In this document: one piece after another, positions 1 through 64,000 of the stretch | How the letters are laid out: each line of letters opens with the position of its first letter | How positions within the stretch are numbered: the stretch's first letter is position 1 | Assembly (NCBI RefSeq): GCF_012849375.1 | Contig: NZ_CP051684.1 | Span: 4,836,001-4,900,000, forward strand | Source: Duganella dendranthematis | Lineage (GTDB): Bacteria; Pseudomonadota; Gammaproteobacteria; Burkholderiales; Burkholderiaceae_D | Direction: 5' to 3' | DNA: 64,000 nucleotides | Notes under the pieces: model-generated | What the model was told of the DNA's origin: nothing | Databases searched by the model: none | What the model saw: only the letters and a program-made list of their open reading frames with translations | Translations under genes and position numbers: made by a program

Positions 1-167
1 TGGTGATGGGTTCGGAAGGCGAGGGCATGCGCCGCCTGACGCGCGAGACCTGCGACATGCTGGTCAGCATTCCGATGTTCGGCTCGGTTGAGAGTCTGAA
101 CGTGTCGGTGGCGTCGGGCGTGTGCCTGTACGAAGCGCGCCGTCAGCGTATCGCCAAAGAAGGCTGA
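1..167 (+). CDS. rlmB: 23S rRNA 2'-O-methyltransferase RlmB, C-terminal end (partial)
   Basis: Only the last 54 codons are present, read in the frame starting at base 3 and ending at TGA 165-167. The fragment carries two hallmarks of SpoU/TrmH methyltransferases: the [10 protein letters not shown] segment (motif 2) and the [15 protein letters not shown] segment (motif 3), which build the knotted SAM-binding site. RlmB methylates the ribose of G2251 in 23S rRNA. The RlmB assignment over other SpoU enzymes rests on this short C-terminus, which is typical of RlmB, and on Burkholderiales gene order; other SpoU members cannot be fully excluded because the N-terminal substrate-binding domain is outside the window. 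Confidence 0.8.
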
Positions 168-180
168 GTCGACTCAGCAC

Positions 181-260
181 GGATTCCCGCCTGCGCGGGA
201 ATGACGCCCGTCCCGCGCAGGTGCCGGGCGCCCCGTCGTCCCCGCGCAGGCGGGGGTCCA
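181..260. repeat. Paired palindromic intergenic repeat, copy 1
   Basis: Two hairpin units face each other between rlmB and cysE. The first, 181-206, is a near-perfect palindrome (GGATTCCCGC, short loop, GCGGGAATGACG). The second, about 235-260, is an inverted, slightly diverged version. The same pairing occurs at 17708-17779 and 21709-21778. This is the behaviour of a REP/BIME-like dispersed element. Short open frames that run through it (reading SRLRGND) are by-products of the repeat and not genes. Confidence 0.75.
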
Positions 261-349
261 TCACCCGGCTCATCGGGCCGAACTCCCCCTCAGCAACGTC
301 CGATCGAATGCGCTAACATGGGCGTTCCGGTTGTCATTCCGCTCACATC

Positions 350-1087
350 ATGTTCCACCGTCTCCGTCAGGACATCAACAGCATCATCGAACGCGATCCC
401 GCCGCCCGCAACGCCTGGGAGGTGCTGACCTGCTATCCCGGGTTGCAAGCCATCGTGCTGCACCGCTGGGCGCACTGGTACTGGACCCACAAGCTGAAAT
501 GGCTGGGCCGCTTCGTCTCCTACCTGGCCCGCATCCTCACCGGCATTGAAATCCACCCTGGCGCCAGCATCGGCCGCCGCGTCTTCATCGATCACGGCTT
601 CGGCGTGGTGATCGGCGAAACCGCCGAAGTCGGCGACGATTGCACCATCTACCAGGGCGTGACGCTGGGCGGCACCTCGCTGCATACCGGCGCCAAGCGC
701 CATCCCACCTTGGGCCGCGGCGTCATCATCGGCGCCGGCGCCAAGGTGCTGGGCGGCTTTACGGTCGGCGATTACGCCAAGGTCGGCTCCAACGCCGTGC
801 TGCTGAAGCCGGTGCCGCCGGGCGCGACCGCCGTCGGCAATCCGGCCCACATCGTCCAAAAGGATTTACTCAACGCCGCCGGCAACCCGTTCGCCGCCTA
901 CGGCGTCACGCCCAACGGCGACGATCCGCTGTCGAAGGCGCTGCGCGGACTGATCGAACATGCCGCCAAGCAGGAGCAGCGCATCGAACAACTGGCGGCG
1001 ACTCTGCGGGCGGCCGGGCTGGAGTGCCAGAGCGTGCCCGAGTGTGATAAATTGAATTCTGACCAACTGAACAAGCTCGTCGAATAA
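350..1087 (+). CDS. cysE: Serine O-acetyltransferase
   Basis: The 245-residue protein makes O-acetylserine from serine and acetyl-CoA, the first committed step of cysteine synthesis, in the cytoplasm. Residues 1-65 form the helical N-terminal region (RNAWEVLTCYPGLQAIVLHRWAHW), and residues 65-170 are a left-handed beta helix of hexapeptide repeats containing the active-site segment around IDHGFGVVIGETA. The C-terminal 70 residues extend beyond the catalytic core, as in the longer CysE forms of betaproteobacteria. Start is the ATG at 350; the frame could extend upstream but without similarity. YceH follows 11 bases downstream on the same strand, suggesting cotranscription. Confidence 0.95.
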   Translation: MFHRLRQDINSIIERDPAARNAWEVLTCYPGLQAIVLHRWAHWYWTHKLKWLGRFVSYLARILTGIEIHPGASIGRRVFIDHGFGVVIGETAEVGDDCTIYQGVTLGGTSLHTGAKRHPTLGRGVIIGAGAKVLGGFTVGDYAKVGSNAVLLKPVPPGATAVGNPAHIVQKDLLNAAGNPFAAYGVTPNGDDPLSKALRGLIEHAAKQEQRIEQLAATLRAAGLECQSVPECDKLNSDQLNKLVE

Positions 1088-1098
1088 GGAAGCAAGTC

Positions 1099-1767
1099 AT
1101 GGAAGATACGCCCGATGGCGCAGAAGTGCTGGACCCGTTTGAAATCCGCGTGCTGGCCGTGCTGGCCGAGAAGGAAGCGCTAACGCCCGATAACTATCCG
1201 CTGTCGCTGAACGCGCTGGTCAACGGCTGCAACCAGCTGTCCAGCCGCGATCCGGTGATGGCGCTGTCGGAAGAAGCGGTGTCCGAAGTGCTGCAGCGGC
1301 TGATGCAGCGCAAGTACGTCAACGGCATCACCCAGGCTGGCGCCCGCGTCACCAAGTACGAGCATCGCATGCGCATCAAGTGGTCGCTGGAGCAGGACAA
1401 GGTGGCCGTGCTGAGCATCCTGATGCTGCGCGGCCTGCAAACCGCCGGCGAGATCCGCACCCGCAGCGGCCGCCTGCATGATTTCAAATCGGTGGCCGAT
1501 GTTGAACAGGCGCTGCAATTCCTGATCGACAAATACCCGCCGCTGGTGTCCAAACTGCCGCTGGCGCCCGGCACCAAGGAGCCGCGCTACGGCCAGTTGC
1601 TGGGTGGCGAAGAGGCATTGGCGCGCGAGGAAACCGCCGCCAGCCTGGGCGGTTCGGTCGCGCAGGGCAGCCGCGTCGGCGCGCTGGAACAGGAAGTGCA
1701 GCAGCTGCGCCGCCAGGTGGAAGACCTGAGCGCGCAGTTTGCCGAGTTCCGCAAGCAGTTCGAATAA
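1099..1767 (+). CDS. yceH: YceH family protein (DUF480)
   Basis: A 222-residue protein of the YceH/DUF480 family, recognised from the start FEIRVLAVLAEKEALTPDNYPLSLNALVNGCNQLSSR and the repeated winged-helix pattern around LMLRGLQTAGEIRTRSGRLHDF. The family has two tandem winged-helix domains; its biochemical role is not established. Residues 185-222 are a predicted coiled coil (ALEQEVQQLRRQVEDLSAQF). An SD-like AAGGAAG (1087-1093) sits just upstream of the ATG. It follows cysE closely and is convergent with the reductase gene; an AAGCC/GGCTT stem at about 1766-1782 spans the gap and could be a weak bidirectional terminator. Confidence 0.9.
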   Translation: MEDTPDGAEVLDPFEIRVLAVLAEKEALTPDNYPLSLNALVNGCNQLSSRDPVMALSEEAVSEVLQRLMQRKYVNGITQAGARVTKYEHRMRIKWSLEQDKVAVLSILMLRGLQTAGEIRTRSGRLHDFKSVADVEQALQFLIDKYPPLVSKLPLAPGTKEPRYGQLLGGEEALAREETAASLGGSVAQGSRVGALEQEVQQLRRQVEDLSAQFAEFRKQFE

Positions 1768-1780
1768 GCCGCCAGCGGGC

Positions 1781-2533
1781 TTACTTGCCGCCAGTGGCGT
1801 CGACGAAGGTGCCCGTGACGAAGGACGCCTCGCCACTGGCCAGCCAGAGTATCGCGCGCGCGACTTCCTCCGGTTGGCCGCCTCTGCCCATCGGAATCGA
1901 GTCTTTCAGCCGGTCCACGCGTCCCGGCTCGCCGCCGCTGGCGTGCATCTCGGTGTAGATGTGGCCGGGGCGCACGCAGTTCACCCGTATCCCTTCGCGC
2001 GCGACTTCCCTGGCCAAACCGGTGGTGAAGGTCTCCAGCGCGCCTTTCGACGCCGCATAGTCGACGTATTCATTAGGGCTGCCCAGCCGCGCCGCCGCCG
2101 ATGATACGTTGACAATCGCGCCACCCGGCCCGTTGTGGCGATGGGACATGCGCTTCACCGCCTCCTGCGCGCAGAGCATCGGGCCGATCGTGTTGACGGC
2201 GAAAATGCGCTGCATGCGCTCGAACGTCAGACTTTCCAGCCGGGACTGGGGCGCGATGATGGCGGCATTGTTGACCAGGACATCGATGCGGCCGAACTTG
2301 CGGTCTATCGCGTTGAACAATTCCGCTACCTGTTGCGGGTCGGCGCTGTCGGCGCGCCGCACCAGGGCTCGGCGGCCGGCTGCTTCGATATCGGACGCGA
2401 CCGCCAGCGCGCCGGCTTCGTCGGCGGCGAAGCTGATCGCCACGTCGTAGCCTCGGGCGGCGGCCAGGCGCGCGGTGGCGGCGCCGATGCCGCGGCTGCC
2501 GCCGGTAATCAGTATCACGGGAGAGGGGTTCAT
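1781..2533 (-). CDS. SDR family NAD(P)-dependent oxidoreductase
   Basis: A 250-residue classical short-chain dehydrogenase/reductase. The N-terminal Rossmann motif is TGGSRGIG (residues 10-17), followed by NNAA near residue 88, a catalytic Ser in NVSSAAARLG, and the YxxxK pair in YVDYAASKGAL. The substrate is not predictable from sequence; the closest general type is the glucose 1-dehydrogenase or YgfF-like group. The start ATG overlaps the stop of the upstream MFS gene by 4 bases, so the two are translationally coupled and probably share a substrate or regulator. Confidence 0.88.
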   Translation of the reverse strand: MNPSPVILITGGSRGIGAATARLAAARGYDVAISFAADEAGALAVASDIEAAGRRALVRRADSADPQQVAELFNAIDRKFGRIDVLVNNAAIIAPQSRLESLTFERMQRIFAVNTIGPMLCAQEAVKRMSHRHNGPGGAIVNVSSAAARLGSPNEYVDYAASKGALETFTTGLAREVAREGIRVNCVRPGHIYTEMHASGGEPGRVDRLKDSIPMGRGGQPEEVARAILWLASGEASFVTGTFVDATGGK

Positions 2534-3732
2534 GACGGCGTGCTCCGTTGTTCAATGGCGGACTGGCGCAGGTGCGCGCGCAGCATCAGTGCCAGCGGGA
2601 CGATCAGGAAGGCGGTGGCCGCCGAAGTCAGCACACCGACGGTTTTGTTGCTGTGGTCGGCGACCATGCCGTACACAATCGGCGCGATGCCGCCTGCGCC
2701 TATCACACTGGTGTAGAACTCGGCAAAGGCGCGGCCGGTATCTCCGGCCGACAGTTCCGGCACGGTGCCATATAAAACCGACGAGGTGCCGTTCAATACG
2801 ACGCCCAGCAGTGGTAGCAGGAACAAGGTCGGCACCAGCGCAGTGGACAGCGTCGTCACGATCAGTAACGCGGTGGCGGCTTCCGTCGCCATGACGCAGC
2901 CGACCACGCCCAGCTGTTCGCCCAGCCAGCCGCAGCTCGCCTTGCCGAAAGCGCCGCCGATGAACAGCAGGGCGAGCGCGATGCCCACCGTCGGCGAGCC
3001 GCCGCCCTTGTCGTGGATGAGGAAAGGCAGGAACAACAGGTAGCCCATTCGGGTTGCCGTGTCGAGCGCGCCGATGCTCATGAGGATGCGGAAGCCGCCG
3101 CGTCCGTGCCGCCCGCCATGCTCCGCAGCGCCCGCCTTGTCGGCAAGGGCGGCGCCGCTGGTGGCCGGCGTCAGCATCGGTAGCGCAGCCGCCAGCACGA
3201 TGCCCGGCAGCGCCATCAGCGCCAGCACCGGTCGCCAGGCCAGTATCGGCAGCAGCAGGGCAACCAGCGCGGGCAGCGTGGCCTTGCCGATATCGCCGGC
3301 AAAATTATATGTCCCCAGTGCGCGCCGTGACGCCTTGCCGTAGGTATCAGCGACCAGCATCGACCCGCGTGGATGCTGAATGCTCGACCCCATGCCGGCG
3401 ACCACCAGGCCGACGCACAGCCCGGCAAAGCCAAGTGGCAGCGCCATGATCAGCAGACCGGCCGCCGCCAGCAGGGTCGACAACACCAGCGCGGCGCGCG
3501 GCGGCCAGCCGCGCAGGGCCCGGTCGGCCGGAATCTGCAGCCCGCCCATGGTGCCGTAGTACAGCGCGCGGACCACCGCCAGCGCGGCGTAGGAGAGGCC
3601 GAACTGCGCCTGCCAGACCGGCAGAAAGGCATACAGGCCATCGGTATAGCCGTCGTGCAGCGCGTGCGTCAGGCAGGCGCCGAGCAGGCTGCGTTTCTGC
3701 GCGGTCCAGCGGTTTTTGAATGTCGTCATCAT
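2530..3732 (-). CDS. MFS transporter, fosmidomycin-resistance-like
   Basis: About 400 residues with the 12 hydrophobic segments of a major facilitator superfamily exporter. The N-terminal LTHALHDGYTDGLYAFLPVWQAQFGLSY and the GMGSSIQHPRGSM segment after helix 4 resemble Fsr-type exporters. An upstream in-frame ATG at 3783 exists, but the added 17 residues are polar and unlike the family, so the ATG at 3732 (MMTTFKN) is preferred. It is divergent from the LysR gene at 3814 across about 80 bp and coupled to the reductase downstream. The LysR protein is the likely regulator. The exported compound is unknown. Confidence 0.82.
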   Translation of the reverse strand: MMTTFKNRWTAQKRSLLGACLTHALHDGYTDGLYAFLPVWQAQFGLSYAALAVVRALYYGTMGGLQIPADRALRGWPPRAALVLSTLLAAAGLLIMALPLGFAGLCVGLVVAGMGSSIQHPRGSMLVADTYGKASRRALGTYNFAGDIGKATLPALVALLLPILAWRPVLALMALPGIVLAAALPMLTPATSGAALADKAGAAEHGGRHGRGGFRILMSIGALDTATRMGYLLFLPFLIHDKGGGSPTVGIALALLFIGGAFGKASCGWLGEQLGVVGCVMATEAATALLIVTTLSTALVPTLFLLPLLGVVLNGTSSVLYGTVPELSAGDTGRAFAEFYTSVIGAGGIAPIVYGMVADHSNKTVGVLTSAATAFLIVPLALMLRAHLRQSAIEQRSTPS

Positions 3733-3813
3733 GGCAACATGGTATACACGTGAATGATTCTCGACTAGTGGGGGTAAAATCACGGTTACTGTGCATTTTT
3801 CTCACGGATCATT

Positions 3814-4707
3814 ATGCGACATCTTCCTCCCTTGAACGCGTTGCGGATTTTTGAAGTGGCTGCCCGCACCAGCAGCTATGCCGAAGCTGGCGCAGAACTC
3901 GGACTTACGCATGGGGCAGTGAGCCGGCAGATCGCCACGCTGGAAAGCTGGCTGGGCCAGCGGCTGTTCACCCGGCAGGGCCGGCGCATGGTGGCGACGC
4001 CGGCGGCGCAAGCGTTCGCGGCCGAGGTCGGCCTGTCGTTCGACCGGCTGATGCTGGCGGCGGAAGCGTGCGGCCGCCCGGGCGCGCGGCGCATTCTGCG
4101 GGTCAGCGCGCCGACCAGTTTCGCTATGCGCTGGCTGATACCCCGGCTGGGCGGCTACCATGCCGATCATCCGCAGGTGGAGGTGGTGGTCACCACTGTC
4201 AGCACGGTGCTGGAGGAGTTGCGCGGCGGCGTCGATGTGGCGATCCGGCGCGGAGTGGCGCATGCGGATGCCTGGTCCCAGCATCATGTGGTGCCGGTGC
4301 TAGACAATGTGGATACGCTCATCATGAGTCCGGCACTGTTCCGGCAACGGCCGATATTGGCGCCCGCCGACATCGCGGCGCACACGCTGCTGGCGAGCGA
4401 AACCCGCGCCGGTGATTGGTCGCGCTGGCTGGAGGCGGCCGGGGTGCCGCACCTGGCCGGACTACCGCGCCAGCGGTTCGATCACTTTTTCGTGACGCGG
4501 CAGGCGGTCGAGGACGGCCTGGGTATCGGCATCGGTCCGCTGCCGATGCTGGCGCTTGATATCGCGAATAACCGGCTCATGGCGCCGCTGCCCGAGATCC
4601 AGGTGCAGAGAACCGGGTATGTGGCGATCTTTCCGCAGCAGGCCGATGGCGGCAATCTGCTGCATGGTTTCGTCGACTGGCTGGCCGCCCAGCGGGATCT
4701 CAGTTGA
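3814..4707 (+). CDS. LysR family transcriptional regulator, GcvA-like
   Basis: A 297-residue LysR-type regulator. Residues 5-65 are the winged helix-turn-helix (LNALRIFEVAARTSSYAEAG, LTHGAVSRQIATLESWLG), and the rest is the periplasmic-binding-like effector domain. The opening PPLNALRIFEVAAR and the HGAVSRQI recognition helix are typical of the GcvA subgroup. It is transcribed away from the MFS and reductase pair, the usual layout of a LysR gene and its target. Its 3' end overlaps the convergent gene at 4700 by 8 bases. Confidence 0.88.
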   Translation: MRHLPPLNALRIFEVAARTSSYAEAGAELGLTHGAVSRQIATLESWLGQRLFTRQGRRMVATPAAQAFAAEVGLSFDRLMLAAEACGRPGARRILRVSAPTSFAMRWLIPRLGGYHADHPQVEVVVTTVSTVLEELRGGVDVAIRRGVAHADAWSQHHVVPVLDNVDTLIMSPALFRQRPILAPADIAAHTLLASETRAGDWSRWLEAAGVPHLAGLPRQRFDHFFVTRQAVEDGLGIGIGPLPMLALDIANNRLMAPLPEIQVQRTGYVAIFPQQADGGNLLHGFVDWLAAQRDLS

Positions 4708-5440
4708 ATTCGATCAGCGCGTCGTTGGCATATTCCTTTTTGCCGATCGGTACCGAATAGCTTTTGCCATCCTTGCTGACTTGCAGCTCGACGCGGTTGA
4801 CGCCGTCGATCAGTGTGGCGCTGGTGATGTCGCGGTCGGCGTGCACGCTCAGCTTGAAGTCCTTGAACGAGCACCAGTCGGTCGTCAGCGTCAGCGTGTT
4901 GATCAGGGCGCGCACGAAGAACGGGATGTGGTTTTTCGCGACCCCCACCAGCACCCGGCATTCGAGCCGGATGTCGCCCAGCCGGCGCATACCGGCCGGA
5001 ACGCCGGCGCTGCGCACGTCCGGCATCCAGCTGTAGTAGCTCTTTTTTTGGTTCAGCACCACGTCCGCATTGTCGTCTTCCGCCGCGCGGTTGCGGGGCA
5101 GGGAGAAGCCGTGGTCTTCCGCCAGCGGCAGCGGGATTTCGGTCTGGTCACCCGACAGCCGTACCGTCAGGCTGTCGAACGCGTCGGCCGGCGCCTTGCT
5201 GCTTTTATACAGGCGGAAGCGGACCAGCGATGCGTTCGGCGCCAGCTCATGGTTGTTGTCGAAGGCGTCCAGGCCGGACAGCATGTAGCGGTACGGTTGC
5301 AGCTCCGGGCTGCGGGTGCCGTTGATGACCACCAGCTGTCCGGCATCGTCCTCGGCCAGGGCCTGCTGCTGCCACAGCAGTAGCAGCAGTAGCAGCAGGG
5401 TGGCGATGGTAGCGTAGCGGCTCCATGTCATGGCCCTCAT
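4700..5440 (-). CDS. Secreted or membrane-anchored hypothetical protein of the ABC operon
   Basis: A protein of 246 residues that I do not recognise. It begins with a strong hydrophobic stretch of leucines (residues about 10-22) followed by QALA, which reads as a signal peptide or N-terminal anchor, and the remainder is polar and beta-rich. The ATG at 5440 is chosen because it lies 4 bases after the permease stop; an earlier ATG would overlap the permease by over 40 bases. As the last gene of the GntR-ABC operon it probably works with that exporter at the periplasmic face. No catalytic motif is visible. Confidence 0.7.
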   Translation of the reverse strand: MRAMTWSRYATIATLLLLLLLLWQQQALAEDDAGQLVVINGTRSPELQPYRYMLSGLDAFDNNHELAPNASLVRFRLYKSSKAPADAFDSLTVRLSGDQTEIPLPLAEDHGFSLPRNRAAEDDNADVVLNQKKSYYSWMPDVRSAGVPAGMRRLGDIRLECRVLVGVAKNHIPFFVRALINTLTLTTDWCSFKDFKLSVHADRDITSATLIDGVNRVELQVSKDGKSYSVPIGKKEYANDALIEFN

Positions 5441-5444
5441 GCGG

Positions 5445-6389
5445 TCAGACTTCCTCGCGGCGGCGGCGCATGTAAATGGCGACCGCAATCATGGCCACGC
5501 CGGCGGCGGCGCCGATCCATACGCTGGCGTTGCCCAGCGTGCTCCACGACGCCTCGAAGATAATGGTCGACACCGATACGCCCGGTGTCTCCGGCGAGAC
5601 GCTCAGCGGCGGCTGGTCGAACCCGATCCACGCGCCCGGCACCACGCCCAGCAGGATACGGCTGGAGATGTGGCTGGCGAACCAGACCGCATCAACCCCG
5701 AAGTGCAGTGCTTTTTGCGCCCACACCAGCAGCAGCGTGGTGATGATCGGCGTGCCGACCGCCCACAGGAACACCTTGGAGCGCGCGATGCTCGACACCA
5801 TCAGCAGCCAGCCCACGGTCGGCAAGGCCCACAGGATGTACACCGGCAGCAGGGCGACCAGGCGCAGCGGCGTCAGGTAGAACTGCGGCGTCATCAGCAG
5901 CGCGCCGAACAGATTGGTGCCATGCATCGCCGCCAGGCCGCACAGGGCCAGCACCATCAGCAGCCCGACCGCGATGGCCACGCCCAGCGTGATCAGCGGC
6001 GCGACGACCAACGCCGTCACCAGCTTGGACAGCACGGTCATGCTGTCCGACACCGGCAGCGATTTCCAGAACAGCAGGCTGCGGTCGCGGCGCTCGTCGT
6101 GCAGCGCGCCGAGGCAGTAGAAGAACACCAGCAGGCCCAGGATCATCAGGATCGGCATGCCGGCCGTGACGTACATCTCGCCCATGGTTTCGACGATGCG
6201 GGTGCGCGCCGTGCCTTCGATGGTGACGCTGAGCGGCTGGTTGTATAGCCGGATGGTATCCAGGTTGCCGAAGATCAGGCCGGTGAGGATCAGGGTGACG
6301 ACGGCGCCGGCGATGACGATGGGCGTCCACAGCAGCATGCCCTTGTTTTCCCACATCTCGCGCTTGATCAGCCATTTCATGGTTTTCAT
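5445..6389 (-). CDS. ABC-2 type transporter permease
   Basis: A 314-residue integral membrane protein with about seven hydrophobic segments: one near residues 20-42, a pair at about 75-160 and several up to the C-terminus. A long periplasmic loop follows the first segment. This is the layout of ABC-2 permeases of the ABC-2 family partnered with YtrB-type ATPases. The C-terminus ends in arginines (YMRRRREEV), fitting a cytoplasmic tail. It starts 4 bases inside the ATPase gene end, so the two are translationally coupled. Substrate unknown; related Bacillus systems respond to cell-envelope antibiotics. Confidence 0.85.
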   Translation of the reverse strand: MKTMKWLIKREMWENKGMLLWTPIVIAGAVVTLILTGLIFGNLDTIRLYNQPLSVTIEGTARTRIVETMGEMYVTAGMPILMILGLLVFFYCLGALHDERRDRSLLFWKSLPVSDSMTVLSKLVTALVVAPLITLGVAIAVGLLMVLALCGLAAMHGTNLFGALLMTPQFYLTPLRLVALLPVYILWALPTVGWLLMVSSIARSKVFLWAVGTPIITTLLLVWAQKALHFGVDAVWFASHISSRILLGVVPGAWIGFDQPPLSVSPETPGVSVSTIIFEASWSTLGNASVWIGAAAGVAMIAVAIYMRRRREEV

Positions 6390-7243
6390 GCGTAGCTTCC
6401 TTTCATGGTCGCAACGAACAGGTCGGCCACGCTGGGCGTGCGCAGTTCGCCAAAATTGGACAGTTGTGCGCGGTTGGCGCCGTCAAACAGCATTACCGGC
6501 TTGCCGAACACGGTGCGCTGGCTCAGCGGTTGCAGCGCATTGGCGGCGGCGATGAATTGCGGCTCGACCATCACCTCGGTAAAGCGCTCGCCCACTTCAT
6601 CCATGGACGCCGACAGCGCGATCTTGCCGTTTTCGATGAACAGCAGGTCGGTGAGGATGTGCTCGACTTCCTCGATCTGGTGGGTAGTGATCAGGATAGT
6701 CTTGTTTTCGTCGAAGTAGTCTTCCAGCAGGTTCTGGTAGAACTGCTTGCGGTACAGGATGTCCAGCCCCAGCGTCGGCTCGTCCAGCACCAGCAGTTTG
6801 GCGTCGATCGCCATCACCAGCGCCAGGTGCAGTTGCACCACCATGCCCTTGGACATGGCCTTGACCTTCATGTTCGGCGTCAGCTTGGTGTTGGCGAGGT
6901 ATTTCTCGGCCTTGGCGCGGTTGAAGCGCGGATGCACGCCCTCGACAAAATCGATGGCGTCCTTGACCTTGAGCCAGCGCGGCAGGATGGCGACGTCGGC
7001 AATGAAGCAGACCTCGTTCATCAGCGCCTCGCGCTGCTGGCGCGGGTCCATGCCCAGCACCGACAGCTGGCCCTCGAACGGGGTCAGGCCGAGGATGGCC
7101 TTGAGGGTGGTGGTCTTGCCGGAACCGTTGGGGCCGATCAGGCCGACGATGCGGCCGGACTCCACCGTGAAGCTGACGTCGTCCAGCGCGGCCTGTTTGC
7201 CGTAGCGCTTGTTCAGGCCGCCGGCGGTGATGACGGCGCTCAT
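6386..7243 (-). CDS. ABC transporter ATP-binding protein, YtrB-like
   Basis: A 285-residue nucleotide-binding subunit. The Walker A motif is GPNGSGKTT near residue 37-45, Walker B with the D-loop is LLVLDEPTLGLD near 151-162, and the switch histidine is in ITTHQIEEVEH. The signature region reads MSKGMVVQLHL instead of the usual LSGGQ, which is common in the YtrB/BcrA-like branch. Together with the permease and the GntR regulator it forms a four-gene operon with overlapping ends. It should drive export by the adjacent permease. Confidence 0.92.
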   Translation of the reverse strand: MSAVITAGGLNKRYGKQAALDDVSFTVESGRIVGLIGPNGSGKTTTLKAILGLTPFEGQLSVLGMDPRQQREALMNEVCFIADVAILPRWLKVKDAIDFVEGVHPRFNRAKAEKYLANTKLTPNMKVKAMSKGMVVQLHLALVMAIDAKLLVLDEPTLGLDILYRKQFYQNLLEDYFDENKTILITTHQIEEVEHILTDLLFIENGKIALSASMDEVGERFTEVMVEPQFIAAANALQPLSQRTVFGKPVMLFDGANRAQLSNFGELRTPSVADLFVATMKGSYA

Positions 7244-7596
7244 GCCGCACCTCCGGCCGCCGGGGTCAACAGCGATTCGAGGTCCAGGCCCAGGCGGCGG
7301 ATGCGTTCCAGCACCACGGGCCAGTCTTCGCGCAGGAAGCGTTCGCGTTCGGTGGCCAGCAGTTTGTCGCGGGCGCCATCAGTCACATACATACCTATTC
7401 CCCTCCGTTTTTCGACCAGCGTTTCGTCCACCAGCTCCTGGTAGGCGCGCGAGACTGTGATTGGGTTGAGTTGATACTCGGCGGCGATCTGCCGCACCGA
7501 GGGCAGGGCATCGCCGGGCTTGAGCAAGCCGTCCAGCACCATGCCGACGACTTTGTCCTTGAGCTGCCGATAGATCGGCGCGTTGTCATTCCACAT
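7240..7596 (-). CDS. GntR family regulator, YtrA subfamily
   Basis: A 118-residue protein with an N-terminal GntR winged helix (residues 5-72: PIYRQLKDKVVGMVLDGLL, LPSVRQIAAEY, NPITVSRAYQEL) and only a short C-terminal helix region, which defines the YtrA subfamily. These repressors sit first in operons with ABC exporters and bind their own promoter. Here the gene leads the operon, overlaps the ATPase gene by 4 bases, and has an inverted repeat upstream at 7635-7654. Autorepression relieved by a drug or envelope signal is inferred from the family. Confidence 0.92.
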   Translation of the reverse strand: MWNDNAPIYRQLKDKVVGMVLDGLLKPGDALPSVRQIAAEYQLNPITVSRAYQELVDETLVEKRRGIGMYVTDGARDKLLATERERFLREDWPVVLERIRRLGLDLESLLTPAAGGAA

Positions 7597-7634
7597 ACAT
7601 AGTTACCCCTTACGTGTGTTAATGAAGTGGTGTT

Positions 7635-7654
7635 GTAGTGAACTATAACACTAC
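7635..7654. promoter_or_regulatory. Putative GntR (YtrA-type) operator
   Basis: A perfect 6-base inverted repeat, GTAGTG and CACTAC, separated by 8 AT-rich bases, lies about 40 bases upstream of the GntR start. Position and symmetry fit an autoregulatory operator for the YtrA-type repressor. It is short, so chance cannot be excluded. Confidence 0.4.
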
Positions 7655-7765
7655 GAATCAAAAAAGCAAACATTTTTGCCTGTCGCGCACGATTGACCGT
7701 CGTGATTATTGCGGCAATGTTATATAGTCTGATAGTTACCTCAATAAACAATCCTAGGGGATTCG

Positions 7766-8617
7766 ATGACTGCAAATAATATCGATCAGCGCCTCGGCAA
7801 TCTGATCACCCAACACGAAAGCGACATCCTGGCCATTTGGGCAGCCGATCTGGCGGGCAAGAGCTTCCGCAGCGACGAAGCGACCATGCAGCGCCACACG
7901 CGCCAGTTCCTGGCGCTGTTGCCGGCCGCCATCACCACCGGCGGCACCGCCGACACCAATCAGCGCCAGTGGGACGAAGTCCGCAACCTGCTGAGCGAAG
8001 TGTCGATCCAGCGCGCCAAGCAGGGGTCGACCCCGAACGACACCGCCACCTTCGTGTTTTCACTGAAGCAGCCAATGTTCACCATGTTGCGGCGCGAACT
8101 GGGCGCCGAATCGGTCGAGCTGGCCGACGCCTCGTGGGCGGTCAGCACCTTGCTCGACCAGCTGGGCCTGTACACGCTGGAAGTGTTCCAGAAAAGTCGC
8201 GACCAGATCATTGTGCGCCAGCAGCATGAGCTGATGGAACTGTCGACGCCGGTCGTCAAGCTGTGGCAGGACATCCTGGCGTTGCCGCTGATCGGCACGC
8301 TCGACAGCGCGCGCAGCCAAGTGGTGATGGAAAGCCTGCTGGAGAAAATCGTCGAAACCGGCGCCGCCATCGCCATCATCGACATCACCGGCGTGCCGAC
8401 CGTCGACACGCTGGTGGCGCAGCATCTGATGAAGACGATTGCCGCCGCGCGCCTGATGGGCGCCGACTGCATCATCAGCGGCATCCGTCCGCAGATCGCC
8501 CAGACCATCGTGCACCTTGGCGTCAATCTGGAGGACGTGGTGACCAAGGCGACGCTGGCCGACGCCTTTGTTGTGGCCCTGGCGCGCGTGGGCGCGACCA
8601 TCACTCGCAAGGCGTGA
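7766..8617 (+). CDS. rsbR: Stressosome scaffold protein RsbR
   Basis: A 283-residue RsbR-type protein. Residues 1-150 form an all-helical sensor domain of the non-haem globin type, and residues about 160-275 are a STAS domain. The STAS domain keeps the two conserved phosphoacceptor segments of RsbR proteins, IDITGVPTVDT and GIRPQIAQT. In Bacillus, RsbR and RsbS build the stressosome that sequesters the kinase RsbT. A good Shine-Dalgarno (AGGGGA) precedes the ATG. It is the first of six genes joined by overlaps or short gaps, and is divergent from the GntR operon. The stimulus sensed is unknown. Confidence 0.93.
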   Translation: MTANNIDQRLGNLITQHESDILAIWAADLAGKSFRSDEATMQRHTRQFLALLPAAITTGGTADTNQRQWDEVRNLLSEVSIQRAKQGSTPNDTATFVFSLKQPMFTMLRRELGAESVELADASWAVSTLLDQLGLYTLEVFQKSRDQIIVRQQHELMELSTPVVKLWQDILALPLIGTLDSARSQVVMESLLEKIVETGAAIAIIDITGVPTVDTLVAQHLMKTIAAARLMGADCIISGIRPQIAQTIVHLGVNLEDVVTKATLADAFVVALARVGATITRKA

Positions 8618-8624
8618 GCGCAGC

Positions 8625-8981
8625 ATGGAACGGATTCCTATTTTGCGGATTGGCGATCTGCTGCTGGTGACCATCCAGGTGGACATGCATGACAGCCTGG
8701 CCCTGACCTTGCAGGATGACCTGACCGAACGTATCGTCCGCGACAACGCCAAGGGCGTGCTGATCGACATTTCCGCGCTGGACCTGGTGGACTCGTTCAT
8801 CGGCCGCATGATCAGCAACACCGCCGCCATGGCGCGCGTGCTGGACGCCCAGACGGTGCTGGTCGGCATGCAGCCGGCGGTGGCGATTACGCTGGTGGAA
8901 CTTGGCCTGACGCTGCCCGGCGTGAAAACTGCATTGAATGTTGAAAAAGGCATGCAGTTGTTAGGAAAGAACTACGCGTGA
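8625..8981 (+). CDS. rsbS: Stressosome STAS protein RsbS
   Basis: A single STAS domain of 118 residues (MERIPILRIGDLLLVTIQVDM onward). It retains the serine segment LDLVDSFIG, equivalent to the site phosphorylated by RsbT in Bacillus RsbS, and the GMQPAVAITLVELGL stretch typical of RsbS. The ATG at 8625 lies 7 bases after the rsbR stop; a longer upstream frame would run over rsbR and is rejected. With RsbR it should form the stressosome core that holds RsbT in unstressed cells. Confidence 0.93.
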   Translation: MERIPILRIGDLLLVTIQVDMHDSLALTLQDDLTERIVRDNAKGVLIDISALDLVDSFIGRMISNTAAMARVLDAQTVLVGMQPAVAITLVELGLTLPGVKTALNVEKGMQLLGKNYA

Positions 8982-9448
8982 TGAGCCTCGCCTCGCCCGA
9001 CATCAGCCGCTACCCCTCGCCGTTGCTGACCAAGTACGCCAGCCAGGCCAGGCTGCACCAGGTGCTGCCGCTGGAAACCGACGAGCACGTGGTGGCGGTG
9101 CGCAAGGCGGTGCGCGAGCACGCCCTGGAATTAAAACTCAGCCTGGTGGAGCAGACCAAGCTGGTGACCGCCGCCAGCGAGCTGGCACGCAATACCATCA
9201 AGTACGGCGGTGGTGGCGTGGTGGTGCTGGAACGCCTGATCGACGGCCTGCGCAACGGGCTGCGGCTGGTGTTTGCCGACACCGGCCCCGGCATCGCCGA
9301 CATCGAACTGGCGCTGCGCGACGGCTACACCAGCGGCGGCGGCCTTGGTCTTGGACTGGGCGGCACCAAGCGCCTGGTTGATGATTTTCTGATTGATTCA
9401 CGCCCCAGCGAGGGCACTGCAGTAGCGATTATTAAATGGAAAATCTAA
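8981..9448 (+). CDS. rsbT: Serine/threonine kinase RsbT (GHKL switch protein)
   Basis: A 155-residue GHKL-fold kinase. The N box is intact (TAASELARNTIKYG), as are the ATP-binding G1 segment DTGPGI and the glycine-rich G2 segment GLGLGLGGTKRL. RsbT phosphorylates RsbS and RsbR, is released, and activates a downstream partner. The start ATG overlaps the rsbS stop as TGATG; a GTG one codon earlier is also possible. In Bacillus the partner is the phosphatase RsbU, which is absent here; the next gene has a PP2C domain but fused to its own GHKL domain. Confidence 0.93.
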   Translation: MSLASPDISRYPSPLLTKYASQARLHQVLPLETDEHVVAVRKAVREHALELKLSLVEQTKLVTAASELARNTIKYGGGGVVVLERLIDGLRNGLRLVFADTGPGIADIELALRDGYTSGGGLGLGLGGTKRLVDDFLIDSRPSEGTAVAIIKWKI

Positions 9449-10461
9449 GTAGTTCGCTGGCGCCCGCTGAATGGATCACCATCAGCCACGTCAGCGATGT
9501 CGGCGCCGCCCGGCGCAGCGGTCAGACCCTGGCCGAACAACTGGGCATGGGGGAGACGCGCGCCGGCCAGCTGGCGATCATCATTACTGAGGCCGCCAGC
9601 AACATCATCAAGCACGCCGGCGAGGGCCGGGTGCGAGTGAACATGGCCGCGCATGGCGGCCAGCGCTGTATCGAGGTGCTGGCGCTGGATAACGGTCCCG
9701 GCATCGGCAATCTGGCGCAGTCGATGCTGGACGGCGTGTCCAGCGCCGGCACCGCCGGCACCGGCCTGGGCGCGATGCGCCGGCTGGCCGATCAACTGGA
9801 CGTGTACGCGCCCGCCGGCAAGGGCACGGCGTTGTTCGCGCGCCTGTGGCTGGACCCGGCCGACGCCGCGCAGCCGGTCCGTTACGGCGGCGTTTGCCTG
9901 CCGCTGGCCGGTGAAACGGCCTGCGGCGACGCCTGGGCGGTGGCAGAACAACAAGGCCGCGTGGTGCTGTTGATGGCCGACGGCCTCGGTCACGGACCGG
10001 AAGCGGCCAAGGCCTCGGCGGCGGCAGTGCAGACGCTGACGGCCGAGCCCGGCTACGCGCCGCAGCGGCTGATGGAAGACTGCCACCAGGCGCTGCGGCC
10101 GACGCGCGGCGCCGCCATGGCAATTGGTGAGCTGGACCTGGCGGCGCGGCAGTTGCGTTTTGCCGGCGTCGGCAACATCGGCGCCAGCATCATCGACGAC
10201 GCCGCGCGGCGGCAACTGATGTCGCATAACGGCATCGTCGGCCACAATATGCGCAAGGTCAATGAGCTGGTGTTTGAGTGTCCGGCCGGCGCACTGGTGG
10301 TGCTGGCCAGCGACGGCATCACCACCCAGTGGGACCTCGCAGCCTATCCCGGCCTGGCGACACGCGAACCGGCGCTGATCGCCGGCGTGCTGCTGCGCGA
10401 CCACAGCCGCGGGCGCGACGACGCCAGCGTACTGGTAGTCAAGACCCTGGAGAACGTGTGA
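9436..10461 (+). CDS. GHKL ATPase fused to a PP2C/SpoIIE phosphatase (RsbX-like)
   Basis: A 341-residue protein with two domains. Residues 1-135 form an anti-sigma-type GHKL ATPase (N box TEAASNIIKHAG, G1 DNGPGIG, G2 AGTGLGAMRRL). Residues 150-340 form a PP2C/SpoIIE-like phosphatase with metal-binding segments (CGDAW, LLMADGLGHG, LASDGI, RDDASVLVV). RsbX-type phosphatases dephosphorylate stressosome STAS proteins and reset the complex, and that is the likely role. The fusion to a second RsbT-like domain is less usual. It overlaps rsbT by 13 bases and the next gene by 1. Confidence 0.88.
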   Translation: MENLSSSLAPAEWITISHVSDVGAARRSGQTLAEQLGMGETRAGQLAIIITEAASNIIKHAGEGRVRVNMAAHGGQRCIEVLALDNGPGIGNLAQSMLDGVSSAGTAGTGLGAMRRLADQLDVYAPAGKGTALFARLWLDPADAAQPVRYGGVCLPLAGETACGDAWAVAEQQGRVVLLMADGLGHGPEAAKASAAAVQTLTAEPGYAPQRLMEDCHQALRPTRGAAMAIGELDLAARQLRFAGVGNIGASIIDDAARRQLMSHNGIVGHNMRKVNELVFECPAGALVVLASDGITTQWDLAAYPGLATREPALIAGVLLRDHSRGRDDASVLVVKTLENV

Positions 10462-11789
10462 TGTCGTTTGTGCGCATATTGCAGGTCAACATAGGCAGCA
10501 CGCCGGACCTGGTGGCGGTGCGCCAGCGCGCGCGCCAGGTGGCCGGCCTGCTCAATTTCGGCGTGCAGGACCAGGTGCGGATTGCCACGGCGGTGTCGGA
10601 AGTGGCGCGCTGCGCCTACGGCCGGCTGGAGGGCGGCCGCGCCACCTTCGCCGTCAATGTGCGGGAACAACCGCCGCAGCTCAAGGTCATCATCAGCGCC
10701 GAAGGCGCCGAGCGTCCGCACGCCACCGTTGATGGCGAGGCGGCTACGCCGCAGCTGGCCGGCGCGCAGCTGACGGCGCAACGGCTGATGGACAACTGCA
10801 CCATCGTCAGCGCCACGGCGCTGGAGTTGAAGGTGGAGATGAACAAGAGCTTGCCGGCGCAGCCGGGCCGCGCCGCGGTGGATCTGGCGCAGGTCGGCGC
10901 GCAACTGGTGGCCACGCCGATCCAGAGCACGTATTCGGAAATCGAACAGCAAAACCGTGAGCTGGCGCAGGCGCTGGCCGAACTGCGCGAGCGCCAGGAC
11001 GACTTGCTGGCGCTGACGCGCGAACTGGAAGACACCAACCGCGGCGTGGTGGCGCTGTACGCCGAGATCGAGGAAAAGGCCGAGCGCCTGCGCAAGGCCG
11101 ACGAAATGAAATCGCGCTTCCTGTCCAACACCAGCCACGAGCTGCGCACGCCGCTGAGCTCGATCCGCGCGCTGAGCAAGCTGCTGCTGGACCGCATGGA
11201 CGGCCCGCTGACCGAGGAGCAGGAGCGCCAGGTGGCGTTTATCGCCAGCGCCGCCGGCGACCTGTCGGAACTGGTAAACGACCTGCTGGACCTGGCCAAG
11301 ATCGAGGCCGGCAAGGTGGACGTGACGCTGTCGCCGGTTGAGGTCGGCGCGATGTTCAGCGCGCTCAAGGGCATGCTGCGGCCGTTGACGCGTGATGCGC
11401 CGGTCGAGCTGGTGTTCGTCGAGCCGCCGCCGCTGACCTTGATGTCGGACGAAGGTAAGGTCACGCAAATCCTGCGCAACTTCATCTCCAATGCGCTCAA
11501 GTTTACCGAGGAAGGTCAGGTGGTGGTGCAGCTGCTGGACGAGGGCGAAGACCACGTGACATTCGCCGTCACCGACAGCGGCATCGGCATCAGTGCCGAC
11601 AACCAGCAATTGATTTTTGAAGAATTCAGCCAGATTGCGCACCCGCTTCAACGGCGCGCCAAAGGCACCGGACTGGGCCTGCCGCTGTGCCGCAAGCTGG
11701 CCACGTTGCTCGGCGGCACGGTGGATGTGTCCAGTGCCGAGGGCAGCGGTTCGACGTTTTATCTGCGGCTGCCGGCCGCCTCCCCATGA
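10461..11789 (+). CDS. Histidine kinase with N-terminal RsbT-like domain
   Basis: A 442-residue sensor kinase without membrane segments. Residues 1-130 align by eye with RsbT, but the N-box asparagine is replaced by cysteine (SEVARC, Cys51), so this copy may not bind ATP. A coiled coil follows (about 155-215), then HisKA with phosphoacceptor His226 in SNTSHELRTPLSS, and HATPase_c with the N box NFISNALKF, DSGIGI and GTGLGLPLCRKL. The likely job is to read stressosome state and pass phosphate to the response regulator domain of the next protein. The ATG overlaps the previous stop (TGATG). Confidence 0.9.
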   Translation: MSFVRILQVNIGSTPDLVAVRQRARQVAGLLNFGVQDQVRIATAVSEVARCAYGRLEGGRATFAVNVREQPPQLKVIISAEGAERPHATVDGEAATPQLAGAQLTAQRLMDNCTIVSATALELKVEMNKSLPAQPGRAAVDLAQVGAQLVATPIQSTYSEIEQQNRELAQALAELRERQDDLLALTRELEDTNRGVVALYAEIEEKAERLRKADEMKSRFLSNTSHELRTPLSSIRALSKLLLDRMDGPLTEEQERQVAFIASAAGDLSELVNDLLDLAKIEAGKVDVTLSPVEVGAMFSALKGMLRPLTRDAPVELVFVEPPPLTLMSDEGKVTQILRNFISNALKFTEEGQVVVQLLDEGEDHVTFAVTDSGIGISADNQQLIFEEFSQIAHPLQRRAKGTGLGLPLCRKLATLLGGTVDVSSAEGSGSTFYLRLPAASP

Positions 11790-13690
11790 ACAAGGATACC
11801 GTCATGGACAACAGCTCTATTCTGATACTGAATGTGGACGACAACGATGGCGCGCGTTACGTCAAGACGCGCATCCTGCTGAGCGCCGGCTTCCGCGTGA
11901 TCGAAGCCGCCAATGGCACCGACGCGCTGGAGATGGCGCGCAAGGAGGCGCCTGCGCTGGTGCTGCTGGACGTTAAGCTGCCCGACATCAGCGGCATCGA
12001 AGTGTGCCGCCGCATCAAGTCCGACGTCGCCACCTGCACGGTGCTGGTACTGCAAACCTCGGCCGCGCTGATCGGCCGCGACGACAAGATCCGCGGCCTG
12101 GACGGTGGCGCCGACAATTACCTGGCGGCGCCGATCGAGGCCGACGAACTGATCGCCAACGTCAACGCCTTGCTGCGGCTGCAACGCACCCAGGCGGACC
12201 TGCGCAACAGCGAGGAACGCTTCCGCCAGCTGGCCGAAAACATCGAGGACGTGTTCTGGATGTTCAATATCAGCGACCAGCGATTGCTGTACGCCAGTCC
12301 GGCCTACGAGCGCCTGTTCGGCCGCCCGCTGGCGCAGCTGCAGCAGACGCCGGACGACTGGCTGGAAGCGGTCCATCCGGAGGACCGCCAGTTGGTGCAG
12401 GCCGACTGGCAAGCCTTCCTGAGCGAGGGCCATTACGACCAGGAATTCCGGCTCGGCGAGGAAGGTTCGGTGCGCTGGGTGCGCGACCGCGCTTTCCTGG
12501 TGCGCGACGACCAGCAGCAGCCGTACCGCGTGGCCCGCATCAGCAGCGACATCAGCGAACGCAAGAACATGGAGGCGCTGCTGCGCCAGGCGGACGAGCA
12601 CAAGAACGATTTCCTGGCCACGCTGGCGCACGAGCTGCGTAATCCGCTCAGTCCGATCCGCAACGCGGTCACGCTGATGAACACGGTGCCGGCCACGCAG
12701 GCCGAGGTGCACCAGCGCGCGCGTGACGTGATCCTGCGCCAGGTCGGTCACCTGACCCATCTGGTGGATGATTTGCTGGACGTGGCGCGCATCTCGCAAG
12801 GCAAGCTGACCTTGCGGCAGCAGGATGTGGAGCTGCATGCGGTGATCGAGCCGGCCGTCGAGACCGTGAAGGCGCTGATTGAATCGCGCGGCCACCGGCT
12901 GCGCGTCGATGTGCCGCCGCAGCCGGTGTGGCTGCATGGCGATCCGGTGCGGCTGTCGCAGATCCTTGGCAACCTGCTGCACAACGCCGCCAAGTTCACC
13001 GACCCCGGTGGCGAAATTTCGCTGAACGTCACGCTGCCGCAGACCGACCGCATCCGCATCGCGGTAGGGGACAACGGCATCGGCATCACCTCGTACAACC
13101 TGGCGCGCATCTTTGGCATGTTCACGCAAGGCGCCTCGACGCGCGACCGCATGCACGACGGCCTCGGCATCGGCTTGTCGCTGGTGTCCAAGCTGGTGGA
13201 CATGCATGGCGGCCGAGTGGAAGCCTATAGCGACGGTATCGGCAAAGGCAGCACCTTTGTGCTGGAATTCCCGTTGCAGCTGCCGGCGGTGGTGGTGCCT
13301 GCTGCCGTTGTGGAACCGGCCGTGCCGGGCAGCCTGCGCCTGCTGCTGGTGGACGATAACGTCGACTCGGTCAGCGTGATGGCGGAGTTGTTGAAGATGA
13401 TGGGGCACGACGTGGTCACCGCCAACAACGCCGAGGACGCACTGACGCTGGCCCGCGCGCACCAGCCGGAAACCATCGTGCTCGACCTCGGCCTGCCGGG
13501 CATCGACGGCTACACGCTGGCGCGCATGCTGCGGGCCGAGCCGGCTTTCGCGCATACGCGGCTGATCGCTCACACCGGCTACGGCTCCGACCAGGACCGT
13601 GAACGCAGCCGCGCGGCCGGCTTCGACTATCACCTGGTCAAGCCGGCCAGGTTCGACGACCTGGAGCAGGCGCTACAGCCCCAGCGCTGA
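11786..13690 (+). CDS. Hybrid histidine kinase, REC-PAS-HisKA-HATPase-REC
   Basis: A 634-residue cytoplasmic protein. The first receiver domain spans about 8-125 with Asp62 in LLDVKLPD. A PAS domain lies at about 140-265, HisKA with His282 in LAHELRNPLSPI, HATPase_c with DNGIGI and GLGIGLSLVSKL, and a second receiver at about 512-630 (LLLVDDNVDS, VLDLGLPG). It starts at an ATGA overlap with the preceding kinase and ends the operon. The N-terminal receiver is a natural phosphate acceptor for that kinase. No DNA-binding output domain is present, so a further partner is needed. It overlaps the convergent DUF72 gene by 18 bases. Confidence 0.92.
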   Translation: MNKDTVMDNSSILILNVDDNDGARYVKTRILLSAGFRVIEAANGTDALEMARKEAPALVLLDVKLPDISGIEVCRRIKSDVATCTVLVLQTSAALIGRDDKIRGLDGGADNYLAAPIEADELIANVNALLRLQRTQADLRNSEERFRQLAENIEDVFWMFNISDQRLLYASPAYERLFGRPLAQLQQTPDDWLEAVHPEDRQLVQADWQAFLSEGHYDQEFRLGEEGSVRWVRDRAFLVRDDQQQPYRVARISSDISERKNMEALLRQADEHKNDFLATLAHELRNPLSPIRNAVTLMNTVPATQAEVHQRARDVILRQVGHLTHLVDDLLDVARISQGKLTLRQQDVELHAVIEPAVETVKALIESRGHRLRVDVPPQPVWLHGDPVRLSQILGNLLHNAAKFTDPGGEISLNVTLPQTDRIRIAVGDNGIGITSYNLARIFGMFTQGASTRDRMHDGLGIGLSLVSKLVDMHGGRVEAYSDGIGKGSTFVLEFPLQLPAVVVPAAVVEPAVPGSLRLLLVDDNVDSVSVMAELLKMMGHDVVTANNAEDALTLARAHQPETIVLDLGLPGIDGYTLARMLRAEPAFAHTRLIAHTGYGSDQDRERSRAAGFDYHLVKPARFDDLEQALQPQR

Positions 13691-14383
13691 GCGCAGCTGC
13701 AAGGCGTTGCCGATGGCGGCGCCGGACGCGGTATTGTCGAAGATGCACCAGGCGTCGCGTTCGGCCAGCCATTTGGCGACGCTGGTCAGATAGGCCTCGT
13801 CATACGATGAATAATAGATGCGTGGGCTGCCGTGCAGGCGCACGTAGCCGTCGTCGGTGGTCGGCACGTACGGCCCCGGCTTGCCGGCCGGCGGATCGGC
13901 GATCACGCGGGTAATGCGGTGGCGCTGCAGCAGCGCGCTGGCGTCGTCGCTGAACCAGCTGGCGTGGCGCGCCTCGCAGGCCAGCATGCCGTTGAAGTGG
14001 CCACGCAGGCGGTGCAGGAAATCGTCAGCGGTGGCCGCATCCAGCGCCAAGCTGGGCGGCAGCTGCACCAGCACGCAACCGAGCTTGTCGCCCAGCGTGC
14101 CGGCTTCGGCGGCGAACTGGGCCAGCGGAGCGTCAATGTCTTTTAGCCGGCGCTCGTGCGTGATGCTGCGCGGCAGCTTGACGGCGAAGCGAAAATCGGC
14201 CGGCACGCTGTCGGCCCAGCGCGCATAAGTCTGCGGCTGGTGCGGCCGGTAAAACGAGGAATTGATTTCCACCGCGTTGAACACGGCGGCATAGCGTTCC
14301 AGATGGCTGCCGGAGCCGGTGAAAGAGGGCGCTGCTTCGCGGCTGATGCTCCAACCGGCACAACCCAATCGCGTGAGAGTCAT
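13673..14383 (-). CDS. DUF72 family protein (YecE-like)
   Basis: A 236-residue DUF72/YecE family protein, a TIM-barrel fold of unknown biochemical function. Recognisable segments are GCAGWSI near the N-terminus, FNAVEINSSFYRPHQPQTYARWA, FRFAVKLPRSITHERRL, and YVRLHGSPRIYYSSY followed by CIFDNTASGAA near the C-terminus. The ATG at 14383 is chosen because similarity begins there; the open frame extends 60 codons upstream without family features. It converges on and overlaps the end of the stressosome operon. Confidence 0.9.
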   Translation of the reverse strand: MTLTRLGCAGWSISREAAPSFTGSGSHLERYAAVFNAVEINSSFYRPHQPQTYARWADSVPADFRFAVKLPRSITHERRLKDIDAPLAQFAAEAGTLGDKLGCVLVQLPPSLALDAATADDFLHRLRGHFNGMLACEARHASWFSDDASALLQRHRITRVIADPPAGKPGPYVPTTDDGYVRLHGSPRIYYSSYDEAYLTSVAKWLAERDAWCIFDNTASGAAIGNALQLRSALGL

Positions 14384-14388
14384 ATAAT
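14383..14388 (+). promoter_or_regulatory. Putative -10 element for the lipoprotein gene
   Basis: A perfect TATAAT lies 33 bases upstream of the lipoprotein start, overlapping the start of the divergent DUF72 gene. No clear -35 hexamer is seen at 16 to 18 bases upstream, so the call rests on the -10 match and position. Confidence 0.4.
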
Positions 14389-14420
14389 GCGTAGATTCCG
14401 TATATTTGAAAGATGTCCCG

Positions 14421-14978
14421 ATGGATCTTAAACGCATCGCCAAATTCGCCGCGCCACTGTTGTTGGCCGGCCTGGTGACCGCCTGCGCTACGCTGATTGG
14501 TCCGCGCGAGGTCGAGTTGCCGCAAGAGCGCCTGCAAACCAGCCTGGATCGTAAATTCCCCATGCATCAGCGTGTGCTGGGCGTGTTCGAGGTGGAGTTG
14601 AGCCATCCGCGTCTGGCGGTGCTGGCGGAAAACGACCGGGTATCGCTGTCGGTCGACCTGGGCGTGTCGCCGCTGCTGGCGCGCCAGTCCTGGCATGGCA
14701 GCATGCTGATCTCCGGCCGCCTGCGGGTGGATAGTCCGCACAACGCGATTTACATTGCCGACGCCCATGTCGACCGCTTCATTGTCGATAACATGGACGA
14801 GGGCAAGCAGGCGCAACTCGCCAGCGTGGCCAACCTGCTCAGCGACAAGGTCATCCGCGACGTGCCGCTGCACACTTTCCGCCCGGAAGACTTGCGCTAC
14901 GCCGGCGTGCAGTTCGTGCTGACCGGCATCGATACCCGTCCCGGCGGCCTGGTGGCAAGGCTGCAGCCGGCGCAGTAG
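14421..14978 (+). CDS. DUF1439-type lipoprotein (YceB-like)
   Basis: A 185-residue lipoprotein. The signal peptide ends in the lipobox LVTAC at about residues 16-20, giving a lipidated cysteine. The mature region (VELPQERLQTSLDRKFPMHQR, then ADAHVDRFIVDNMD and LHTFRPEDLRYAGVQF) matches the DUF1439/YceB pattern as I know it; these proteins are thought to bind hydrophobic ligands in the periplasm, but function is not proven. The ATG at 14421 is preferred to an upstream TTG because it gives a normal-length signal peptide. Confidence 0.8.
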   Translation: MDLKRIAKFAAPLLLAGLVTACATLIGPREVELPQERLQTSLDRKFPMHQRVLGVFEVELSHPRLAVLAENDRVSLSVDLGVSPLLARQSWHGSMLISGRLRVDSPHNAIYIADAHVDRFIVDNMDEGKQAQLASVANLLSDKVIRDVPLHTFRPEDLRYAGVQFVLTGIDTRPGGLVARLQPAQ

Positions 14979-14983
14979 CGGGT

Positions 14984-15043
14984 ATTTCGCGCCGGCCGGC
15001 TGCATTTCGCGCCGGTGCGGCGCATTTCGTCGCATGGCGATCC
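14984..15043. repeat. Tandem repeat with exact 20-base period
   Basis: The core ATTTCG recurs at 14984, 15004 and 15024. The first two copies share ATTTCGCGCCGG; the third reads ATTTCGTCGC. The array ends about 70 bases before the membrane protein gene at 15113. A two-turn spacing on one face of the helix suggests a cooperative regulator site rather than simple sequence. See findings. Confidence 0.6.
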
Positions 15044-15112
15044 GTGGCGCTGAGCTTCAGCGCATAGTGGCTACATCAACCCAGCCACTTAACTTACTTC
15101 ACGGAGCACACC

Positions 15113-15622
15113 ATGATTCAGCAAATCGTTTCCCACACCCCTGTCTACGTCTGGGCCCTGCTGGCCTTCCTGATCTACCGCGGCTGGCTGGCCAGCCAGG
15201 ACCGCGAAACCTCGTTGCGCAAAGTGGCGCTGATTCCGCTGGTGATGGTGGGGCTGTCGGTGACCAGCATCAACGGTCACGGCCCGCTGGGCGATGGCGT
15301 CTGGGCGCTGTGGGCCTTGGGCGCGGTAGCGTCGGCAGCGGCGATCTGGCAGCTTTCTCCTCGCGAGATCGTGGTTAATCGCGCCGCCGGCACCATCGTG
15401 CAGCGTGGCAGCTGGATGCCGCTGGTGCTGATGATTGCGATTTTTGCCACAAAATACGCCGTGGCTGTGATGTCGGCCATGCACCCTGAATTGCCGCATA
15501 GCGTGCCGTTTGCCGCCTCCGTCGCTCTGCTGTATGGCGTGTTTAACGGCCTGTTCCTGGGGCGCCTGGCCCGCTACGCCGCAGCCTGGCAGCGTCAGCC
15601 GGTAGCAGTCGCTGCCTTGTGA
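15113..15622 (+). CDS. Small integral membrane protein (DUF6622-like)
   Basis: A 169-residue membrane protein with about five hydrophobic helices (residues about 10-25, 40-58, 66-80, 100-125 and 138-155). The opening IVSHTPVYVWALLAFLIYRGW resembles proteins labelled DUF6622 in Burkholderiales; that family link is from memory. No catalytic motif is visible and the function is unknown. A Shine-Dalgarno-like GGAG (15102-15105) precedes the ATG. The upstream 20-base repeat array could regulate it. Confidence 0.72.
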   Translation: MIQQIVSHTPVYVWALLAFLIYRGWLASQDRETSLRKVALIPLVMVGLSVTSINGHGPLGDGVWALWALGAVASAAAIWQLSPREIVVNRAAGTIVQRGSWMPLVLMIAIFATKYAVAVMSAMHPELPHSVPFAASVALLYGVFNGLFLGRLARYAAAWQRQPVAVAAL

Positions 15623-15675
15623 TGCGGAGCAGATGCCTCTACAATCGGTCGTTCTCAAGTTTGTAGAGGTCGTGT

Positions 15676-16425
15676 ATGACTATTTTTGGTATCGGTTTGC
15701 ATGTGCTGGTAGCGATCTTCTTCGCCATTCACGCCATTCGCAGCGGGCAGCAGTTGTACTGGGTGATGATTCTGTTCCTTTTCCCCGGCTTGGGCAGTGT
15801 GGTGTATTTCTTCGCCATCTACCTGCCGAATTCGAAGTTGCAGCACGGCGCCCGCAAGGCGGTCAGCGCCGCCGCCAAGACGCTGGACCCAGGGCGCGAA
15901 TTGCGCGAGGCGCGCGACGCCTACGAGTTCACGCCGACCGCGCAGAATCAGATGCGATTGGCCAGGGCCCAGCTGGAAGCCGGCAGCGCCGAAGAAGCGG
16001 CCGCCACCTACGAGGCTTGCCTCAGCGGCCCGTTTTCGGGTGACCTGGAAATTCGCTACGGCGCCGCACGCGCCACGCTGGCCAGCGGCCGGGCGGCAGC
16101 GGCGGCGGCGCATCTGCAAACCATCCGCAGTAGCGATGACAAATTCCGTCCTGAGCAAGTGTCGTTGCTGCTGGCGCAGGCGCTGGCCGCAGCGGGTCGT
16201 CAGGATGAGGCACGGGCAGAGTTTGAGTTTGCGCTGAGCCGCTACAACAGCTTTACGGTGCAGGCCGAATTTGCCATCTGGGCGGCCGGCGTCGGCGACG
16301 CCGACAAGGCCAGGCAGTTGAACACTGAGTTGCAACGGACCATGGAGCGCTGGGCACGCCACACGCGCGACCTCAACCAGCAACTGGTGCGCCGCCTGAA
16401 CGCGGCGATGGGCTCGATCCGCTGA
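15676..16425 (+). CDS. Membrane-anchored tetratricopeptide-like protein
   Basis: A 249-residue protein. Two hydrophobic helices at residues 4-20 and 28-48 resemble the PLDc_N-type anchor seen at the N-terminus of cardiolipin synthases. Residues 75-230 are alanine-rich helical hairpins with TPR character (ARAQLEAGSAEEAAATYEACL, LLLAQALAAAGRQDEARAEFEFAL). It probably holds protein partners at the cytoplasmic face of the inner membrane. It converges on lpxH with no gap. The exact function is unknown. Confidence 0.78.
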   Translation: MTIFGIGLHVLVAIFFAIHAIRSGQQLYWVMILFLFPGLGSVVYFFAIYLPNSKLQHGARKAVSAAAKTLDPGRELREARDAYEFTPTAQNQMRLARAQLEAGSAEEAAATYEACLSGPFSGDLEIRYGAARATLASGRAAAAAAHLQTIRSSDDKFRPEQVSLLLAQALAAAGRQDEARAEFEFALSRYNSFTVQAEFAIWAAGVGDADKARQLNTELQRTMERWARHTRDLNQQLVRRLNAAMGSIR

Positions 16426-17184
16426 TTAATCGTTGAGAATGACCGCGCCGCTCAGATCGTGGCGCGTGATGACGCCATCGACGTCGATGGCGATCCAGCC
16501 GCCGCGCGACGGCGTCGCGTCCGGCTCCCAGTCCGGCAGCACGTAGCGCAGCTTGTCGCCGACATGGTGCAGGGCAGGGCGGTGCGTGTGGCCGTGGATC
16601 ATGACGCTGGCGCCGGTCTGCGCAAACACGTCGGCAATCGCCTCGGGCGTCACATCCATCACTTCATACGATTTACCGCTTTGTTCCTTGCGGCTGTCGG
16701 CGCGCAGGCCCTCGACAATCGCCTTGCGCTGCGCCAGCGGCATGGCGGTGAACTGCTGCTGCCACGCGGGCTGCCGCACCATGGCGCGGAATTCCATATA
16801 TTTGATGTCCTGGGTGCACTGGGCGTCGCCGTGCAGCACCACCACCTGCTGGCCGCCGATGTCGGCGACCCAGGTTTCCGGCAACAGGGTCAGGTTGGCA
16901 GCCTCGGCAAAGCGGGCGCCGACCAGGAAATCGCGGTTGCCGGCGATCCAGTAGACCGCCACCCCGGCATCGCTGACAGCGCGCAGCGCCTCCACCACCT
17001 GCTGATGGAAGGGATCGGCGATGTCATCATCGCCGGCCCAATACTCGAACAGGTCGCCAAGTAGATACAACTGCTGCGCGTGCCGCGCATGCCGCTCCAG
17101 AAAGCCGAAAAACGCCGTACTGGTCGCGGGATGCGCAGGCTGCAAATGCAGATCGGAGACGAACAGCGCGCAGACTTCACTCAT
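16426..17184 (-). CDS. lpxH: UDP-2,3-diacylglucosamine diphosphatase
   Basis: A 252-residue metallophosphoesterase that cleaves UDP-2,3-diacylglucosamine to lipid X in lipid A synthesis, at the inner face of the cytoplasmic membrane. The metal-binding series is complete: SDLHL (residues 10-14), GDLFEYW (about 42-48), GNRDF (about 81-85), VVLHGDAQC and HGHTHRP near residue 198. The length fits LpxH. It follows ppiB with a 2-base gap, the usual Burkholderiales order. Confidence 0.95.
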   Translation of the reverse strand: MSEVCALFVSDLHLQPAHPATSTAFFGFLERHARHAQQLYLLGDLFEYWAGDDDIADPFHQQVVEALRAVSDAGVAVYWIAGNRDFLVGARFAEAANLTLLPETWVADIGGQQVVVLHGDAQCTQDIKYMEFRAMVRQPAWQQQFTAMPLAQRKAIVEGLRADSRKEQSGKSYEVMDVTPEAIADVFAQTGASVMIHGHTHRPALHHVGDKLRYVLPDWEPDATPSRGGWIAIDVDGVITRHDLSGAVILND

Positions 17185-17186
17185 GC

Positions 17187-17678
17187 TTAGGCCAGGGTGA
17201 CGCTTTCGATGATCACGTCTTCTGCCGGCACGTCAGCGAACATGCCGCTGCGGGTGGTTTTGACTTTCTTGATGGCGTCGACCACGTCGGTGCCATCCAC
17301 CACTTTGCCGAACACGGCGTAGCCCCAGCCGTCCTGGCCTGGGTAGTCCAGGAAGGAGTTGTTCTTCACGTTGATGAAGAACTGGGCCGATGCCGAGTGC
17401 GGCGCCGAGGTGCGGGCCATGGCCAGCGTGTACGGCTCGTTTTTCAGGCCGTTCTTGGCTTCGTTTTCCACGGTGGTGTCGGCTGGCTTTTGCTTCATGC
17501 CTGGCTCAAAACCGCCGCCCTGGACCATGAAACCGTCGATCACGCGGTGGAAGATGGTGTTGTTGTAATGGCCGGCTTCCATGTAGGCCAGGAAGTTGGC
17601 GACGCTTTTCGGCGCTTTTTCCGCGTCCAGTTCGGCAGTCATGGTGCCCAGATTGGTTTTGATGATTACTTTGGTCAT
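17187..17678 (-). CDS. ppiB: Peptidyl-prolyl cis-trans isomerase B, cytoplasmic cyclophilin
   Basis: A 163-residue cyclophilin without signal peptide, catalysing proline isomerisation in the cytoplasm. Core residues are visible in FHRVIDGFMVQGGGF, the TLAMARTSAPHSASAQFFI stretch and YAVFGKVVDGTDVVD. The ATG at 17678 is preferred; the open frame extends upstream into the palindromic repeat (reading MGSRLRGNDD), which is not part of the gene. It lies between a second, exported cyclophilin gene and lpxH, all in the same direction. Confidence 0.94.
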   Translation of the reverse strand: MTKVIIKTNLGTMTAELDAEKAPKSVANFLAYMEAGHYNNTIFHRVIDGFMVQGGGFEPGMKQKPADTTVENEAKNGLKNEPYTLAMARTSAPHSASAQFFINVKNNSFLDYPGQDGWGYAVFGKVVDGTDVVDAIKKVKTTRSGMFADVPAEDVIIESVTLA

Positions 17679-17707
17679 TTTGTTATCCTGAATGGTGAAA
17701 ATATGAT

Positions 17708-17779
17708 CGTCGTTCCCGCGCAAGCGGGAACCCATGGATAGCTGGCTCAGCATGGATTCCCGCTAATGCGGGAATGACG
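17708..17779. repeat. Paired palindromic intergenic repeat, copy 2
   Basis: Two hairpin units lie between the cyclophilin genes: 17708-17736 (CGTCGTTCCCGCG and its complement) and 17754-17779 (GGATTCCCGC, TAAT, GCGGGAATGACGG). They are the same element as at 181-260 and 21709-21778, but here the order of the two units is swapped, so the pair is oriented tail to tail instead of head to head. Confidence 0.75.
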
Positions 17780-17792
17780 GCAGGCCGCTATT

Positions 17793-18374
17793 TTACTGTT
17801 TTGGCTGGATTGGTGTCTTCAAAATCGTCGCCGACTTGACCACCACCGGTACTACCGGCACGTTCTGGAACATGCCTTTGTCATCCACCAGCACCGCCTT
17901 GATCTTGTCGACGGTCTCCTGGCCCTTGATGACTTTGCCGAAGACGGCATAGCCGCCGCTGCCATCCGGCCCCGGCGCGTCCAGCCCCGCATTGTCTTCG
18001 ACGTTGATAAACCACTGCGACGTGGCGGAATTCGGATCGCCCATGCGCGCCATCGCCAGCGAGTACTTGACGTTGTGCAAGCCGTTGCTGGCTTCCAGCG
18101 GAATCGGCTTGTTGGTCGGCTTGCCCTTAAGTTTTTCGTCGTAGCCGCCACCCTGGATCATGAAGCCGTCGATCACGCGGTGGAAGATGGTGTTCTTGTA
18201 GTAGCCGGATTTAACGTAGGCAAGGAAGTTATCGACTGATTTGGGCGCCTTGTCGTGATCCAGTTCCAGCACAATATCGCCCATGGTGGTCTTGAGTTCC
18301 ACTTGCGGCTCGGCGGCCAGCACGGCGCCGGACAGGGTCAGGCCGACGAGGGCGGTCATCAGTTTTTGGTGCAT
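17793..18374 (-). CDS. ppiA: Periplasmic peptidyl-prolyl cis-trans isomerase (cyclophilin)
   Basis: A 193-residue cyclophilin with a Sec signal peptide (residues 1-20, cleaved after VLAA), so it folds proteins in the periplasm. The cyclophilin core is intact: FHRVIDGFMIQGGGY, YSLAMARMGDPNSATSQWFI and YAVFGKVIKGQETVD. It starts at the ATG at 18374; the longer frame upstream has no support. It is paralogous to ppiB immediately downstream, and the two are separated by the repeat pair. Confidence 0.92.
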   Translation of the reverse strand: MHQKLMTALVGLTLSGAVLAAEPQVELKTTMGDIVLELDHDKAPKSVDNFLAYVKSGYYKNTIFHRVIDGFMIQGGGYDEKLKGKPTNKPIPLEASNGLHNVKYSLAMARMGDPNSATSQWFINVEDNAGLDAPGPDGSGGYAVFGKVIKGQETVDKIKAVLVDDKGMFQNVPVVPVVVKSATILKTPIQPKQ

Positions 18375-18595
18375 CGAGCTTCCTCTTATCAATGTTAGAC
18401 AGGCAAAATCCAATTACAGATGAGGCCTATGCTGTTTTTATCAATGCTATACTTGTTCCATTCTACCCCTTAGAAGGTGGAAACAAGAACATTCCCGAGG
18501 TTCCCCCAGGCACACGATGATGACGAGTGCGCGCGGTTTCACCAGTGCGCCAGGCCATCGTATTGCCCGGGACCTCCAGCAAACGCAAGAGTCCG

Positions 18596-19984
18596 ATGAG
18601 CAATTTAAAGATTTACAACACGCTGGCGCGTGACAAGCAGACCTTCGTACCGATCGAGCCGGGCAAAGTCCGCATGTACGTCTGCGGCATGACCATCTAC
18701 GATTACTGCCATATCGGCCACGCCCGCATGATGATGGCGTTCGACGTCATGTACCGCTGGCTGCTGGCCTCCGGCTACCAGGTCACCTACGCCCGCAACA
18801 TCACCGACATCGACGACAAGATCATCAAGCGCGCGGTGGAAAATGGCGAAACCATCACCCAGCTGACCACCCGCTTCACCCAGTACATGGACGAAGACAC
18901 CGCCGCGCTCGGCATCCTGCCGCCGACGCTGGTGCCGCGCGCCACCGAATACGTGCCGCAAATGCTGGCGCTGATCGAGACGCTGGAGTCGAAAGACCTG
19001 GCGTACCAGGGCGAGGATGGCGACGTCAACTACGCGGTGCGCAACTTCGCGAACTACGGCCGCCTGTCCGGCAAGTCGCTGGACGACCTGCGCGCCGGCG
19101 AGCGCGTCGACGTCAACACCGGCAAGCGCGATCCGCTCGACTTTGTCCTGTGGAAAGCCGCCAAGGAATCCGAGCCGGAAGAGGCCAAGTGGAATTCCAA
19201 GTGGGGCAAGGGCCGTCCGGGCTGGCACATCGAGTGCTCGGCCATGTGCTCGGCGCTGCTGGGCGAACATTTCGACATCCACGGCGGCGGCGCGGATTTG
19301 CAGTTCCCGCACCACGAGAACGAGATTGCGCAGTCGGAAGGCGCGTTCGGCCACCAGATGGTCAACTACTGGGTGCACAACGGCTTCGTGCGCGTGGATA
19401 ACGAGAAGATGTCCAAATCGCTGGGCAACTTCTTCACCATCCGCGACGTGCTGAAGAAGTACGACGCCGAAGTGGTGCGCTTCTTCATCCTGCGCGCCCA
19501 CTACCGCAGCCCGCTGAACTATTCGGACGCCCACCTGGACGACGCCCGTGGCGCGCTGACCCGCCTGTACACTGCGCTGGACGGCGTGGCAGGCGACGGC
19601 CAGCCGCTCGACTGGCAGGAAGCACACGCCGCCCGCTTCGCCGAAGCGATGGACGACGACTTCAACACGCCGCTGGCGGTGGCCGCGCTGTTCGACCTCG
19701 TGACCGAGCTGAACAAGTCGAAATCGCCGGTGCTGGCACGCCAGCTGAAAGAGCTGGCGGCCGTGATCGGCCTGTTGCAGCGCACTGCGCAGCAATTCCG
19801 CCAGGCCGCCGTGGGTGACGCCGGCGGCGACGATGGCGCCATCGAGGCCGCCATCGTGCAGCGCGCGGAAGCCAAGAAAGCCCGCAACTTCGCCGAATCG
19901 GACAAGATCCGCGCCGATCTGCTAGCCCAGGGCGTGATCCTCGAAGACAAGCCTGACGGCACCACCAACTGGCGCCGCGCATAA
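18596..19984 (+). CDS. cysS: Cysteinyl-tRNA synthetase
   Basis: A 462-residue class I aminoacyl-tRNA synthetase charging tRNA-Cys. The HIGH motif is in CHIGHARMM (about residues 40-45), the zinc-site cysteine is in [10 protein letters not shown], and the adenylate loop is KMSKSLGNF near residue 268. The ATG at 18596 follows a weak AAGAG. The 220-base gap upstream holds a TATACT (18448-18453) without a clear -35 element. The downstream glycosylase gene begins 3 bases after the stop. Confidence 0.97.
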
Positions 19985-19986
19985 CT

Positions 19987-20646
19987 ATGGTCAACGCCAA
20001 GGATAACGAGGGCGCAGCCAGCCCGGTATCGGCCGTTCCGCCGTACTGGGAGCAAGCCAAGATCGAGCTGATGAAGCGGGACCGCATCATGAACAAGCTC
20101 ATCCCGCAATTCGGCGACCTGCACCTCGTGGGCCACCACGACCCGTTTACCACCTTGGCGCGCTCAATCGTCGGCCAGCAGGTGACCGCCAAGGTGGCCG
20201 ATGTCGCCTGGAAAAAGCTGCTGCTGATCAGCCCGAAATGCTCGCCGGCGCAGATCATCAAGGCCGGCGCCGAGCAACTGAGCGCTTGCGGCCTGTCCAA
20301 GCGCAAGACTGAGTACATCCTCGACCTGGCCGACCACTTCAAGAACAAGCGCGTGCACACGGCCCAGTGGGACCAGATGGACGACGAGGCGGTGATCGCC
20401 GAGCTGGTGCAGATCCGCGGCATCGGCCGCTGGACAGCCGAGATGTTTTTGATATTTAATCTGCTGCGCCCCAACGTTTTGCCGCTGGACGACCCCGGTC
20501 TGATCCAGGGCATCAGCCAGAATTACTTCTCCGGCGAACCGGTCTCGCGCAGCGATGCGCGCGAGGTATCGGCCAACTGGGAACCCTACCGGACCGTCGC
20601 CACATGGTACTTATGGCGTAGTTTGGATCCGGTTGCTGTAGAATAG
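19987..20646 (+). CDS. DNA-3-methyladenine glycosylase, AlkA/HhH-GPD type
   Basis: A 219-residue HhH-GPD base-excision glycosylase. The helix-hairpin-helix is VQIRGIGRWTAEMFLIF (about residues 137-153), and the catalytic aspartate lies downstream in LPLDDPGL. There is no N-terminal AlkA extension and no Fe-S cysteine cluster, so it belongs to the compact DNA-3-methyladenine glycosylase II group that removes alkylated purines. It sits 3 bases after cysS and is probably cotranscribed with it; the order cysS, glycosylase, accA is common in Oxalobacteraceae. Confidence 0.9.
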   Translation: MVNAKDNEGAASPVSAVPPYWEQAKIELMKRDRIMNKLIPQFGDLHLVGHHDPFTTLARSIVGQQVTAKVADVAWKKLLLISPKCSPAQIIKAGAEQLSACGLSKRKTEYILDLADHFKNKRVHTAQWDQMDDEAVIAELVQIRGIGRWTAEMFLIFNLLRPNVLPLDDPGLIQGISQNYFSGEPVSRSDAREVSANWEPYRTVATWYLWRSLDPVAVE

Positions 20647-20730
20647 ATACTCTAATCGCTGCGCGAGGCCTTTTTGTGCCCGTCACAAGCGGGCCACGAT
20701 GCCGCAGCCGAGAATAAACACGGAGGTACA

Positions 20731-21705
20731 ATGACCAAAACGACTTTCCTCAATTTTGAGCAACCGATTGCTGAACTCGACGGCAAGATCGAAGAATTGC
20801 GCTTCGTCCAGGACGATTCGGCAGTCGATATCTCTGAGGAGATCGACCGTCTGGCCAAAAAGAGCCAGCAACTGACCAAAGACATCTACGCCAAGCTGAC
20901 GCCATGGCAGGTTTCGCAGATCGCGCGTCACCCGCAACGTCCATACACCATGGACTACGTCAACGAAATCTTCACCGACTTCCACGAACTGCACGGCGAC
21001 CGCACTTATGCGGACGACCTGTCGGTGGTTGGCGGCCTGGCCCGCTTCAACGGCCAGTCCTGCATGGTGATCGGCCACCAGAAGGGCCGCGACACCAAAG
21101 AACGCGCCATGCGCAACTTCGGCATGCCGAAGCCGGAAGGCTACCGCAAAGCCATGCGCCTGATGAAGCTGGCTGAGAAGTTCGGCATTCCGGTATTCAC
21201 CTTTGTGGATACCCCGGGCGCTTTCCCGGGCATCGACGCGGAAGAGCGCGGCCAGTCGGAAGCGATCGGCCACAACCTGTACGTGATGGCGGAACTGAAA
21301 GTGCCGCTGATCGCCACCATCATCGGCGAAGGCGGCTCCGGCGGCGCGCTGGCGATTGCTGTGGCCGACCAGGTCATCATGCTGCAATACGCGACCTACT
21401 CGGTGATCTCGCCGGAAGGCTGCGCCTCGATCCTGTGGAAGACCTCGGAACGTGCGGCCGATGCGGCCGAAGCCCTGGGCCTGACCGCGCATCGTCTGAA
21501 AGCGATCGGCCTGATCGACAAGATCGTCAGCGAACCGCTGGGCGGCGCGCACCGCGATCCGAAGCAGATGGCGACGCTGCTGAAGCGCGCGCTGGCTGAC
21601 TCGCTGCGCCAGTTCCACGGCATGAAAACCAAGGACCTGCTGGAAGCCCGTCACGAAAAGCTGATGAGCTACGGTAAGTTCAAGGAAACCACGCCGCAAG
21701 AGTAA
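20731..21705 (+). CDS. accA: Acetyl-CoA carboxylase carboxyltransferase subunit alpha
   Basis: A 324-residue subunit of the carboxyltransferase that moves CO2 from biotin to acetyl-CoA, forming malonyl-CoA for fatty acid synthesis. Typical segments are the N-terminal [55 protein letters not shown] and [16 protein letters not shown] strong Shine-Dalgarno, GGAGG (20722-20726), precedes the ATG at 20731. It pairs with AccD encoded elsewhere. The stop is followed within 4 bases by the palindromic repeat pair. Confidence 0.97.
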
Positions 21706-21708
21706 ATT

Positions 21709-21778
21709 GGATTCCCGCCTGCGCGGGAATGACGGCCGGCTTACACCACCGTCGCTCCCGCGCAGGCGGGAGCCCATG
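21709..21778. repeat. Paired palindromic intergenic repeat, copy 3
   Basis: Unit 21709-21735 is almost identical to 181-206, and 21751-21778 is its inverted partner. The element fills the gap from the accA stop to the tilS leader. The open frame of tilS runs upstream through it (MDSRLRGND), which misleads start selection. Stem-loops here may also help protect or end the accA transcript. Confidence 0.75.
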
Positions 21779-21835
21779 CACACCCGCCGGGAGCCCGCGC
21801 ATGCGCCGCTCCCGGTTTGCATTTCGGAGTCACGA

Positions 21836-23242
21836 TTGAAGCAGCAAAAGCCCACCCTCACGTCCACCTTTGAGCAAGCCATCGCCGCCGCCCGCGCGCA
21901 GAGCGGCACAGGCGAGGGCGCCGCGCCACGTATCGCCATCGCCCTCAGCGGCGGCCTGGACTCGTCGGCCTTGCTGCATTTGGCCCACGCTTACGTCCAG
22001 CAGCACGAACTGACCCTGTGCGCCTTCCACATCCACCACGGCCTCAGCCCCAACGCCGACGCCTGGCTGGCCCACTGCGAGCAGCAATGCGCCGCGCTCA
22101 ACGTCTCGTTCGAAGCGCGCCGCATCCAGCTGCAAGACGCCAAGAAGTCCGGCACCGAAGCGGCCGCCCGCAAAGCCCGCTACGCCGCCCTCGGCGCGCT
22201 GTGCAGGGAACACGACGCCCAACTGCTGCTGACCGCCCACCACCTGGACGACCAGGCTGAAACCGTGCTGCTGCAACTGCTGCGTGGTTCCGGGCCGGCC
22301 GGCCTGTCCGGCATGGACGCCGCCAACACCGCCGCCAGCCTGCTGCAGAACGACAACCTCGTGATGGCCCGCCCGTTGCTGCAAGTTTCGCGCAAGCAGC
22401 TGGAAAGCTACGTCGCGCAACAGGGCGTAACCCACATCCACGACGAATCCAACGACGACCCGCGCTACGCCCGCAACGCGTTGCGCCACACCGTGATGCC
22501 CGCGCTGGAGCAGCATTTCCCCGGCTTCCAGGAACGCTTCGCCCGCAGCGCCCAGCACGCGCAATCGGCGACCCGCCTGCTGACCGAACTGGCCGAGCAA
22601 GACCTTCTCGCCACCCAAGACGGCGACCAGCTCGACATCAGCAAGCTGCGCGCGCTGAGCCAGGACCGCGCCTACAACCTGCTGCGCCACTGGTTCGCCA
22701 CGCGCGGCTACAGCATGCCGAGCACCGCCTGGCTGGCCGAGATGCTGACCCAGCTGCTGGAAGCCAAGTACGACGCCCAGTTGCTGGTCACGCACCCCGA
22801 CTGCCACGTGCGCCGCTACCGCGACCGCCTGCACCTGACGCCCAAGCTGGCCGAGCTGGAAGGCCAGCGCGAAGACCAGTTCGACGACAAGCCCGGCACT
22901 GCCTTCCGCTGGAACGGCGAAACCGAACTGGCGTTCCCGGCCTACGGCGGCGTCCTGCACTTTGAAGTGGCTGAAGAGGGCCTCGATCCCGACTGGCTGC
23001 GTAGCCAGCCGCTGCTGATCGAATTCCGCCGTGGCGGCGAAAAACTCAAGCCAGCGCACAACCGGCCCACCCGCGCCATCAAATACCACTACCAGGCGCT
23101 GGAGATTCCGGCGTGGGAGCGCGGCCGCCTGCCTGTGGTTAAAAGCGCAAAAGACCTGCTGTTCGCTGCCGGCATCGGCATGGACTGCCACCATCTGAGC
23201 AACGGAGCGGGGCGGATTCGCCTGCGCTGGCAAGCTGTATAG
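21836..23242 (+). CDS. tilS: tRNA(Ile)-lysidine synthase
   Basis: A 468-residue ATP-dependent enzyme that modifies C34 of tRNA-Ile(CAU) to lysidine. The PP-loop is SGGLDSSALLHL near residue 43, followed by HIHHGL, TAHHLDDQAETVLLQLLRGSG and NDDPRYARNALRH. The C-terminal tRNA-binding domains are present (EFRRGGEKLKP). The TTG at 21836 is chosen as start: it has a GGAGT 5 bases upstream and begins close to the family N-terminus, whereas upstream ATGs lie within or next to the palindromic repeat. Confidence 0.93.
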   Translation: MKQQKPTLTSTFEQAIAAARAQSGTGEGAAPRIAIALSGGLDSSALLHLAHAYVQQHELTLCAFHIHHGLSPNADAWLAHCEQQCAALNVSFEARRIQLQDAKKSGTEAAARKARYAALGALCREHDAQLLLTAHHLDDQAETVLLQLLRGSGPAGLSGMDAANTAASLLQNDNLVMARPLLQVSRKQLESYVAQQGVTHIHDESNDDPRYARNALRHTVMPALEQHFPGFQERFARSAQHAQSATRLLTELAEQDLLATQDGDQLDISKLRALSQDRAYNLLRHWFATRGYSMPSTAWLAEMLTQLLEAKYDAQLLVTHPDCHVRRYRDRLHLTPKLAELEGQREDQFDDKPGTAFRWNGETELAFPAYGGVLHFEVAEEGLDPDWLRSQPLLIEFRRGGEKLKPAHNRPTRAIKYHYQALEIPAWERGRLPVVKSAKDLLFAAGIGMDCHHLSNGAGRIRLRWQAV

Positions 23243-23386
23243 ACATTGAGGCCCTTTCTGCCGAATTTTGTATGTAGATATGTCTATTCAGTATGAGATT
23301 ATGAGTTTTTTGACTTGTTATTTTGCACTGCGGCAGGTAGAGTTTAGGGTTCTATTTACCTTTATTTGAGCGGAAAACTCTCTGTT

Positions 23387-24634
23387 ATGGCTTTAATCGT
23401 GCACAAATATGGCGGTACGTCGATGGGTTCGACGGACCGTATCAAGAACGTCGCGCGGCGTGTCGCCAAGTGGCATGACGCCGGACACCGCATTGTGGTC
23501 GTGCCGTCGGCAATGTCGGGCGAGACCAACCGCCTGATCGGCCTCGCCAAGGAAATCCAATCGCAGCCGGACCCACGCGAACTGGACATGATCGCCGCCA
23601 CCGGCGAACAAGTCTCGGTGGGCCTGCTGTCGATGGCGCTGCAAGCGATCGGCAAGAAAGCGGTCGGCTACGCCGGCTGGCAAGTCGCGATTAAAACCGA
23701 TTCCGCCTACACCAAGGCCCGCATCCAGTCGATCGACAACGACAAGGTCAACCGCGACCTGGACGACGGCAAGATCGTCATCATTACCGGCTTCCAGGGC
23801 GTGGATGACGAAGACAACATCACCACGCTGGGCCGCGGTGGTTCGGACACCTCGGCCGTGGCGATTGCCGCCGCGATGAAGGCCGACGAATGCCTGATCT
23901 TCACCGACGTAGACGGCGTGTACACCACCGATCCGCGCGTGGTGTCGGAAGCGCGCCGTCTGAAGGCGATCACGTTTGAAGAAATGCTGGAACTGGCGTC
24001 GCTGGGCTCGAAAGTGCTGCAGACCCGTTCGGTGGAATTCGCCGGCAACTACCGCGTGCCGACCCGCGTGCTGTCGTCGCTGACCGACCCGATGCTGGAC
24101 CTGGAAGTGGAAGCCAACTCGGGCACCCTGATTTCGTTTGAGGAAGATAAAAACATGGAACAAGCAGTCATCTCCGGTATCGCCTTTAACCGCGATGAAG
24201 CCAAAATCACCGTGCTGGGCGTGCCGGACCGTCCGGGCGTGGCCTACCACATCCTGGGCCCGGTGGCCGAGGCCAACATCGAAGTCGACATGATCATCCA
24301 GAACCAGTCGGTGGATGGCAAGACCGACTTCACCTTCACCGTGCCGCGCAACGATTTCCAGCGCGCGCTGGATGTGCTGAACAGCTCGAAAGAATCGCTG
24401 GGTGCGGCCAGCATCGCCGGCGACGCCAAAGTGTCGAAAATCTCGGTGGTCGGCGTGGGCATGCGTTCGCACGTTGGCGTGGCGTCGAAAATGTTCCGCA
24501 CCTTGTCGGAAGAGGGCATCAACATCATGATGATTTCGACGTCGGAAATCAAAATTTCGGTGCTGATCGACGAGAAATACATGGAACTGGCCGTGCGTGC
24601 GCTGCACAAAGCGTTTGAACTGGAAAAGGCATAA
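23387..24634 (+). CDS. lysC: Aspartate kinase
   Basis: A 415-residue aspartokinase, first enzyme of lysine, threonine and methionine synthesis. The kinase domain begins VHKYGGTSMGS and contains GRGGSDTSAVAIAAAM and TDVDGVYTTDPR. Two C-terminal ACT domains (about residues 265-415; ITVLGVPDRPGVAYHIL, SVVGVGMRSHVGVA, MISTSEIKISVLI) indicate feedback control by lysine or threonine. An internal ATG before the ACT domains (24154, MEQAVISGIAF) could in principle give a separate beta subunit as in some bacteria; this is not shown here. Confidence 0.96.
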   Translation: MALIVHKYGGTSMGSTDRIKNVARRVAKWHDAGHRIVVVPSAMSGETNRLIGLAKEIQSQPDPRELDMIAATGEQVSVGLLSMALQAIGKKAVGYAGWQVAIKTDSAYTKARIQSIDNDKVNRDLDDGKIVIITGFQGVDDEDNITTLGRGGSDTSAVAIAAAMKADECLIFTDVDGVYTTDPRVVSEARRLKAITFEEMLELASLGSKVLQTRSVEFAGNYRVPTRVLSSLTDPMLDLEVEANSGTLISFEEDKNMEQAVISGIAFNRDEAKITVLGVPDRPGVAYHILGPVAEANIEVDMIIQNQSVDGKTDFTFTVPRNDFQRALDVLNSSKESLGAASIAGDAKVSKISVVGVGMRSHVGVASKMFRTLSEEGINIMMISTSEIKISVLIDEKYMELAVRALHKAFELEKA

Positions 24635-24662
24635 ATTTTCCCCAAAAAACCGTCAAGTTGCC

Positions 24663-24689
24663 TTGACCAAATTGGTTGTGGTCTATACT
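24663..24689 (+). promoter_or_regulatory. Putative promoter of the first tRNA-Ser gene
   Basis: TTGACC (24663-24668) and TATACT (24684-24689) are close to sigma-70 hexamers, but the spacer is 15 bases, shorter than usual. They sit about 60 bases before the tRNA. The second tRNA copy has the same TTGACCAAA at the matching place, which supports the call. Confidence 0.55.
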
Positions 24690-24748
24690 ATGACGGTCGT
24701 CTGCTCTAGCGCAGTTTGCTGGAAAAGACATAGTTGAGTGATCGACTA

Positions 24749-24841
24749 GGAGACGTGGCCGAGTGGCCGAAGGCACATCCCTGCTAAGGATGCATACGGC
24801 TTATACCTGTATCGTGGGTTCGAATCCCACCGTCTCCGCCA
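24749..24841 (+). tRNA. tRNA-Ser(GCT), copy 1
   Basis: The 93-base gene includes an encoded CCA. The acceptor stem pairs GGAGACG with CGTCTCC. The anticodon stem-loop is CATCC-CTGCTAA-GGATG, giving anticodon GCT (codons AGC and AGU). A long variable arm (ATACGGCTTATACCTGTAT) marks a class II serine tRNA, and the T arm contains GGTTCGAATCCC. It follows lysC by about 115 bases but has its own promoter-like elements and terminator. Confidence 0.97.
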
Positions 24842-24849
24842 GAACAAAT

Positions 24850-24883
24850 AAAAAAGCCTCCCCTGCGGGAGGCTTTTTTATTT
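24850..24883 (+). terminator. Rho-independent terminator of tRNA-Ser copy 1
   Basis: A perfect 7-base stem GCCTCCC/GGGAGGC with loop CTGC (24856-24873) is followed by a run of six T and preceded by A residues. Confidence 0.92.
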
Positions 24884-24894
24884 GTCTGGACGGA

Positions 24895-24993
24895 ACGGTG
24901 GGATTCGAAGGATTTGCGCTTGCAAGCGCAAATCCCCTCCGAATCGCCCAACTGCTGGTGCTGCGCACCAGCCCCGCGCGCCGAGGGCGCGCG
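24895..24993. other. Hairpin-rich spacer with inverted tRNA-Ser fragment
   Basis: The spacer between the two tRNAs has four parts. First, 24895-24909 is the exact inverse complement of 15 bases of the tRNA-Ser T arm and acceptor. Second, 24910-24935 is a perfect 26-base palindrome centred in TTGCAA, extended by GATTCG/CGAATC outside. Third, 24955-24971 is CTGGTGC/GCACCAG with a 3-base loop. Fourth, 24975-24993 is CGCGCGCC/GGCGCGCG with loop GAG. Open frames across it are probably not genes. See findings. Confidence 0.75.
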
Positions 24994-25019
24994 ACGCCCG
25001 CATCACAACAGCGCATCCC

Positions 25020-25048
25020 TTGACCAAACGAAGCCTGCCCTATAAGAT
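25020..25048 (+). promoter_or_regulatory. Putative promoter of the second tRNA-Ser gene
   Basis: TTGACC (25020-25025) is followed by TATAAG (25041-25046, spacer 15) or TAAGAT (25043-25048, spacer 17). It lies about 50 bases upstream of the second tRNA. The block CATAGTTGAG..ATCGACTAGGAGACG just before the tRNA matches that of copy 1. Confidence 0.5.
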
Positions 25049-25093
25049 ATCGCACGTCCTCTTAACAAGAGGACATAGTTGAGCAATCGACTA

Positions 25094-25186
25094 GGAGACG
25101 TGGCCGAGTGGCCGAAGGCACATCCCTGCTAAGGATGCATACGGCTTATACCTGTATCGTGGGTTCGAATCCCACCGTCTCCGCCA
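25094..25186 (+). tRNA. tRNA-Ser(GCT), copy 2
   Basis: Identical by eye to the gene at 24749-24841 over all 93 bases, including the CCA end, anticodon GCT and long variable arm. The roughly 25 bases upstream are also nearly identical, so the copies arose by a recent duplication or are kept alike by gene conversion. Confidence 0.97.
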
Positions 25187-25195
25187 GAACCCCAA

Positions 25196-25219
25196 AAACC
25201 CGCTTCGGCGGGTTTTTTC
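25196..25219 (+). terminator. Rho-independent terminator of tRNA-Ser copy 2
   Basis: Stem AACCCGC/GCGGGTT closed by a stable TTCG loop (25197-25214), followed by T residues. It is unlike the first terminator, so the duplication did not include it. Confidence 0.9.
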
Positions 25220-25345
25220 ATTGGTGGTTCTCATAGGAGAAACGGCCTTTTTGCTGTCCGGTGACGTCCGCCGTCGTCGGCCCGATCAGCTTCGGTGTCG
25301 GGGCGGCGAACGCGCTGTTGGCGACACCGGCATGACTGCATTTCT

Positions 25346-26224
25346 TTAGCCCTCAGCGCCTCGCAGCGTCCGCAATATCTGCGCATGCATCGCAATGGCT
25401 GCGGGAGACTGTTCCGCTTGCTTGCTGCGGATGAGTGCAATCTCCATTTCAGGCAAAGCCGGCAATCCATGGCGGCTATCCAGTGCCTTCAGGTTGCCGG
25501 GAAGGCTGGAGTGGGTCAGTACCGCAACGGCCATGCCGCTGTGCGCGGCGGTCAACTGTCCGGCCACGCTGGGGCTGCTGTACACGATCCGGTATGCCCG
25601 CCGCTCCGCCGATATCGCCGCCAGCACCGCGGCGCGTGCCTGGCTGCCGAGTTCATGCACTGCGATCGGCAAGGGATTGCGTCGCCAGGCCTCATATCGG
25701 TCGTCGCCCACCCACACCAGTCGTTCGCGGCCCAGCAGAATGCCGCGGTCGGGCCGGTCACGGGTTACGACGGCAATGTCAATTTCGCCCCGCTCCACTT
25801 TGGGAATGAGCGCGGTGGACTGTTCGCAAACCAACGTGACCTCTACACCTGCGTAGCTGCCAGAAAAGATCCGCAGGACTGGCGTCAGATAAGGCATGGC
25901 GTAATCGTCCGGCACGCCAAGGCTGACGCGTCCTGTCACTTCATGGCCGCGCATCGCCGTCAACGCCTGCGTATGGATGTCGAGCATTTTGCGTGCATGG
26001 CCCAACAATTCCGTTCCCGCCGCAGTCAGCAGCATGTGGCGAGGGCCGCGCAGCAACAATGACTGTCCAACCGCCTCCTCGAGTTTTTTGATTTGCATAC
26101 TGACGGCCGATTGCGACCGGTTGACCTGACGTGCTGCGGCTGTCAGCGAGCCGGTATTGACGACCGCAACGAACGCGCGCAGCCAGTCGAGTTGAAGGTC
26201 GGAAGATTGCATATTCAGTGCCAT
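25346..26224 (-). CDS. LysR family transcriptional regulator
   Basis: About 292 residues. The N-terminal winged helix is LDWLRAFVAVVNTGSLTAAARQVNRSQSAVSMQIKKLEEAVG, followed by the effector domain starting GRVSLGVPDDYAMPYLTPVL. The motif GVPDDYA is frequent in a LysR subgroup next to small-molecule exporters. The ATG at 26224 is used; 26212 (MQSSDLQ) is equally possible and no clear Shine-Dalgarno decides. It is divergent from the DMT transporter gene at 26296 across about 70 bases, which makes that transporter its probable target. Confidence 0.86.
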   Translation of the reverse strand: MALNMQSSDLQLDWLRAFVAVVNTGSLTAAARQVNRSQSAVSMQIKKLEEAVGQSLLLRGPRHMLLTAAGTELLGHARKMLDIHTQALTAMRGHEVTGRVSLGVPDDYAMPYLTPVLRIFSGSYAGVEVTLVCEQSTALIPKVERGEIDIAVVTRDRPDRGILLGRERLVWVGDDRYEAWRRNPLPIAVHELGSQARAAVLAAISAERRAYRIVYSSPSVAGQLTAAHSGMAVAVLTHSSLPGNLKALDSRHGLPALPEMEIALIRSKQAEQSPAAIAMHAQILRTLRGAEG

Positions 26225-26295
26225 TTGAAAATCGAATGGATGCCCGTCGATAAATTCGCTTTTTGCGAGGCTATAAGCATTACATAATTCCGAGG

Positions 26296-27174
26296 ATGAC
26301 AGCAGACATTTCTCCATCGCAGGAACGACGCGCAACGGCGCACATGGTAACGGGCGGCCTGGTACTAGGGACGATCGGGGTCTTCATCCAGGAAGCAAAC
26401 GTTAGCCCGATGACGACCGTATTGTTCCGATGTTTTTTCGGCGCGCTGGCGCTGTTGGTATGGGGAGCATGCACGGGCCGACTTTGTGAACTCAGGTTGC
26501 GCGCAAAGGAGTTTGGGGTGGTGCTGATTGCCGGGATATTGATCGTATCGAATTGGGTGCTGTTTTTTGCCGCGGTGCCCCGCGTCTCCATTGCCGTGGC
26601 GACGGTGCTGTTTCATGTCCAACCATTTCTGGTGATGGGGGCCGGCGTCTGGCTGTACGGGGAAAAAATATCGCGCTCCCAAGCTGCATCAGCGGTCATC
26701 GCACTGACCGGCCTGGCGCTTGCCACCGGTTTGTTTGAGGGCGGCAGCACTGGCAACATGACGCGCGACTACCAGACCGGCGTTGTCTTCTGCATCATAG
26801 GCGCCGTGGCTTATGCCGGCATGGCGATTGCCGCTCGTTCAGCAACGACGATCAGCTCCTTCGCTCTGACGTGGTGGCAGTGTGCTATTGGCGTTGTCCT
26901 GACTGCATGGTGGCCGATGTGGCAAGGTTGGCCGCAAACGACGGCAACCTGGTTTTGGCTTTCCAGTTTGGGCAGCATCCAGACCGGTTTGGCCTACATG
27001 CTGCTCAATACCGGCATGACCGGCTTGCGAACTGGCCGTATCGCGGTGCTGCAATTCGTGTACCCACTGACTGCGATCCTGGTGGACCGCTTGGTGTACG
27101 GACATCATTTAAGCACCCTGCAAACCGGCGGCGTCTGGTTGCTGACTGCTGCTTTATGGGCATTACGGCGGTGA
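26296..27174 (+). CDS. EamA/DMT superfamily transporter
   Basis: About 292 residues with ten predicted transmembrane helices in two EamA repeats (residues about 15-150 and 160-290). It starts GGLVLGTIGVFIQEANVSPMTTVLFRC and contains the second-half pattern GLAYMLLNTGMTGLRTGRIAVLQFVYPLTAILVDRLVYG, typical of drug/metabolite exporters. The ATG at 26296 directly follows GAGG, so spacing is tight; an alternative ATG is at 26344. Function is likely export of a metabolite under control of the divergent LysR regulator. Confidence 0.87.
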   Translation: MTADISPSQERRATAHMVTGGLVLGTIGVFIQEANVSPMTTVLFRCFFGALALLVWGACTGRLCELRLRAKEFGVVLIAGILIVSNWVLFFAAVPRVSIAVATVLFHVQPFLVMGAGVWLYGEKISRSQAASAVIALTGLALATGLFEGGSTGNMTRDYQTGVVFCIIGAVAYAGMAIAARSATTISSFALTWWQCAIGVVLTAWWPMWQGWPQTTATWFWLSSLGSIQTGLAYMLLNTGMTGLRTGRIAVLQFVYPLTAILVDRLVYGHHLSTLQTGGVWLLTAALWALRR

Positions 27175-27234
27175 AGAGATATCGCTGGCATTTTCTTCGG
27201 GCGGATCGTCAGGCGTGACAGGCCTCAGGTAGCG

Positions 27235-28002
27235 TCACAGGGGCTGCCCCAGGCTGCGCTCCAGCGCCGCGCGGTAGGTACGGCTGATTTTGCGGCGCGC
27301 GCCATCGTTCATCCATATCGCGAATTCGCCATGTGACAGGGCTTCAAGACGCATGATGCTGTCGATATTGACAATCAGGGAGCGATGCACTCGAACGAAG
27401 CGTGCAGGGTCCAGCTGGCTTGCCAGGTCGGACAGTGCAATCCGGTGGAGCAGTTCGGTGCGCTTGACATGCAGGATGACGTGCACGCCGGCGCTTTCAA
27501 TCCAGTCAATGTCCAGCACACGCACGAGCTGCGTCGCGCGCTGTGACCTGACGATCAAGCGTTCCAACCAGACGGGGGCGACCGACGCCTGTTGCGACGC
27601 CAGCATCCGAAAGATGTTTGCGCTAACCGCCCGCAGTTGCCGGTCCGCCATCGCCTGACGCGCCCGTGCCAGTGCAGCGTGGAAGCGTGCATCACTGTAG
27701 GGTTTGAGCAGATAGTCGAGTGCGTTCGCTTGAAAAGCGCTGACCGCATGCTGATCCCACGCTGTCACGAAAATCGTCAACGGCAGCTGCGCCGCACCCA
27801 CTGCCATGACCATGTCAATACCGGTCAATTCCGGCATCTGCACGTCCAGCAGCAACAAATCCGGCTTCCAGTCGATAACCATCTGCAGCGCCACTCGTCC
27901 GTCGCTTGCTTCGCGGACCTCGGTAACCCCGGCATCTTCACGCAGCAGGTTGTGCAAACGCCGGCGGGCCGGTGCTTCGTCGTCGGCAATCAGTATACGC
28001 AT
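27235..28002 (-). CDS. LytTR-type response regulator
   Basis: About 255 residues. The receiver domain at 1-120 has the acidic pair in ILIADDE, phosphoacceptor Asp in LLLLDVQMPELTG and a conserved Lys in LLKPYSD. The C-terminal LytTR DNA-binding domain spans about 145-250 (LERLIVRSQRATQLVRVLDIDWIES, FVRVHRSLIVNID). It overlaps the kinase gene, so the two are coupled and form a pair. Two ATG starts are possible (28014 and 28002); MRILIADDE is preferred. LytTR proteins bind direct repeats of short sites. Confidence 0.93.
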   Translation of the reverse strand: MRILIADDEAPARRRLHNLLREDAGVTEVREASDGRVALQMVIDWKPDLLLLDVQMPELTGIDMVMAVGAAQLPLTIFVTAWDQHAVSAFQANALDYLLKPYSDARFHAALARARQAMADRQLRAVSANIFRMLASQQASVAPVWLERLIVRSQRATQLVRVLDIDWIESAGVHVILHVKRTELLHRIALSDLASQLDPARFVRVHRSLIVNIDSIMRLEALSHGEFAIWMNDGARRKISRTYRAALERSLGQPL

Positions 28003-29108
28003 GGGTTCAAGCATGGGCTTAGTTGTTGTATCAGGCGTAACGGCAAGCGCGCGGTCGCGATGGCGCCACCGTCGGCATGGTTGGCCAGCGTCAGGCTGGT
28101 TGTACCGTCAGCGTGCAGTCCCTGGAGGCGTTCGCGTGTCAGCCGTAGACCAAGGCCATGGCCGCCGGGCGCCAGCGCCTCGGCGCCGAGACCGATACCA
28201 TCGTCGCGCACGGTGATCATCAGATCGCGCCCCAGCTGCCGGGCTGAAATCGTGATGCTGCCACTGGCTGCACGGCGTGAAATGCCGTGGCGGATGGCAT
28301 TTTCGACCAGCGGCTGCAGTAGCAGGCTGGGGACGGCTGCATGGCGCACATCGTCCTCCACGTGTACGGCGACGCGCAGCTTGTCGCCGAATCGGATGGC
28401 CTGGATCGACAAATACCGGTCGAGAAATCCCAGCTCGTCGGCGAGCGGAATTTCGTGGCGGCTGCGCGGATCGAGCGACACGCGCAGCAGGTCGCCAAGA
28501 TGCTCGATCATTTGCCGGGCCTCCGCCGGTTCATCCTGGATCTGCGCCGAAATTGTGTTCAGGGTGTTGAACAGGAAGTGCGGATCGAGCTGCAGACGCA
28601 GCGCATGCAAGCGTGCCTCTGAATAGCTGCGTTCGATGCGTTCCATGCGCAGTTCGGCCGCCGCCATGCGCCCGTGCGATTGATAGGCCCACCAGCCGCC
28701 GACAATCAGGCCATACACCAGCATCGACCACAAAATACCTTCGCCCGCGCTGCGGGTAAACAGGTCAATCCCGGCCAGGCGTGACCATGGGTCCAAGCCG
28801 AGTATCAGTGCCAGCGGCGCCGCCAGCAATGCGCGCACGTACACCTGGATCACGCAAAATACAACGCCGAGCATTAACTGCGAGGCCAGCCGGAGGGAGG
28901 CCTCGGCGCTGCTGAACCGCAGGCGCACATCCAGCGCAATGATCAGCGGGACCAGCAGTCCCCACGCCCACCAGTGCGTCAGCGCCTGAACCAGCGGTGC
29001 GCGCCAGTCCGGGCCGTTATTCAGCACCGGCAGCGCGAATACGACGCCGACGCAGGTCCAGAAGAGGGCGGTCGCCGGCAGGCGCCAGCCGGGATAGTTG
29101 TTCGACAT
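27990..29108 (-). CDS. Sensor histidine kinase, LytS/YehU type
   Basis: A 372-residue membrane kinase. Residues 10-150 hold about four transmembrane helices. The His_kinase domain begins ARLHALRLQLDPHFLFNTLNTISA, where the His of DPHFLFN is the phosphoacceptor, followed by the N box PLVENAIRHG, DDGIGL and GHGLGLRLTRERL. It lies upstream of, and overlaps, the LytTR regulator gene. The signal is unknown, and no extracellular sensor domain of any size is present. Confidence 0.92.
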   Translation of the reverse strand: MSNNYPGWRLPATALFWTCVGVVFALPVLNNGPDWRAPLVQALTHWWAWGLLVPLIIALDVRLRFSSAEASLRLASQLMLGVVFCVIQVYVRALLAAPLALILGLDPWSRLAGIDLFTRSAGEGILWSMLVYGLIVGGWWAYQSHGRMAAAELRMERIERSYSEARLHALRLQLDPHFLFNTLNTISAQIQDEPAEARQMIEHLGDLLRVSLDPRSRHEIPLADELGFLDRYLSIQAIRFGDKLRVAVHVEDDVRHAAVPSLLLQPLVENAIRHGISRRAASGSITISARQLGRDLMITVRDDGIGLGAEALAPGGHGLGLRLTRERLQGLHADGTTSLTLANHADGGAIATARLPLRLIQQLSPCLNPCVY

Positions 29109-29162
29109 GATGTGGAGCGACTTGACGAGATTGCGTAACGTACGTGCATTGTATGCCAGTGC

Positions 29163-29657
29163 TTATTTGGGCGCACCGTTCGAGGAATACGTAATGGCGG
29201 CGATGCGCCATCCGTCGCTGCCTTTGACGAGTTGCCATGCTTCGCTGCCATGATTCTGCGCTTTGCCATCGACCCAGAACACGAAATCAAAATACACCGC
29301 AGCAATCGTGCCATCGCTGTCGACATGCAGTTGCGTGTGAGTGGGATTAAAGTTTGACCGCGTGGTCGAAACCAGGTTGGCAAACGCGGCCACGGTGGCG
29401 TGCCGCACCTTGGCCGCATCGGGCGATTTTAAGCGCGCCGCCGCATAGGCCTCGTCGGACAACACGTTGAGCCACAGGCTGGCCTGCGGCAGAAACAAGT
29501 CGATCATGCGTGCACCATCGTGATTTACCACGGCTTCGTGGTAGGCATCCATTACGTGTTGGACGTCGACCGTGTCGGACGCCAGGTCTGCTGCGAAGAG
29601 GTTGGCGCTGAACATCAGCGCGATGACACCGCAGGTCATCTTTGAAATGTCGTACAC
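29163..29657 (-). CDS. Secreted SnoaL/NTF2-like protein
   Basis: A 164-residue protein with a signal peptide (residues about 7-23, MTCGVIALMFSANLFAA) and an NTF2-like cone fold: DVQHVMDAYHEAVVNHDGARMIDLFLPQASLWLN, then AAVYFDFVFWVDGKAQNHGSEAWQLVKGSDGWRIAAITYS. Such domains in the nuclear transport factor 2 family bind small ligands or act as hydrolases; the activity here is not predictable. The GTG at 29657 is preferred, with GGGAG about 9 bases upstream; ATG at 29639 is the alternative. It is read in the direction of the kinase pair, 54 bases upstream of it. Confidence 0.78.
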   Translation of the reverse strand: MYDISKMTCGVIALMFSANLFAADLASDTVDVQHVMDAYHEAVVNHDGARMIDLFLPQASLWLNVLSDEAYAAARLKSPDAAKVRHATVAAFANLVSTTRSNFNPTHTQLHVDSDGTIAAVYFDFVFWVDGKAQNHGSEAWQLVKGSDGWRIAAITYSSNGAPK

Positions 29658-30044
29658 GGATAGGTCTCCCTGATGGTCGCCACAGCCAGGGCGGGATGCG
29701 CTGGCCGCGCTGCGTGTAAGGACTATAGCAATCGCCGGGCAGACAGCCGTCCCGATGTTGCGAAACGGATTTTTCTGGCACTCAGCAGGATGATGTCGGC
29801 ACCAAGCGGCATGGAGGTTGTTGCAGTTCTCGTCGAAATAACTCGGCGCGCACGGCTTGTTGCGGACCGGATTATGGCCAGCTTTCACCGCTCCAAAGGC
29901 TTGTGTCTCATACGGATCCGCTGTGCTGTCGCTCCCTTGGTTGTCACGCTGTCATTGTTTTAACTCGTCCATCAGTGTCGAGGCATTGCAGGAGGAGCTC
30001 CCAGCTGTTTATACTGCCCACAGTAGGAATTCTCATCAGACTCC
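29658..30044. other. Intergenic region without a supported gene
   Basis: This 387-base gap lies between two divergent genes. I see no RNA gene or repeat. Base composition appears less GC-rich than the flanks. Short frames (for example 29857-30099 forward) lack ribosome sites and overlap the LysR start. It presumably carries the promoters of the SnoaL-like gene and of the LysR gene. Confidence 0.5.
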
Positions 30045-30899
30045 ATGCCGCCTTCACGTCACCTTGATCTCCAACTTGTTCGTGCCTTCGTCGCGGTAGC
30101 GCAATCCGGCAGCATGACTGTCGCTGCCAGGCGGCTGCACGTGACGCAAAGTGGCTTGAGCCATCAGATTAAGCGTCTGGAAGACGCGATCGGCTGTTGC
30201 CTGCTGGACCGCGATGCGCGCGGCTGCCGGCTAACTGCCGAGGGGGCGCTATTCATCGAGCGTGCTCATCAGTTATTGGCGCTCAACGACCTGATTTTCG
30301 ACGAGGTTGGCGCAGTGACTGCACCCGCGACGTTATGCATCGGTGTGCCGCACGACATGGCCGGCGCGCATTTCGCACCGATTCTGAAAGCCTATGCCCA
30401 GCGTCATCCGGTGGTCGATGTTCGTATTTTCACGGGGTCGTCAGTGGACTTGATGGAGTTGTTTGCTGCAGGAAGCCTCGATCTCACGCTGAGCCAAGTT
30501 CCAGACGCGCAGGCCGTCGGGGACCGGCTAGCGCTCGAACCGCTGGTCTGGGTGGCCGGACCAGGGGATTGCGTGATGCAGCGTCCGTTGCCGCTCTGCT
30601 TTGTGACGGTCACCTGCACGTTCCGTAAGACCGTATTTCCGCTTCTGAGCCAGGCCGGTATTGAGTGGCGAATGGTGTTTGAAAACGCGTCTGTTGAAAC
30701 GACGCTGTCAACTGTGCAAAGCGGCCTCGCCGTGACACCCTGGCTGCGCTCGTTGGTGCCGGACGGCCTCAGTGAGGTTGCGGCCGACGCGAACTTGCCT
30801 CAGCTGCCGGACTTCGCGATAGAGCTGAATATAAAGCAGCGGCCAAGCAAGGCAGCGCTCGCCATGGCAACGGTGATTCGCGAACATTACAGGGCATGA
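30045..30899 (+). CDS. LysR family transcriptional regulator
   Basis: A 284-residue LysR-type regulator. Winged helix: LVRAFVAVAQSGSMTVAARRLHVTQSGLSHQIKRLEDAIG at residues 10-49. The effector domain begins ATLCIGVPHDMAGAHFAPIL. It is rich in cysteine for the family (about six in the effector half). The next gene, a cupin read in the same direction 88 bases on, may be in the same unit or be its target. Effector unknown. Confidence 0.87.
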   Translation: MPPSRHLDLQLVRAFVAVAQSGSMTVAARRLHVTQSGLSHQIKRLEDAIGCCLLDRDARGCRLTAEGALFIERAHQLLALNDLIFDEVGAVTAPATLCIGVPHDMAGAHFAPILKAYAQRHPVVDVRIFTGSSVDLMELFAAGSLDLTLSQVPDAQAVGDRLALEPLVWVAGPGDCVMQRPLPLCFVTVTCTFRKTVFPLLSQAGIEWRMVFENASVETTLSTVQSGLAVTPWLRSLVPDGLSEVAADANLPQLPDFAIELNIKQRPSKAALAMATVIREHYRA

Positions 30900-30986
30900 A
30901 GAATCGTAATGGCGCCATGACAAACATTTGATAGGCCGCGATCCTTGTTTCCGGTACCTTGATGTCTTCAATCAAGGAGCTTCAAA

Positions 30987-31355
30987 ATGACGAGTATCGA
31001 TCCAATTAATATCGAACAGGCCTTGGCCAGCGTGTCCAGTTACTGGACGCCGAAGGTGGTCGGCCGCGTGAACGACCAGTATGTGAAGGTCGCCAAGCTC
31101 AAGGGCGAACTGGTCTGGCATGCGCATCAGCACGAGGATGAAATGTTCTTGGTGGTCTATGGAACGTTGAAGATCCAGCTGGAGGACCGGGAGGTCGTAC
31201 TCAAACCTGGCAGCTTCTATACGGTGCCCAAGAATGTCCGGCATAACCCGGTCGCCGAAGAGGAGTGCGGCATTGTTCTCATTGAGACCGTGACCACGTT
31301 GCATACGGGCGACGAACTGGTCGCGGGAACGGTCGCCATCGAAAAACAACTGTAG
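30987..31355 (+). CDS. Single-domain cupin protein
   Basis: A 122-residue cupin. The metal-binding cupin motif 1 is WHAHQHEDEMFLVVYGTLKIQL (His, His, Glu present) and motif 2 is PGSFYTVPKNVRHNPVAEE with its His. Such proteins bind a metal and small ligand; many are isomerases or dioxygenase relatives, but no activity can be assigned. An AAGGAGC Shine-Dalgarno precedes the ATG. It lies alone between a LysR gene and the sulfatase locus. Confidence 0.88.
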   Translation: MTSIDPINIEQALASVSSYWTPKVVGRVNDQYVKVAKLKGELVWHAHQHEDEMFLVVYGTLKIQLEDREVVLKPGSFYTVPKNVRHNPVAEEECGIVLIETVTTLHTGDELVAGTVAIEKQL

Positions 31356-31541
31356 CCGACCCGACGGCGCAGCGAACCGCTGGCTTCACTTCCGGTTTCG
31401 CTGCAGATTTTTCCGACCGCAGACAAGAAGAGAATTCAAGCAGTGATATATCCGTTGCGCGCATGAGGTAACGCGAAATGCTTCGTTTGTTATCTCCCGC
31501 CCAACAATTATTCTTTGCACATTTCGACTGCAAGGAAATCC

Positions 31542-33485
31542 ATGACACTCGCTCCACGCATACAGCGCGCCGTGCAACACGGCATGCTGGGCCTCTCCAT
31601 CACCAGCGCGCTGATCCTGGCTGGCTGCGGTGATTCCGCTGCACCGCCGGAGATCGCCGCGGCGCCAGCCCCCGTCGTCAAGAAAAAGCCCAACATCCTG
31701 TACATCATGGCTGACGACCTCGGCTACTCGGACATCGGCGCCTTCGGCGGCGAGATCGAGACGCCGAATCTGGACGCGCTGGTCAAACAGGGCCGCTTGC
31801 TGACCAATCACCACACGGGCACCGTGTGCGCCATTACGCGCGCCATGCTGGTCTCAGGCACCGATCACCATCTGGTCGGCGAAGGCAATATGGGCGCGCC
31901 GAACGACGAGCGCAAAGGCTTGCCTGGCTACGAAGGCTTTCTGAACGAAAGCGCGCTGTCCTTCGCCCAGCTGCTGCGCGACGGCGGCTACCATACCTAC
32001 ATGGCCGGCAAGTGGCACCTGGGTTCCGCCATCGCCGGCGGAGCCGTCACCACCGCCGGCAAGACGCCTGACCAGTGGGGCTTCGAGCACAGCTACGCGC
32101 TGCTGGCCGGCGCCGCCAGCAATCACTATGCGCACGAAAAAGAAGGCTCCAGCAATTACACGGAGGATGGCAAATTCGTGCAACCGGGGCAGCCGGGCCA
32201 ACCAGGCGGCACGGGCGCGGAGCCGTTCTATTCCACCGATTTCTACACCAAGCGCCTGATTTCCTATATCGACCAGCATAAGGCCGACGGCAAGCCGTTC
32301 TTCGCCTACGCCGCCTACACTTCGCCGCACTGGCCGCTGCAAGTGTCGGAGCCGTGGCTGTCCAAGTACAAGGGCAAATACGATGCCGGCTACGACGCCG
32401 TGCGCAACGCCCGCATCGCCCGTCAAAAGCAGCTGGGCCTGGTGCCGGCCGACTTCAAACCGTACGAGGGGGCGCCGGAAACCCTGGCGGCCACGCCGGC
32501 CACATCGGGCTACGGCAAGGCTGGCGCCAAATACATCAACGCCAACAATGGCGTGGCGCAGGGCTACACGGAATACGGCGCAGGCAAGGTGAACAAGAAG
32601 TGGGGCAGCCTGACGGCGCTGGAGAAAAAGGCCCAGGCGCGCTACATGGAAATCTACGCCGGCATGGTCGATAACCTCGACCACAACATCGGCTTGCTGA
32701 TCCAGCACCTGAAGGACATCGGCGAATACGACAACACCTACGTCATGTTCCAGTCCGATAACGGCGCCGAAGGCTGGCCGATCGATAGCGGCGCCGATCC
32801 GAAAGCGACCGATGAAGCCAACGCCACCGAGCCGGTCTATTCCGCGCTGGGCACCGACAATGGCGCGCAAGCGGCCAAGCGGCTGCAATATGGCTTGCGC
32901 TGGGCCGAGGTCAGCGCCACGCCGTTTCGTCTGACCAAGGGCTACGCCGGTGAAGGCAGCGTCTCCACGCCGCTGATTGTCAAGCTGCCGGGACAGACCG
33001 CGCGCCTGCCCAACCTGAGCGCGCTGACGCACGTGACCGACAACACCGCCACGTTCCTGGCGCTGGCCGGCATCCCCTTGCCGAGCGAGGCCGCACCGAA
33101 GGCCGTCGACGCCGCCGGCGTGGACCACAATCTGGGCAAGGTGGTCTACAACGGCCGCAACGTCTATCCGGTCACTGGCAAGTCCTTGCTGCCGCTGCTG
33201 GAGGGCAGCGTGCAGGCGGTACGCAGCGATCCGCTCGGACACGAGTCCTACGGCCGCGCTTTCCTGATCAGCGGCGACGGCAAGTGGAAGGCCTTGTGGA
33301 ACGAGCCCCCTGTCGGCGCGCTCGACGGTCACTGGGAGCTGTATGATTTGACGCATGACCGCGGCGAGACCAGCGACGTGTCGGCGCAAAATCCGGCCGT
33401 CACCAGCGGCATGGTGCTGCAATGGCAGCAATTCATGACCCATGTTGGCGGCGTCGAACCGCTGAAGCCGCAAGGCTACTACTGA
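31542..33485 (+). CDS. Lipoprotein sulfatase (arylsulfatase family)
   Basis: A 647-residue sulfatase of the alkaline phosphatase fold. The signal peptide ends in lipobox LILAGC (Cys29), so the enzyme is lipid-anchored, probably in the outer membrane facing the periplasm. Metal ligands start in NILYIMADDLGYSD (Asp58, Asp59). The active-site cysteine converted to formylglycine is Cys96 in VCAITRAMLVSG; the usual CxPxR reads CAITR, with Ile in place of Pro. MAGKWHLG and the second metal site SDNGAE are present. A Shine-Dalgarno AAGGAAA precedes the ATG. It overlaps the FGE gene by one base. Substrate unknown. Confidence 0.9.
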   Translation: MTLAPRIQRAVQHGMLGLSITSALILAGCGDSAAPPEIAAAPAPVVKKKPNILYIMADDLGYSDIGAFGGEIETPNLDALVKQGRLLTNHHTGTVCAITRAMLVSGTDHHLVGEGNMGAPNDERKGLPGYEGFLNESALSFAQLLRDGGYHTYMAGKWHLGSAIAGGAVTTAGKTPDQWGFEHSYALLAGAASNHYAHEKEGSSNYTEDGKFVQPGQPGQPGGTGAEPFYSTDFYTKRLISYIDQHKADGKPFFAYAAYTSPHWPLQVSEPWLSKYKGKYDAGYDAVRNARIARQKQLGLVPADFKPYEGAPETLAATPATSGYGKAGAKYINANNGVAQGYTEYGAGKVNKKWGSLTALEKKAQARYMEIYAGMVDNLDHNIGLLIQHLKDIGEYDNTYVMFQSDNGAEGWPIDSGADPKATDEANATEPVYSALGTDNGAQAAKRLQYGLRWAEVSATPFRLTKGYAGEGSVSTPLIVKLPGQTARLPNLSALTHVTDNTATFLALAGIPLPSEAAPKAVDAAGVDHNLGKVVYNGRNVYPVTGKSLLPLLEGSVQAVRSDPLGHESYGRAFLISGDGKWKALWNEPPVGALDGHWELYDLTHDRGETSDVSAQNPAVTSGMVLQWQQFMTHVGGVEPLKPQGYY

Positions 33486-34498
33486 TGTCTCTGATACATC
33501 GTGGCCTGCGCCTGACGCTAGGCGCCGGCGTGGCGGTGCTGCTGGCGCTGCTGGGATGGCTGTTTCTGCTCAGCGTCAGCGCGGTGCTGACCGGTGCACC
33601 ACCGGCCCCGGCGTTGGGCAACGAGCAGTCCTGCGCCGCCTACAGCGGCTTGCCGGCTGGCTGGGGCAAGGATGCGCATGCCGGCATGGTGCGTGTCGCT
33701 GCCGGAAGTTTCGTCTTCGGCAGTGAGCGCGGCTACGCCGACGAGCGGCCGGCGCAGCCTGGCCAGGTCCGCGTCAAGAGTTTCTGGATCGATCGCACCG
33801 AAGTCACGCAAGCCCAGTTCGCCGCGTTCGTGGCTGCCACCGGTTATGTGACGGACGCCGAAAAGCAGGGCGCCGGCGTGGTATTCCATACGCCGACCGC
33901 CGAGGAGCTGACGCAGCGGCCCTACGCCTGGTGGTCGTTGCAGAAAGGTGCGCAATGGCGCGGCGCGCAGCCGGCCGGCGGCCATCTGCCGGTAACTCTG
34001 GTCACGCAGGCCGATGCACTGGCCTACGCCCGCTGGCTGGGGAGGGATCTCCCCACCGAAGCCGAATGGGAGTATGCGGGCAAGGCCGGCCGTAGCGACG
34101 ACCAGCTCGACACCGCGCCAACCGATGCGCAAGGCAAGCCAACCGCCAACTATTGGCAAGGCTCGTTTCCATTGCTGGACGCCGGCGCAGACGGCCATGC
34201 CGGCCTGGCGCCGGTCGGCTGTTACGCGGCCAACGGTTTTGGCTTGTATGACATGATCGGCAATGCCTGGGAGTGGACGTCCGATCGCTACACCGGACCG
34301 CGCCATCCGCATGCCAACGGCGACACTGCCGTCGCGGCCGGGGCGGCGCACGCGCCCGATGCCGCGACGGTGATCAAAGGCGGCTCGTTCCTGTGCGCGC
34401 CGGACTACTGCGTGCGCTATCGGGCTTCGGCGCGCGAGTCGCAGGAACGCAATCTGGCGGCGGCCCACATCGGTTTCCGGACGGTGCGACGGGAGTGA
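33485..34498 (+). CDS. Formylglycine-generating enzyme, membrane-anchored
   Basis: A 337-residue FGE/SUMF1-family protein. Residues 12-36 are a transmembrane anchor or uncleaved signal, so the catalytic domain (about 65-335) is periplasmic. The copper-binding cysteine pair of true FGEs is present as Cys304 and Cys309 in GGSFLCAPDYCVRYR. Other family marks are FWIDRTEVTQAQFAAFV, LPTEAEWEYA and NAWEWTSD. FGE oxidises the sulfatase cysteine to formylglycine. The gene is translationally coupled to the sulfatase at 31542 (TGATG), which is its obvious client. Confidence 0.92.
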   Translation: MSLIHRGLRLTLGAGVAVLLALLGWLFLLSVSAVLTGAPPAPALGNEQSCAAYSGLPAGWGKDAHAGMVRVAAGSFVFGSERGYADERPAQPGQVRVKSFWIDRTEVTQAQFAAFVAATGYVTDAEKQGAGVVFHTPTAEELTQRPYAWWSLQKGAQWRGAQPAGGHLPVTLVTQADALAYARWLGRDLPTEAEWEYAGKAGRSDDQLDTAPTDAQGKPTANYWQGSFPLLDAGADGHAGLAPVGCYAANGFGLYDMIGNAWEWTSDRYTGPRHPHANGDTAVAAGAAHAPDAATVIKGGSFLCAPDYCVRYRASARESQERNLAAAHIGFRTVRRE

Positions 34499-34509
34499 TG
34501 CGCGTGCAG

Positions 34510-35172
34510 TTATTCCGGCCGGGCGGCGGCGCGATCTGCCTGTTGCAGTTCAGAGATGCGCCGGGCTTGCTCGAAGACGCTGCGCGCGGTCAGATTGAAG
34601 CCGGAGACCGGCAGTTCCGCCGCGCGTAGCGCCCCCACCACCCACGAGTTGCAGTTGTTGAGCAGGCTGTAGTTGCCGGTGCCCTTGTAAAACAGATTAA
34701 GGTTGGCCAGCCGCTTGCCGAGGTAGACGGGCTTGCCGTCAGCGCCGGTCGCGATGCTGTGATCGATGTAGGCGACCAGCTGCTCGTAGCCCCGCTCGGT
34801 GATCGCGAGCGGAATGCTGTCGCCCGGCGCCACGCCCAGCGGCGGATTGGTTTCGCGCCCGCCGGCTTGCAGAGCTGGGTAGTCGGACGCCACAAGCGCC
34901 TTGACCGCTTGCGACACGCCCGGATCGTCCTCGACAAAATATCCACCGTCGCCCCAGCCGATCAGCATGTATTTGTGATCCTTGAAATCCTGCGCCAGCT
35001 TGGTGCTGCGGGCGAGGATGTCTTGGCCGTCAAACAGCAGCGCCGTATGCCAGCCGTATTGAATCACGTGGATGGTGTGCGGCGTGGGTTCCTGCGGCAG
35101 GTCATAGCGGCTTGGCGTGCCGGCGCAGGCGGCCAGCAGCAGTAGCGGGGCCAGGAAGGCGATCGATCTCAT
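34510..35172 (-). CDS. DUF2459-type lipoprotein
   Basis: A 220-residue lipoprotein with lipobox LLAAC near residue 15-16. The mature part (IHVIQYGWHTALLFDGQDIL, MLIGWGDGGYFVEDDPG, NLNLFYKGTGNYSLLNNCNSWVVGALRAAELPVSG) fits the DUF2459 family, which is of unknown function. The conserved His of GWHTAL and the Cys of NNCNSW suggest a papain-like (NlpC/P60-related) arrangement; this is inference. The ATG at 35172 gives a normal signal peptide; 35184 is an alternative. It is convergent with the FGE gene. Confidence 0.82.
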   Translation of the reverse strand: MRSIAFLAPLLLLAACAGTPSRYDLPQEPTPHTIHVIQYGWHTALLFDGQDILARSTKLAQDFKDHKYMLIGWGDGGYFVEDDPGVSQAVKALVASDYPALQAGGRETNPPLGVAPGDSIPLAITERGYEQLVAYIDHSIATGADGKPVYLGKRLANLNLFYKGTGNYSLLNNCNSWVVGALRAAELPVSGFNLTARSVFEQARRISELQQADRAAARPE

Positions 35173-35227
35173 AGAGTAGGGCATGCGTGAAAGGTCGGCA
35201 ATTCTACCGCAGGCAAAGGCGTTGGTT

Positions 35228-36127
35228 TCAGGCCCTGCCACGGAATTCCTCGACAATAAAATCGATAAACGCGCGCACCTTGGCGGGCAGGTTGCTGCGG
35301 CTGAGGTAATACAGGTACAAGTCCGCATCCGGCAGCGAGTAATCGGTCATGACCTCTTTCAGGCGCCCGCTTTGCAGATATTTGGCCGCATCCCACTCGG
35401 ACCGCTGCACAATCCCGTGGCCATCGAGCGCCCAGTTCATCACCACGTCGCCGTCATTGCTGGAGACGGCGCCGCGCACCTTGACCAGCTCCACCGTCTT
35501 GCCCTTCTGAATGCGCCAGGTGCCGTACACGTCATCGTTCTGGCGGTGCAGGATGCAGCGATGGTGGTGCAGCTCGGCGGGCTTTTGCGGCTCGCCGGCT
35601 TTTTTCAGGTAGGCTGGCGAAGCGCACAGAAAGCGCCGGTTGGACATCAGCTTGCGCGCCGTCAGTCGGGTATCCGGCAGTTCACCAAAGCGGATCGCCA
35701 GGTCATACGCTTCCTCCACCAGGCTGATCGGACGATCGGTCAGGTGCAACTCCACTTCCACCTCGGGATAGGCATGTGCGAAGCGCGACAGGATGGGGGC
35801 GATGTGGGTGCGGCCGAAACCGGGCGTGGCATTGACCCGCAGCAGCCCCTTCGGCGCGGCGCGGCCGCTGGCCACCGACTCTTCCATTTCCCGGATCTGG
35901 TGCAGGATCTGGGAGGCCTGGGCCAGATAGGTTTCCCCTTCATTGGTCAGGCTGATGCGGCGCGTGGTGCGGTTGACCAGCCGCACGCCGAGCTTCTGCT
36001 CCATCAGGCTCAGGCGCTTGGTGACGGCCGGCGGCGTCACGCCCAGCTCGCGCGCGGTGGCCGTCATGCTGCCGGATTTGGCCAACAGCACAAAAAAAGC
36101 CAGGTCAGGGGCGGTTTCAATTTTCAT
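35228..36127 (-). CDS. LysR family regulator of the tartrate locus
   Basis: A 299-residue LysR-type regulator of the group that includes DmlR and TtdR-like proteins. Winged helix: LAFFVLLAKSGSMTATARELGVTPPAVTKRLSLMEQKLG. It has the short hydrophilic linker followed by GLLRVNATPGFGRTHIAPIL. It is divergent from tarD across 105 bases that contain an inverted repeat (36144-36173). It probably activates the tarD, dctA and dehydrogenase genes with tartrate or a related hydroxyacid as effector; this is inferred from layout. Confidence 0.86.
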   Translation of the reverse strand: MKIETAPDLAFFVLLAKSGSMTATARELGVTPPAVTKRLSLMEQKLGVRLVNRTTRRISLTNEGETYLAQASQILHQIREMEESVASGRAAPKGLLRVNATPGFGRTHIAPILSRFAHAYPEVEVELHLTDRPISLVEEAYDLAIRFGELPDTRLTARKLMSNRRFLCASPAYLKKAGEPQKPAELHHHRCILHRQNDDVYGTWRIQKGKTVELVKVRGAVSSNDGDVVMNWALDGHGIVQRSEWDAAKYLQSGRLKEVMTDYSLPDADLYLYYLSRSNLPAKVRAFIDFIVEEFRGRA

Positions 36128-36143
36128 TTAAAGTGAATAAAGG

Positions 36144-36173
36144 TTTCAATCTAAGTTAATTTTAGCAGTGAAA
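36144..36173. promoter_or_regulatory. Putative LysR operator between lysR and tarD
   Basis: An interrupted inverted repeat, TTTCA-N2-CTAA on the left and TTAG-N3-TGAAA on the right, lies in the AT-rich divergent spacer, 17 bases from the lysR start and 60 bases from tarD. The position fits a LysR recognition site that controls both genes. Confidence 0.45.
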
Positions 36174-36232
36174 TTCAAGAGTAAGCTACCGCATGCGCTA
36201 AACACAGCCATCTACTCATCTGGAGACCTACC

Positions 36233-37399
36233 ATGAAAATTGTTGAAATCCGCGAAAAGACCGTCCCGATCAGCTCCCCCATCCGCAACGCTTACATCGA
36301 TTTCAGCAAAATGACGCTGAGCCTAGTGGCGGTGGTGACCGACGTCATCCGCGATGGCAAGCCGGTGATCGGCTACGGCTTCAATTCCAATGGCCGCTAC
36401 GGCCAGGGCACCCTGATGCGCGAACGTTTCATTCCGCGCATCCTGGAAGCGGACCCAGCCTCGCTGGTCAGCGATGACGGCAGCAATCTCGATCCGCACA
36501 AGATCTGGAATTGCATGTTCACCAACGAAAAACCGGGCGGCCACGGCGAGCGCTCGGTGGCCATCGGCACCATCGACATGGCGATCTGGGATGCGGTCGC
36601 CAAAATCGAAGGCAAGCCGCTATTCCAGCTGCTGGCCGACCGCTACGGCAACGGCACGCCGGACCGCAAGATCTTCGTCTACGCCGCCGGCGGCTACTAC
36701 TACCCGGGCCAGGACCACGGCAAGCTGAAGGATGAGATGCGCAGTTACATCGACCGCGGCTACACGGTGGTCAAGAAAAAAATCGGCGGCGCGTCGCTGG
36801 ACGAAGACCTGCGCCGTATCGACAGCATCCTGTCAGTGCTGCAGGATGGCCAGAAGCTGGCGGTGGACGCCAACGGCCGCTTCGACCTCGACACCGCGGT
36901 CCAGTACGCCAAGGCGCTGTCACAGTACGACCTGTTCTGGTACGAAGAACCGGGCGATCCGCTCGACTTCGAGTTGCAAGCCACGCTGCGCAACTACTAC
37001 AAGAACCCGATGGCCACCGGCGAAGACCTGTTCTCGATGCAGGACGCGCGCAACCTGATCCGTTACGGCGGCATGCGCGCCGACCGCGACTGGCTGCAAT
37101 TCGACTGCGCGCTGAGCTACGGCCTGGTGGAATACCTGCGCACGCTGGACATGCTGCGCGAGCACGGCTGGTCGCCGGAGCGCTGCATTCCGCACGGCGG
37201 CCACCAGATGTCGCTGAACATCGCGGCCGGCCTGGGCCTGGGAGGCAACGAGTCCTATCCGGACCTGTTCCAGCCATACGGCGGCTTCCCGGACGGCGTC
37301 AAGGTCGACAACGGCTACATCACCATGCCGGACCTGCCGGGCATCGGTTTTGAAGGCAAAGCCGACCTGTACGCGGAAATGCGCAAGCTGGCGGAATAA
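36233..37399 (+). CDS. tarD: D-tartrate dehydratase (enolase superfamily)
   Basis: A 388-residue enolase-superfamily enzyme that dehydrates D-tartrate to oxaloacetate. By memory it is very close to the characterised Bradyrhizobium enzyme: SSPIRNAYIDFSKMTLSLVAV at the N-terminus, VKKKIGGA with the catalytic Lys (about residue 182), metal ligands in VDANGRF (about 213), EEPGD and TGEDL, and the catalytic His in CIPHGGHQMS (about 322). The C-terminal NESYPDLFQPYGGFPDG is nearly invariant in that family. It is followed by dctA and a hydroxyacid dehydrogenase. Confidence 0.92.
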   Translation: MKIVEIREKTVPISSPIRNAYIDFSKMTLSLVAVVTDVIRDGKPVIGYGFNSNGRYGQGTLMRERFIPRILEADPASLVSDDGSNLDPHKIWNCMFTNEKPGGHGERSVAIGTIDMAIWDAVAKIEGKPLFQLLADRYGNGTPDRKIFVYAAGGYYYPGQDHGKLKDEMRSYIDRGYTVVKKKIGGASLDEDLRRIDSILSVLQDGQKLAVDANGRFDLDTAVQYAKALSQYDLFWYEEPGDPLDFELQATLRNYYKNPMATGEDLFSMQDARNLIRYGGMRADRDWLQFDCALSYGLVEYLRTLDMLREHGWSPERCIPHGGHQMSLNIAAGLGLGGNESYPDLFQPYGGFPDGVKVDNGYITMPDLPGIGFEGKADLYAEMRKLAE

Positions 37400-37560
37400 G
37401 CCGGCAGCGATCGTGCAGTGACAATGCGAACAGTCGCAGAACTGGTGCATTGCCCGTGGTACCACCCACAGAACGCCGCCCAGGGCGCAAGCGTTATCCC
37501 GCTTGCCGGCCCTGCGCGCGCGTTCGCCCAATGATTCTGTTTCGCTGGAGGAGACCCCCC

Positions 37561-38952
37561 ATGAGTGCGCAACGCTTTAAGAAACTGGCATCCACGCTTT
37601 ACATTCAAGTCATCGTCGGCCTGACCGCCGGCATCCTGCTCGGCCACTTCTATCCCGACATCGGCGTCGAGCTGAAACCGCTGGGCGACCTGTTCATCAA
37701 ACTGATCAAGATGCTGCTGGCGCCAATTATCTTCGCCTCGGTGGTGGTCGGCATTGCCCGCATGGGCAGCGTCAAGGAGACTGGCCGGGTCGGCGCCAAG
37801 GCCATGATTTATTTCGAGATCTGCTCGACCATCGCGCTGGTGTTCGGCCTGATCGTGGTCAATGTGATGAAGCCCGGTGTCGGCATGAACATCGATCCGG
37901 CCCACATCGACACCGCCTCGATCAAGTCCTACACGCAAGCGGCCGAGCACAACACCACGCTGGAATTCCTGATGAACATCGTGCCGAACAGTGTGGTGGG
38001 CGCTTTCGCGCAGGGCAATATGCTGCAGATTATTCTGTTTTCGCTGTTGTTTTCGTTTGCGCTGAACCGTCTCGGCCGTAAAGTGGCGCCGCTGATCGAC
38101 GGTCTCGATATGTTCTTGCACGGCATGTTCGGCGTGGTGCGGATTGTCATGCACCTGGCCCCGATCGGCGCCTTTGGCGGCATCGCCTTCACCATCGGCA
38201 AATACGGCATCGGCACGCTGAATTCGTTTGCGGAACTGATGATTGCGGTGTATCTGACCTGCTTCCTGTTTGTGGTGCTCGTGCTGGGGACGGTGACGCG
38301 CTATTGCGGCGTGCCGCTGTGGGGCTTCCTGAAATACATCAAGGATGAAATCCTGATCGTGATGGGCACCGCCTCGACCGAAGCCGTGCTGCCGCAAATG
38401 ATGCTGAAGATGGAGGCCATGGGCTGCCAGAAGAAAATTGTCGGCCTGGTGCTGCCGACCGGCTACACCTTCAACGCCGACGGCACCGCCATTTACCTCA
38501 CCATGGCGGCCATTTTCATCGCGCAGGCCACCAATGTCGACATGACCATCTGGGATCAGCTCGGAATTCTGGGCGTGATGCTGCTGACGTCCAAAGGTTC
38601 GGCCGGCGTGGCCGGCGCCGGTTTCGTGGCACTGGCGGCGACGCTGGCGTCGATGCACAAGATTCCGCTATCCGGCCTGGTGCTGCTGGTGGGGATAGAC
38701 CGTTTCCTGAATGAAGCGCGCGCCGTCACCAACCTGATCGGCAACGGCATTGCCACCATCGCCGTGGCGAAGTGGGAAGGGGCGCTGGACGTGGAGCAGA
38801 TGAAACTGGCGTTCGCCGCCGCTGCCGCAGGCCACGAATTGCCGCTGCCGAAGCCGGTTGAGCCGGCCAGCACCGCGCCGGTAACGCTGGTGAGCGACCC
38901 TTCCGCGCGGCGCGTGGTGGACGCGATGGCAGAGCGCGGCGGCGCAGCATGA
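37561..38952 (+). CDS. dctA: C4-dicarboxylate:cation symporter DctA
   Basis: A 463-residue DAACS-family transporter with eight transmembrane helices and re-entrant loops. Signatures are LYIQVIVGLTAGILLGHFYP, the serine-rich HP1 region GTASTEAVLP, the TM7 motif NADGTAIYLT and SKGSAGVAGAGF in HP2. A GGAGG (37546-37550) lies upstream of ATG 37561; an upstream frame start is rejected because it lacks the family N-terminus. Placed after tarD it probably imports tartrate or other C4-dicarboxylates. It overlaps the next gene by 4 bases. Confidence 0.94.
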   Translation: MSAQRFKKLASTLYIQVIVGLTAGILLGHFYPDIGVELKPLGDLFIKLIKMLLAPIIFASVVVGIARMGSVKETGRVGAKAMIYFEICSTIALVFGLIVVNVMKPGVGMNIDPAHIDTASIKSYTQAAEHNTTLEFLMNIVPNSVVGAFAQGNMLQIILFSLLFSFALNRLGRKVAPLIDGLDMFLHGMFGVVRIVMHLAPIGAFGGIAFTIGKYGIGTLNSFAELMIAVYLTCFLFVVLVLGTVTRYCGVPLWGFLKYIKDEILIVMGTASTEAVLPQMMLKMEAMGCQKKIVGLVLPTGYTFNADGTAIYLTMAAIFIAQATNVDMTIWDQLGILGVMLLTSKGSAGVAGAGFVALAATLASMHKIPLSGLVLLVGIDRFLNEARAVTNLIGNGIATIAVAKWEGALDVEQMKLAFAAAAAGHELPLPKPVEPASTAPVTLVSDPSARRVVDAMAERGGAA

Positions 38953-39911
38953 CGCCCCGCTTGCTGTGCGCGTCGCCGCTGTTGCCGGCGATTGCCGACC
39001 GCGCCCAGGCCGAGTTTGACGCCATCACCTGTCAGCAAGGCCAGCTGTCCGCACCGCAAATCATGGATGTGCTGAAGGAACAGCCTGCGGTGCGAGCGCT
39101 GCTGATTTCCAGCCGCATCCGCTTCGATGCGACGGCGATCGCCATGTTGCCGCCGCAAATCGGGCTGATTGCGACGTGCAGCGTGGGCTACGACCATATC
39201 GACCTCGCCGCCGCCAGGGCGAAAGGCATTTTCGTCACCAACACCCCGGACGTGGTCACGGAAGCGACCGCAGACCTGACCTTGTTCCTGATGCTGGGCG
39301 CCTTGCGCCGTGGCCGGGAATACGCCGCCATCATGGAACAAGGATGGCGCCAGCGCTTCGGCCTGGGCGATATGCTGGGTCTGGATTTCCATGGCAAGAC
39401 GCTGGGCATCATTGGCATGGGGCGGATCGGGCAGGCGGTTGCGCGGCGGGCGCGGGCGTTTGGCGTCAAGGTGCTGTACCACAACCGCACGCGCTTGCCT
39501 GCGGAACAGGAGCAGGGCGCCAGCTATGTCGACGATGTGCGCGCCATGCTGCCGCATTGCCAGATCCTGTCGCTGCACGCGCCCGGCGGTCCGCAGTCGG
39601 ACGGCCAGATCGACGCCGCCATGCTGAATTTGCTGCCGCGCGGCGCGGTACTGGTGAATACCGCCCGTGGCGGGCTGGTCAATGAAGACGACCTGCTTGC
39701 CGCCCTTGGCAATGGTCAGCTGGCCGCTGCCGGGCTGGATGTGTTCCGTTCCGAGCCGGAATACGACCTGCGTTTCCAGCATCTGCCGAATGTGTTCATG
39801 ACCCCGCACATGGGCACGGCGACGGTCGAGACCAGGGCTGCCATGGGCAACCGCGCGCTGGACAACGTGATGGACGCATTGGCCGGCCATACGCCTCGGG
39901 ACGCCTTGTAA
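38949..39911 (+). CDS. D-isomer-specific 2-hydroxyacid dehydrogenase
   Basis: A 320-residue NAD(P)-dependent dehydrogenase. The nucleotide-binding motif is GMGRIGQAVARR near residue 156, the substrate-binding Arg lies in NTARGGLVNEDDL, the Glu in LDVFRSEPEYD and the catalytic His in TPHMGTATVETR. It belongs to the glyoxylate/hydroxypyruvate reductase group. Translational coupling with dctA (ATGA) places it in the tartrate unit, where it could reduce a side product such as hydroxypyruvate or glyoxylate; this is inference. Confidence 0.9.
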   Translation: MTPRLLCASPLLPAIADRAQAEFDAITCQQGQLSAPQIMDVLKEQPAVRALLISSRIRFDATAIAMLPPQIGLIATCSVGYDHIDLAAARAKGIFVTNTPDVVTEATADLTLFLMLGALRRGREYAAIMEQGWRQRFGLGDMLGLDFHGKTLGIIGMGRIGQAVARRARAFGVKVLYHNRTRLPAEQEQGASYVDDVRAMLPHCQILSLHAPGGPQSDGQIDAAMLNLLPRGAVLVNTARGGLVNEDDLLAALGNGQLAAAGLDVFRSEPEYDLRFQHLPNVFMTPHMGTATVETRAAMGNRALDNVMDALAGHTPRDAL

Positions 39912-40002
39912 CGGTCCTGGCAAAATAAATTCCTCATGCCGCTGACGCTTTTGACTTCTCGTTGCACAAGAGAGGTATCAACGACAGCCATGAGGATTAC
40001 CG

Positions 40003-42258
40003 ATGTTCCATACGCTTCAAAAGACGACGCTCGCGTTGGCCGTGCTGGCCAGCCTCCCGGAGACCGCCGCTGCCCAGGTCGCCGCATCGTCAGCGCCGAT
40101 TTCCACCGTAACCGTCGCCGCCACCCGCCGTACTGACGCGGCCGACGACGATCCGCGCCGTACGCCAACCTCGGCCTACCGCATTACCGGCGAACAATTC
40201 GATCAAAAGAACGTTCACTCGCTGGAAGACCTGCAACAACTGGTGCCGGGCCTGAATGTGCAGAGCACCGACCCGGCCGACATGCAGATCACCATCCGCG
40301 GCGTGGGCGATGGCGGCGGCCAGACCAGCGGCGAACAGAATATCGGCATGCCGAGCAGCGTGGCGATTTATGTCGACGGCGTCTACCTGGCGCGGCCGGG
40401 CATGCTATCGGGCCTGAACGATCTCGCTTGGGCGGACGTGTTGAGCGGCGCGCAGGGCACGATGTTCGGCGCCAACGCCACCGGCGGCGTGCTGGACCTG
40501 CACACCAAGGAACCCACCTTCGTGCCGGAGGCGTCGATTTCGGTGTCGGCCGGGCAGCACAATGATGAGCGGGTGACTGCAATGTTGTCCGGCCCGCTGT
40601 CGGACAACTGGGCGGGCCGCCTGAACCTGATCAGCAACGGCAGCGATGGCGCCGTCACCAACCTCCGCAACGGCCACAACCTCAATGGCGCACGCTCGAA
40701 CGGCGCCCGTGGCCAGTTGCTGTACCGCGACGGCGAACGCTTTAAGCTGCGCCTGTCGGCCGACTACAACAACAGCAACAGCGAGCCGACCCAGGTGCTG
40801 GTCGCCACCCACACGGTCAACGGTGTGGACACCTATCTGGCGCGCTCCAAAGCGGTCGGCAACAACGTGGTGTTCGGCCCTAACGTCGATCTGGACGACG
40901 AGACGCACACGCATATCCTGCAAGGCGGCGCCTCGGCGCTGGCCGAGTGGCAGCTGGACAGCGGCTGGCGCCTGCGTTCGGTGACCTCACTGCGCTACTT
41001 CCACTCGGCGCCATCGCTGGCGGACTACCAGTCAGTGCAGATTTATTCCAACAGCGGCTTCCAGCAGCACGACCGCAGCTGGTCGCAGGAACTGCGCGTG
41101 GATTCGCCCACCGGCGGCCCAGTCGATTACGCCTTCGGCCTGAGCTACCTCGGCCAGAAGCTGGACATTACGGCGCACACCTACTATGCCGACACCACGC
41201 TGCCGGATATCTGGCTGGGCACCGCCGCCGGCGTCACCCGCAAGCTCGACGTCATCCGCCTGGGCCTGCTGCGTGACCGCTCGCTGTCGCCTTTCGTGCA
41301 GGGCACCTGGCACCTCCATCCGGACGTGGACGTCACGGCCGGCGTGCGTCTCAACCACGACGAGCGCGGCGGCAGCTTCATCCGCTACAACCGCCAGCCC
41401 TTCAATTCCGGCTACCTGGAGACCACCAACAATCTGCCATCCGGCACCGTGGTGGCGAGCTGGCGAGCGGCGCCGGGCCTAAGCAGTTACGCAGCCTTGT
41501 CGTACGGCGAAAAATCCGGCGGCCTGAATATCTCGTCGGGCGCGGCGGCGCAGGCCGGGCTCGATTCGCTGATCATTAAGCCGGAACGCGCCACCAGCGG
41601 CGAGCTGGGCATCAAGGCCGATTTCGACAACAAGCGCCTCAACCTCAAGGCAGACCTGTTCGCCACGCAGGTGCGCGACTTCCAGACCCAGGGCTACGAC
41701 GCGGTCGACCAGCAAGTCTATCTGCTGAACGCCGGCGCTTACATCTCGCGCGGCGCCGAGGCCACCGTGCACTGGGCGCCCAACCGCAGCTGGCAGTTCG
41801 ACGCCGCCGCCGTCTTCAACGATACCTACTACACCGACTACGACCAGGCCCGTTGCCCGCCGGAGATCCTGCTGGGGGCCAAGCCGCCCAAATCGTGCAG
41901 CCTGAACGGGCAACGCGTGTTCAACGCGCCACGTGTGACGGCCAACGTCGGCGCGCGCTATGAATGGACCACGGGCGGCTTGAAGAACTTCGTCTCCGGC
42001 CGCTATGCGTGGCGCAGCTGGATGTACGGCACGGTGGACGATTCCCAGTTCTCGCGCGTGGACGGTTATGGCCTGGCGGCGTTCGCGGCCGGAACCTCGG
42101 GCAAGACCGAGCGCGGTGAATGGAACGCCTCCATCTGGCTCAACAACGCCTTCGACCGCACCTACTACAAGCGTCTGGTGAACAATGAATACGGCTCGGT
42201 GACCGGCTACCTGGGCGATCCACGGACGCTGGGCGTCACGCTCGGCTACCGCTACTGA
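40003..42258 (+). CDS. TonB-dependent outer membrane receptor
   Basis: A 751-residue TonB-dependent receptor. A signal peptide (residues 1-25) is followed by a plug domain (about 55-175: LEDLQQLVPGLNVQS, IRGVGDGG, YVDGVYLARPGM, GTMFGANATGGVLDL) and a 22-strand-type barrel ending LGVTLGYRY with a terminal aromatic residue. No N-terminal signalling domain is present. It lies directly upstream of a sulfatase gene (13 bases) in one unit, which suggests uptake of a sulfated or desulfated molecule. The substrate is unknown. Confidence 0.93.
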   Translation: MFHTLQKTTLALAVLASLPETAAAQVAASSAPISTVTVAATRRTDAADDDPRRTPTSAYRITGEQFDQKNVHSLEDLQQLVPGLNVQSTDPADMQITIRGVGDGGGQTSGEQNIGMPSSVAIYVDGVYLARPGMLSGLNDLAWADVLSGAQGTMFGANATGGVLDLHTKEPTFVPEASISVSAGQHNDERVTAMLSGPLSDNWAGRLNLISNGSDGAVTNLRNGHNLNGARSNGARGQLLYRDGERFKLRLSADYNNSNSEPTQVLVATHTVNGVDTYLARSKAVGNNVVFGPNVDLDDETHTHILQGGASALAEWQLDSGWRLRSVTSLRYFHSAPSLADYQSVQIYSNSGFQQHDRSWSQELRVDSPTGGPVDYAFGLSYLGQKLDITAHTYYADTTLPDIWLGTAAGVTRKLDVIRLGLLRDRSLSPFVQGTWHLHPDVDVTAGVRLNHDERGGSFIRYNRQPFNSGYLETTNNLPSGTVVASWRAAPGLSSYAALSYGEKSGGLNISSGAAAQAGLDSLIIKPERATSGELGIKADFDNKRLNLKADLFATQVRDFQTQGYDAVDQQVYLLNAGAYISRGAEATVHWAPNRSWQFDAAAVFNDTYYTDYDQARCPPEILLGAKPPKSCSLNGQRVFNAPRVTANVGARYEWTTGGLKNFVSGRYAWRSWMYGTVDDSQFSRVDGYGLAAFAAGTSGKTERGEWNASIWLNNAFDRTYYKRLVNNEYGSVTGYLGDPRTLGVTLGYRY

Positions 42259-42271
42259 TAGGAAGGACATC

Positions 42272-43678
42272 ATGATCCGTCGAGAATTCATCCTCAGCGC
42301 ACTGGCCGCGATTGCCGCGACGCCAGTGTTTGCCGCGCCGCTGTCAGGCGCACGCCGTCCCAACATCATCTTCATCTTGGCCGACGACATGGGCTATGGC
42401 GATACCGCCATCTACGGCCAGCGCAAGATCGCCACGCCGAATATCGACCGGCTGGCGCGCGGCGGCATGCTTTTTACGCAGGGCTATGCGGGCGCACCGG
42501 TGTGCGGGCCGTCGCGCTGTTCGCTGATGACCGGCCTGCATACGGGCCACACGCGCATCCGCGACAACACGTCCATCGGCGGTGGCAAGCTCGGCACCAA
42601 GGGCGGCAGCCCGCAGCTGTGGCGCCGTCCGAACCTGCTGCCGGAAGACCGCACGGTGGCGCAGTATCTGCAAGCGGCCGGCTACCGTACCGGCCTGATG
42701 GGCAAGTGGCATCTCGACGGTTTCGACGCCAACGCTACACCGTCGAAATTCGGTTTCGACGAATTCAAGGGCTGGTTGATCCAGCATGACACCACGCCAG
42801 GTTACTGGCCGGCGCAGCGTGTGCATGGCGACAAGCTGGTCGATATCCCGGAAAACGCCAACGGCAAGCATGGCCGCTACGAGCCGTTCATGGTGACCGA
42901 GGATTCGCTCGAGTTCATCGAACGCCACAAGGACGCGCCGTTCTTCCTATACGCGGCTTACAACAGCCCGCACTCGCCGTACACGGCGCCGGATTTCGGG
43001 CCATATGCCGACCGCGCCAGCTGGGCCGATGACGAGAAATACTATGCGGCGATGATTCACTATCTGGACCAGGGCATTGGCAAGTTGCTCGACAAGCTGG
43101 CCAGCGCCGGGCTGGAGCAGGACACAGTGATCTTCTTCGCCTCCGACAACGGCCCGCGTTCGGAGCCGACGGTGCAGCAGACCCGCGTCGCCGACTTCTT
43201 CGATTCCAACGGCGGCCTGACCGGCTACAAGCGCGATATGTACGAAGGCGGCATCCGCGATCCGTGGATCGTGCGCTGGACCGGCAAGATTCCGGCCGGC
43301 GCCGTCAGCGATGTCCCGGTATATTTCCCCGACTTTCTGCCGACTGCGCTCGACCTGGCCGGCGCGCCGGCCGAACGCACCGACGGCGTCAGCCTGAAGC
43401 CGCTGCTGGTTGATCCGCATAGCAAGCCGGCCGAGCGCTTCATGTACTGGGAATTCTACGATCCGGAATTCCGCCAGGCGGCGCGCTGGGGCAAGTGGAA
43501 GGCGGTGCGCCTGAAACGCAACGGGCCGCTCGAACTATACGACCTGGAGCGCGACCCGAAGGAGAGCCGGAACCTGGCCGCCAGCCATCCGGACATCGTG
43601 GCCCGCATGGCGGAGGGCATGGCGCGCGAACACGTCGCGTCTGTCGAGTATCCGGACCCGGCGCCGGGCAAGAGCTAG
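42272..43678 (+). CDS. Exported sulfatase (arylsulfatase family)
   Basis: A 468-residue sulfatase with a Tat-like or Sec signal (MIRREFILSALAAIAATPVFA). The catalytic segment is canonical: Cys78 in CGPSRCSLMTG. The metal site starts NIIFILADDMGYGD, the KWHLDGF lysine-histidine pair follows, and the second metal site is SDNGPR. Its length and the VSLKPLLVDP and MYWEFYD stretches match periplasmic N-sulfoglucosamine/arylsulfatase A-like enzymes. It follows the TonB receptor gene, and the FGE gene converges on it with a 4-base overlap. Confidence 0.92.
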   Translation: MIRREFILSALAAIAATPVFAAPLSGARRPNIIFILADDMGYGDTAIYGQRKIATPNIDRLARGGMLFTQGYAGAPVCGPSRCSLMTGLHTGHTRIRDNTSIGGGKLGTKGGSPQLWRRPNLLPEDRTVAQYLQAAGYRTGLMGKWHLDGFDANATPSKFGFDEFKGWLIQHDTTPGYWPAQRVHGDKLVDIPENANGKHGRYEPFMVTEDSLEFIERHKDAPFFLYAAYNSPHSPYTAPDFGPYADRASWADDEKYYAAMIHYLDQGIGKLLDKLASAGLEQDTVIFFASDNGPRSEPTVQQTRVADFFDSNGGLTGYKRDMYEGGIRDPWIVRWTGKIPAGAVSDVPVYFPDFLPTALDLAGAPAERTDGVSLKPLLVDPHSKPAERFMYWEFYDPEFRQAARWGKWKAVRLKRNGPLELYDLERDPKESRNLAASHPDIVARMAEGMAREHVASVEYPDPAPGKS

Positions 43679-44637
43679 GGCAGGGGACGCGTGCAGCGGA
43701 AGCCGATGTTGGACGCTGCACTGTCCGGCGTGTTGCGCGTGCGCGCCGCCTGACGGTAGCGGTTGCAATACGAGAGGTGGCACAGGAAGGAGCCGCCTTT
43801 CATCACGCGCGCGTCGCCGCTTGGCGGGCCGAGTGGATCGCTACTCGGCGCGGCGCTGAACGTCGTGTGCCAGAAGTCCAGGCACCATTCCCAGGTGTTG
43901 CCGGTGACCGAATACAGGCCGTGGCCATTTGGTGGGAAAGCATCGACCGGGCTGGTGGCGGCGTAGCCATCGGCGGCCGTATTCACGTCCGGGAATTCAC
44001 CCTGCCAAACGTTGCACAGGTATTGGCCCTGTGGATTCAGTTCATCGCCCCACGGATACAATTTTTGCTCCAGGCCGCCGCGCGCGGCGTATTCCCACTG
44101 CGCCTCGGTCGGCAAGGCGCCGCCGCTCCAGGCCGCGTACGCCATGGCGTCGTTCCACGATACATGCACCACCGGATGCGTCAGGCGCTCGGCTATGCTC
44201 GATCCCGGTCCCTCCGGCGCGCGCCACGACGCGCCGTCTACCAGACACCACCACGGCGCTGCCGCCAGCGTGTCCGTCACCAGTTCGTCATAACGGCCTG
44301 CGGGGATCTGTCCTTGGAAAACGAAGGAGTTGCCATAACGTTCAGACTCGGTGACATACGCGGTGGCGCGCACGAACTCGGCGAAATCGGCATTGGTGAC
44401 CGGATAGACGTCGATGGCGAACGGCGATAGCGCGACCGGCCGCACCGGGCCTTCGCCGTCGCCGCGATTGGCGCGCTCGTAGTCCGTGCCCATCAGGAAG
44501 GTCACGGCGGGGTAGGCGACCGTGGCCCGCTGTGCCGGCGCGGCTGCTGGCGCGATTGCCGGTGCTGCTGTCAGGATGTCGGTACATGCGCGCGACGCGG
44601 CGCAACAGGGTTTCAGGTCAGGCGTGGAAGAAGTCAT
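43675..44637 (-). CDS. Formylglycine-generating enzyme, soluble form
   Basis: A 320-residue FGE. The copper cysteines are Cys286 and Cys291 in GGSFLCHLSYCNRYR, and the following QAARTRNTPDSAASNIGFRC is strikingly close to eukaryotic SUMF1. FAIDVYPVTNADFAEFV, LPTEAQWEYAARGG, LYPWGDEL and GNTWEWCLDFW are also present. There is no clear signal peptide, so it probably acts in the cytoplasm before export of the sulfatase. It is convergent with sulfatase gene 42272, not in its operon. Confidence 0.92.
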   Translation of the reverse strand: MTSSTPDLKPCCAASRACTDILTAAPAIAPAAAPAQRATVAYPAVTFLMGTDYERANRGDGEGPVRPVALSPFAIDVYPVTNADFAEFVRATAYVTESERYGNSFVFQGQIPAGRYDELVTDTLAAAPWWCLVDGASWRAPEGPGSSIAERLTHPVVHVSWNDAMAYAAWSGGALPTEAQWEYAARGGLEQKLYPWGDELNPQGQYLCNVWQGEFPDVNTAADGYAATSPVDAFPPNGHGLYSVTGNTWEWCLDFWHTTFSAAPSSDPLGPPSGDARVMKGGSFLCHLSYCNRYRQAARTRNTPDSAASNIGFRCTRPLP

Positions 44638-44757
44638 CTGTGAAGTATAGGCCGCCCCTGCGCAGTGATTTCAATCGTGTTGCTATAAGTATATTCTTTC
44701 AGCTTATGATGGCGTCCTCCGCGGCGGTGCCGCAGTTCGCTGAAGGTAACGATAAAA

Positions 44758-45408
44758 ATGACTAAACGTTTGCTGTATACCATTGTCTTGGCGATGCTGA
44801 GCTGCGCCAGCGTACACGCCGCTGATCTGGAGTTAAGCGACTGCGACATCCTGATCGGCAAAAAATCCAACGTCGAGTACAAGGACTGGCTCAAGACCAA
44901 CCATAAGCAAGCCGAAGCGGGCGACCGCGACGCTATTCGTCTGCGGGCGATGGAGGCCCATAATCGCCTGGCTTGCTATGAGGAGAAACTCACCGGCAAC
45001 AACGGCTGGGGCATGATCGTCACCTCGTCGGATGGCACGTCGGAAACCAAGCTGCCGCCCGGCATCACCAATATTCGCAAGCAGCCGGCCGCGTGGCGCG
45101 CGCTGAATCAGGCGGTGCAATACGGCCACCAGGCCGGCGCGTTCGACGTTGGCCAAAAAGGCGCGGTGGCGGAACTGGTGGCGCGCTACGCGGCCGACTT
45201 GCCGCAGCAGCTGGAATCAGCTTACGCAGATGCGGCCGGCGTGTACGAATATGACTGCGTACTCAAGCGCCAGTTCGGCCGCCGCGATCGTGCCGCCGGT
45301 TGCGCTTCTTCGCGCACCGCGCGGGCGCAGCTGATTCCGCTGGTGGCACCGGAGCGTCGCCAGATGCTGGATGCCGCCGCGCACCTGTGGGCAAAGCAGC
45401 TACGTTAA
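44758..45408 (+). CDS. Secreted hypothetical protein
   Basis: A 216-residue protein I do not recognise. It starts with a good signal peptide (MTKRLLYTIVLAMLSCASVHAA). The mature part is helical and polar with four cysteines after the signal, possibly two disulfides. Lysine-rich N-terminal and alanine-rich C-terminal halves suggest a compact periplasmic protein. A Shine-Dalgarno-like AAGG is upstream. It lies alone between the FGE and DedA genes; function cannot be inferred. Confidence 0.75.
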   Translation: MTKRLLYTIVLAMLSCASVHAADLELSDCDILIGKKSNVEYKDWLKTNHKQAEAGDRDAIRLRAMEAHNRLACYEEKLTGNNGWGMIVTSSDGTSETKLPPGITNIRKQPAAWRALNQAVQYGHQAGAFDVGQKGAVAELVARYAADLPQQLESAYADAAGVYEYDCVLKRQFGRRDRAAGCASSRTARAQLIPLVAPERRQMLDAAAHLWAKQLR

Positions 45409-45462
45409 CCCTCCGTTAATATGTTTTCCATTACAATTGATGAAACTTGATTAAGGACGATT

Positions 45463-46107
45463 GTGATGGAAGAGTTTCTGGCAACCCTGATGGCATGGTT
45501 CATCCACCTGGATGCGCATTTGCTGGAGCTGATTGATGCGCATGGCGACTGGGTCTACCTGATTCTGTTCCTGGTGATTTTTATTGAAACCGGCGTGATC
45601 ATCATGCCGTTCCTGCCGGGTGATTCGTTGCTGTTCATCGCTGGCGCGCTGGCGGCCAAGGGATTGCTCGATCCGTTGACGCTGTGCGTGCTGTTGTTCG
45701 TCGCTGCTGTGACAGGGGACGCGCTCAACTTCAGCATCGGCGCATGGTTCAAGCGGCGGGCGCTGGACACCAGCAAGATCCCGTTCGTGAAGGCCGAGCA
45801 CATTCAGCACACGCAGAATTTTTTCACCACGCACGGCGGCAAGACCATCATTCTGGCGCGCTTCGTGCCGATCGTACGCACGCTGGCGCCGTTTGTAGCC
45901 GCGCTGGGTTCGATGCCGCGCAAGGTGTTCTTCACCTATAACGTCACCGGCGGCTTCCTGTGGGTGGGTAGCCTGCTGGCAGCCGGCTATTTGTTCGGCA
46001 ATATCCCTTGGATCAGCCGCAACCTGACGGCGGTGGTGCTGGGCATTGTAGTGCTGTCGATCATGCCGGCGGTGGTGGGCTGGCTGCGTTCGCGCCGCGT
46101 GGCGTAA
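45463..46107 (+). CDS. DedA family membrane protein
   Basis: A 214-residue DedA-family protein with about five membrane segments. Family marks are ETGVIIMPFLPGDSLLF at residues 41-57, the GDALNFSIGAWF region and ILARFVPIVRTLAPFVAALGSM with its conserved Arg residues. DedA proteins act as lipid (undecaprenyl phosphate or phosphatidylethanolamine) translocases; which one applies here is unclear. An AAGGACG precedes the ATG. Confidence 0.92.
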   Translation: MMEEFLATLMAWFIHLDAHLLELIDAHGDWVYLILFLVIFIETGVIIMPFLPGDSLLFIAGALAAKGLLDPLTLCVLLFVAAVTGDALNFSIGAWFKRRALDTSKIPFVKAEHIQHTQNFFTTHGGKTIILARFVPIVRTLAPFVAALGSMPRKVFFTYNVTGGFLWVGSLLAAGYLFGNIPWISRNLTAVVLGIVVLSIMPAVVGWLRSRRVA

Positions 46108-46109
46108 AA

Positions 46110-46382
46110 CTAGGCGCGAGCGCGGCGCAGGTGAGGGCGGAACAAGACCCGCCCGATAATCCGTAGCGAGATCCCCTGCGCGCAGAGAAAATCGACCGCC
46201 GCATTGCTACCTCTAAACAGAAGATAACGGACGCCTTCATCGATGATGGCTGCCGCGCGCTCGTTTTGCCGATTCACCACGCGCAACATCGGCGCATGCG
46301 ACGGCGGTACGGCCGGCGCGTGGAAAGCACGCTGGCGTACCGGCAGGATGTGGGCAACAAGGCAGAAGTCTGTGCGCGTCAT
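46110..46382 (-). CDS. Small basic hypothetical protein
   Basis: A possible 90-residue protein. The C-terminal half (NRQNERAAAIIDEGVRYLLFRGSNAAVDFLCAQGISLRIIGRVLFRP) looks like a compact helical domain with ordered residues, which suggests a real gene; the N-terminal 30 residues are less convincing. A shorter form from ATG 46289 (59 residues) is possible. It begins 2 bases after the convergent DedA gene. I recall similar small proteins in Oxalobacteraceae but cannot name the family. Confidence 0.5.
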   Translation of the reverse strand: MTRTDFCLVAHILPVRQRAFHAPAVPPSHAPMLRVVNRQNERAAAIIDEGVRYLLFRGSNAAVDFLCAQGISLRIIGRVLFRPHLRRARA

Positions 46383-46467
46383 GATGACACCAATAACAAG
46401 AATACCGCCATGCTACGCCCACCAAGCGCGACCGGATGTTCGCTAGCGCTCGTTGGGCCTGCACCGC

Positions 46468-47777
46468 TCAGTCCTTGCGCTGCGCTGCCACCGCCTCGGC
46501 CGTCACCTTGCCCTGCTTGCCGCCGAACTGGAAGATCACGTAATTGCTTAGCTGGGCGATTTCGGCATCGGTAAGGGTGCTGAAGGCCGGCATGAAGACG
46601 TCTTCCGTGCCGATGCGCATTTTGCCGCCATGCAGAATCATTTGCGTGACGTTGCGGCCGCTTGGATCGTTGACCGAACGCGCGCCGAGCAAGGCGGCAT
46701 ATGGCGTTTGCGGTCCCTGGCCATTCCACTGGTGACAGCTGGCGCAGCTGCCCTCGAACAGTCTCAGCCCGTTTTGCAAGTCGGCCGGTGTGTTGGCGGC
46801 CGGTGTGTAGGCGGTTGAACTGGCCACAGTGTCCGGCTTGGGATTGACCATGACCGGATGCTCGCCCTTGCGCGCCGGGATACTGCGCAGGTAGGTGATC
46901 AAGTCCTTGGTGTCCTGCGGGTCCAGATACTGCAGGCTGTTGTCCACCGCTTCGCCCATTGGTCCGGAGGCGGGACCGTGGCCGGCGGCGTGGCCAAAGC
47001 GCAGGTACTGGTACAGGTCGGCGTCGGTCCATTTGCCGATGCCGTACTCCGGGTCGGACGTGATGTTCGGCGCCTGCCAGCCGTTGATGATGGCGCCGGC
47101 CAGTTCGTTGCGATGCTCCAGCGCGAAGCCGATGTTGCGCGGCGTGTGGCATTCGGCGCAGTGGGCCAGGCCGATCGCCATATAGGCGCCGCGATTCCAT
47201 TCGGCCGATTTGTCGGTGGATGGCTTGAAACGCTCGCTGCGGAAGAAGGCGGCGTTCCAGAAACCCATCGCCCAGCGCTGGTTGAACGGGAACGACAAGC
47301 CCGGCTCTGGCGTGGCCTGCTCCACTGTCGGCAAGCTGAACAGATAAGCCTTGATGGCCAGCACATCGTCGCGGCTCAGCAGCGAATACGAGGTGTACGG
47401 GAAGGCCGGATACAGGCGCTGGCCATCATGGCGCACGCCTTCATGCAGCGCGCGTACGAAGTCGTCGTCACTCCAGTTGCCGATGCCGGTTTTCTTGTCG
47501 GCCGTGATGTTGGACGAGTACAGCGTGCCAAACGGCAGCTTGAACGGCAGCCCGCCGGCAAACGGCTTGCCGCCGGCCACCGTGTGGCAGGCCACGCAGT
47601 CGGCCGCGCGCGCCAGGTATTCGCCGCGCACGATTTGCGGCGCGGTCGCCAGCGCGCCGTGCAGCATCGGCGCGGTGCCGGGCGAGGGATCGGGACGCGT
47701 CAGCCAGACATAGGCGGCGACGCCGATGGCGGCCACGCAGACCGGGATCAGGAGCAGGCGGCTTTTTTTACTGAACT

Positions 47778-47781
<4 letters not shown>
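46468..47781 (-). CDS. Triheme cytochrome c of a molybdenum hydroxylase
   Basis: A 437-residue membrane-anchored cytochrome. An N-terminal helix (residues 8-25) anchors it, and three heme-binding motifs follow: CVACH (about 61-65), CAECH (about 207-211) and CASCH (about 350-354). The layout matches the cytochrome subunit of periplasmic alcohol or aldehyde dehydrogenases and of IorB-type hydroxylases. It overlaps the molybdenum subunit gene by 4 bases, so it should take electrons from that enzyme to the respiratory chain. Confidence 0.92.
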
Positions 47782-49972
<2,191 letters not shown>

Positions 49973-49976
<4 letters not shown>

Positions 49977-50479
49977 TTCCGTCCTCCCACGGCGCTCACC
50001 GGAATGGCTTGCGTGACGACGATCTTGCCGGTGGCGGCTTGCTTGATGGCGGCGCGGATGCGTACGTAGGTCGCACAGCGGCAGATGTTGCCGGACATGG
50101 CGGCGTCGATGTCGGCATCGGACGGCGACGGATTGCGCTTCAGCAGCGCGGCGGCCGACATGATCTGGCCGGACTGGCAGTAGCCGCACTGGACCACGTC
50201 CACCGCCAGCCAGGCGTCCTGGATGCGCTTGCCGGCGTCGGTGGCGCCGACCGCTTCGATGGTGGTGACTTCGCGCGTGCCCACCGCTGAAATCGGCAGC
50301 ACGCAGGAGCGCACCGGCTCGCCGTCGAGGTGCACGGTGCAGGCGCCGCACTGGGCGATGCCACAGCCGAACTTGGTGCCGGTCATGCCGATCACATCGC
50401 GGATGGCCCATAGCAGCGGGGTGTCGCCATCGATGTCCACCACATGCTGGCGGTCGTTGACCTTGATCGTAAATGACAT
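49973..50479 (-). CDS. (2Fe-2S)-binding subunit, IorA-like
   Basis: A 168-residue two-cluster iron-sulfur protein. The plant-type ferredoxin cluster cysteines lie in [17 protein letters not shown] plus the Cys of VRSCVLP; the second cluster uses CGYCQSGQ and GNICRCATY. It transfers electrons from the molybdenum subunit. No signal peptide is present, so it probably travels with the Tat-exported partner. The gene is first in the operon and divergent from the LysR gene at 50681. Confidence 0.94.
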
Positions 50480-50680
50480 GAACTGCTCCTGAAGAAGTGG
50501 AAAAACTCTTTTTAGGCTAGCAATATTTTGGCGGCGTGATAACTGGCTATTAGCAATAAACCGTTGTGCGCCTTTTGCACAAGCCGCGTATCCCCGACTA
50601 CGTGTGGACGCCTATCTTTGTGGAGGTGGTCAGGTGCGGCCGGGTTTGCTAGCATGGGGACGGCCACGAAAGGGACGGAG

Positions 50681-51616
50681 ATGCAGTCAGAAAAATTCGC
50701 GGAATTCCTCGGGGTATTCGTCGATGTCGCGCGTGAAGGCAGCTTCTCGGGCGCGGGGCGGCGCCGCGGCCGCACGCCGTCGTCGGTTGGACGGCAGATT
50801 GATCTGCTGGAGCAGCATCTGGATACCGCGCTGTTCCTGCGCTCGACCCGGCTGCTGACGCTGACCGATGCCGGCGAGGCGCTGCTGGTGCGCGCGCGTC
50901 AGATTCTCGATGCGCTGGCCGACGCCCAGCAGGAGCTGGCGTCGATGAAGGGGGCGGTTACCGGCATTCTGCGGGTGGCCTGCTTTCCCACCTTCGGCAA
51001 ACGCTATGTGTTGCCGGTGATGGGCCAGCTGGCGCGCCAGTATCCCGACCTGCGGCTGGAACTGGACCTGACCGAACGGCTGGCCGATCCGGTGGCCGAG
51101 CGGCTCGACCTGGTGATCCGCATCGGCGATATCGCCGACAGCACCCTGATCGGCACCCGCATCGCCACCCAGACCCGCATCCTGTGCGCCAGCCCGGCCT
51201 ATCTGGCCCAGGCCGGCACGCCCACAGCGGTGGCGGAACTGAGCGGCCATCGCCTGATCGACAAGCTGCATGGCGCCGACCTGCTGGGCTGGACCGACGT
51301 GCTGGGCCTGCCGGCGCGCGCCTACAGCGCCCAGCCGGTGTTCGCCTGCGACGATTTCGAGGCGATGCGGCTGGCGGCGCAGCAGGGGCTCGGCATTGCC
51401 TATCTGCCGGACTGGGTGGTGGGAGAGGATATTCAGGCGGGCCAGCTGCGGCAGCTGATCCCGGAATGGTCGGCGCAGGCGCGCGCCAGCACCGGCATCT
51501 ACGCCTTGCGGGCCTTGCGTCAGCCGCCGGCACGGGTAACGGCGTTGCTGGACGCGCTACGTGCTTTTATCGGGCATCCGCATGGCTGGTCGGTGAACCC
51601 AGCAGCGTCTGTCTGA
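50681..51616 (+). CDS. LysR family transcriptional regulator
   Basis: A 311-residue LysR protein. Winged helix: FLGVFVDVAREGSFSGAGRRRGRTPSSVGRQIDLLEQHLD, with an unusually arginine-rich recognition turn. The effector domain begins TGILRVACFPTFGKRYVLPVM. The ATG at 50681 follows AGGGA at a usable distance; an upstream ATG at 50654 is the alternative. It is divergent from the molybdenum hydroxylase operon across 200 bases and is its likely regulator. It overlaps the convergent MFS gene by 50 bases. Confidence 0.87.
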   Translation: MQSEKFAEFLGVFVDVAREGSFSGAGRRRGRTPSSVGRQIDLLEQHLDTALFLRSTRLLTLTDAGEALLVRARQILDALADAQQELASMKGAVTGILRVACFPTFGKRYVLPVMGQLARQYPDLRLELDLTERLADPVAERLDLVIRIGDIADSTLIGTRIATQTRILCASPAYLAQAGTPTAVAELSGHRLIDKLHGADLLGWTDVLGLPARAYSAQPVFACDDFEAMRLAAQQGLGIAYLPDWVVGEDIQAGQLRQLIPEWSAQARASTGIYALRALRQPPARVTALLDALRAFIGHPHGWSVNPAASV

Positions 51617-52796
51617 CGAAGATCAGGGCCACGCCGATCAGTGCGGCGACGGTCATCACGGTTGCCATCACCGTCAACTGGTTGCCGGCCAACACGCCGA
51701 CCAGCGCGCCGGCAGCGGCGCCGGCCAGCATCTGCATCGAGCGCAACAGTGCCGCCGCACTGCCGGCCACATTGCCGACCGAGGCCAGCGCCTGGTGGGT
51801 GGCGTTAGGCATCACAATGCCGGCGCAGATATTACTCAGCACCACGCAAGCGGCGATCAGCGCAATCGAACCGAGGCCCAGCGTGGACGCAAGCAGCAGT
51901 AACAGGCTGATGACGCCGGAGCCGAGTACGCCGCCGATCAACAGGTGGTCGGCGCTCCACACGCGCGCCAGCCGGCCGCCGGCGGCAGCGCCGATGATGG
52001 TGCCGGCCGCCGTCAGCGCAAACAGCATGCCGTAGACGCCGCTCGACACGCCCAGCATATCGATGAATACCGCCGATGAGCCGGTGATGTAGGCAAACAT
52101 AGTGCCGAACGAGGCCGCCAGCAGCGCCGCGTGGATCAGGTAGTGGCGGTTGCGCAGCACCTGGCTGTAGGCGTGCACGGCGTCGCGGAACACATTGCGT
52201 TGCGGCGCACCGCCAGTCTGCGGCCGGCTTTCCTGGTAACCCCAGGCGGCCAGCACCAGCAGCACCAGGCCGATGCCGCCCAGGCTCTGGTAGATCAGCC
52301 GCCAACTGCCCAGTTGCAGCAGCGCCGCGCCCAGCAACGGCGCCAGCAGCGGCGCCACGGCGTTGACCAGCGCCACGTACGATTGCCGGGTGAGGGCCGC
52401 GTGGCCGCTGAAGACGTCACGGATGATGGCGGCCGGCAAGGCCGCCGCCGCCCCTGCCGCCACGCCTTGCAGCAGGCGCACCAGCAGCAGCGTACCGATG
52501 TGGTCGGCGTAGGCGCAGGCGAACGCGGCGAGCGAGAACAGGCCCAGGCCGAACAGCAGCACCGGCTTGCGGCCGTAACGGTCGGACAGCGGACCGAACA
52601 AAATCGGTCCGACCGAGAAACCCAGCAGGAACATGGTCAGCGTGCGTGTCGCCTCGCCGATGCTGATGTGGAAAGCGTCCTGGAGCGCGGGAATGGCCGG
52701 CAGGCCGATGTCGATGGCCAGCGGCGGCAGCGCTGAGAGCAGGCCGAGCATGACGATGTAGAACGGCGAAGTGGACCGGATGTAGTGACGTGACAT
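51567..52796 (-). CDS. Bcr/CflA family multidrug efflux MFS transporter
   Basis: A 409-residue, 12-helix exporter of the Bcr/CflA (DHA1) type. Recognised from LSALPPLAIDIGLPAIPALQDAFHIS, GFSVGPILFGPLSDRYGRKPVLLFG (motif A) and LLQGVAAGAAAALPAAIIRDVF (motif C region). It is divergent from the IclR gene across 76 bases that contain two matched palindromic sites, so that regulator probably controls it. The 3' end overlaps the LysR gene. Confidence 0.92.
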   Translation of the reverse strand: MSRHYIRSTSPFYIVMLGLLSALPPLAIDIGLPAIPALQDAFHISIGEATRTLTMFLLGFSVGPILFGPLSDRYGRKPVLLFGLGLFSLAAFACAYADHIGTLLLVRLLQGVAAGAAAALPAAIIRDVFSGHAALTRQSYVALVNAVAPLLAPLLGAALLQLGSWRLIYQSLGGIGLVLLVLAAWGYQESRPQTGGAPQRNVFRDAVHAYSQVLRNRHYLIHAALLAASFGTMFAYITGSSAVFIDMLGVSSGVYGMLFALTAAGTIIGAAAGGRLARVWSADHLLIGGVLGSGVISLLLLLASTLGLGSIALIAACVVLSNICAGIVMPNATHQALASVGNVAGSAAALLRSMQMLAGAAAGALVGVLAGNQLTVMATVMTVAALIGVALIFVRQTLLGSPTSHADAR

Positions 52797-52806
52797 ATGA
52801 TGGGGT

Positions 52807-52846
52807 GTATCGTTAGGCGGTACAGTAGTGTATCACGATGCGGTAC
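52807..52846. promoter_or_regulatory. Putative double IclR operator
   Basis: Two imperfect palindromes of form GTATC-N7-GGTAC occupy 52807-52823 and 52830-52846, exactly 23 bases apart, so they lie about two helical turns from each other. They sit between the divergent efflux and IclR genes. IclR proteins bind such paired short palindromes as tetramers. Confidence 0.6.
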
Positions 52847-52872
52847 AGTTTGCTGAGCAAGGGAAATCGAAG

Positions 52873-53622
52873 ATGGAAGGTATTCAAGTGATCGCACGGG
52901 CGGCGGCGATTTTGCGCGCCGTCGGTGCGCAGCCGGACGGGCTGAGTCTGGGCAAACTGGCCCAGGCCACCGGATTGGCGCGTTCGACCGTGCAGCGGAT
53001 TGTCGACGCGCTGGAAATGGAGCATCTGGTGCAGGCCGGCGCCGGCGGCGTGCGGCCGGGCTGGGGCTTGCGGCGGTTGGGCGAGTTGCCGGGCTCGGGC
53101 ATCGCCCAGGAGTTACGGGCGGCGTTGTATGAGCTGTTCGAGGCCACGCACGAGACCATCGACCTGTCGACGCTGACCGGCGGCGAGGTGCTGTTCGTGG
53201 ACCGCTTCCTGTCGGACCAGCCGGAGCGCGCGGTGCCATCGGTGGGAGCGATTTATCCGGCGTACACCATGGCCAGCGGCAAGGGCTTGCTGGCTTGCCT
53301 GTCCAATCAGGAGGTGGAAGCGCTGTATGCCGATGCGCCGCTGCAGCAGCTGACGCCGAATACCGTCGCCAGCATGCCGGCCCTGTTGCAGCAAATCGAC
53401 GGCATCCGCGCCGGCGCGTTCGCCTACGATCTGGAAGAGCATGCGCTGGGCCGCAGCGCGATCGGCCTGCCGGTGGGCGTGCATCAGGGCGTGGCGTTGG
53501 CGATCTCGGTGGTGCTGCCGACCGGCCGTTTCGAGCGCCAGCGCAACACGGTGGAGCAGGCCGTCCTGCGCTGCGTTGAACGCTGTCGTACGCAACTGTC
53601 CAGCGCAGCCGCAGCGGTATAA
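52873..53622 (+). CDS. IclR family transcriptional regulator
   Basis: A 249-residue IclR protein. The N-terminal winged helix is VIARAAAILRAVGAQPDGLSLGKLAQATGLARSTVQRIVDAL, followed by the effector-binding GAF-like domain (YPAYTMASGKGLLACL; a DLEEHALGRSAIGLPV stretch near the C-terminus). The ATG at 52873 follows GAAGA. It is divergent from the efflux gene and is probably its repressor, using the paired palindromes upstream. Confidence 0.92.
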   Translation: MEGIQVIARAAAILRAVGAQPDGLSLGKLAQATGLARSTVQRIVDALEMEHLVQAGAGGVRPGWGLRRLGELPGSGIAQELRAALYELFEATHETIDLSTLTGGEVLFVDRFLSDQPERAVPSVGAIYPAYTMASGKGLLACLSNQEVEALYADAPLQQLTPNTVASMPALLQQIDGIRAGAFAYDLEEHALGRSAIGLPVGVHQGVALAISVVLPTGRFERQRNTVEQAVLRCVERCRTQLSSAAAAV

Positions 53623-53660
53623 TTCCCGGCGACATCGCTCCGATCACGAAAGGCCCTATC

Positions 53661-55736
53661 TTGAACATAGAACTGGCATCGCTCAGCCGCGCCGAGCTGG
53701 AGCAGCAGCTGGCCTACAGCAGCGTGCGGCGTCATGCGCTGTTGGAGGCGATTGATGACGGCTTCTGCGTCATCCAGTTCATCGACGGGCCGCACGGGCC
53801 GTTGAGCGACTACCTGCATATCGAGGCCAACTCCGGCTACGAGCGGCATACCGGCATCGGCGGCATTGTCGGCAAGCGCCTGCGCGAGATCGAGCCGGAC
53901 AATGCCCAGACCTGGCTCGACCTGTATGGCGCCGTGCTGCGCACTGGTGAATCGGCCCGCTTTGAGCAAGAGTTCCAGGCTGTCGGCCGGCATATCGAAG
54001 TGTCGGCGATGCGCGTCGGACCGGTCGAGCTGGGGCAGGTGGCGGTGCTGTTCCGCGACATCACGGCGCGCAAGAAGACCGAGGCGGCACTGCGAGAGAA
54101 CGTGCAGCGGGTCCAGCTGGCGCTGGCGGCCGGGGCCATCATCGGCACCTGGGTTTGGGATGTGCCGCAGGACCAGTTCAGCGTCGATGAAGGCTTTGCC
54201 GAAGCGTTCGGTTTCGGGGTGGGCACGCGCCGCACCGGGTTGTCGCTGGCCGAAGTGGTGGCGAGCGTCCATCCGGACGACCGCGCCGGCCTGGCGGCGG
54301 CGATCGATGACGCGCTGCTGCGCGGCGGCGCCTATGCCCACCAGTACCGCACGCGCCGTCGCGACGGCAATTACTATTGGCTGGAAGCGAATGGCCGGGT
54401 CGAACTGGACGCCGATGGCAAGGTCAGCGCTTTCCCCGGCGTGCTGATCGATATCGACGGGCGGCGCGCGGTCGAGGCCGAACGCGACCGCGCGCTGGCC
54501 GCGTTGCGCGGGCTGAATGACACGCTGGAGCAGCGCGTCGAGCAGCGCACCGCCGCATTGCTCGAGGCCGAGGCCGCGCTGCGGCAGGCGCAGAAAATGG
54601 ACGCGGTCGGCCAATTGACCGGCGGCCTGGCGCACGACTTCAACAATATCCTGGCCGGCATTTCCGGCAGCCTGGAATTAATGAAGATCCGCCTCGGCCA
54701 GGGGCGCGTGGAAGACCTGGAGCGCCACGTCAACGCCGGCCAGTCGGCCGTCAAGCGCGCGGCGTCGTTGACGCAGCGCCTGCTGGCGTTCTCGCGCCGG
54801 CAGACGCTGGACCCGAAAACGTCCAATCTCAACCGCATCGTTGCCGGCATGCAGGAGCTGATCTCCCGTAGCATGGGTCCGGCTATCGCGGTCGAGACGG
54901 TGGCGCCGGACGGGTTGTGGAATAGCTTTGTCGACATCAGCCAGCTGGAAAACGCCTTGCTTAACCTGTGCATCAATGCGCGCGACGCCATGCCGGACGG
55001 CGGCAAGCTGCGCATCGCCAGCGCCAACCAGACGCTCGATGCGGACGCCGCCGCACAGCGCGGCCTGGCGGCCGGCGACTACGTCGCGCTGACCGTCAGC
55101 GATACCGGCACCGGCATGACACCGGAAGTGCTGGCGTGCGCCTTCGATCCGTTCTTCACCACCAAGCCGGCGGGACTGGGCACGGGACTGGGCCTGTCGA
55201 TGGTGTACGGCTTTGCCGGCCAGTCCGGCGGCGCGGTGCATATCGCTTCCGAGCCGGGCCGGGGTACCACGGTGAGCCTGCTGTTGCCGCGCCATGCGGG
55301 CGGCGAAGTGTGGGAAGAGGCCGCGCCGGATGGCGCTGCGGCGCCGGCGGTCGTGTGGCGCAAGAAAATCCTGGTGGTGGACGACGAACCTCTGGTGCGC
55401 ACGGTGGCGGTCGAGATGCTGGAGTATCTCGGCTACGACGTCATCGCGGCGGAAGACGGGCTGTCGGCGCTGACGGTGTTCGCCGCCCACGCCGACATCG
55501 ATTTGCTGATCACCGATGTCGGCATGCCGAACGGTATGAACGGCCGTCAACTGGCCGACGCCATCCGTGCCCGGCGGCCGGATCTGCCGGTGCTGTTCGT
55601 CACTGGCTACGCCGAGCACGCGGTGCTGAATCACGGCCATCTGGAACGCGCCATGCAAATCATCACCAAGCCGTTTGCCGTTGACGTGCTGGCGCGGCGG
55701 GTCAAGGCGCTGACCGAAGGCGAGGGCGGGGCGTGA
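53661..55736 (+). CDS. Hybrid histidine kinase, PAS-PAS-HisKA-HATPase-REC
   Basis: A 691-residue cytoplasmic sensor kinase. Two PAS domains lie at about 20-140 and 150-275 (the second with a PAC-like RRDGNYYWLEANGRVELD). A coiled coil follows, then HisKA with the phosphoacceptor in LTGGLAHDFNNILAG (about residue 324), HATPase_c (NLCINARDAMP, DTGTGM, GTGLGLSMVYGF) and a receiver at about 570-690 (ILVVDDEPLV, LLITDVGMP). This is a class IV-type kinase without membrane anchor. It is coupled to the TetR gene by a 4-base overlap. Confidence 0.93.
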   Translation: MNIELASLSRAELEQQLAYSSVRRHALLEAIDDGFCVIQFIDGPHGPLSDYLHIEANSGYERHTGIGGIVGKRLREIEPDNAQTWLDLYGAVLRTGESARFEQEFQAVGRHIEVSAMRVGPVELGQVAVLFRDITARKKTEAALRENVQRVQLALAAGAIIGTWVWDVPQDQFSVDEGFAEAFGFGVGTRRTGLSLAEVVASVHPDDRAGLAAAIDDALLRGGAYAHQYRTRRRDGNYYWLEANGRVELDADGKVSAFPGVLIDIDGRRAVEAERDRALAALRGLNDTLEQRVEQRTAALLEAEAALRQAQKMDAVGQLTGGLAHDFNNILAGISGSLELMKIRLGQGRVEDLERHVNAGQSAVKRAASLTQRLLAFSRRQTLDPKTSNLNRIVAGMQELISRSMGPAIAVETVAPDGLWNSFVDISQLENALLNLCINARDAMPDGGKLRIASANQTLDADAAAQRGLAAGDYVALTVSDTGTGMTPEVLACAFDPFFTTKPAGLGTGLGLSMVYGFAGQSGGAVHIASEPGRGTTVSLLLPRHAGGEVWEEAAPDGAAAPAVVWRKKILVVDDEPLVRTVAVEMLEYLGYDVIAAEDGLSALTVFAAHADIDLLITDVGMPNGMNGRQLADAIRARRPDLPVLFVTGYAEHAVLNHGHLERAMQIITKPFAVDVLARRVKALTEGEGGA

Positions 55737-56965
55737 CCGACGTCGCCGGCGCCCGCCGTTCCCGCAAGGCGCCGTCGCCGCAGGCTTTGCTGGCTGCCGC
55801 CTGCGGCATCGTCAGCAACGAGGGGCTGGCCGGACTGACGCTGCGGCCGCTGGCGGAAGCGCTGGGGGTATCGGTCACCGTGCTGACTAATCACTATGGC
55901 GCGCGCGCCGACGTCATCGCCGCAGTGTGCGACGCCGCCTGCGAACACGACCGGCAATTGCTGGACCGCTGGCGCGCCATGCTGGACGCGCTCGGCACGC
56001 TGTCGCCGTCGATTGCCGCCGGGCTGGCGGAAACCATGCTGGAGGAATGTGCGACCGAACAGCGCGCGGTGTCGGTGCTGTATCTGGAAGTGCTACATGC
56101 CTGCACCTGGGACGAGGCGCTGCGGCCGTTGTTTGCCGCCTGGTCGGCAGAGCGGCACGGCTTCTGGCAGCTGTTTGCCGAACGCGCCGAATTGGCGCCG
56201 TCCCTGCTGGCCAGCGGCTGGTGGCATGGCTACATGATTGCGGAACTGGCGTATAGCCTGGTGCTGAATCCCGTGTCGTCGTATCGCACGCTGCGGCGGC
56301 TGTGCTTGCGCCGCCTGTTTGCCGGTGGCGTAGCCACGCGTGCCGATGCCGGCGACGCCGCGCTGTTCGCACTGTTGCTAGAGCAGATGCAGGTGGTGAG
56401 CGGTGATTTGTCGGATGAACCCGGTGGCGCATCGGCCTGGGCCGCGCAGGCCGCGCGCCTCTGCGGACGCAAGCTGGCGGCGCAGGGCGTGCACGGGCTG
56501 ACGCATCGCGCCATTGCGGCGGAAATCGGCATTCCGCACACCACGCTGAGCTACCGCTACCCGGCGCAGCGCGATCTGGTGATTGCCGGCTTGGAATCGA
56601 TCATCGCCCACATCCGTTTTGCGGTGGATGCCGACAGCCTGACCGAACTGCAACGCCTGCGGGTGGAAGGCGACGGCAAGCAGCTGGACCTGGCGCGCGC
56701 CAACTTTGCGGTGGCGATTGCCGCCACGCGCATGCCCGAACTCAGCACCTACACGGCCGACATGCGCAGCCGGCGCGGCAACAATCTGGCGAAAGTCTTC
56801 ACGAAATACTTGCCGCAAACGGCCGGCATCGATGGGCTGTGCGCGCAAGTCATCTCGATGGGCCTGACGGGCCTGACCAACACCGAACCGCCCGGCGACG
56901 CGTCCGACAAGACGGTCGCCGCAGCGTTCGGTGTGGCTGCGCAGTGGCTGCAACAGCAGCCGTAG
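55733..56965 (+). CDS. Double-TetR transcriptional regulator
   Basis: A 410-residue protein with two TetR-type DNA-binding domains. The first HTH is at about 15-60 (LLAAACGIVSNEGLAGLTLRPLAEALGVSVTVLTNHYGARADVIAAV) and the second at about 245-290 (RLCGRKLAAQGVHGLTHRAIAAEIGIPHTTLSYRYPAQRDLVIAG). Each is followed by a helical ligand-type domain. Most TetR proteins are 180-230 residues, so this is a tandem fusion. The GTG start overlaps the stop of the kinase gene, which implies joint expression. Confidence 0.85.
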   Translation: MTDVAGARRSRKAPSPQALLAAACGIVSNEGLAGLTLRPLAEALGVSVTVLTNHYGARADVIAAVCDAACEHDRQLLDRWRAMLDALGTLSPSIAAGLAETMLEECATEQRAVSVLYLEVLHACTWDEALRPLFAAWSAERHGFWQLFAERAELAPSLLASGWWHGYMIAELAYSLVLNPVSSYRTLRRLCLRRLFAGGVATRADAGDAALFALLLEQMQVVSGDLSDEPGGASAWAAQAARLCGRKLAAQGVHGLTHRAIAAEIGIPHTTLSYRYPAQRDLVIAGLESIIAHIRFAVDADSLTELQRLRVEGDGKQLDLARANFAVAIAATRMPELSTYTADMRSRRGNNLAKVFTKYLPQTAGIDGLCAQVISMGLTGLTNTEPPGDASDKTVAAAFGVAAQWLQQQP

Positions 56966-56972
56966 ACTTCGC

Positions 56973-57608
56973 TTACTCGGCGTAGGCCCACAAGTCGACC
57001 AGCGTGCTGCCGCTATAGGTCAGCAGGCGGAACACGGCTGGCGCGTAGTCGCCATCCACCACCAGATAACCGTCCGACTGCGCCGGCAAGTCACCGCAGC
57101 CCGACGTGCTCAGCGACGCCTTCAGCGTATTCGGCAGCGTGCTGGCGCTCAGCTTGCCGGACAGTTTGCAACTGGTGCTACCCGCCACGATATCGCCGCT
57201 GCTGCTGACGGAAAATGCCGCCGTCGCGCCGCTCGACAGGCGCACGCTGTAGCTGCGGGCCAGCGCGCTGACCGTCACGGTGGTGGACGGCGTGGCGCTG
57301 CTGTTCAGCAGATCCAGCGTGGTGTTCTGCGTGGCGGCGGGCGTCATCTGCCAGCTGCCGTTGCCGTCGCGACGGTACAGTGCACTGGCTTGCTGGCCGC
57401 TGTTGTTGAGCACCAGCAGACGGCTGCCATCGGCCGCCGCATAGTATTTGCCGGCGGTTGGATTGGCGGCGTCGCCGGCGCTGACGGCGTAGGCGCCGGC
57501 CGCCAGTTCGGTGACCTTGACTTCAGGCGCCGGCACATCGTTGCTGCTGCCGCAGGCGCTCAGCAGCAGTGCGGCCGCACCGGCCAGGAGTGTAAGAGAA
57601 CGGTTCAT
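56973..57608 (-). CDS. Secreted lipoprotein of the SurE operon
   Basis: A 211-residue lipoprotein with lipobox LLSAC (Cys19). The mature part is low-complexity and beta-rich (Ser, Thr, Ala, Gly), with a cysteine pair (about residues 147 and 174) that may form a disulfide. No family is recognised. It begins 9 bases after the nucleotidase stop in the same direction, so it is probably expressed with the exported SurE enzyme under phosphate control. Confidence 0.72.
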   Translation of the reverse strand: MNRSLTLLAGAAALLLSACGSSNDVPAPEVKVTELAAGAYAVSAGDAANPTAGKYYAAADGSRLLVLNNSGQQASALYRRDGNGSWQMTPAATQNTTLDLLNSSATPSTTVTVSALARSYSVRLSSGATAAFSVSSSGDIVAGSTSCKLSGKLSASTLPNTLKASLSTSGCGDLPAQSDGYLVVDGDYAPAVFRLLTYSGSTLVDLWAYAE

Positions 57609-57616
57609 GGCGCGGC

Positions 57617-58564
57617 TCACTGGGCAAACAGATCACGCAGACGCAAGCGCAGCCACTGCTGGCCGGCCGGACGCTGGTCGTAGCCGACCTGCATGGCGGT
57701 CACGCTGATCTTGGTTTTGTAGACGATGGCTTCATCCTCCGCCTGGTCGGCAGTGGCGGCGGCCGGCAGCGAACCGCTCAGGCCCCATGGCGCGGCGCTG
57801 CTGAATTTCAGCGCGTAGGTATCGTAGGTGCCGATGCGCGAGAACGCCCAGCCGGCGTTGGCCGCCACCGCATCCGGGAAGTTAACGTTCAGCGCGGTGC
57901 CGGTCGGCAGCAGGGCGGAACTACCGGCCTTGGCCTGCAAGGCGGTGATCAGCCTGGTGGTCAGCTGCGCCACGGTCCTGGATTTGGCGTTGGCCAGGCC
58001 GGCGTTGTCGATGGTATCGGTGCCGGCGCTGAGGGCGATCGACGGGATGCCGCGTCCAGCAGCGAATTGGGCGTTGCCGATGGTGCCCGAGTTGATCACC
58101 ACCTTGCCGACGTTCTGGCCTTCGTTGGGGCCGGACAGCACAAGATCGGGCGCCTTGCCCCAGCGCGCTTTGGCCAGTACGTCCAGGCCGTACATGGTGG
58201 CCATCACCGGCGTGCCGTGCACGTAGTTGAAATCGCCGCCGGTGTAGCCGCTCTTGGTGAACGGGCCGACCGCCGGCGCACCGGTGACGGCGGCGCCGTT
58301 GTGGCAGCCGCCTTCGGCGTCGATCTGCGTCTTGTCGTTGTCCGCAATGATGGTGGTGGTGCTGTACATCACGATGGCGGCGCTGCGGCCGCTTTGGCCG
58401 GTACACGGTACCGAGACGATGACCGAATGGCCGGCGGCCTTCAGCTCGTCGTACAGCGCCTTCAGGTTGCTGGTCAGACCGTCATCGTTGGACAGCACGA
58501 TATTCAGGGCGAAGGCGGGGCTGGCGCACAGGGCCAGCGCGGCGCTCATGGCGAATCGTTTCAT
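57617..58564 (-). CDS. Exported SurE-type 5'/3'-nucleotidase
   Basis: A 315-residue SurE-family phosphatase with a signal peptide (residues 1-19, cleaved after AFA). The metal site begins LSNDDGLTSN (two Asp), followed by VSVPCTGQSGRSAAI, FNYVHGTPVMATMYG and LVLSGPNEGQNVG. Cytoplasmic SurE lacks a signal and is about 250 residues; this is the exported, longer form that hydrolyses nucleotides outside the membrane. A PHO-box promoter lies just upstream. Confidence 0.88.
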   Translation of the reverse strand: MKRFAMSAALALCASPAFALNIVLSNDDGLTSNLKALYDELKAAGHSVIVSVPCTGQSGRSAAIVMYSTTTIIADNDKTQIDAEGGCHNGAAVTGAPAVGPFTKSGYTGGDFNYVHGTPVMATMYGLDVLAKARWGKAPDLVLSGPNEGQNVGKVVINSGTIGNAQFAAGRGIPSIALSAGTDTIDNAGLANAKSRTVAQLTTRLITALQAKAGSSALLPTGTALNVNFPDAVAANAGWAFSRIGTYDTYALKFSSAAPWGLSGSLPAAATADQAEDEAIVYKTKISVTAMQVGYDQRPAGQQWLRLRLRDLFAQ

Positions 58565-58598
58565 GGTTTTCTTGCTCTCTCGACGTGGGAAAACCGTG

Positions 58599-58632
58599 AG
58601 AATAAGAAAACTTTATGACAACACTATGACAT
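58599..58632 (-). promoter_or_regulatory. PHO box and -10 element upstream of the nucleotidase
   Basis: On the minus strand the sequence ATGTCATAGTGTTGTCAT (58615-58632) matches the PhoB box CTGTCAT-N4-CTGTCAT at 12 of 14 defined bases, with an 11-base period. Ten bases further on is TATTCT (58599-58604), a fair -10 at the distance expected when PhoB replaces the -35. The nucleotidase ATG follows about 35 bases later. Confidence 0.75.
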
Positions 58633-58683
58633 CAGTACGAATAAATTCATCCTTGGTGTCGCCATAAAAAGACAGTTGTACGG

Positions 58684-59163
58684 TTATTCGAACTGAATGC
58701 GGGTGACGTAATACGGCTTGTAGCTATCCGCGCCGCCCTGCAGCAGGATGCCGTCGATGGTCTTGTTGGCTGCGGCCAGTTCCTTCAGCGGCACCACCAC
58801 CACCGCCCAGGTCTTGGCTTTGGGCTGGATGGTGTAGCCGGCTTCCATCGGTTTGCCGTCGGCCATGGCCTTGACGGTCAGGCTCTGGCCGCCTTCCACG
58901 CCGCCGTTGATGTAGAAGCTGACCTTGGTGAACGGCGCGCTGGAAAACGCCTCATGGTGCAGCGCCAGTCCCGACCAGGGTTCGCCTTCGACCTTGATCG
59001 GCCTGGCGCCGCCGACCGGCGCCGAAAACTGGACTTTGGCCCAGCTCCAGTTCTGCCAATCGTTTTTGAGTTCATCGTCGTAGGCGACGAAAGGGGAGGT
59101 GGTTTGCGCCAGGGCTGGCAGGATGGTGGTGCAGGCCGCGATGGCCAACAGGATGTGTTTCAT
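58684..59163 (-). CDS. Small secreted carbohydrate-binding-like protein
   Basis: A 159-residue protein with a signal peptide (residues 1-19, ending ALAQ). The mature part reads as a single beta-sandwich: FVAYDDELKNDWQNWSWAKVQF, SGLALHHEAFSSAPFTKVSFYINGG and YYVTRIQFE. The pattern (DDxLxxxWQNWSW with terminal tyrosines) resembles carbohydrate-binding modules of glycoside hydrolases and expansin-like proteins. It stands alone, without a catalytic domain. Ligand unknown. Confidence 0.7.
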   Translation of the reverse strand: MKHILLAIAACTTILPALAQTTSPFVAYDDELKNDWQNWSWAKVQFSAPVGGARPIKVEGEPWSGLALHHEAFSSAPFTKVSFYINGGVEGGQSLTVKAMADGKPMEAGYTIQPKAKTWAVVVVPLKELAAANKTIDGILLQGGADSYKPYYVTRIQFE

Positions 59164-59301
59164 GTCGTCTCCGATTATGCTCGCATGGGTGCGAATTATT
59201 GTGAAATGCCAACCCATTTTGCGAGCACGTCAACGGCGGCGCAAGGACGAATTTCACCAACCGTTCTAATGAAATCCGCCAGCGCCGCCGTCGCCGGTGA
59301 C

Positions 59302-61239
59302 TTATGGTTTTGCTGGTAGTACCTGCACCTCAATGCCCGAATACATCGCCGGCGCGTGATAGACGCGCTGGGTCGCCTTCTGGAAGTCTTCCGGCTTGGC
59401 TTTCGGAATATCGACGAAGGTTTGCGGGTTCAGATCGACCAGCGGGAACCACGAGCTCTGGATCTGCACCATGATGCGGTGGCCGCGGCGGAAGGTGTGG
59501 TTGATGTCGCTCATGCTGTAACTGACGGTTTCCACCTTGCCTGGCGTGAACGGCTGCGGATTGTCGAAACCGTTGCGGAATTTACCACGCAGCGGGTCGC
59601 CGCGCACCAGTTGCTGGAAGCCGGCCATGGTTACCTGCGGCTTGGCCGTGTCGCCGCCGCGCGGACGCTCGTCGCCGTCATCGCCGGCCGGGTATTCCGG
59701 CGGGTAGACGTCGATCAGCTTGACCACCCAGTCGGCGTCGGTGCCGGTGGTGGAGACGAACAGCTTGGGCTTGACCGGGCCGGCGAAGGTGACGTCTTGC
59801 TCCAGCGGCTCGCTGCGGTAGGTCAGCACGTCCGGACGGGTCGAGGCGAAGCGCTGGTCGCCGACCATGTATTCCTTCGGCGCGCCGTTGGCCGGGTAGG
59901 CGGTGAACGGCACCGGCTTGCGCGGATCGGCCACGTATTCGTCGAAGGCGGCGCCGGCGGCCGGCTGTTTCCAGCTCAGCGTGCCGTTGTCGCCCAGGTA
60001 CAGCGTGCGGGCCTGGGCCTGTTTCGGTGGCCAGGCCGCGTAGTTGCGCCAGACGTTGCTGCCGGTTTCAAACGCGGTCACCTCGGCCAGATTTTTGCCC
60101 TTGGCGTCTTTCAGGTGCTGCTCGAAAAACGGGAACTGGATATTGGTGCGGAAATACTCGCTGGTCTTGCTGTCGAAGTTGACGTAGCCCAGACGCTTGC
60201 CTTCGCCGCGCGCCCAGCCGCCGTGCACCCACGGACCCATCACCAGGCCGCTGTAGGTGGTCGGGTTGTTTTTCTTGATGCTGGCGTAGGTGGTCAGCGG
60301 GCCTTGCAGGTCTTCGGCGTCATACCAGCCGCCGACGGTCAGCACGGCGGCCTTGATGTTTTTCAGGTGGGCGGCGATGTTACGCGACTTCCAGAATTCG
60401 TCGTAGGTGCTGTGGTCGATGGTAGGGCGCAGCAGTGCTTGCTGTTTCGGCGTCATCGTACCGAGGATGTTGGACAGCGTCAGGTGCTTGAGGAAGAACT
60501 CGTAGCCGTCGGCGGTGCCGTAGTCGAAGCGGTCCCAGGTTTTCGGCAGCGGCGTCGGATTTTCCGCTTCCACGAAGGCCGAGTAGAAATCGAAATTGGC
60601 GGCCAGCATGAAGGCGCCGCCGTGGTAGGAGTCGTCGTTCATGAACAGGTCGGTCACCGGCGCCTGCGGCGACGCGGCTTTAATGGCCGGGTGCGAGTCG
60701 ATGATGCTGGCCGAGGTGTAGAAGCCCGGGTACGAAATGCCCAGGATGCCGACCTTGCCGTTGTTGTTGGCGACGTTCTTCAGCAGCCAGTCGACGGTGT
60801 CGTGCATGTCTTCGCTCTCGTTGCCCTGGCCCTTGGTGCGGTTAGGGTTGACGTGCGGCGTCATTTCCTGCCACTTGCCTTCCGACATATAGCGGCCGCG
60901 CACGTCCTGCTTGACGAAGATATAGCCGCTGTCCTCGAACTCCTGCGACGGGCCGATGTGTTCCGGATAGTAGTCTTCACCGTAATGCAGTTCGCCGCCC
61001 GACTGCACGCCGGCGCTGTACGGCGTGCGCTGCATCAGGAAGGGATAGCTCTTGCTGCTGTCCTTGGGCACATAGACCACGGTGAACAGCTTGACGCCGT
61101 CGCGCATGGGAATGTTGAATTCATACTTGGTGTAATGCTCGCGCAGGCTGTACTTCGGCGCATCGGCGGCCAGCACGCTCTGGTGGCACACGCCTCCCAG
61201 CATCAACGACAGGGCAAGGGCGGTAAGACGGGCTTTCAT
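59302..61239 (-). CDS. CocE/NonD-type hydrolase (alpha-amino-acid ester hydrolase-like)
   Basis: A 645-residue secreted serine hydrolase with a signal peptide (residues 1-25). The alpha/beta-hydrolase part contains the acidic/oxyanion segment YIFVKQDVRGRYMSEG and the nucleophile Ser169 in GISYPGFY. A C-terminal jelly-roll domain (LFVSTTGTDADWVVKLIDVYPPEYP) is present. This architecture fits the peptidase S15/CocE family: cocaine esterase, glutaryl-7-ACA acylase and alpha-amino-acid ester hydrolase. The true substrate is likely an ester or amide, possibly a beta-lactam or peptide derivative. Confidence 0.92.
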   Translation of the reverse strand: MKARLTALALSLMLGGVCHQSVLAADAPKYSLREHYTKYEFNIPMRDGVKLFTVVYVPKDSSKSYPFLMQRTPYSAGVQSGGELHYGEDYYPEHIGPSQEFEDSGYIFVKQDVRGRYMSEGKWQEMTPHVNPNRTKGQGNESEDMHDTVDWLLKNVANNNGKVGILGISYPGFYTSASIIDSHPAIKAASPQAPVTDLFMNDDSYHGGAFMLAANFDFYSAFVEAENPTPLPKTWDRFDYGTADGYEFFLKHLTLSNILGTMTPKQQALLRPTIDHSTYDEFWKSRNIAAHLKNIKAAVLTVGGWYDAEDLQGPLTTYASIKKNNPTTYSGLVMGPWVHGGWARGEGKRLGYVNFDSKTSEYFRTNIQFPFFEQHLKDAKGKNLAEVTAFETGSNVWRNYAAWPPKQAQARTLYLGDNGTLSWKQPAAGAAFDEYVADPRKPVPFTAYPANGAPKEYMVGDQRFASTRPDVLTYRSEPLEQDVTFAGPVKPKLFVSTTGTDADWVVKLIDVYPPEYPAGDDGDERPRGGDTAKPQVTMAGFQQLVRGDPLRGKFRNGFDNPQPFTPGKVETVSYSMSDINHTFRRGHRIMVQIQSSWFPLVDLNPQTFVDIPKAKPEDFQKATQRVYHAPAMYSGIEVQVLPAKP

Positions 61240-61333
61240 GGAATCCTTGTGGATGAGATGGCAAACCCGCCTAGTGTAAACCGGCTGGATACGTTAAATT
61301 GGAAAAATTTACTATTTTCAGGAACTCCGCTGC

Positions 61334-63514
61334 ATGAAATTGCCTTCATTGAAATGCTGCTGGCCGCTGCTGTTGGCTTTGACGTTGCCGTCCCAGGCGC
61401 AGGATACGCGGCATGTGCCGCATGGGTCGTACACGCAGCTGGCGATTCCGGCGCCGGCTTGTTTGACGATGAACCAGCCTTGGGAAGGGCACTGGAATCC
61501 GTGCTCGACGGCCGATCATCAGGATTGGCTGCAAGACCTGCGCCACTGGCGCGATGAGCGCCGCATCCGCGTCGGCTACGATGGCAGCCGCTATGCGCGG
61601 CCGTCGGCGGCGTGGACGCAATCGAGTTTCATGCAGGCGCAGATGATGGTCGAGGACCGCTATTTCTACGATCCGGCCAGCCGCCGGTACACGGTGGACC
61701 GCTATCTGGACGATCTGGTCCAGCGCTTCGGCGGCATCGATGCGGTGCTGGTGTGGCCGACTTATCCGAATATCGGTCTCGACGACCGCAACACCATCGA
61801 CATGGTGCGCTCGCTGCCTGGCGGCATTCCGGCGGTGAAGCAGATGGTGGCCGACTTCCACCGTCGCGGCGTGCGCGTGATGTTTCCGATGATGCTGTGG
61901 GACCAGGGCACGCGCGCGTTGGCGAAATCCTGGCCGGATGAGCTGGCCGCGCTGATGAAGGAGCTCGGTGCCGACGGCATCAACGGCGATACGCAGGACG
62001 GCGTGCCGCTGGCCTTCACGCTGGCCGCCGATAAGGCCGCCCACCCGCTGGTGTTCCAGCCCGAAGGCCTGCCGTCCGACGAGGCGCTGGCCTGGAACCT
62101 GATGACCTGGGGCCAGTACACTTTCCCTTTCGCGCCGACGGTGGACCGCTACAAGTGGCTGGAGCCGCGCCACATGGTCAACATCTCGGACCGCTGGAAC
62201 CGCAGCAAGACCGACGACCTGCAATTCGCCTTCTTCAACGGCGTCGGCTGGGAAAGCTGGGAAAACATCTGGGGCATCTGGAACGGCATCACACCGCGCG
62301 ACGGCGAAGCCACCCGCCGCGTCGCCATGCTGGAGCGCAGCTATGCGCGCTTCCTGGTCAGCCCGGACTGGGAGCCGCATTATCCGGCGCGCCAGTACGG
62401 TGTGTTCACCAGCCGATGGCCGCTGGCCGACGCCACGCTGTGGACCATCGTCAACCGCAACGAATACGATAGCGACGGCGTGCAGCTGCGCGTGCCGTAC
62501 CAAACCGGCGCGCGCTATTTCGACGCTTATCACGGCGTGGAACTGGCGGCCTCGCGTGACGGCGACGGCGTGCTGCTGTCGTTCCCGATTGAAGCGCGCG
62601 GTTTTGGCGCGGTGCTAATGACCAACGCCCCGCCGGATGCGTCCACCGTGGCCAGCCTGGAGAAGATGAAGGCAATAACCGCGCGTCCGCTGCGCGACTG
62701 GTCCGCCGAGTGGGCCGCCTTGCCGCAGACGCAAACCCCGGTCGCATCCACCAAACCGGCCAGCAGCGCGCCGGCCGGCATGGTCGAGATCCCAGCCGGC
62801 CCGTTCGACTTCACCGTGCGCGGGCTGGCGATAGAAGGCGGTAACAGCGTCGGCGTGGATGTGCAGTATGCATGGGAAGATGGCGCGCGCCGCTTCCACC
62901 AGCGCAGCATGCAGATGCCGCGTTTCTTCATCGACCGTTACCCTGTCAGCAACGCCCAGTTCAAGGCCTTTGTCGACGCCACCCATTACCATCCGGCCGA
63001 CGACGCCAATTTCCTCCAGCACTGGCAGAACGGCAGCTATCCCGCCGGCTGGGGCAACAAGCCAGTCACCTGGGTCGGCCTGGAGGACGCCCGCGCTTAC
63101 GCCGCCTGGGCCGGCAAGCGGCTGCCGCGTGAATGGGAGTGGCAATACGCCGCCAGTGGCAGCGATGGCCGCGTTTACCCATGGGGCAACGACTGGCGCG
63201 CCGACGCGGCGCCGCAGCCGGCCACCGGCCGCGCTGTGGCCACGCCGGCCGACGTGGATTCCCATCCGCAAGGCGCCAGCCCGTTTGGCGTGCAGGATTT
63301 GGTCGGCAACGTCTGGCAGTGGACCGACGAGTATAGCGACGCCCACACCCGCTTCGCCATCCTGCGCGGCGGCAGTTCCTACCAGCCGCAAGGGTCGATC
63401 TGGTACTTCCCGCAAGCCTACCGCAACGACCAGCACGGCAAGCTCTTGCTAATGGCGCCCGGGCGCGACCGCGCCGCCACCGTCGGTTTCCGCTGCGTAA
63501 CGGACGCCCGCTAG
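61334..63514 (+). CDS. Glycosidase-like barrel fused to an FGE-like domain
   Basis: A 726-residue secreted protein (signal residues 1-22). Residues about 30-450 look like a TIM-barrel glycoside hydrolase-type domain: IDAVLVWPTYPNIGLDDRNTIDMVRSL, RGVRVMFPMMLWDQG, GADGINGDTQDGVPLAF and FFNGVGWESWENIWGIWNGI. Residues about 475-726 form an FGE/SUMF1-fold domain (MVEIPAGPF, FFIDRYPVSNAQFKAFV, LPREWEWQYAASG, VYPWGNDW), but the copper cysteines are missing: the segment reads RGGSSYQPQGSIWYFP. It is therefore not a formylglycine-generating enzyme, and the domain probably binds a ligand. Confidence 0.82.
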   Translation: MKLPSLKCCWPLLLALTLPSQAQDTRHVPHGSYTQLAIPAPACLTMNQPWEGHWNPCSTADHQDWLQDLRHWRDERRIRVGYDGSRYARPSAAWTQSSFMQAQMMVEDRYFYDPASRRYTVDRYLDDLVQRFGGIDAVLVWPTYPNIGLDDRNTIDMVRSLPGGIPAVKQMVADFHRRGVRVMFPMMLWDQGTRALAKSWPDELAALMKELGADGINGDTQDGVPLAFTLAADKAAHPLVFQPEGLPSDEALAWNLMTWGQYTFPFAPTVDRYKWLEPRHMVNISDRWNRSKTDDLQFAFFNGVGWESWENIWGIWNGITPRDGEATRRVAMLERSYARFLVSPDWEPHYPARQYGVFTSRWPLADATLWTIVNRNEYDSDGVQLRVPYQTGARYFDAYHGVELAASRDGDGVLLSFPIEARGFGAVLMTNAPPDASTVASLEKMKAITARPLRDWSAEWAALPQTQTPVASTKPASSAPAGMVEIPAGPFDFTVRGLAIEGGNSVGVDVQYAWEDGARRFHQRSMQMPRFFIDRYPVSNAQFKAFVDATHYHPADDANFLQHWQNGSYPAGWGNKPVTWVGLEDARAYAAWAGKRLPREWEWQYAASGSDGRVYPWGNDWRADAAPQPATGRAVATPADVDSHPQGASPFGVQDLVGNVWQWTDEYSDAHTRFAILRGGSSYQPQGSIWYFPQAYRNDQHGKLLLMAPGRDRAATVGFRCVTDAR

Positions 63515-63597
63515 CCGGTCACCGAAAAAGCGTTGCTTTTAGTAAGCCTTTATACTTGTGGTTCCGACGACGACAAAGCTGCTTTTCAGGGTGTTAA

Positions 63598-64000
63598 ATG
63601 AGTACGTTTGATGTATTGACCGGGCTGGCGGACCGCGCCGCCTTCCGCGAGGGCTTGCGCTCCGCGCTGCAACGCGCCTTGCGGGCCAACGCCCAGGTGG
63701 CGCTGGTGTTGATCGATCTGGATGGCTTTCAGACGATTAACGACCTGCACGGCCAGGACAATGGTGACGCGCTGCTGCGCGAAATCGGTCGCCGCCTGCA
63801 GCACTTGGCGCGCGCCGGCGAACTGGTGGCGCGGCTGGGGGCGGACGAATTCGCCATTATCTGTGAGCAGGTGACGGTGCCGGCGGAACTGGCGGCGCTG
63901 GCTGAGCGCATCCAGCTGGCGGTGCAAGCGCCGGCCGCCATTGGCGGCGTGAGCGCCGTGGTCACCGCCAGCATCGGCCTGGCGACGGCCAACGACGCGG
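63598..64000 (+). CDS. GGDEF domain protein, N-terminal part (cut by window end)
   Basis: The frame is open from ATG 63598 to the window end (134 full codons). It starts directly with a GGDEF domain: FDVLTGLADRAAFREGL, VALVLIDLDGFQTINDLHGQDNGDALLREIGRRL, then LVARLGADEFAII. The signature is GADEF, a variant found in some active cyclases. No sensor domain precedes it; further domains (for example EAL) may follow outside the window. The likely role is making or sensing cyclic di-GMP. Confidence 0.85.
   Translation, partial: MSTFDVLTGLADRAAFREGLRSALQRALRANAQVALVLIDLDGFQTINDLHGQDNGDALLREIGRRLQHLARAGELVARLGADEFAIICEQVTVPAELAALAERIQLAVQAPAAIGGVSAVVTASIGLATANDA

Follow-up and report, generated by a model that had tools for sequence, protein, structure and literature searches.

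In Bacillus subtilis, RsbT first phosphorylates RsbR and RsbS and then moves from the stressosome core to RsbU, which it binds. Stressosomes with two-component outputs have already been published (PMC9237108, PMC10014275, PMC3360785), as have histidine kinases bearing RsbU_N in stressosome operons (PMC12143880), and the Vibrio study reports that most of the downstream proteins it considered have no RsbU_N (PMC9237108). For signal passing by stressosomes without RsbU_N targets, the module described here suggests a concrete physical answer.

A stressosome core with a two-component output

The module lies in a 64,000-nucleotide stretch of the Duganella dendranthematis genome (NZ_CP051684.1), hereafter the window, and comprises six genes with the following features.

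7766..8617, + strand: rsbR, RsbRD_N sensor domain (71 bits) and STAS domain (54 bits) by Pfam
8625..8981, + strand: rsbS, single STAS domain by Pfam
8981..9448, + strand: rsbT, serine/threonine switch kinase, HATPase_c/HATPase_c_2 by Pfam, catalytic boxes intact
9436..10461, + strand: rsbX-like feedback phosphatase (GHKL-PP2C), N-terminal GHKL (HATPase_c_2) fused to SpoIIE/PP2C (SpoIIE 46.8 bits, Pfam)
10461..11789, + strand: output kinase, a cytoplasmic histidine kinase with RsbT-like domain, linker, HisKA and HATPase_c
10461..10872, + strand: N-terminal RsbT/RsbW-like domain of the output kinase by profile comparison, ATP-site residues lost in the window's lineage
10980..11090, + strand: strongly conserved stretch ELRERQDDLLALTRELEDTNRGVVALYAEIEEKAERL of the output kinase, between the RsbT-like domain and HisKA
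11786..13690, + strand: hybrid kinase, REC-PAS-HisKA-HATPase_c-REC by Pfam

All six open frames reported in the first-pass annotation were located, and Pfam domains back each one. Their ends were said to overlap, which is nearly right: four of the five junctions do so, by 1, 13, 1 and 4 bases, but rsbR and rsbS are separated by 7 bases. An alternative GTG start of rsbT is possible at 8978. A promoter scan of the module returned no promoter-like sites, and a terminator scan returned 5 terminator-like sites against 4.5 expected. Divergent from rsbR, at window positions 6386-7596 on the minus strand, are genes that resemble an ABC transporter ATPase and a GntR-type regulator in a by-eye reading of their translations.

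Judged by its residues, the core looks chemically complete with respect to phospho-acceptors, RsbT kinase boxes and PP2C acids. RsbR T215 and T247, which correspond to B. subtilis T171 and T205 (motif match by eye, site names from papers), are kept in 111/111 aligned rows, one of which (L096) is a stand-alone RsbR paralogue, and in 93/93 without duplicates. RsbS S57, matched by eye to the motif of B. subtilis S59, is kept in 110/110 rows (99/99 without duplicates). RsbT, which matches SpoIIAB in a PDB search, keeps E45, N49, D78, G80, G82, G99, G101 and G103 in 108/108 rows (104/104 distinct), numbered after B. subtilis RsbT. Some genomes occur twice among the aligned rows of these three proteins, and the distinct counts drop the duplicates. 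The acidic residues D165, D182, D293 and D329 of the GHKL-PP2C protein are kept in 110/110 rows. The locus has the RsbR threonines, the RsbS serine, the RsbT kinase boxes and a PP2C beside rsbT (with an extra fused GHKL) that characterize a stressosome RSTX set, and gene content and synteny support the earlier claim of a complete core coupled to a two-component output.

One contig of 6.53 Mb makes up the genome, which was scanned for parts of the sigma-B pathway. RsbU_N gave no matches at E ≤ 0.1 in the whole genome, and none of the eight SigBFG matches genome-wide was over the cut-off; the genome thus shows neither an RsbU with RsbU_N nor a SigB-type sigma factor, in agreement with the reported lack of both near the module. 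There is no RsbV/RsbW pair in the operon either, as had been claimed for the neighborhood. SpoIIE was found at 3 places in the genome, one of which is this locus, STAS at 7, two of which are this locus, and HATPase_c_2 at 51, 18 of them over the cut-off. A lone 105-aa STAS frame lies at C1:2823442, and RsbV and RsbW may be encoded outside the operon.

Gene order suggests that phosphate would pass from the output kinase to the hybrid kinase, whose N-terminal receiver had been proposed as the acceptor. Receivers usually have K-P at a site where the first REC of the hybrid has A-P (window 12125-12133), with Ala115 in place of Lys. Among 100 module proteins, a count that leaves out L062, L076 and L096 since they are not module proteins, this position is Glu in 73, Ala in 21, another residue or a gap in 6, and Lys in none, whereas the acceptor Asp is kept in 98. 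The first receiver is atypical by its residues, because the usual Lys is never present even though the acceptor Asp is kept. The proposed transfer is therefore to be read with caution: the acceptor Asp speaks for it and the Lys position against it, which makes the second REC a reasonable candidate as well. In one locus (L075:5806-7346) the hybrid kinase gene is split over two frames of 213 and 300 aa, by sequencing error or decay.

Distribution of the module and a sister type

A scan of 84,980 named species genomes was run with the kinase N-terminus and linker, and the best 80 of 489 relatives were used; they were ranked by their similarity to a Janthinobacterium sequence and so do not sample the relatives at random, and some overlap the family set described below. 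R, S, T, X and kinase are ordered on one strand in 78 of these 80, the exceptions being L163, which is cut off upstream, and L174, where the kinase precedes rsbR. An order kept in 78 of the best 80 of 489 relatives is far more than chance would produce. A receiver-first protein follows the kinase in 69 of the 80 under a strict position filter and in 9 more by annotation, and is missing in L171 (contig end) and L174. The labels among the best 80, given as recorded and in many cases belonging to MAGs, include Oxalobacteraceae, Burkholderia, Methylophilus, Cellvibrio, Nitrospira and Bryobacteraceae as well as Rokubacteria, Verrucomicrobiaceae, Chlorobiota, Planctomycetota and Cyanobacteria. The module occurs in a widespread group with cultured members.

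Within Oxalobacteraceae, 294 genomes were scanned for the kinase N-terminal domain (E ≤ 1e-3), which matched in 112, and for RsbS (E ≤ 1e-8), which matched in 114. The RsbS matches fall into two types, one in 102 genomes at 79-100% identity and the other in 12 genomes at 40-49%. Ten of the 112 kinase-domain matches are in second-type genomes; with E values of 1e-9 to 1e-3 they are weak, and they map to the place of rsbT, immediately downstream of rsbS. In the first type, RsbS and the kinase domain are on one contig and strand, 1,814-1,996 bases apart, in 101/102 genomes, so that the synteny expected across the family holds; in the remaining genome (G091) they are on different contigs. One genome (G224) has a second first-type RsbS near a contig end without a strong kinase match, which was not counted as a genome. 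All 30 annotated first-type Oxalobacteraceae loci, chosen by kinase match, have R, S, T, GHKL-PP2C and kinase. The first-pass annotation pointed to this build in a betaproteobacterium; by these numbers it is a widespread module and not special to one such species.

The same data bear on the idea that the kinases are mere neighbors of the stressosome genes with no functional coupling. Against it stand the conserved order, the linkage in 101/102 family genomes, and the correlation of kinase domain and RsbT distances over 32 loci (Mantel r 0.41, 0/999 permutations), which together leave it very improbable. The RsbT-phosphatase distances correlate as well (Mantel r 0.34, 0/999), and those of kinase domain and phosphatase GHKL do so to a modest degree (Mantel r 0.25, 12/999).

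Eleven of the 12 second-type loci (all except that of G064) were compared. Five end in a kinase of ~350 aa, and both of those tested by Pfam carry RsbU_N over the cut-off (L215, 32.9 bits; L217, 27.7 bits). The other six have a longer protein of ~870-1,000 aa at this end; two of these proteins were tested and contain PAS, GAF, GGDEF and EAL domains with a weak RsbU_N (~21 bits, below the cut-off in the protein scan), and the one RsbR tested from these six loci (L219) has a protoglobin sensor. Across the 294 family genomes, RsbU_N is over the cut-off in 12, of which 11 are second-type and one is first-type (G116, on another contig). Output proteins within one family carry either the RsbT receptor RsbU_N or an RsbT relative. 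Stressosome output proteins within a single bacterial family thus show an exchange between a receptor and a relative of its ligand, and the presence of an RsbT-like domain where sister modules have an RsbT docking site suggests a different connection between sensor and output.

In the sister stressosomes L214-L218, two RsbT-like genes stand in a row ahead of a gene for a single-domain PP2C. This arrangement looks like the GHKL-PP2C protein in unfused form.

The RsbT-like domain and linker of the output kinase

The N-terminal domain of the output kinase is akin to RsbT, RsbW and SpoIIAB, as residues 1-135 have a GHKL fold that is nearer to the switch kinases than to the ATPase domains of histidine kinases. 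GHKL domains resemble one another in general: in a PDB profile search the WalK kinase ATPase domain (E 0.0019, partial) ranked above RsbW (0.0088), and the C-terminal ATPase part of the kinase matches the phosphatase GHKL at 3.3e-5. Pfam found no RsbU_N on the output kinase, no match of any kind at E ≤ 10 in residues 1-150, and no C-terminal receiver in the window's copy; in 70 of the best 80 of 489 relatives the first kinase does end in a receiver. Among named sequences, those nearest to the output kinase come from Duganella (P0004, for example, at 76% over residues 1-150), in line with a Duganella-like window in the family Oxalobacteraceae.

In the window's domain N49 is replaced by C, D78 by A, G82 by E, and G101 and G103 by A, so the N and G boxes for ATP are not in place. 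N49, D78 and G82 are all kept in 94/230 relatives of the domain (ATP-competent forms), and all of the best 80 of 489 are ATP-competent, while N49 and D78 are both lost in 113/230; this double loss is seen in 15/30 Oxalobacteraceae loci and in the window. In a comparison of the 94 with the 113, which leaves out 23 intermediate rows and 5 stand-alone loci and in which rows are related and counts not independent, 36 positions are conserved at ≥95% in the ATP-competent set and 15 of them remain so in the ATP-lost set, namely D14, V16, R19, Q20, R21, R23, Q36, R38, T41, S44, E45, R48, L110, D112 and K130. The same 15 were obtained after duplicate removal (91 and 109 rows). N49, D78, G82, G99, G101 and G103 are not retained at this level, whereas R19-R21, R23, Q36 and R48 are invariant in the 113 ATP-lost forms, and residues of helix 1 and helix 2 persist despite loss of the ATP site.

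RsbW and SpoIIAB domains can dimerize, and the RsbT-like domain could accordingly be only a dimerization or nucleotide-sensing input, with the kinase in the same pathway touching neither RsbT nor the core. Intact ATP-binding residues in 94/230 relatives and in all of the best 80 of 489 would suit nucleotide sensing. Because N49 and D78 are lost in 113/230 while R19-R21, R23, Q36 and R48 stay invariant, an interaction surface fits better, and we regard a purely dimerizing or sensing domain as improbable.

An interaction face thus seems to outlive ATP binding, given that R19/R23-type residues stay while ATP-site residues go, and it is compatible with more than one partner. R19 aligns with SpoIIAB R20, which is named together with T49 and E104 as essential for SpoIIAA binding (PMC4166321); only R20 was traced onto the kinase domain here. 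In B. subtilis, RsbT R19, R23 and N24 sit in the RsbU interface (PMC12143880), and retention of R19 and R23 alone therefore does not mean STAS binding.

The reverse assignment, with the kinase domain as true RsbT and free RsbT as its paralogue, was considered and rejected, since in 13/13 cases the free-RsbT profile gave canonical and sister-type RsbTs the higher score. The margin is 0.4 to 30 bits, from B. subtilis RsbT (138.6 bits against the kinase-domain profile versus 139.0 against free RsbT) to an extreme of 74 versus 104; for L214-L218 the second of the two RsbT-like genes was scored. The tree does not resolve the canonical RsbT sequences.

Of 19 putative stand-alone loci inspected, two (L212 and L213) are full modules, and 15 of the remaining 17 kinases have no STAS gene nearby in a search with this module's profiles only. 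Stand-alone kinases were not accepted as proof of STAS pairing, as an RsbR gene is beside the kinase only in L096 and L207 of the 17. In these two (L096:6018-8521 and L207:4240-6743) the kinase adjoins a divergent RsbR paralogue, and RsbS and RsbT were not found there. The window's own genome encodes a second kinase with an RsbT-like N-terminal domain (C1:4548528-4549868, minus strand; L057:6029-7369), with no STAS gene found nearby, which might listen to the same stressosome.

Wiring of the output kinase and comparison with known systems

The reading we prefer, at a probability of about 0.46, is a stressosome with a phosphorelay output instead of a sigma switch, in which the output kinase is wired through its own RsbT-like domain docking on the STAS core. 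At rest, this domain would sit on the STAS domains of RsbS and RsbR as RsbT does. Upon stress, RsbT, which still has what this step takes, would phosphorylate RsbR (T215/T247) and RsbS (S57), and the phosphorylated sites would release the kinase, which could then pair through its conserved linker, autophosphorylate and hand its phosphate on to the hybrid kinase. Resetting the core would fall to the GHKL-PP2C protein. Gene order, catalytic and phospho-acceptor residues, domain kinship, ATP-site loss with helix-1/helix-2 retention and RsbU_N absence can all be read from the sequence, from which we infer docking, release on phosphorylation and the phosphate route. Direct docking is favored because no RsbU_N exists and the kinase bears a relative of RsbT. 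Against it, canonical and sister RsbTs are nearer to free RsbT, free RsbT keeps D92 where the kinase domain has Gly (93/94 ATP-competent forms), most stand-alone kinases lack a STAS neighbor, and WalK outranks RsbW.

The first-pass annotation had released RsbT acting on the kinase; RsbT would then bind the RsbT-like domain or the linker and activate the kinase as it does RsbU. Free RsbT keeps R19 and R23 in 108/108 rows and D92 in 107/108, residues that contact RsbU in B. subtilis, D92 its linker (PMC12143880). The kinase linker is exceptionally conserved and, at 10980..11090, is predicted to form a helical coiled coil; RsbT acts on the coiled-coil linker of RsbU in the same source. Together with the greater nearness of canonical RsbTs to free RsbT, this keeps the route in play, but as a less likely one, given that RsbU_N is absent from the kinase and the genome and that what the kinase bears is related to RsbT rather than to the RsbT receptor. 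An interaction of VvRsbT with VvD1 was not detected in Vibrio (PMC9237108), though VvD1 is of another build. As the kinase has its own RsbT-like domain, RsbT acting on it is no more likely than the kinase docking directly on the STAS core, and the earlier proposal is one candidate route.

If the kinase does dock on the core, the module may, more tentatively, represent a second and old stressosome wiring, in which the output histidine kinase is itself a client of the stressosome and its built-in RsbT paralogue tethers it to the STAS core. The jobs of RsbT would be split between a free copy that phosphorylates the core and a fused copy that is the released messenger, the Duganella-like copy now being a docking-only pseudokinase.

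Compared with the B. subtilis sigB operon (rsbRSTUVW-sigB-rsbX), the locus shares RsbR, RsbS, RsbT and a PP2C feedback phosphatase but has no RsbU_N protein, no SigBFG-type sigma factor over the cut-off, and a two-component output. The SpoIIAB/RsbW anti-sigma kinases differ in that the related domain here is fused to a histidine kinase and has lost its ATP-site residues in the window's lineage. Closer is rsbRSTX-VvD1-VvD2 of Vibrio vulnificus, described in the consulted portions of two papers (PMC9237108, PMC10014275), which has an R-S-T-X core followed by two-component genes, with no RsbU and no sigma-B. There, the sensor of RsbR is a heme globin, and X is described as a single-domain PP2C, whereas here the sensor is RsbRD_N and X is fused to GHKL; VvD1 has no RsbU_N, and those portions mention no RsbT-like domain on it, while the kinase here carries one. 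The literature consulted does not mention a stressosome histidine kinase with an RsbT-like domain, which key reviews may describe. On this basis the RsbT-like domain on the output kinase would be the new element, the coupling of stressosomes to two-component systems being already known. The RsbU_N histidine kinases of stressosome operons (PMC9237108, PMC12143880; L195, L215, L217) stand at the point of the operon where the output kinase stands here and likewise begin with a wiring domain, but theirs is the RsbT receptor (27.7, 32.9 and 37.1 bits), and in this module it is a relative of RsbT instead.
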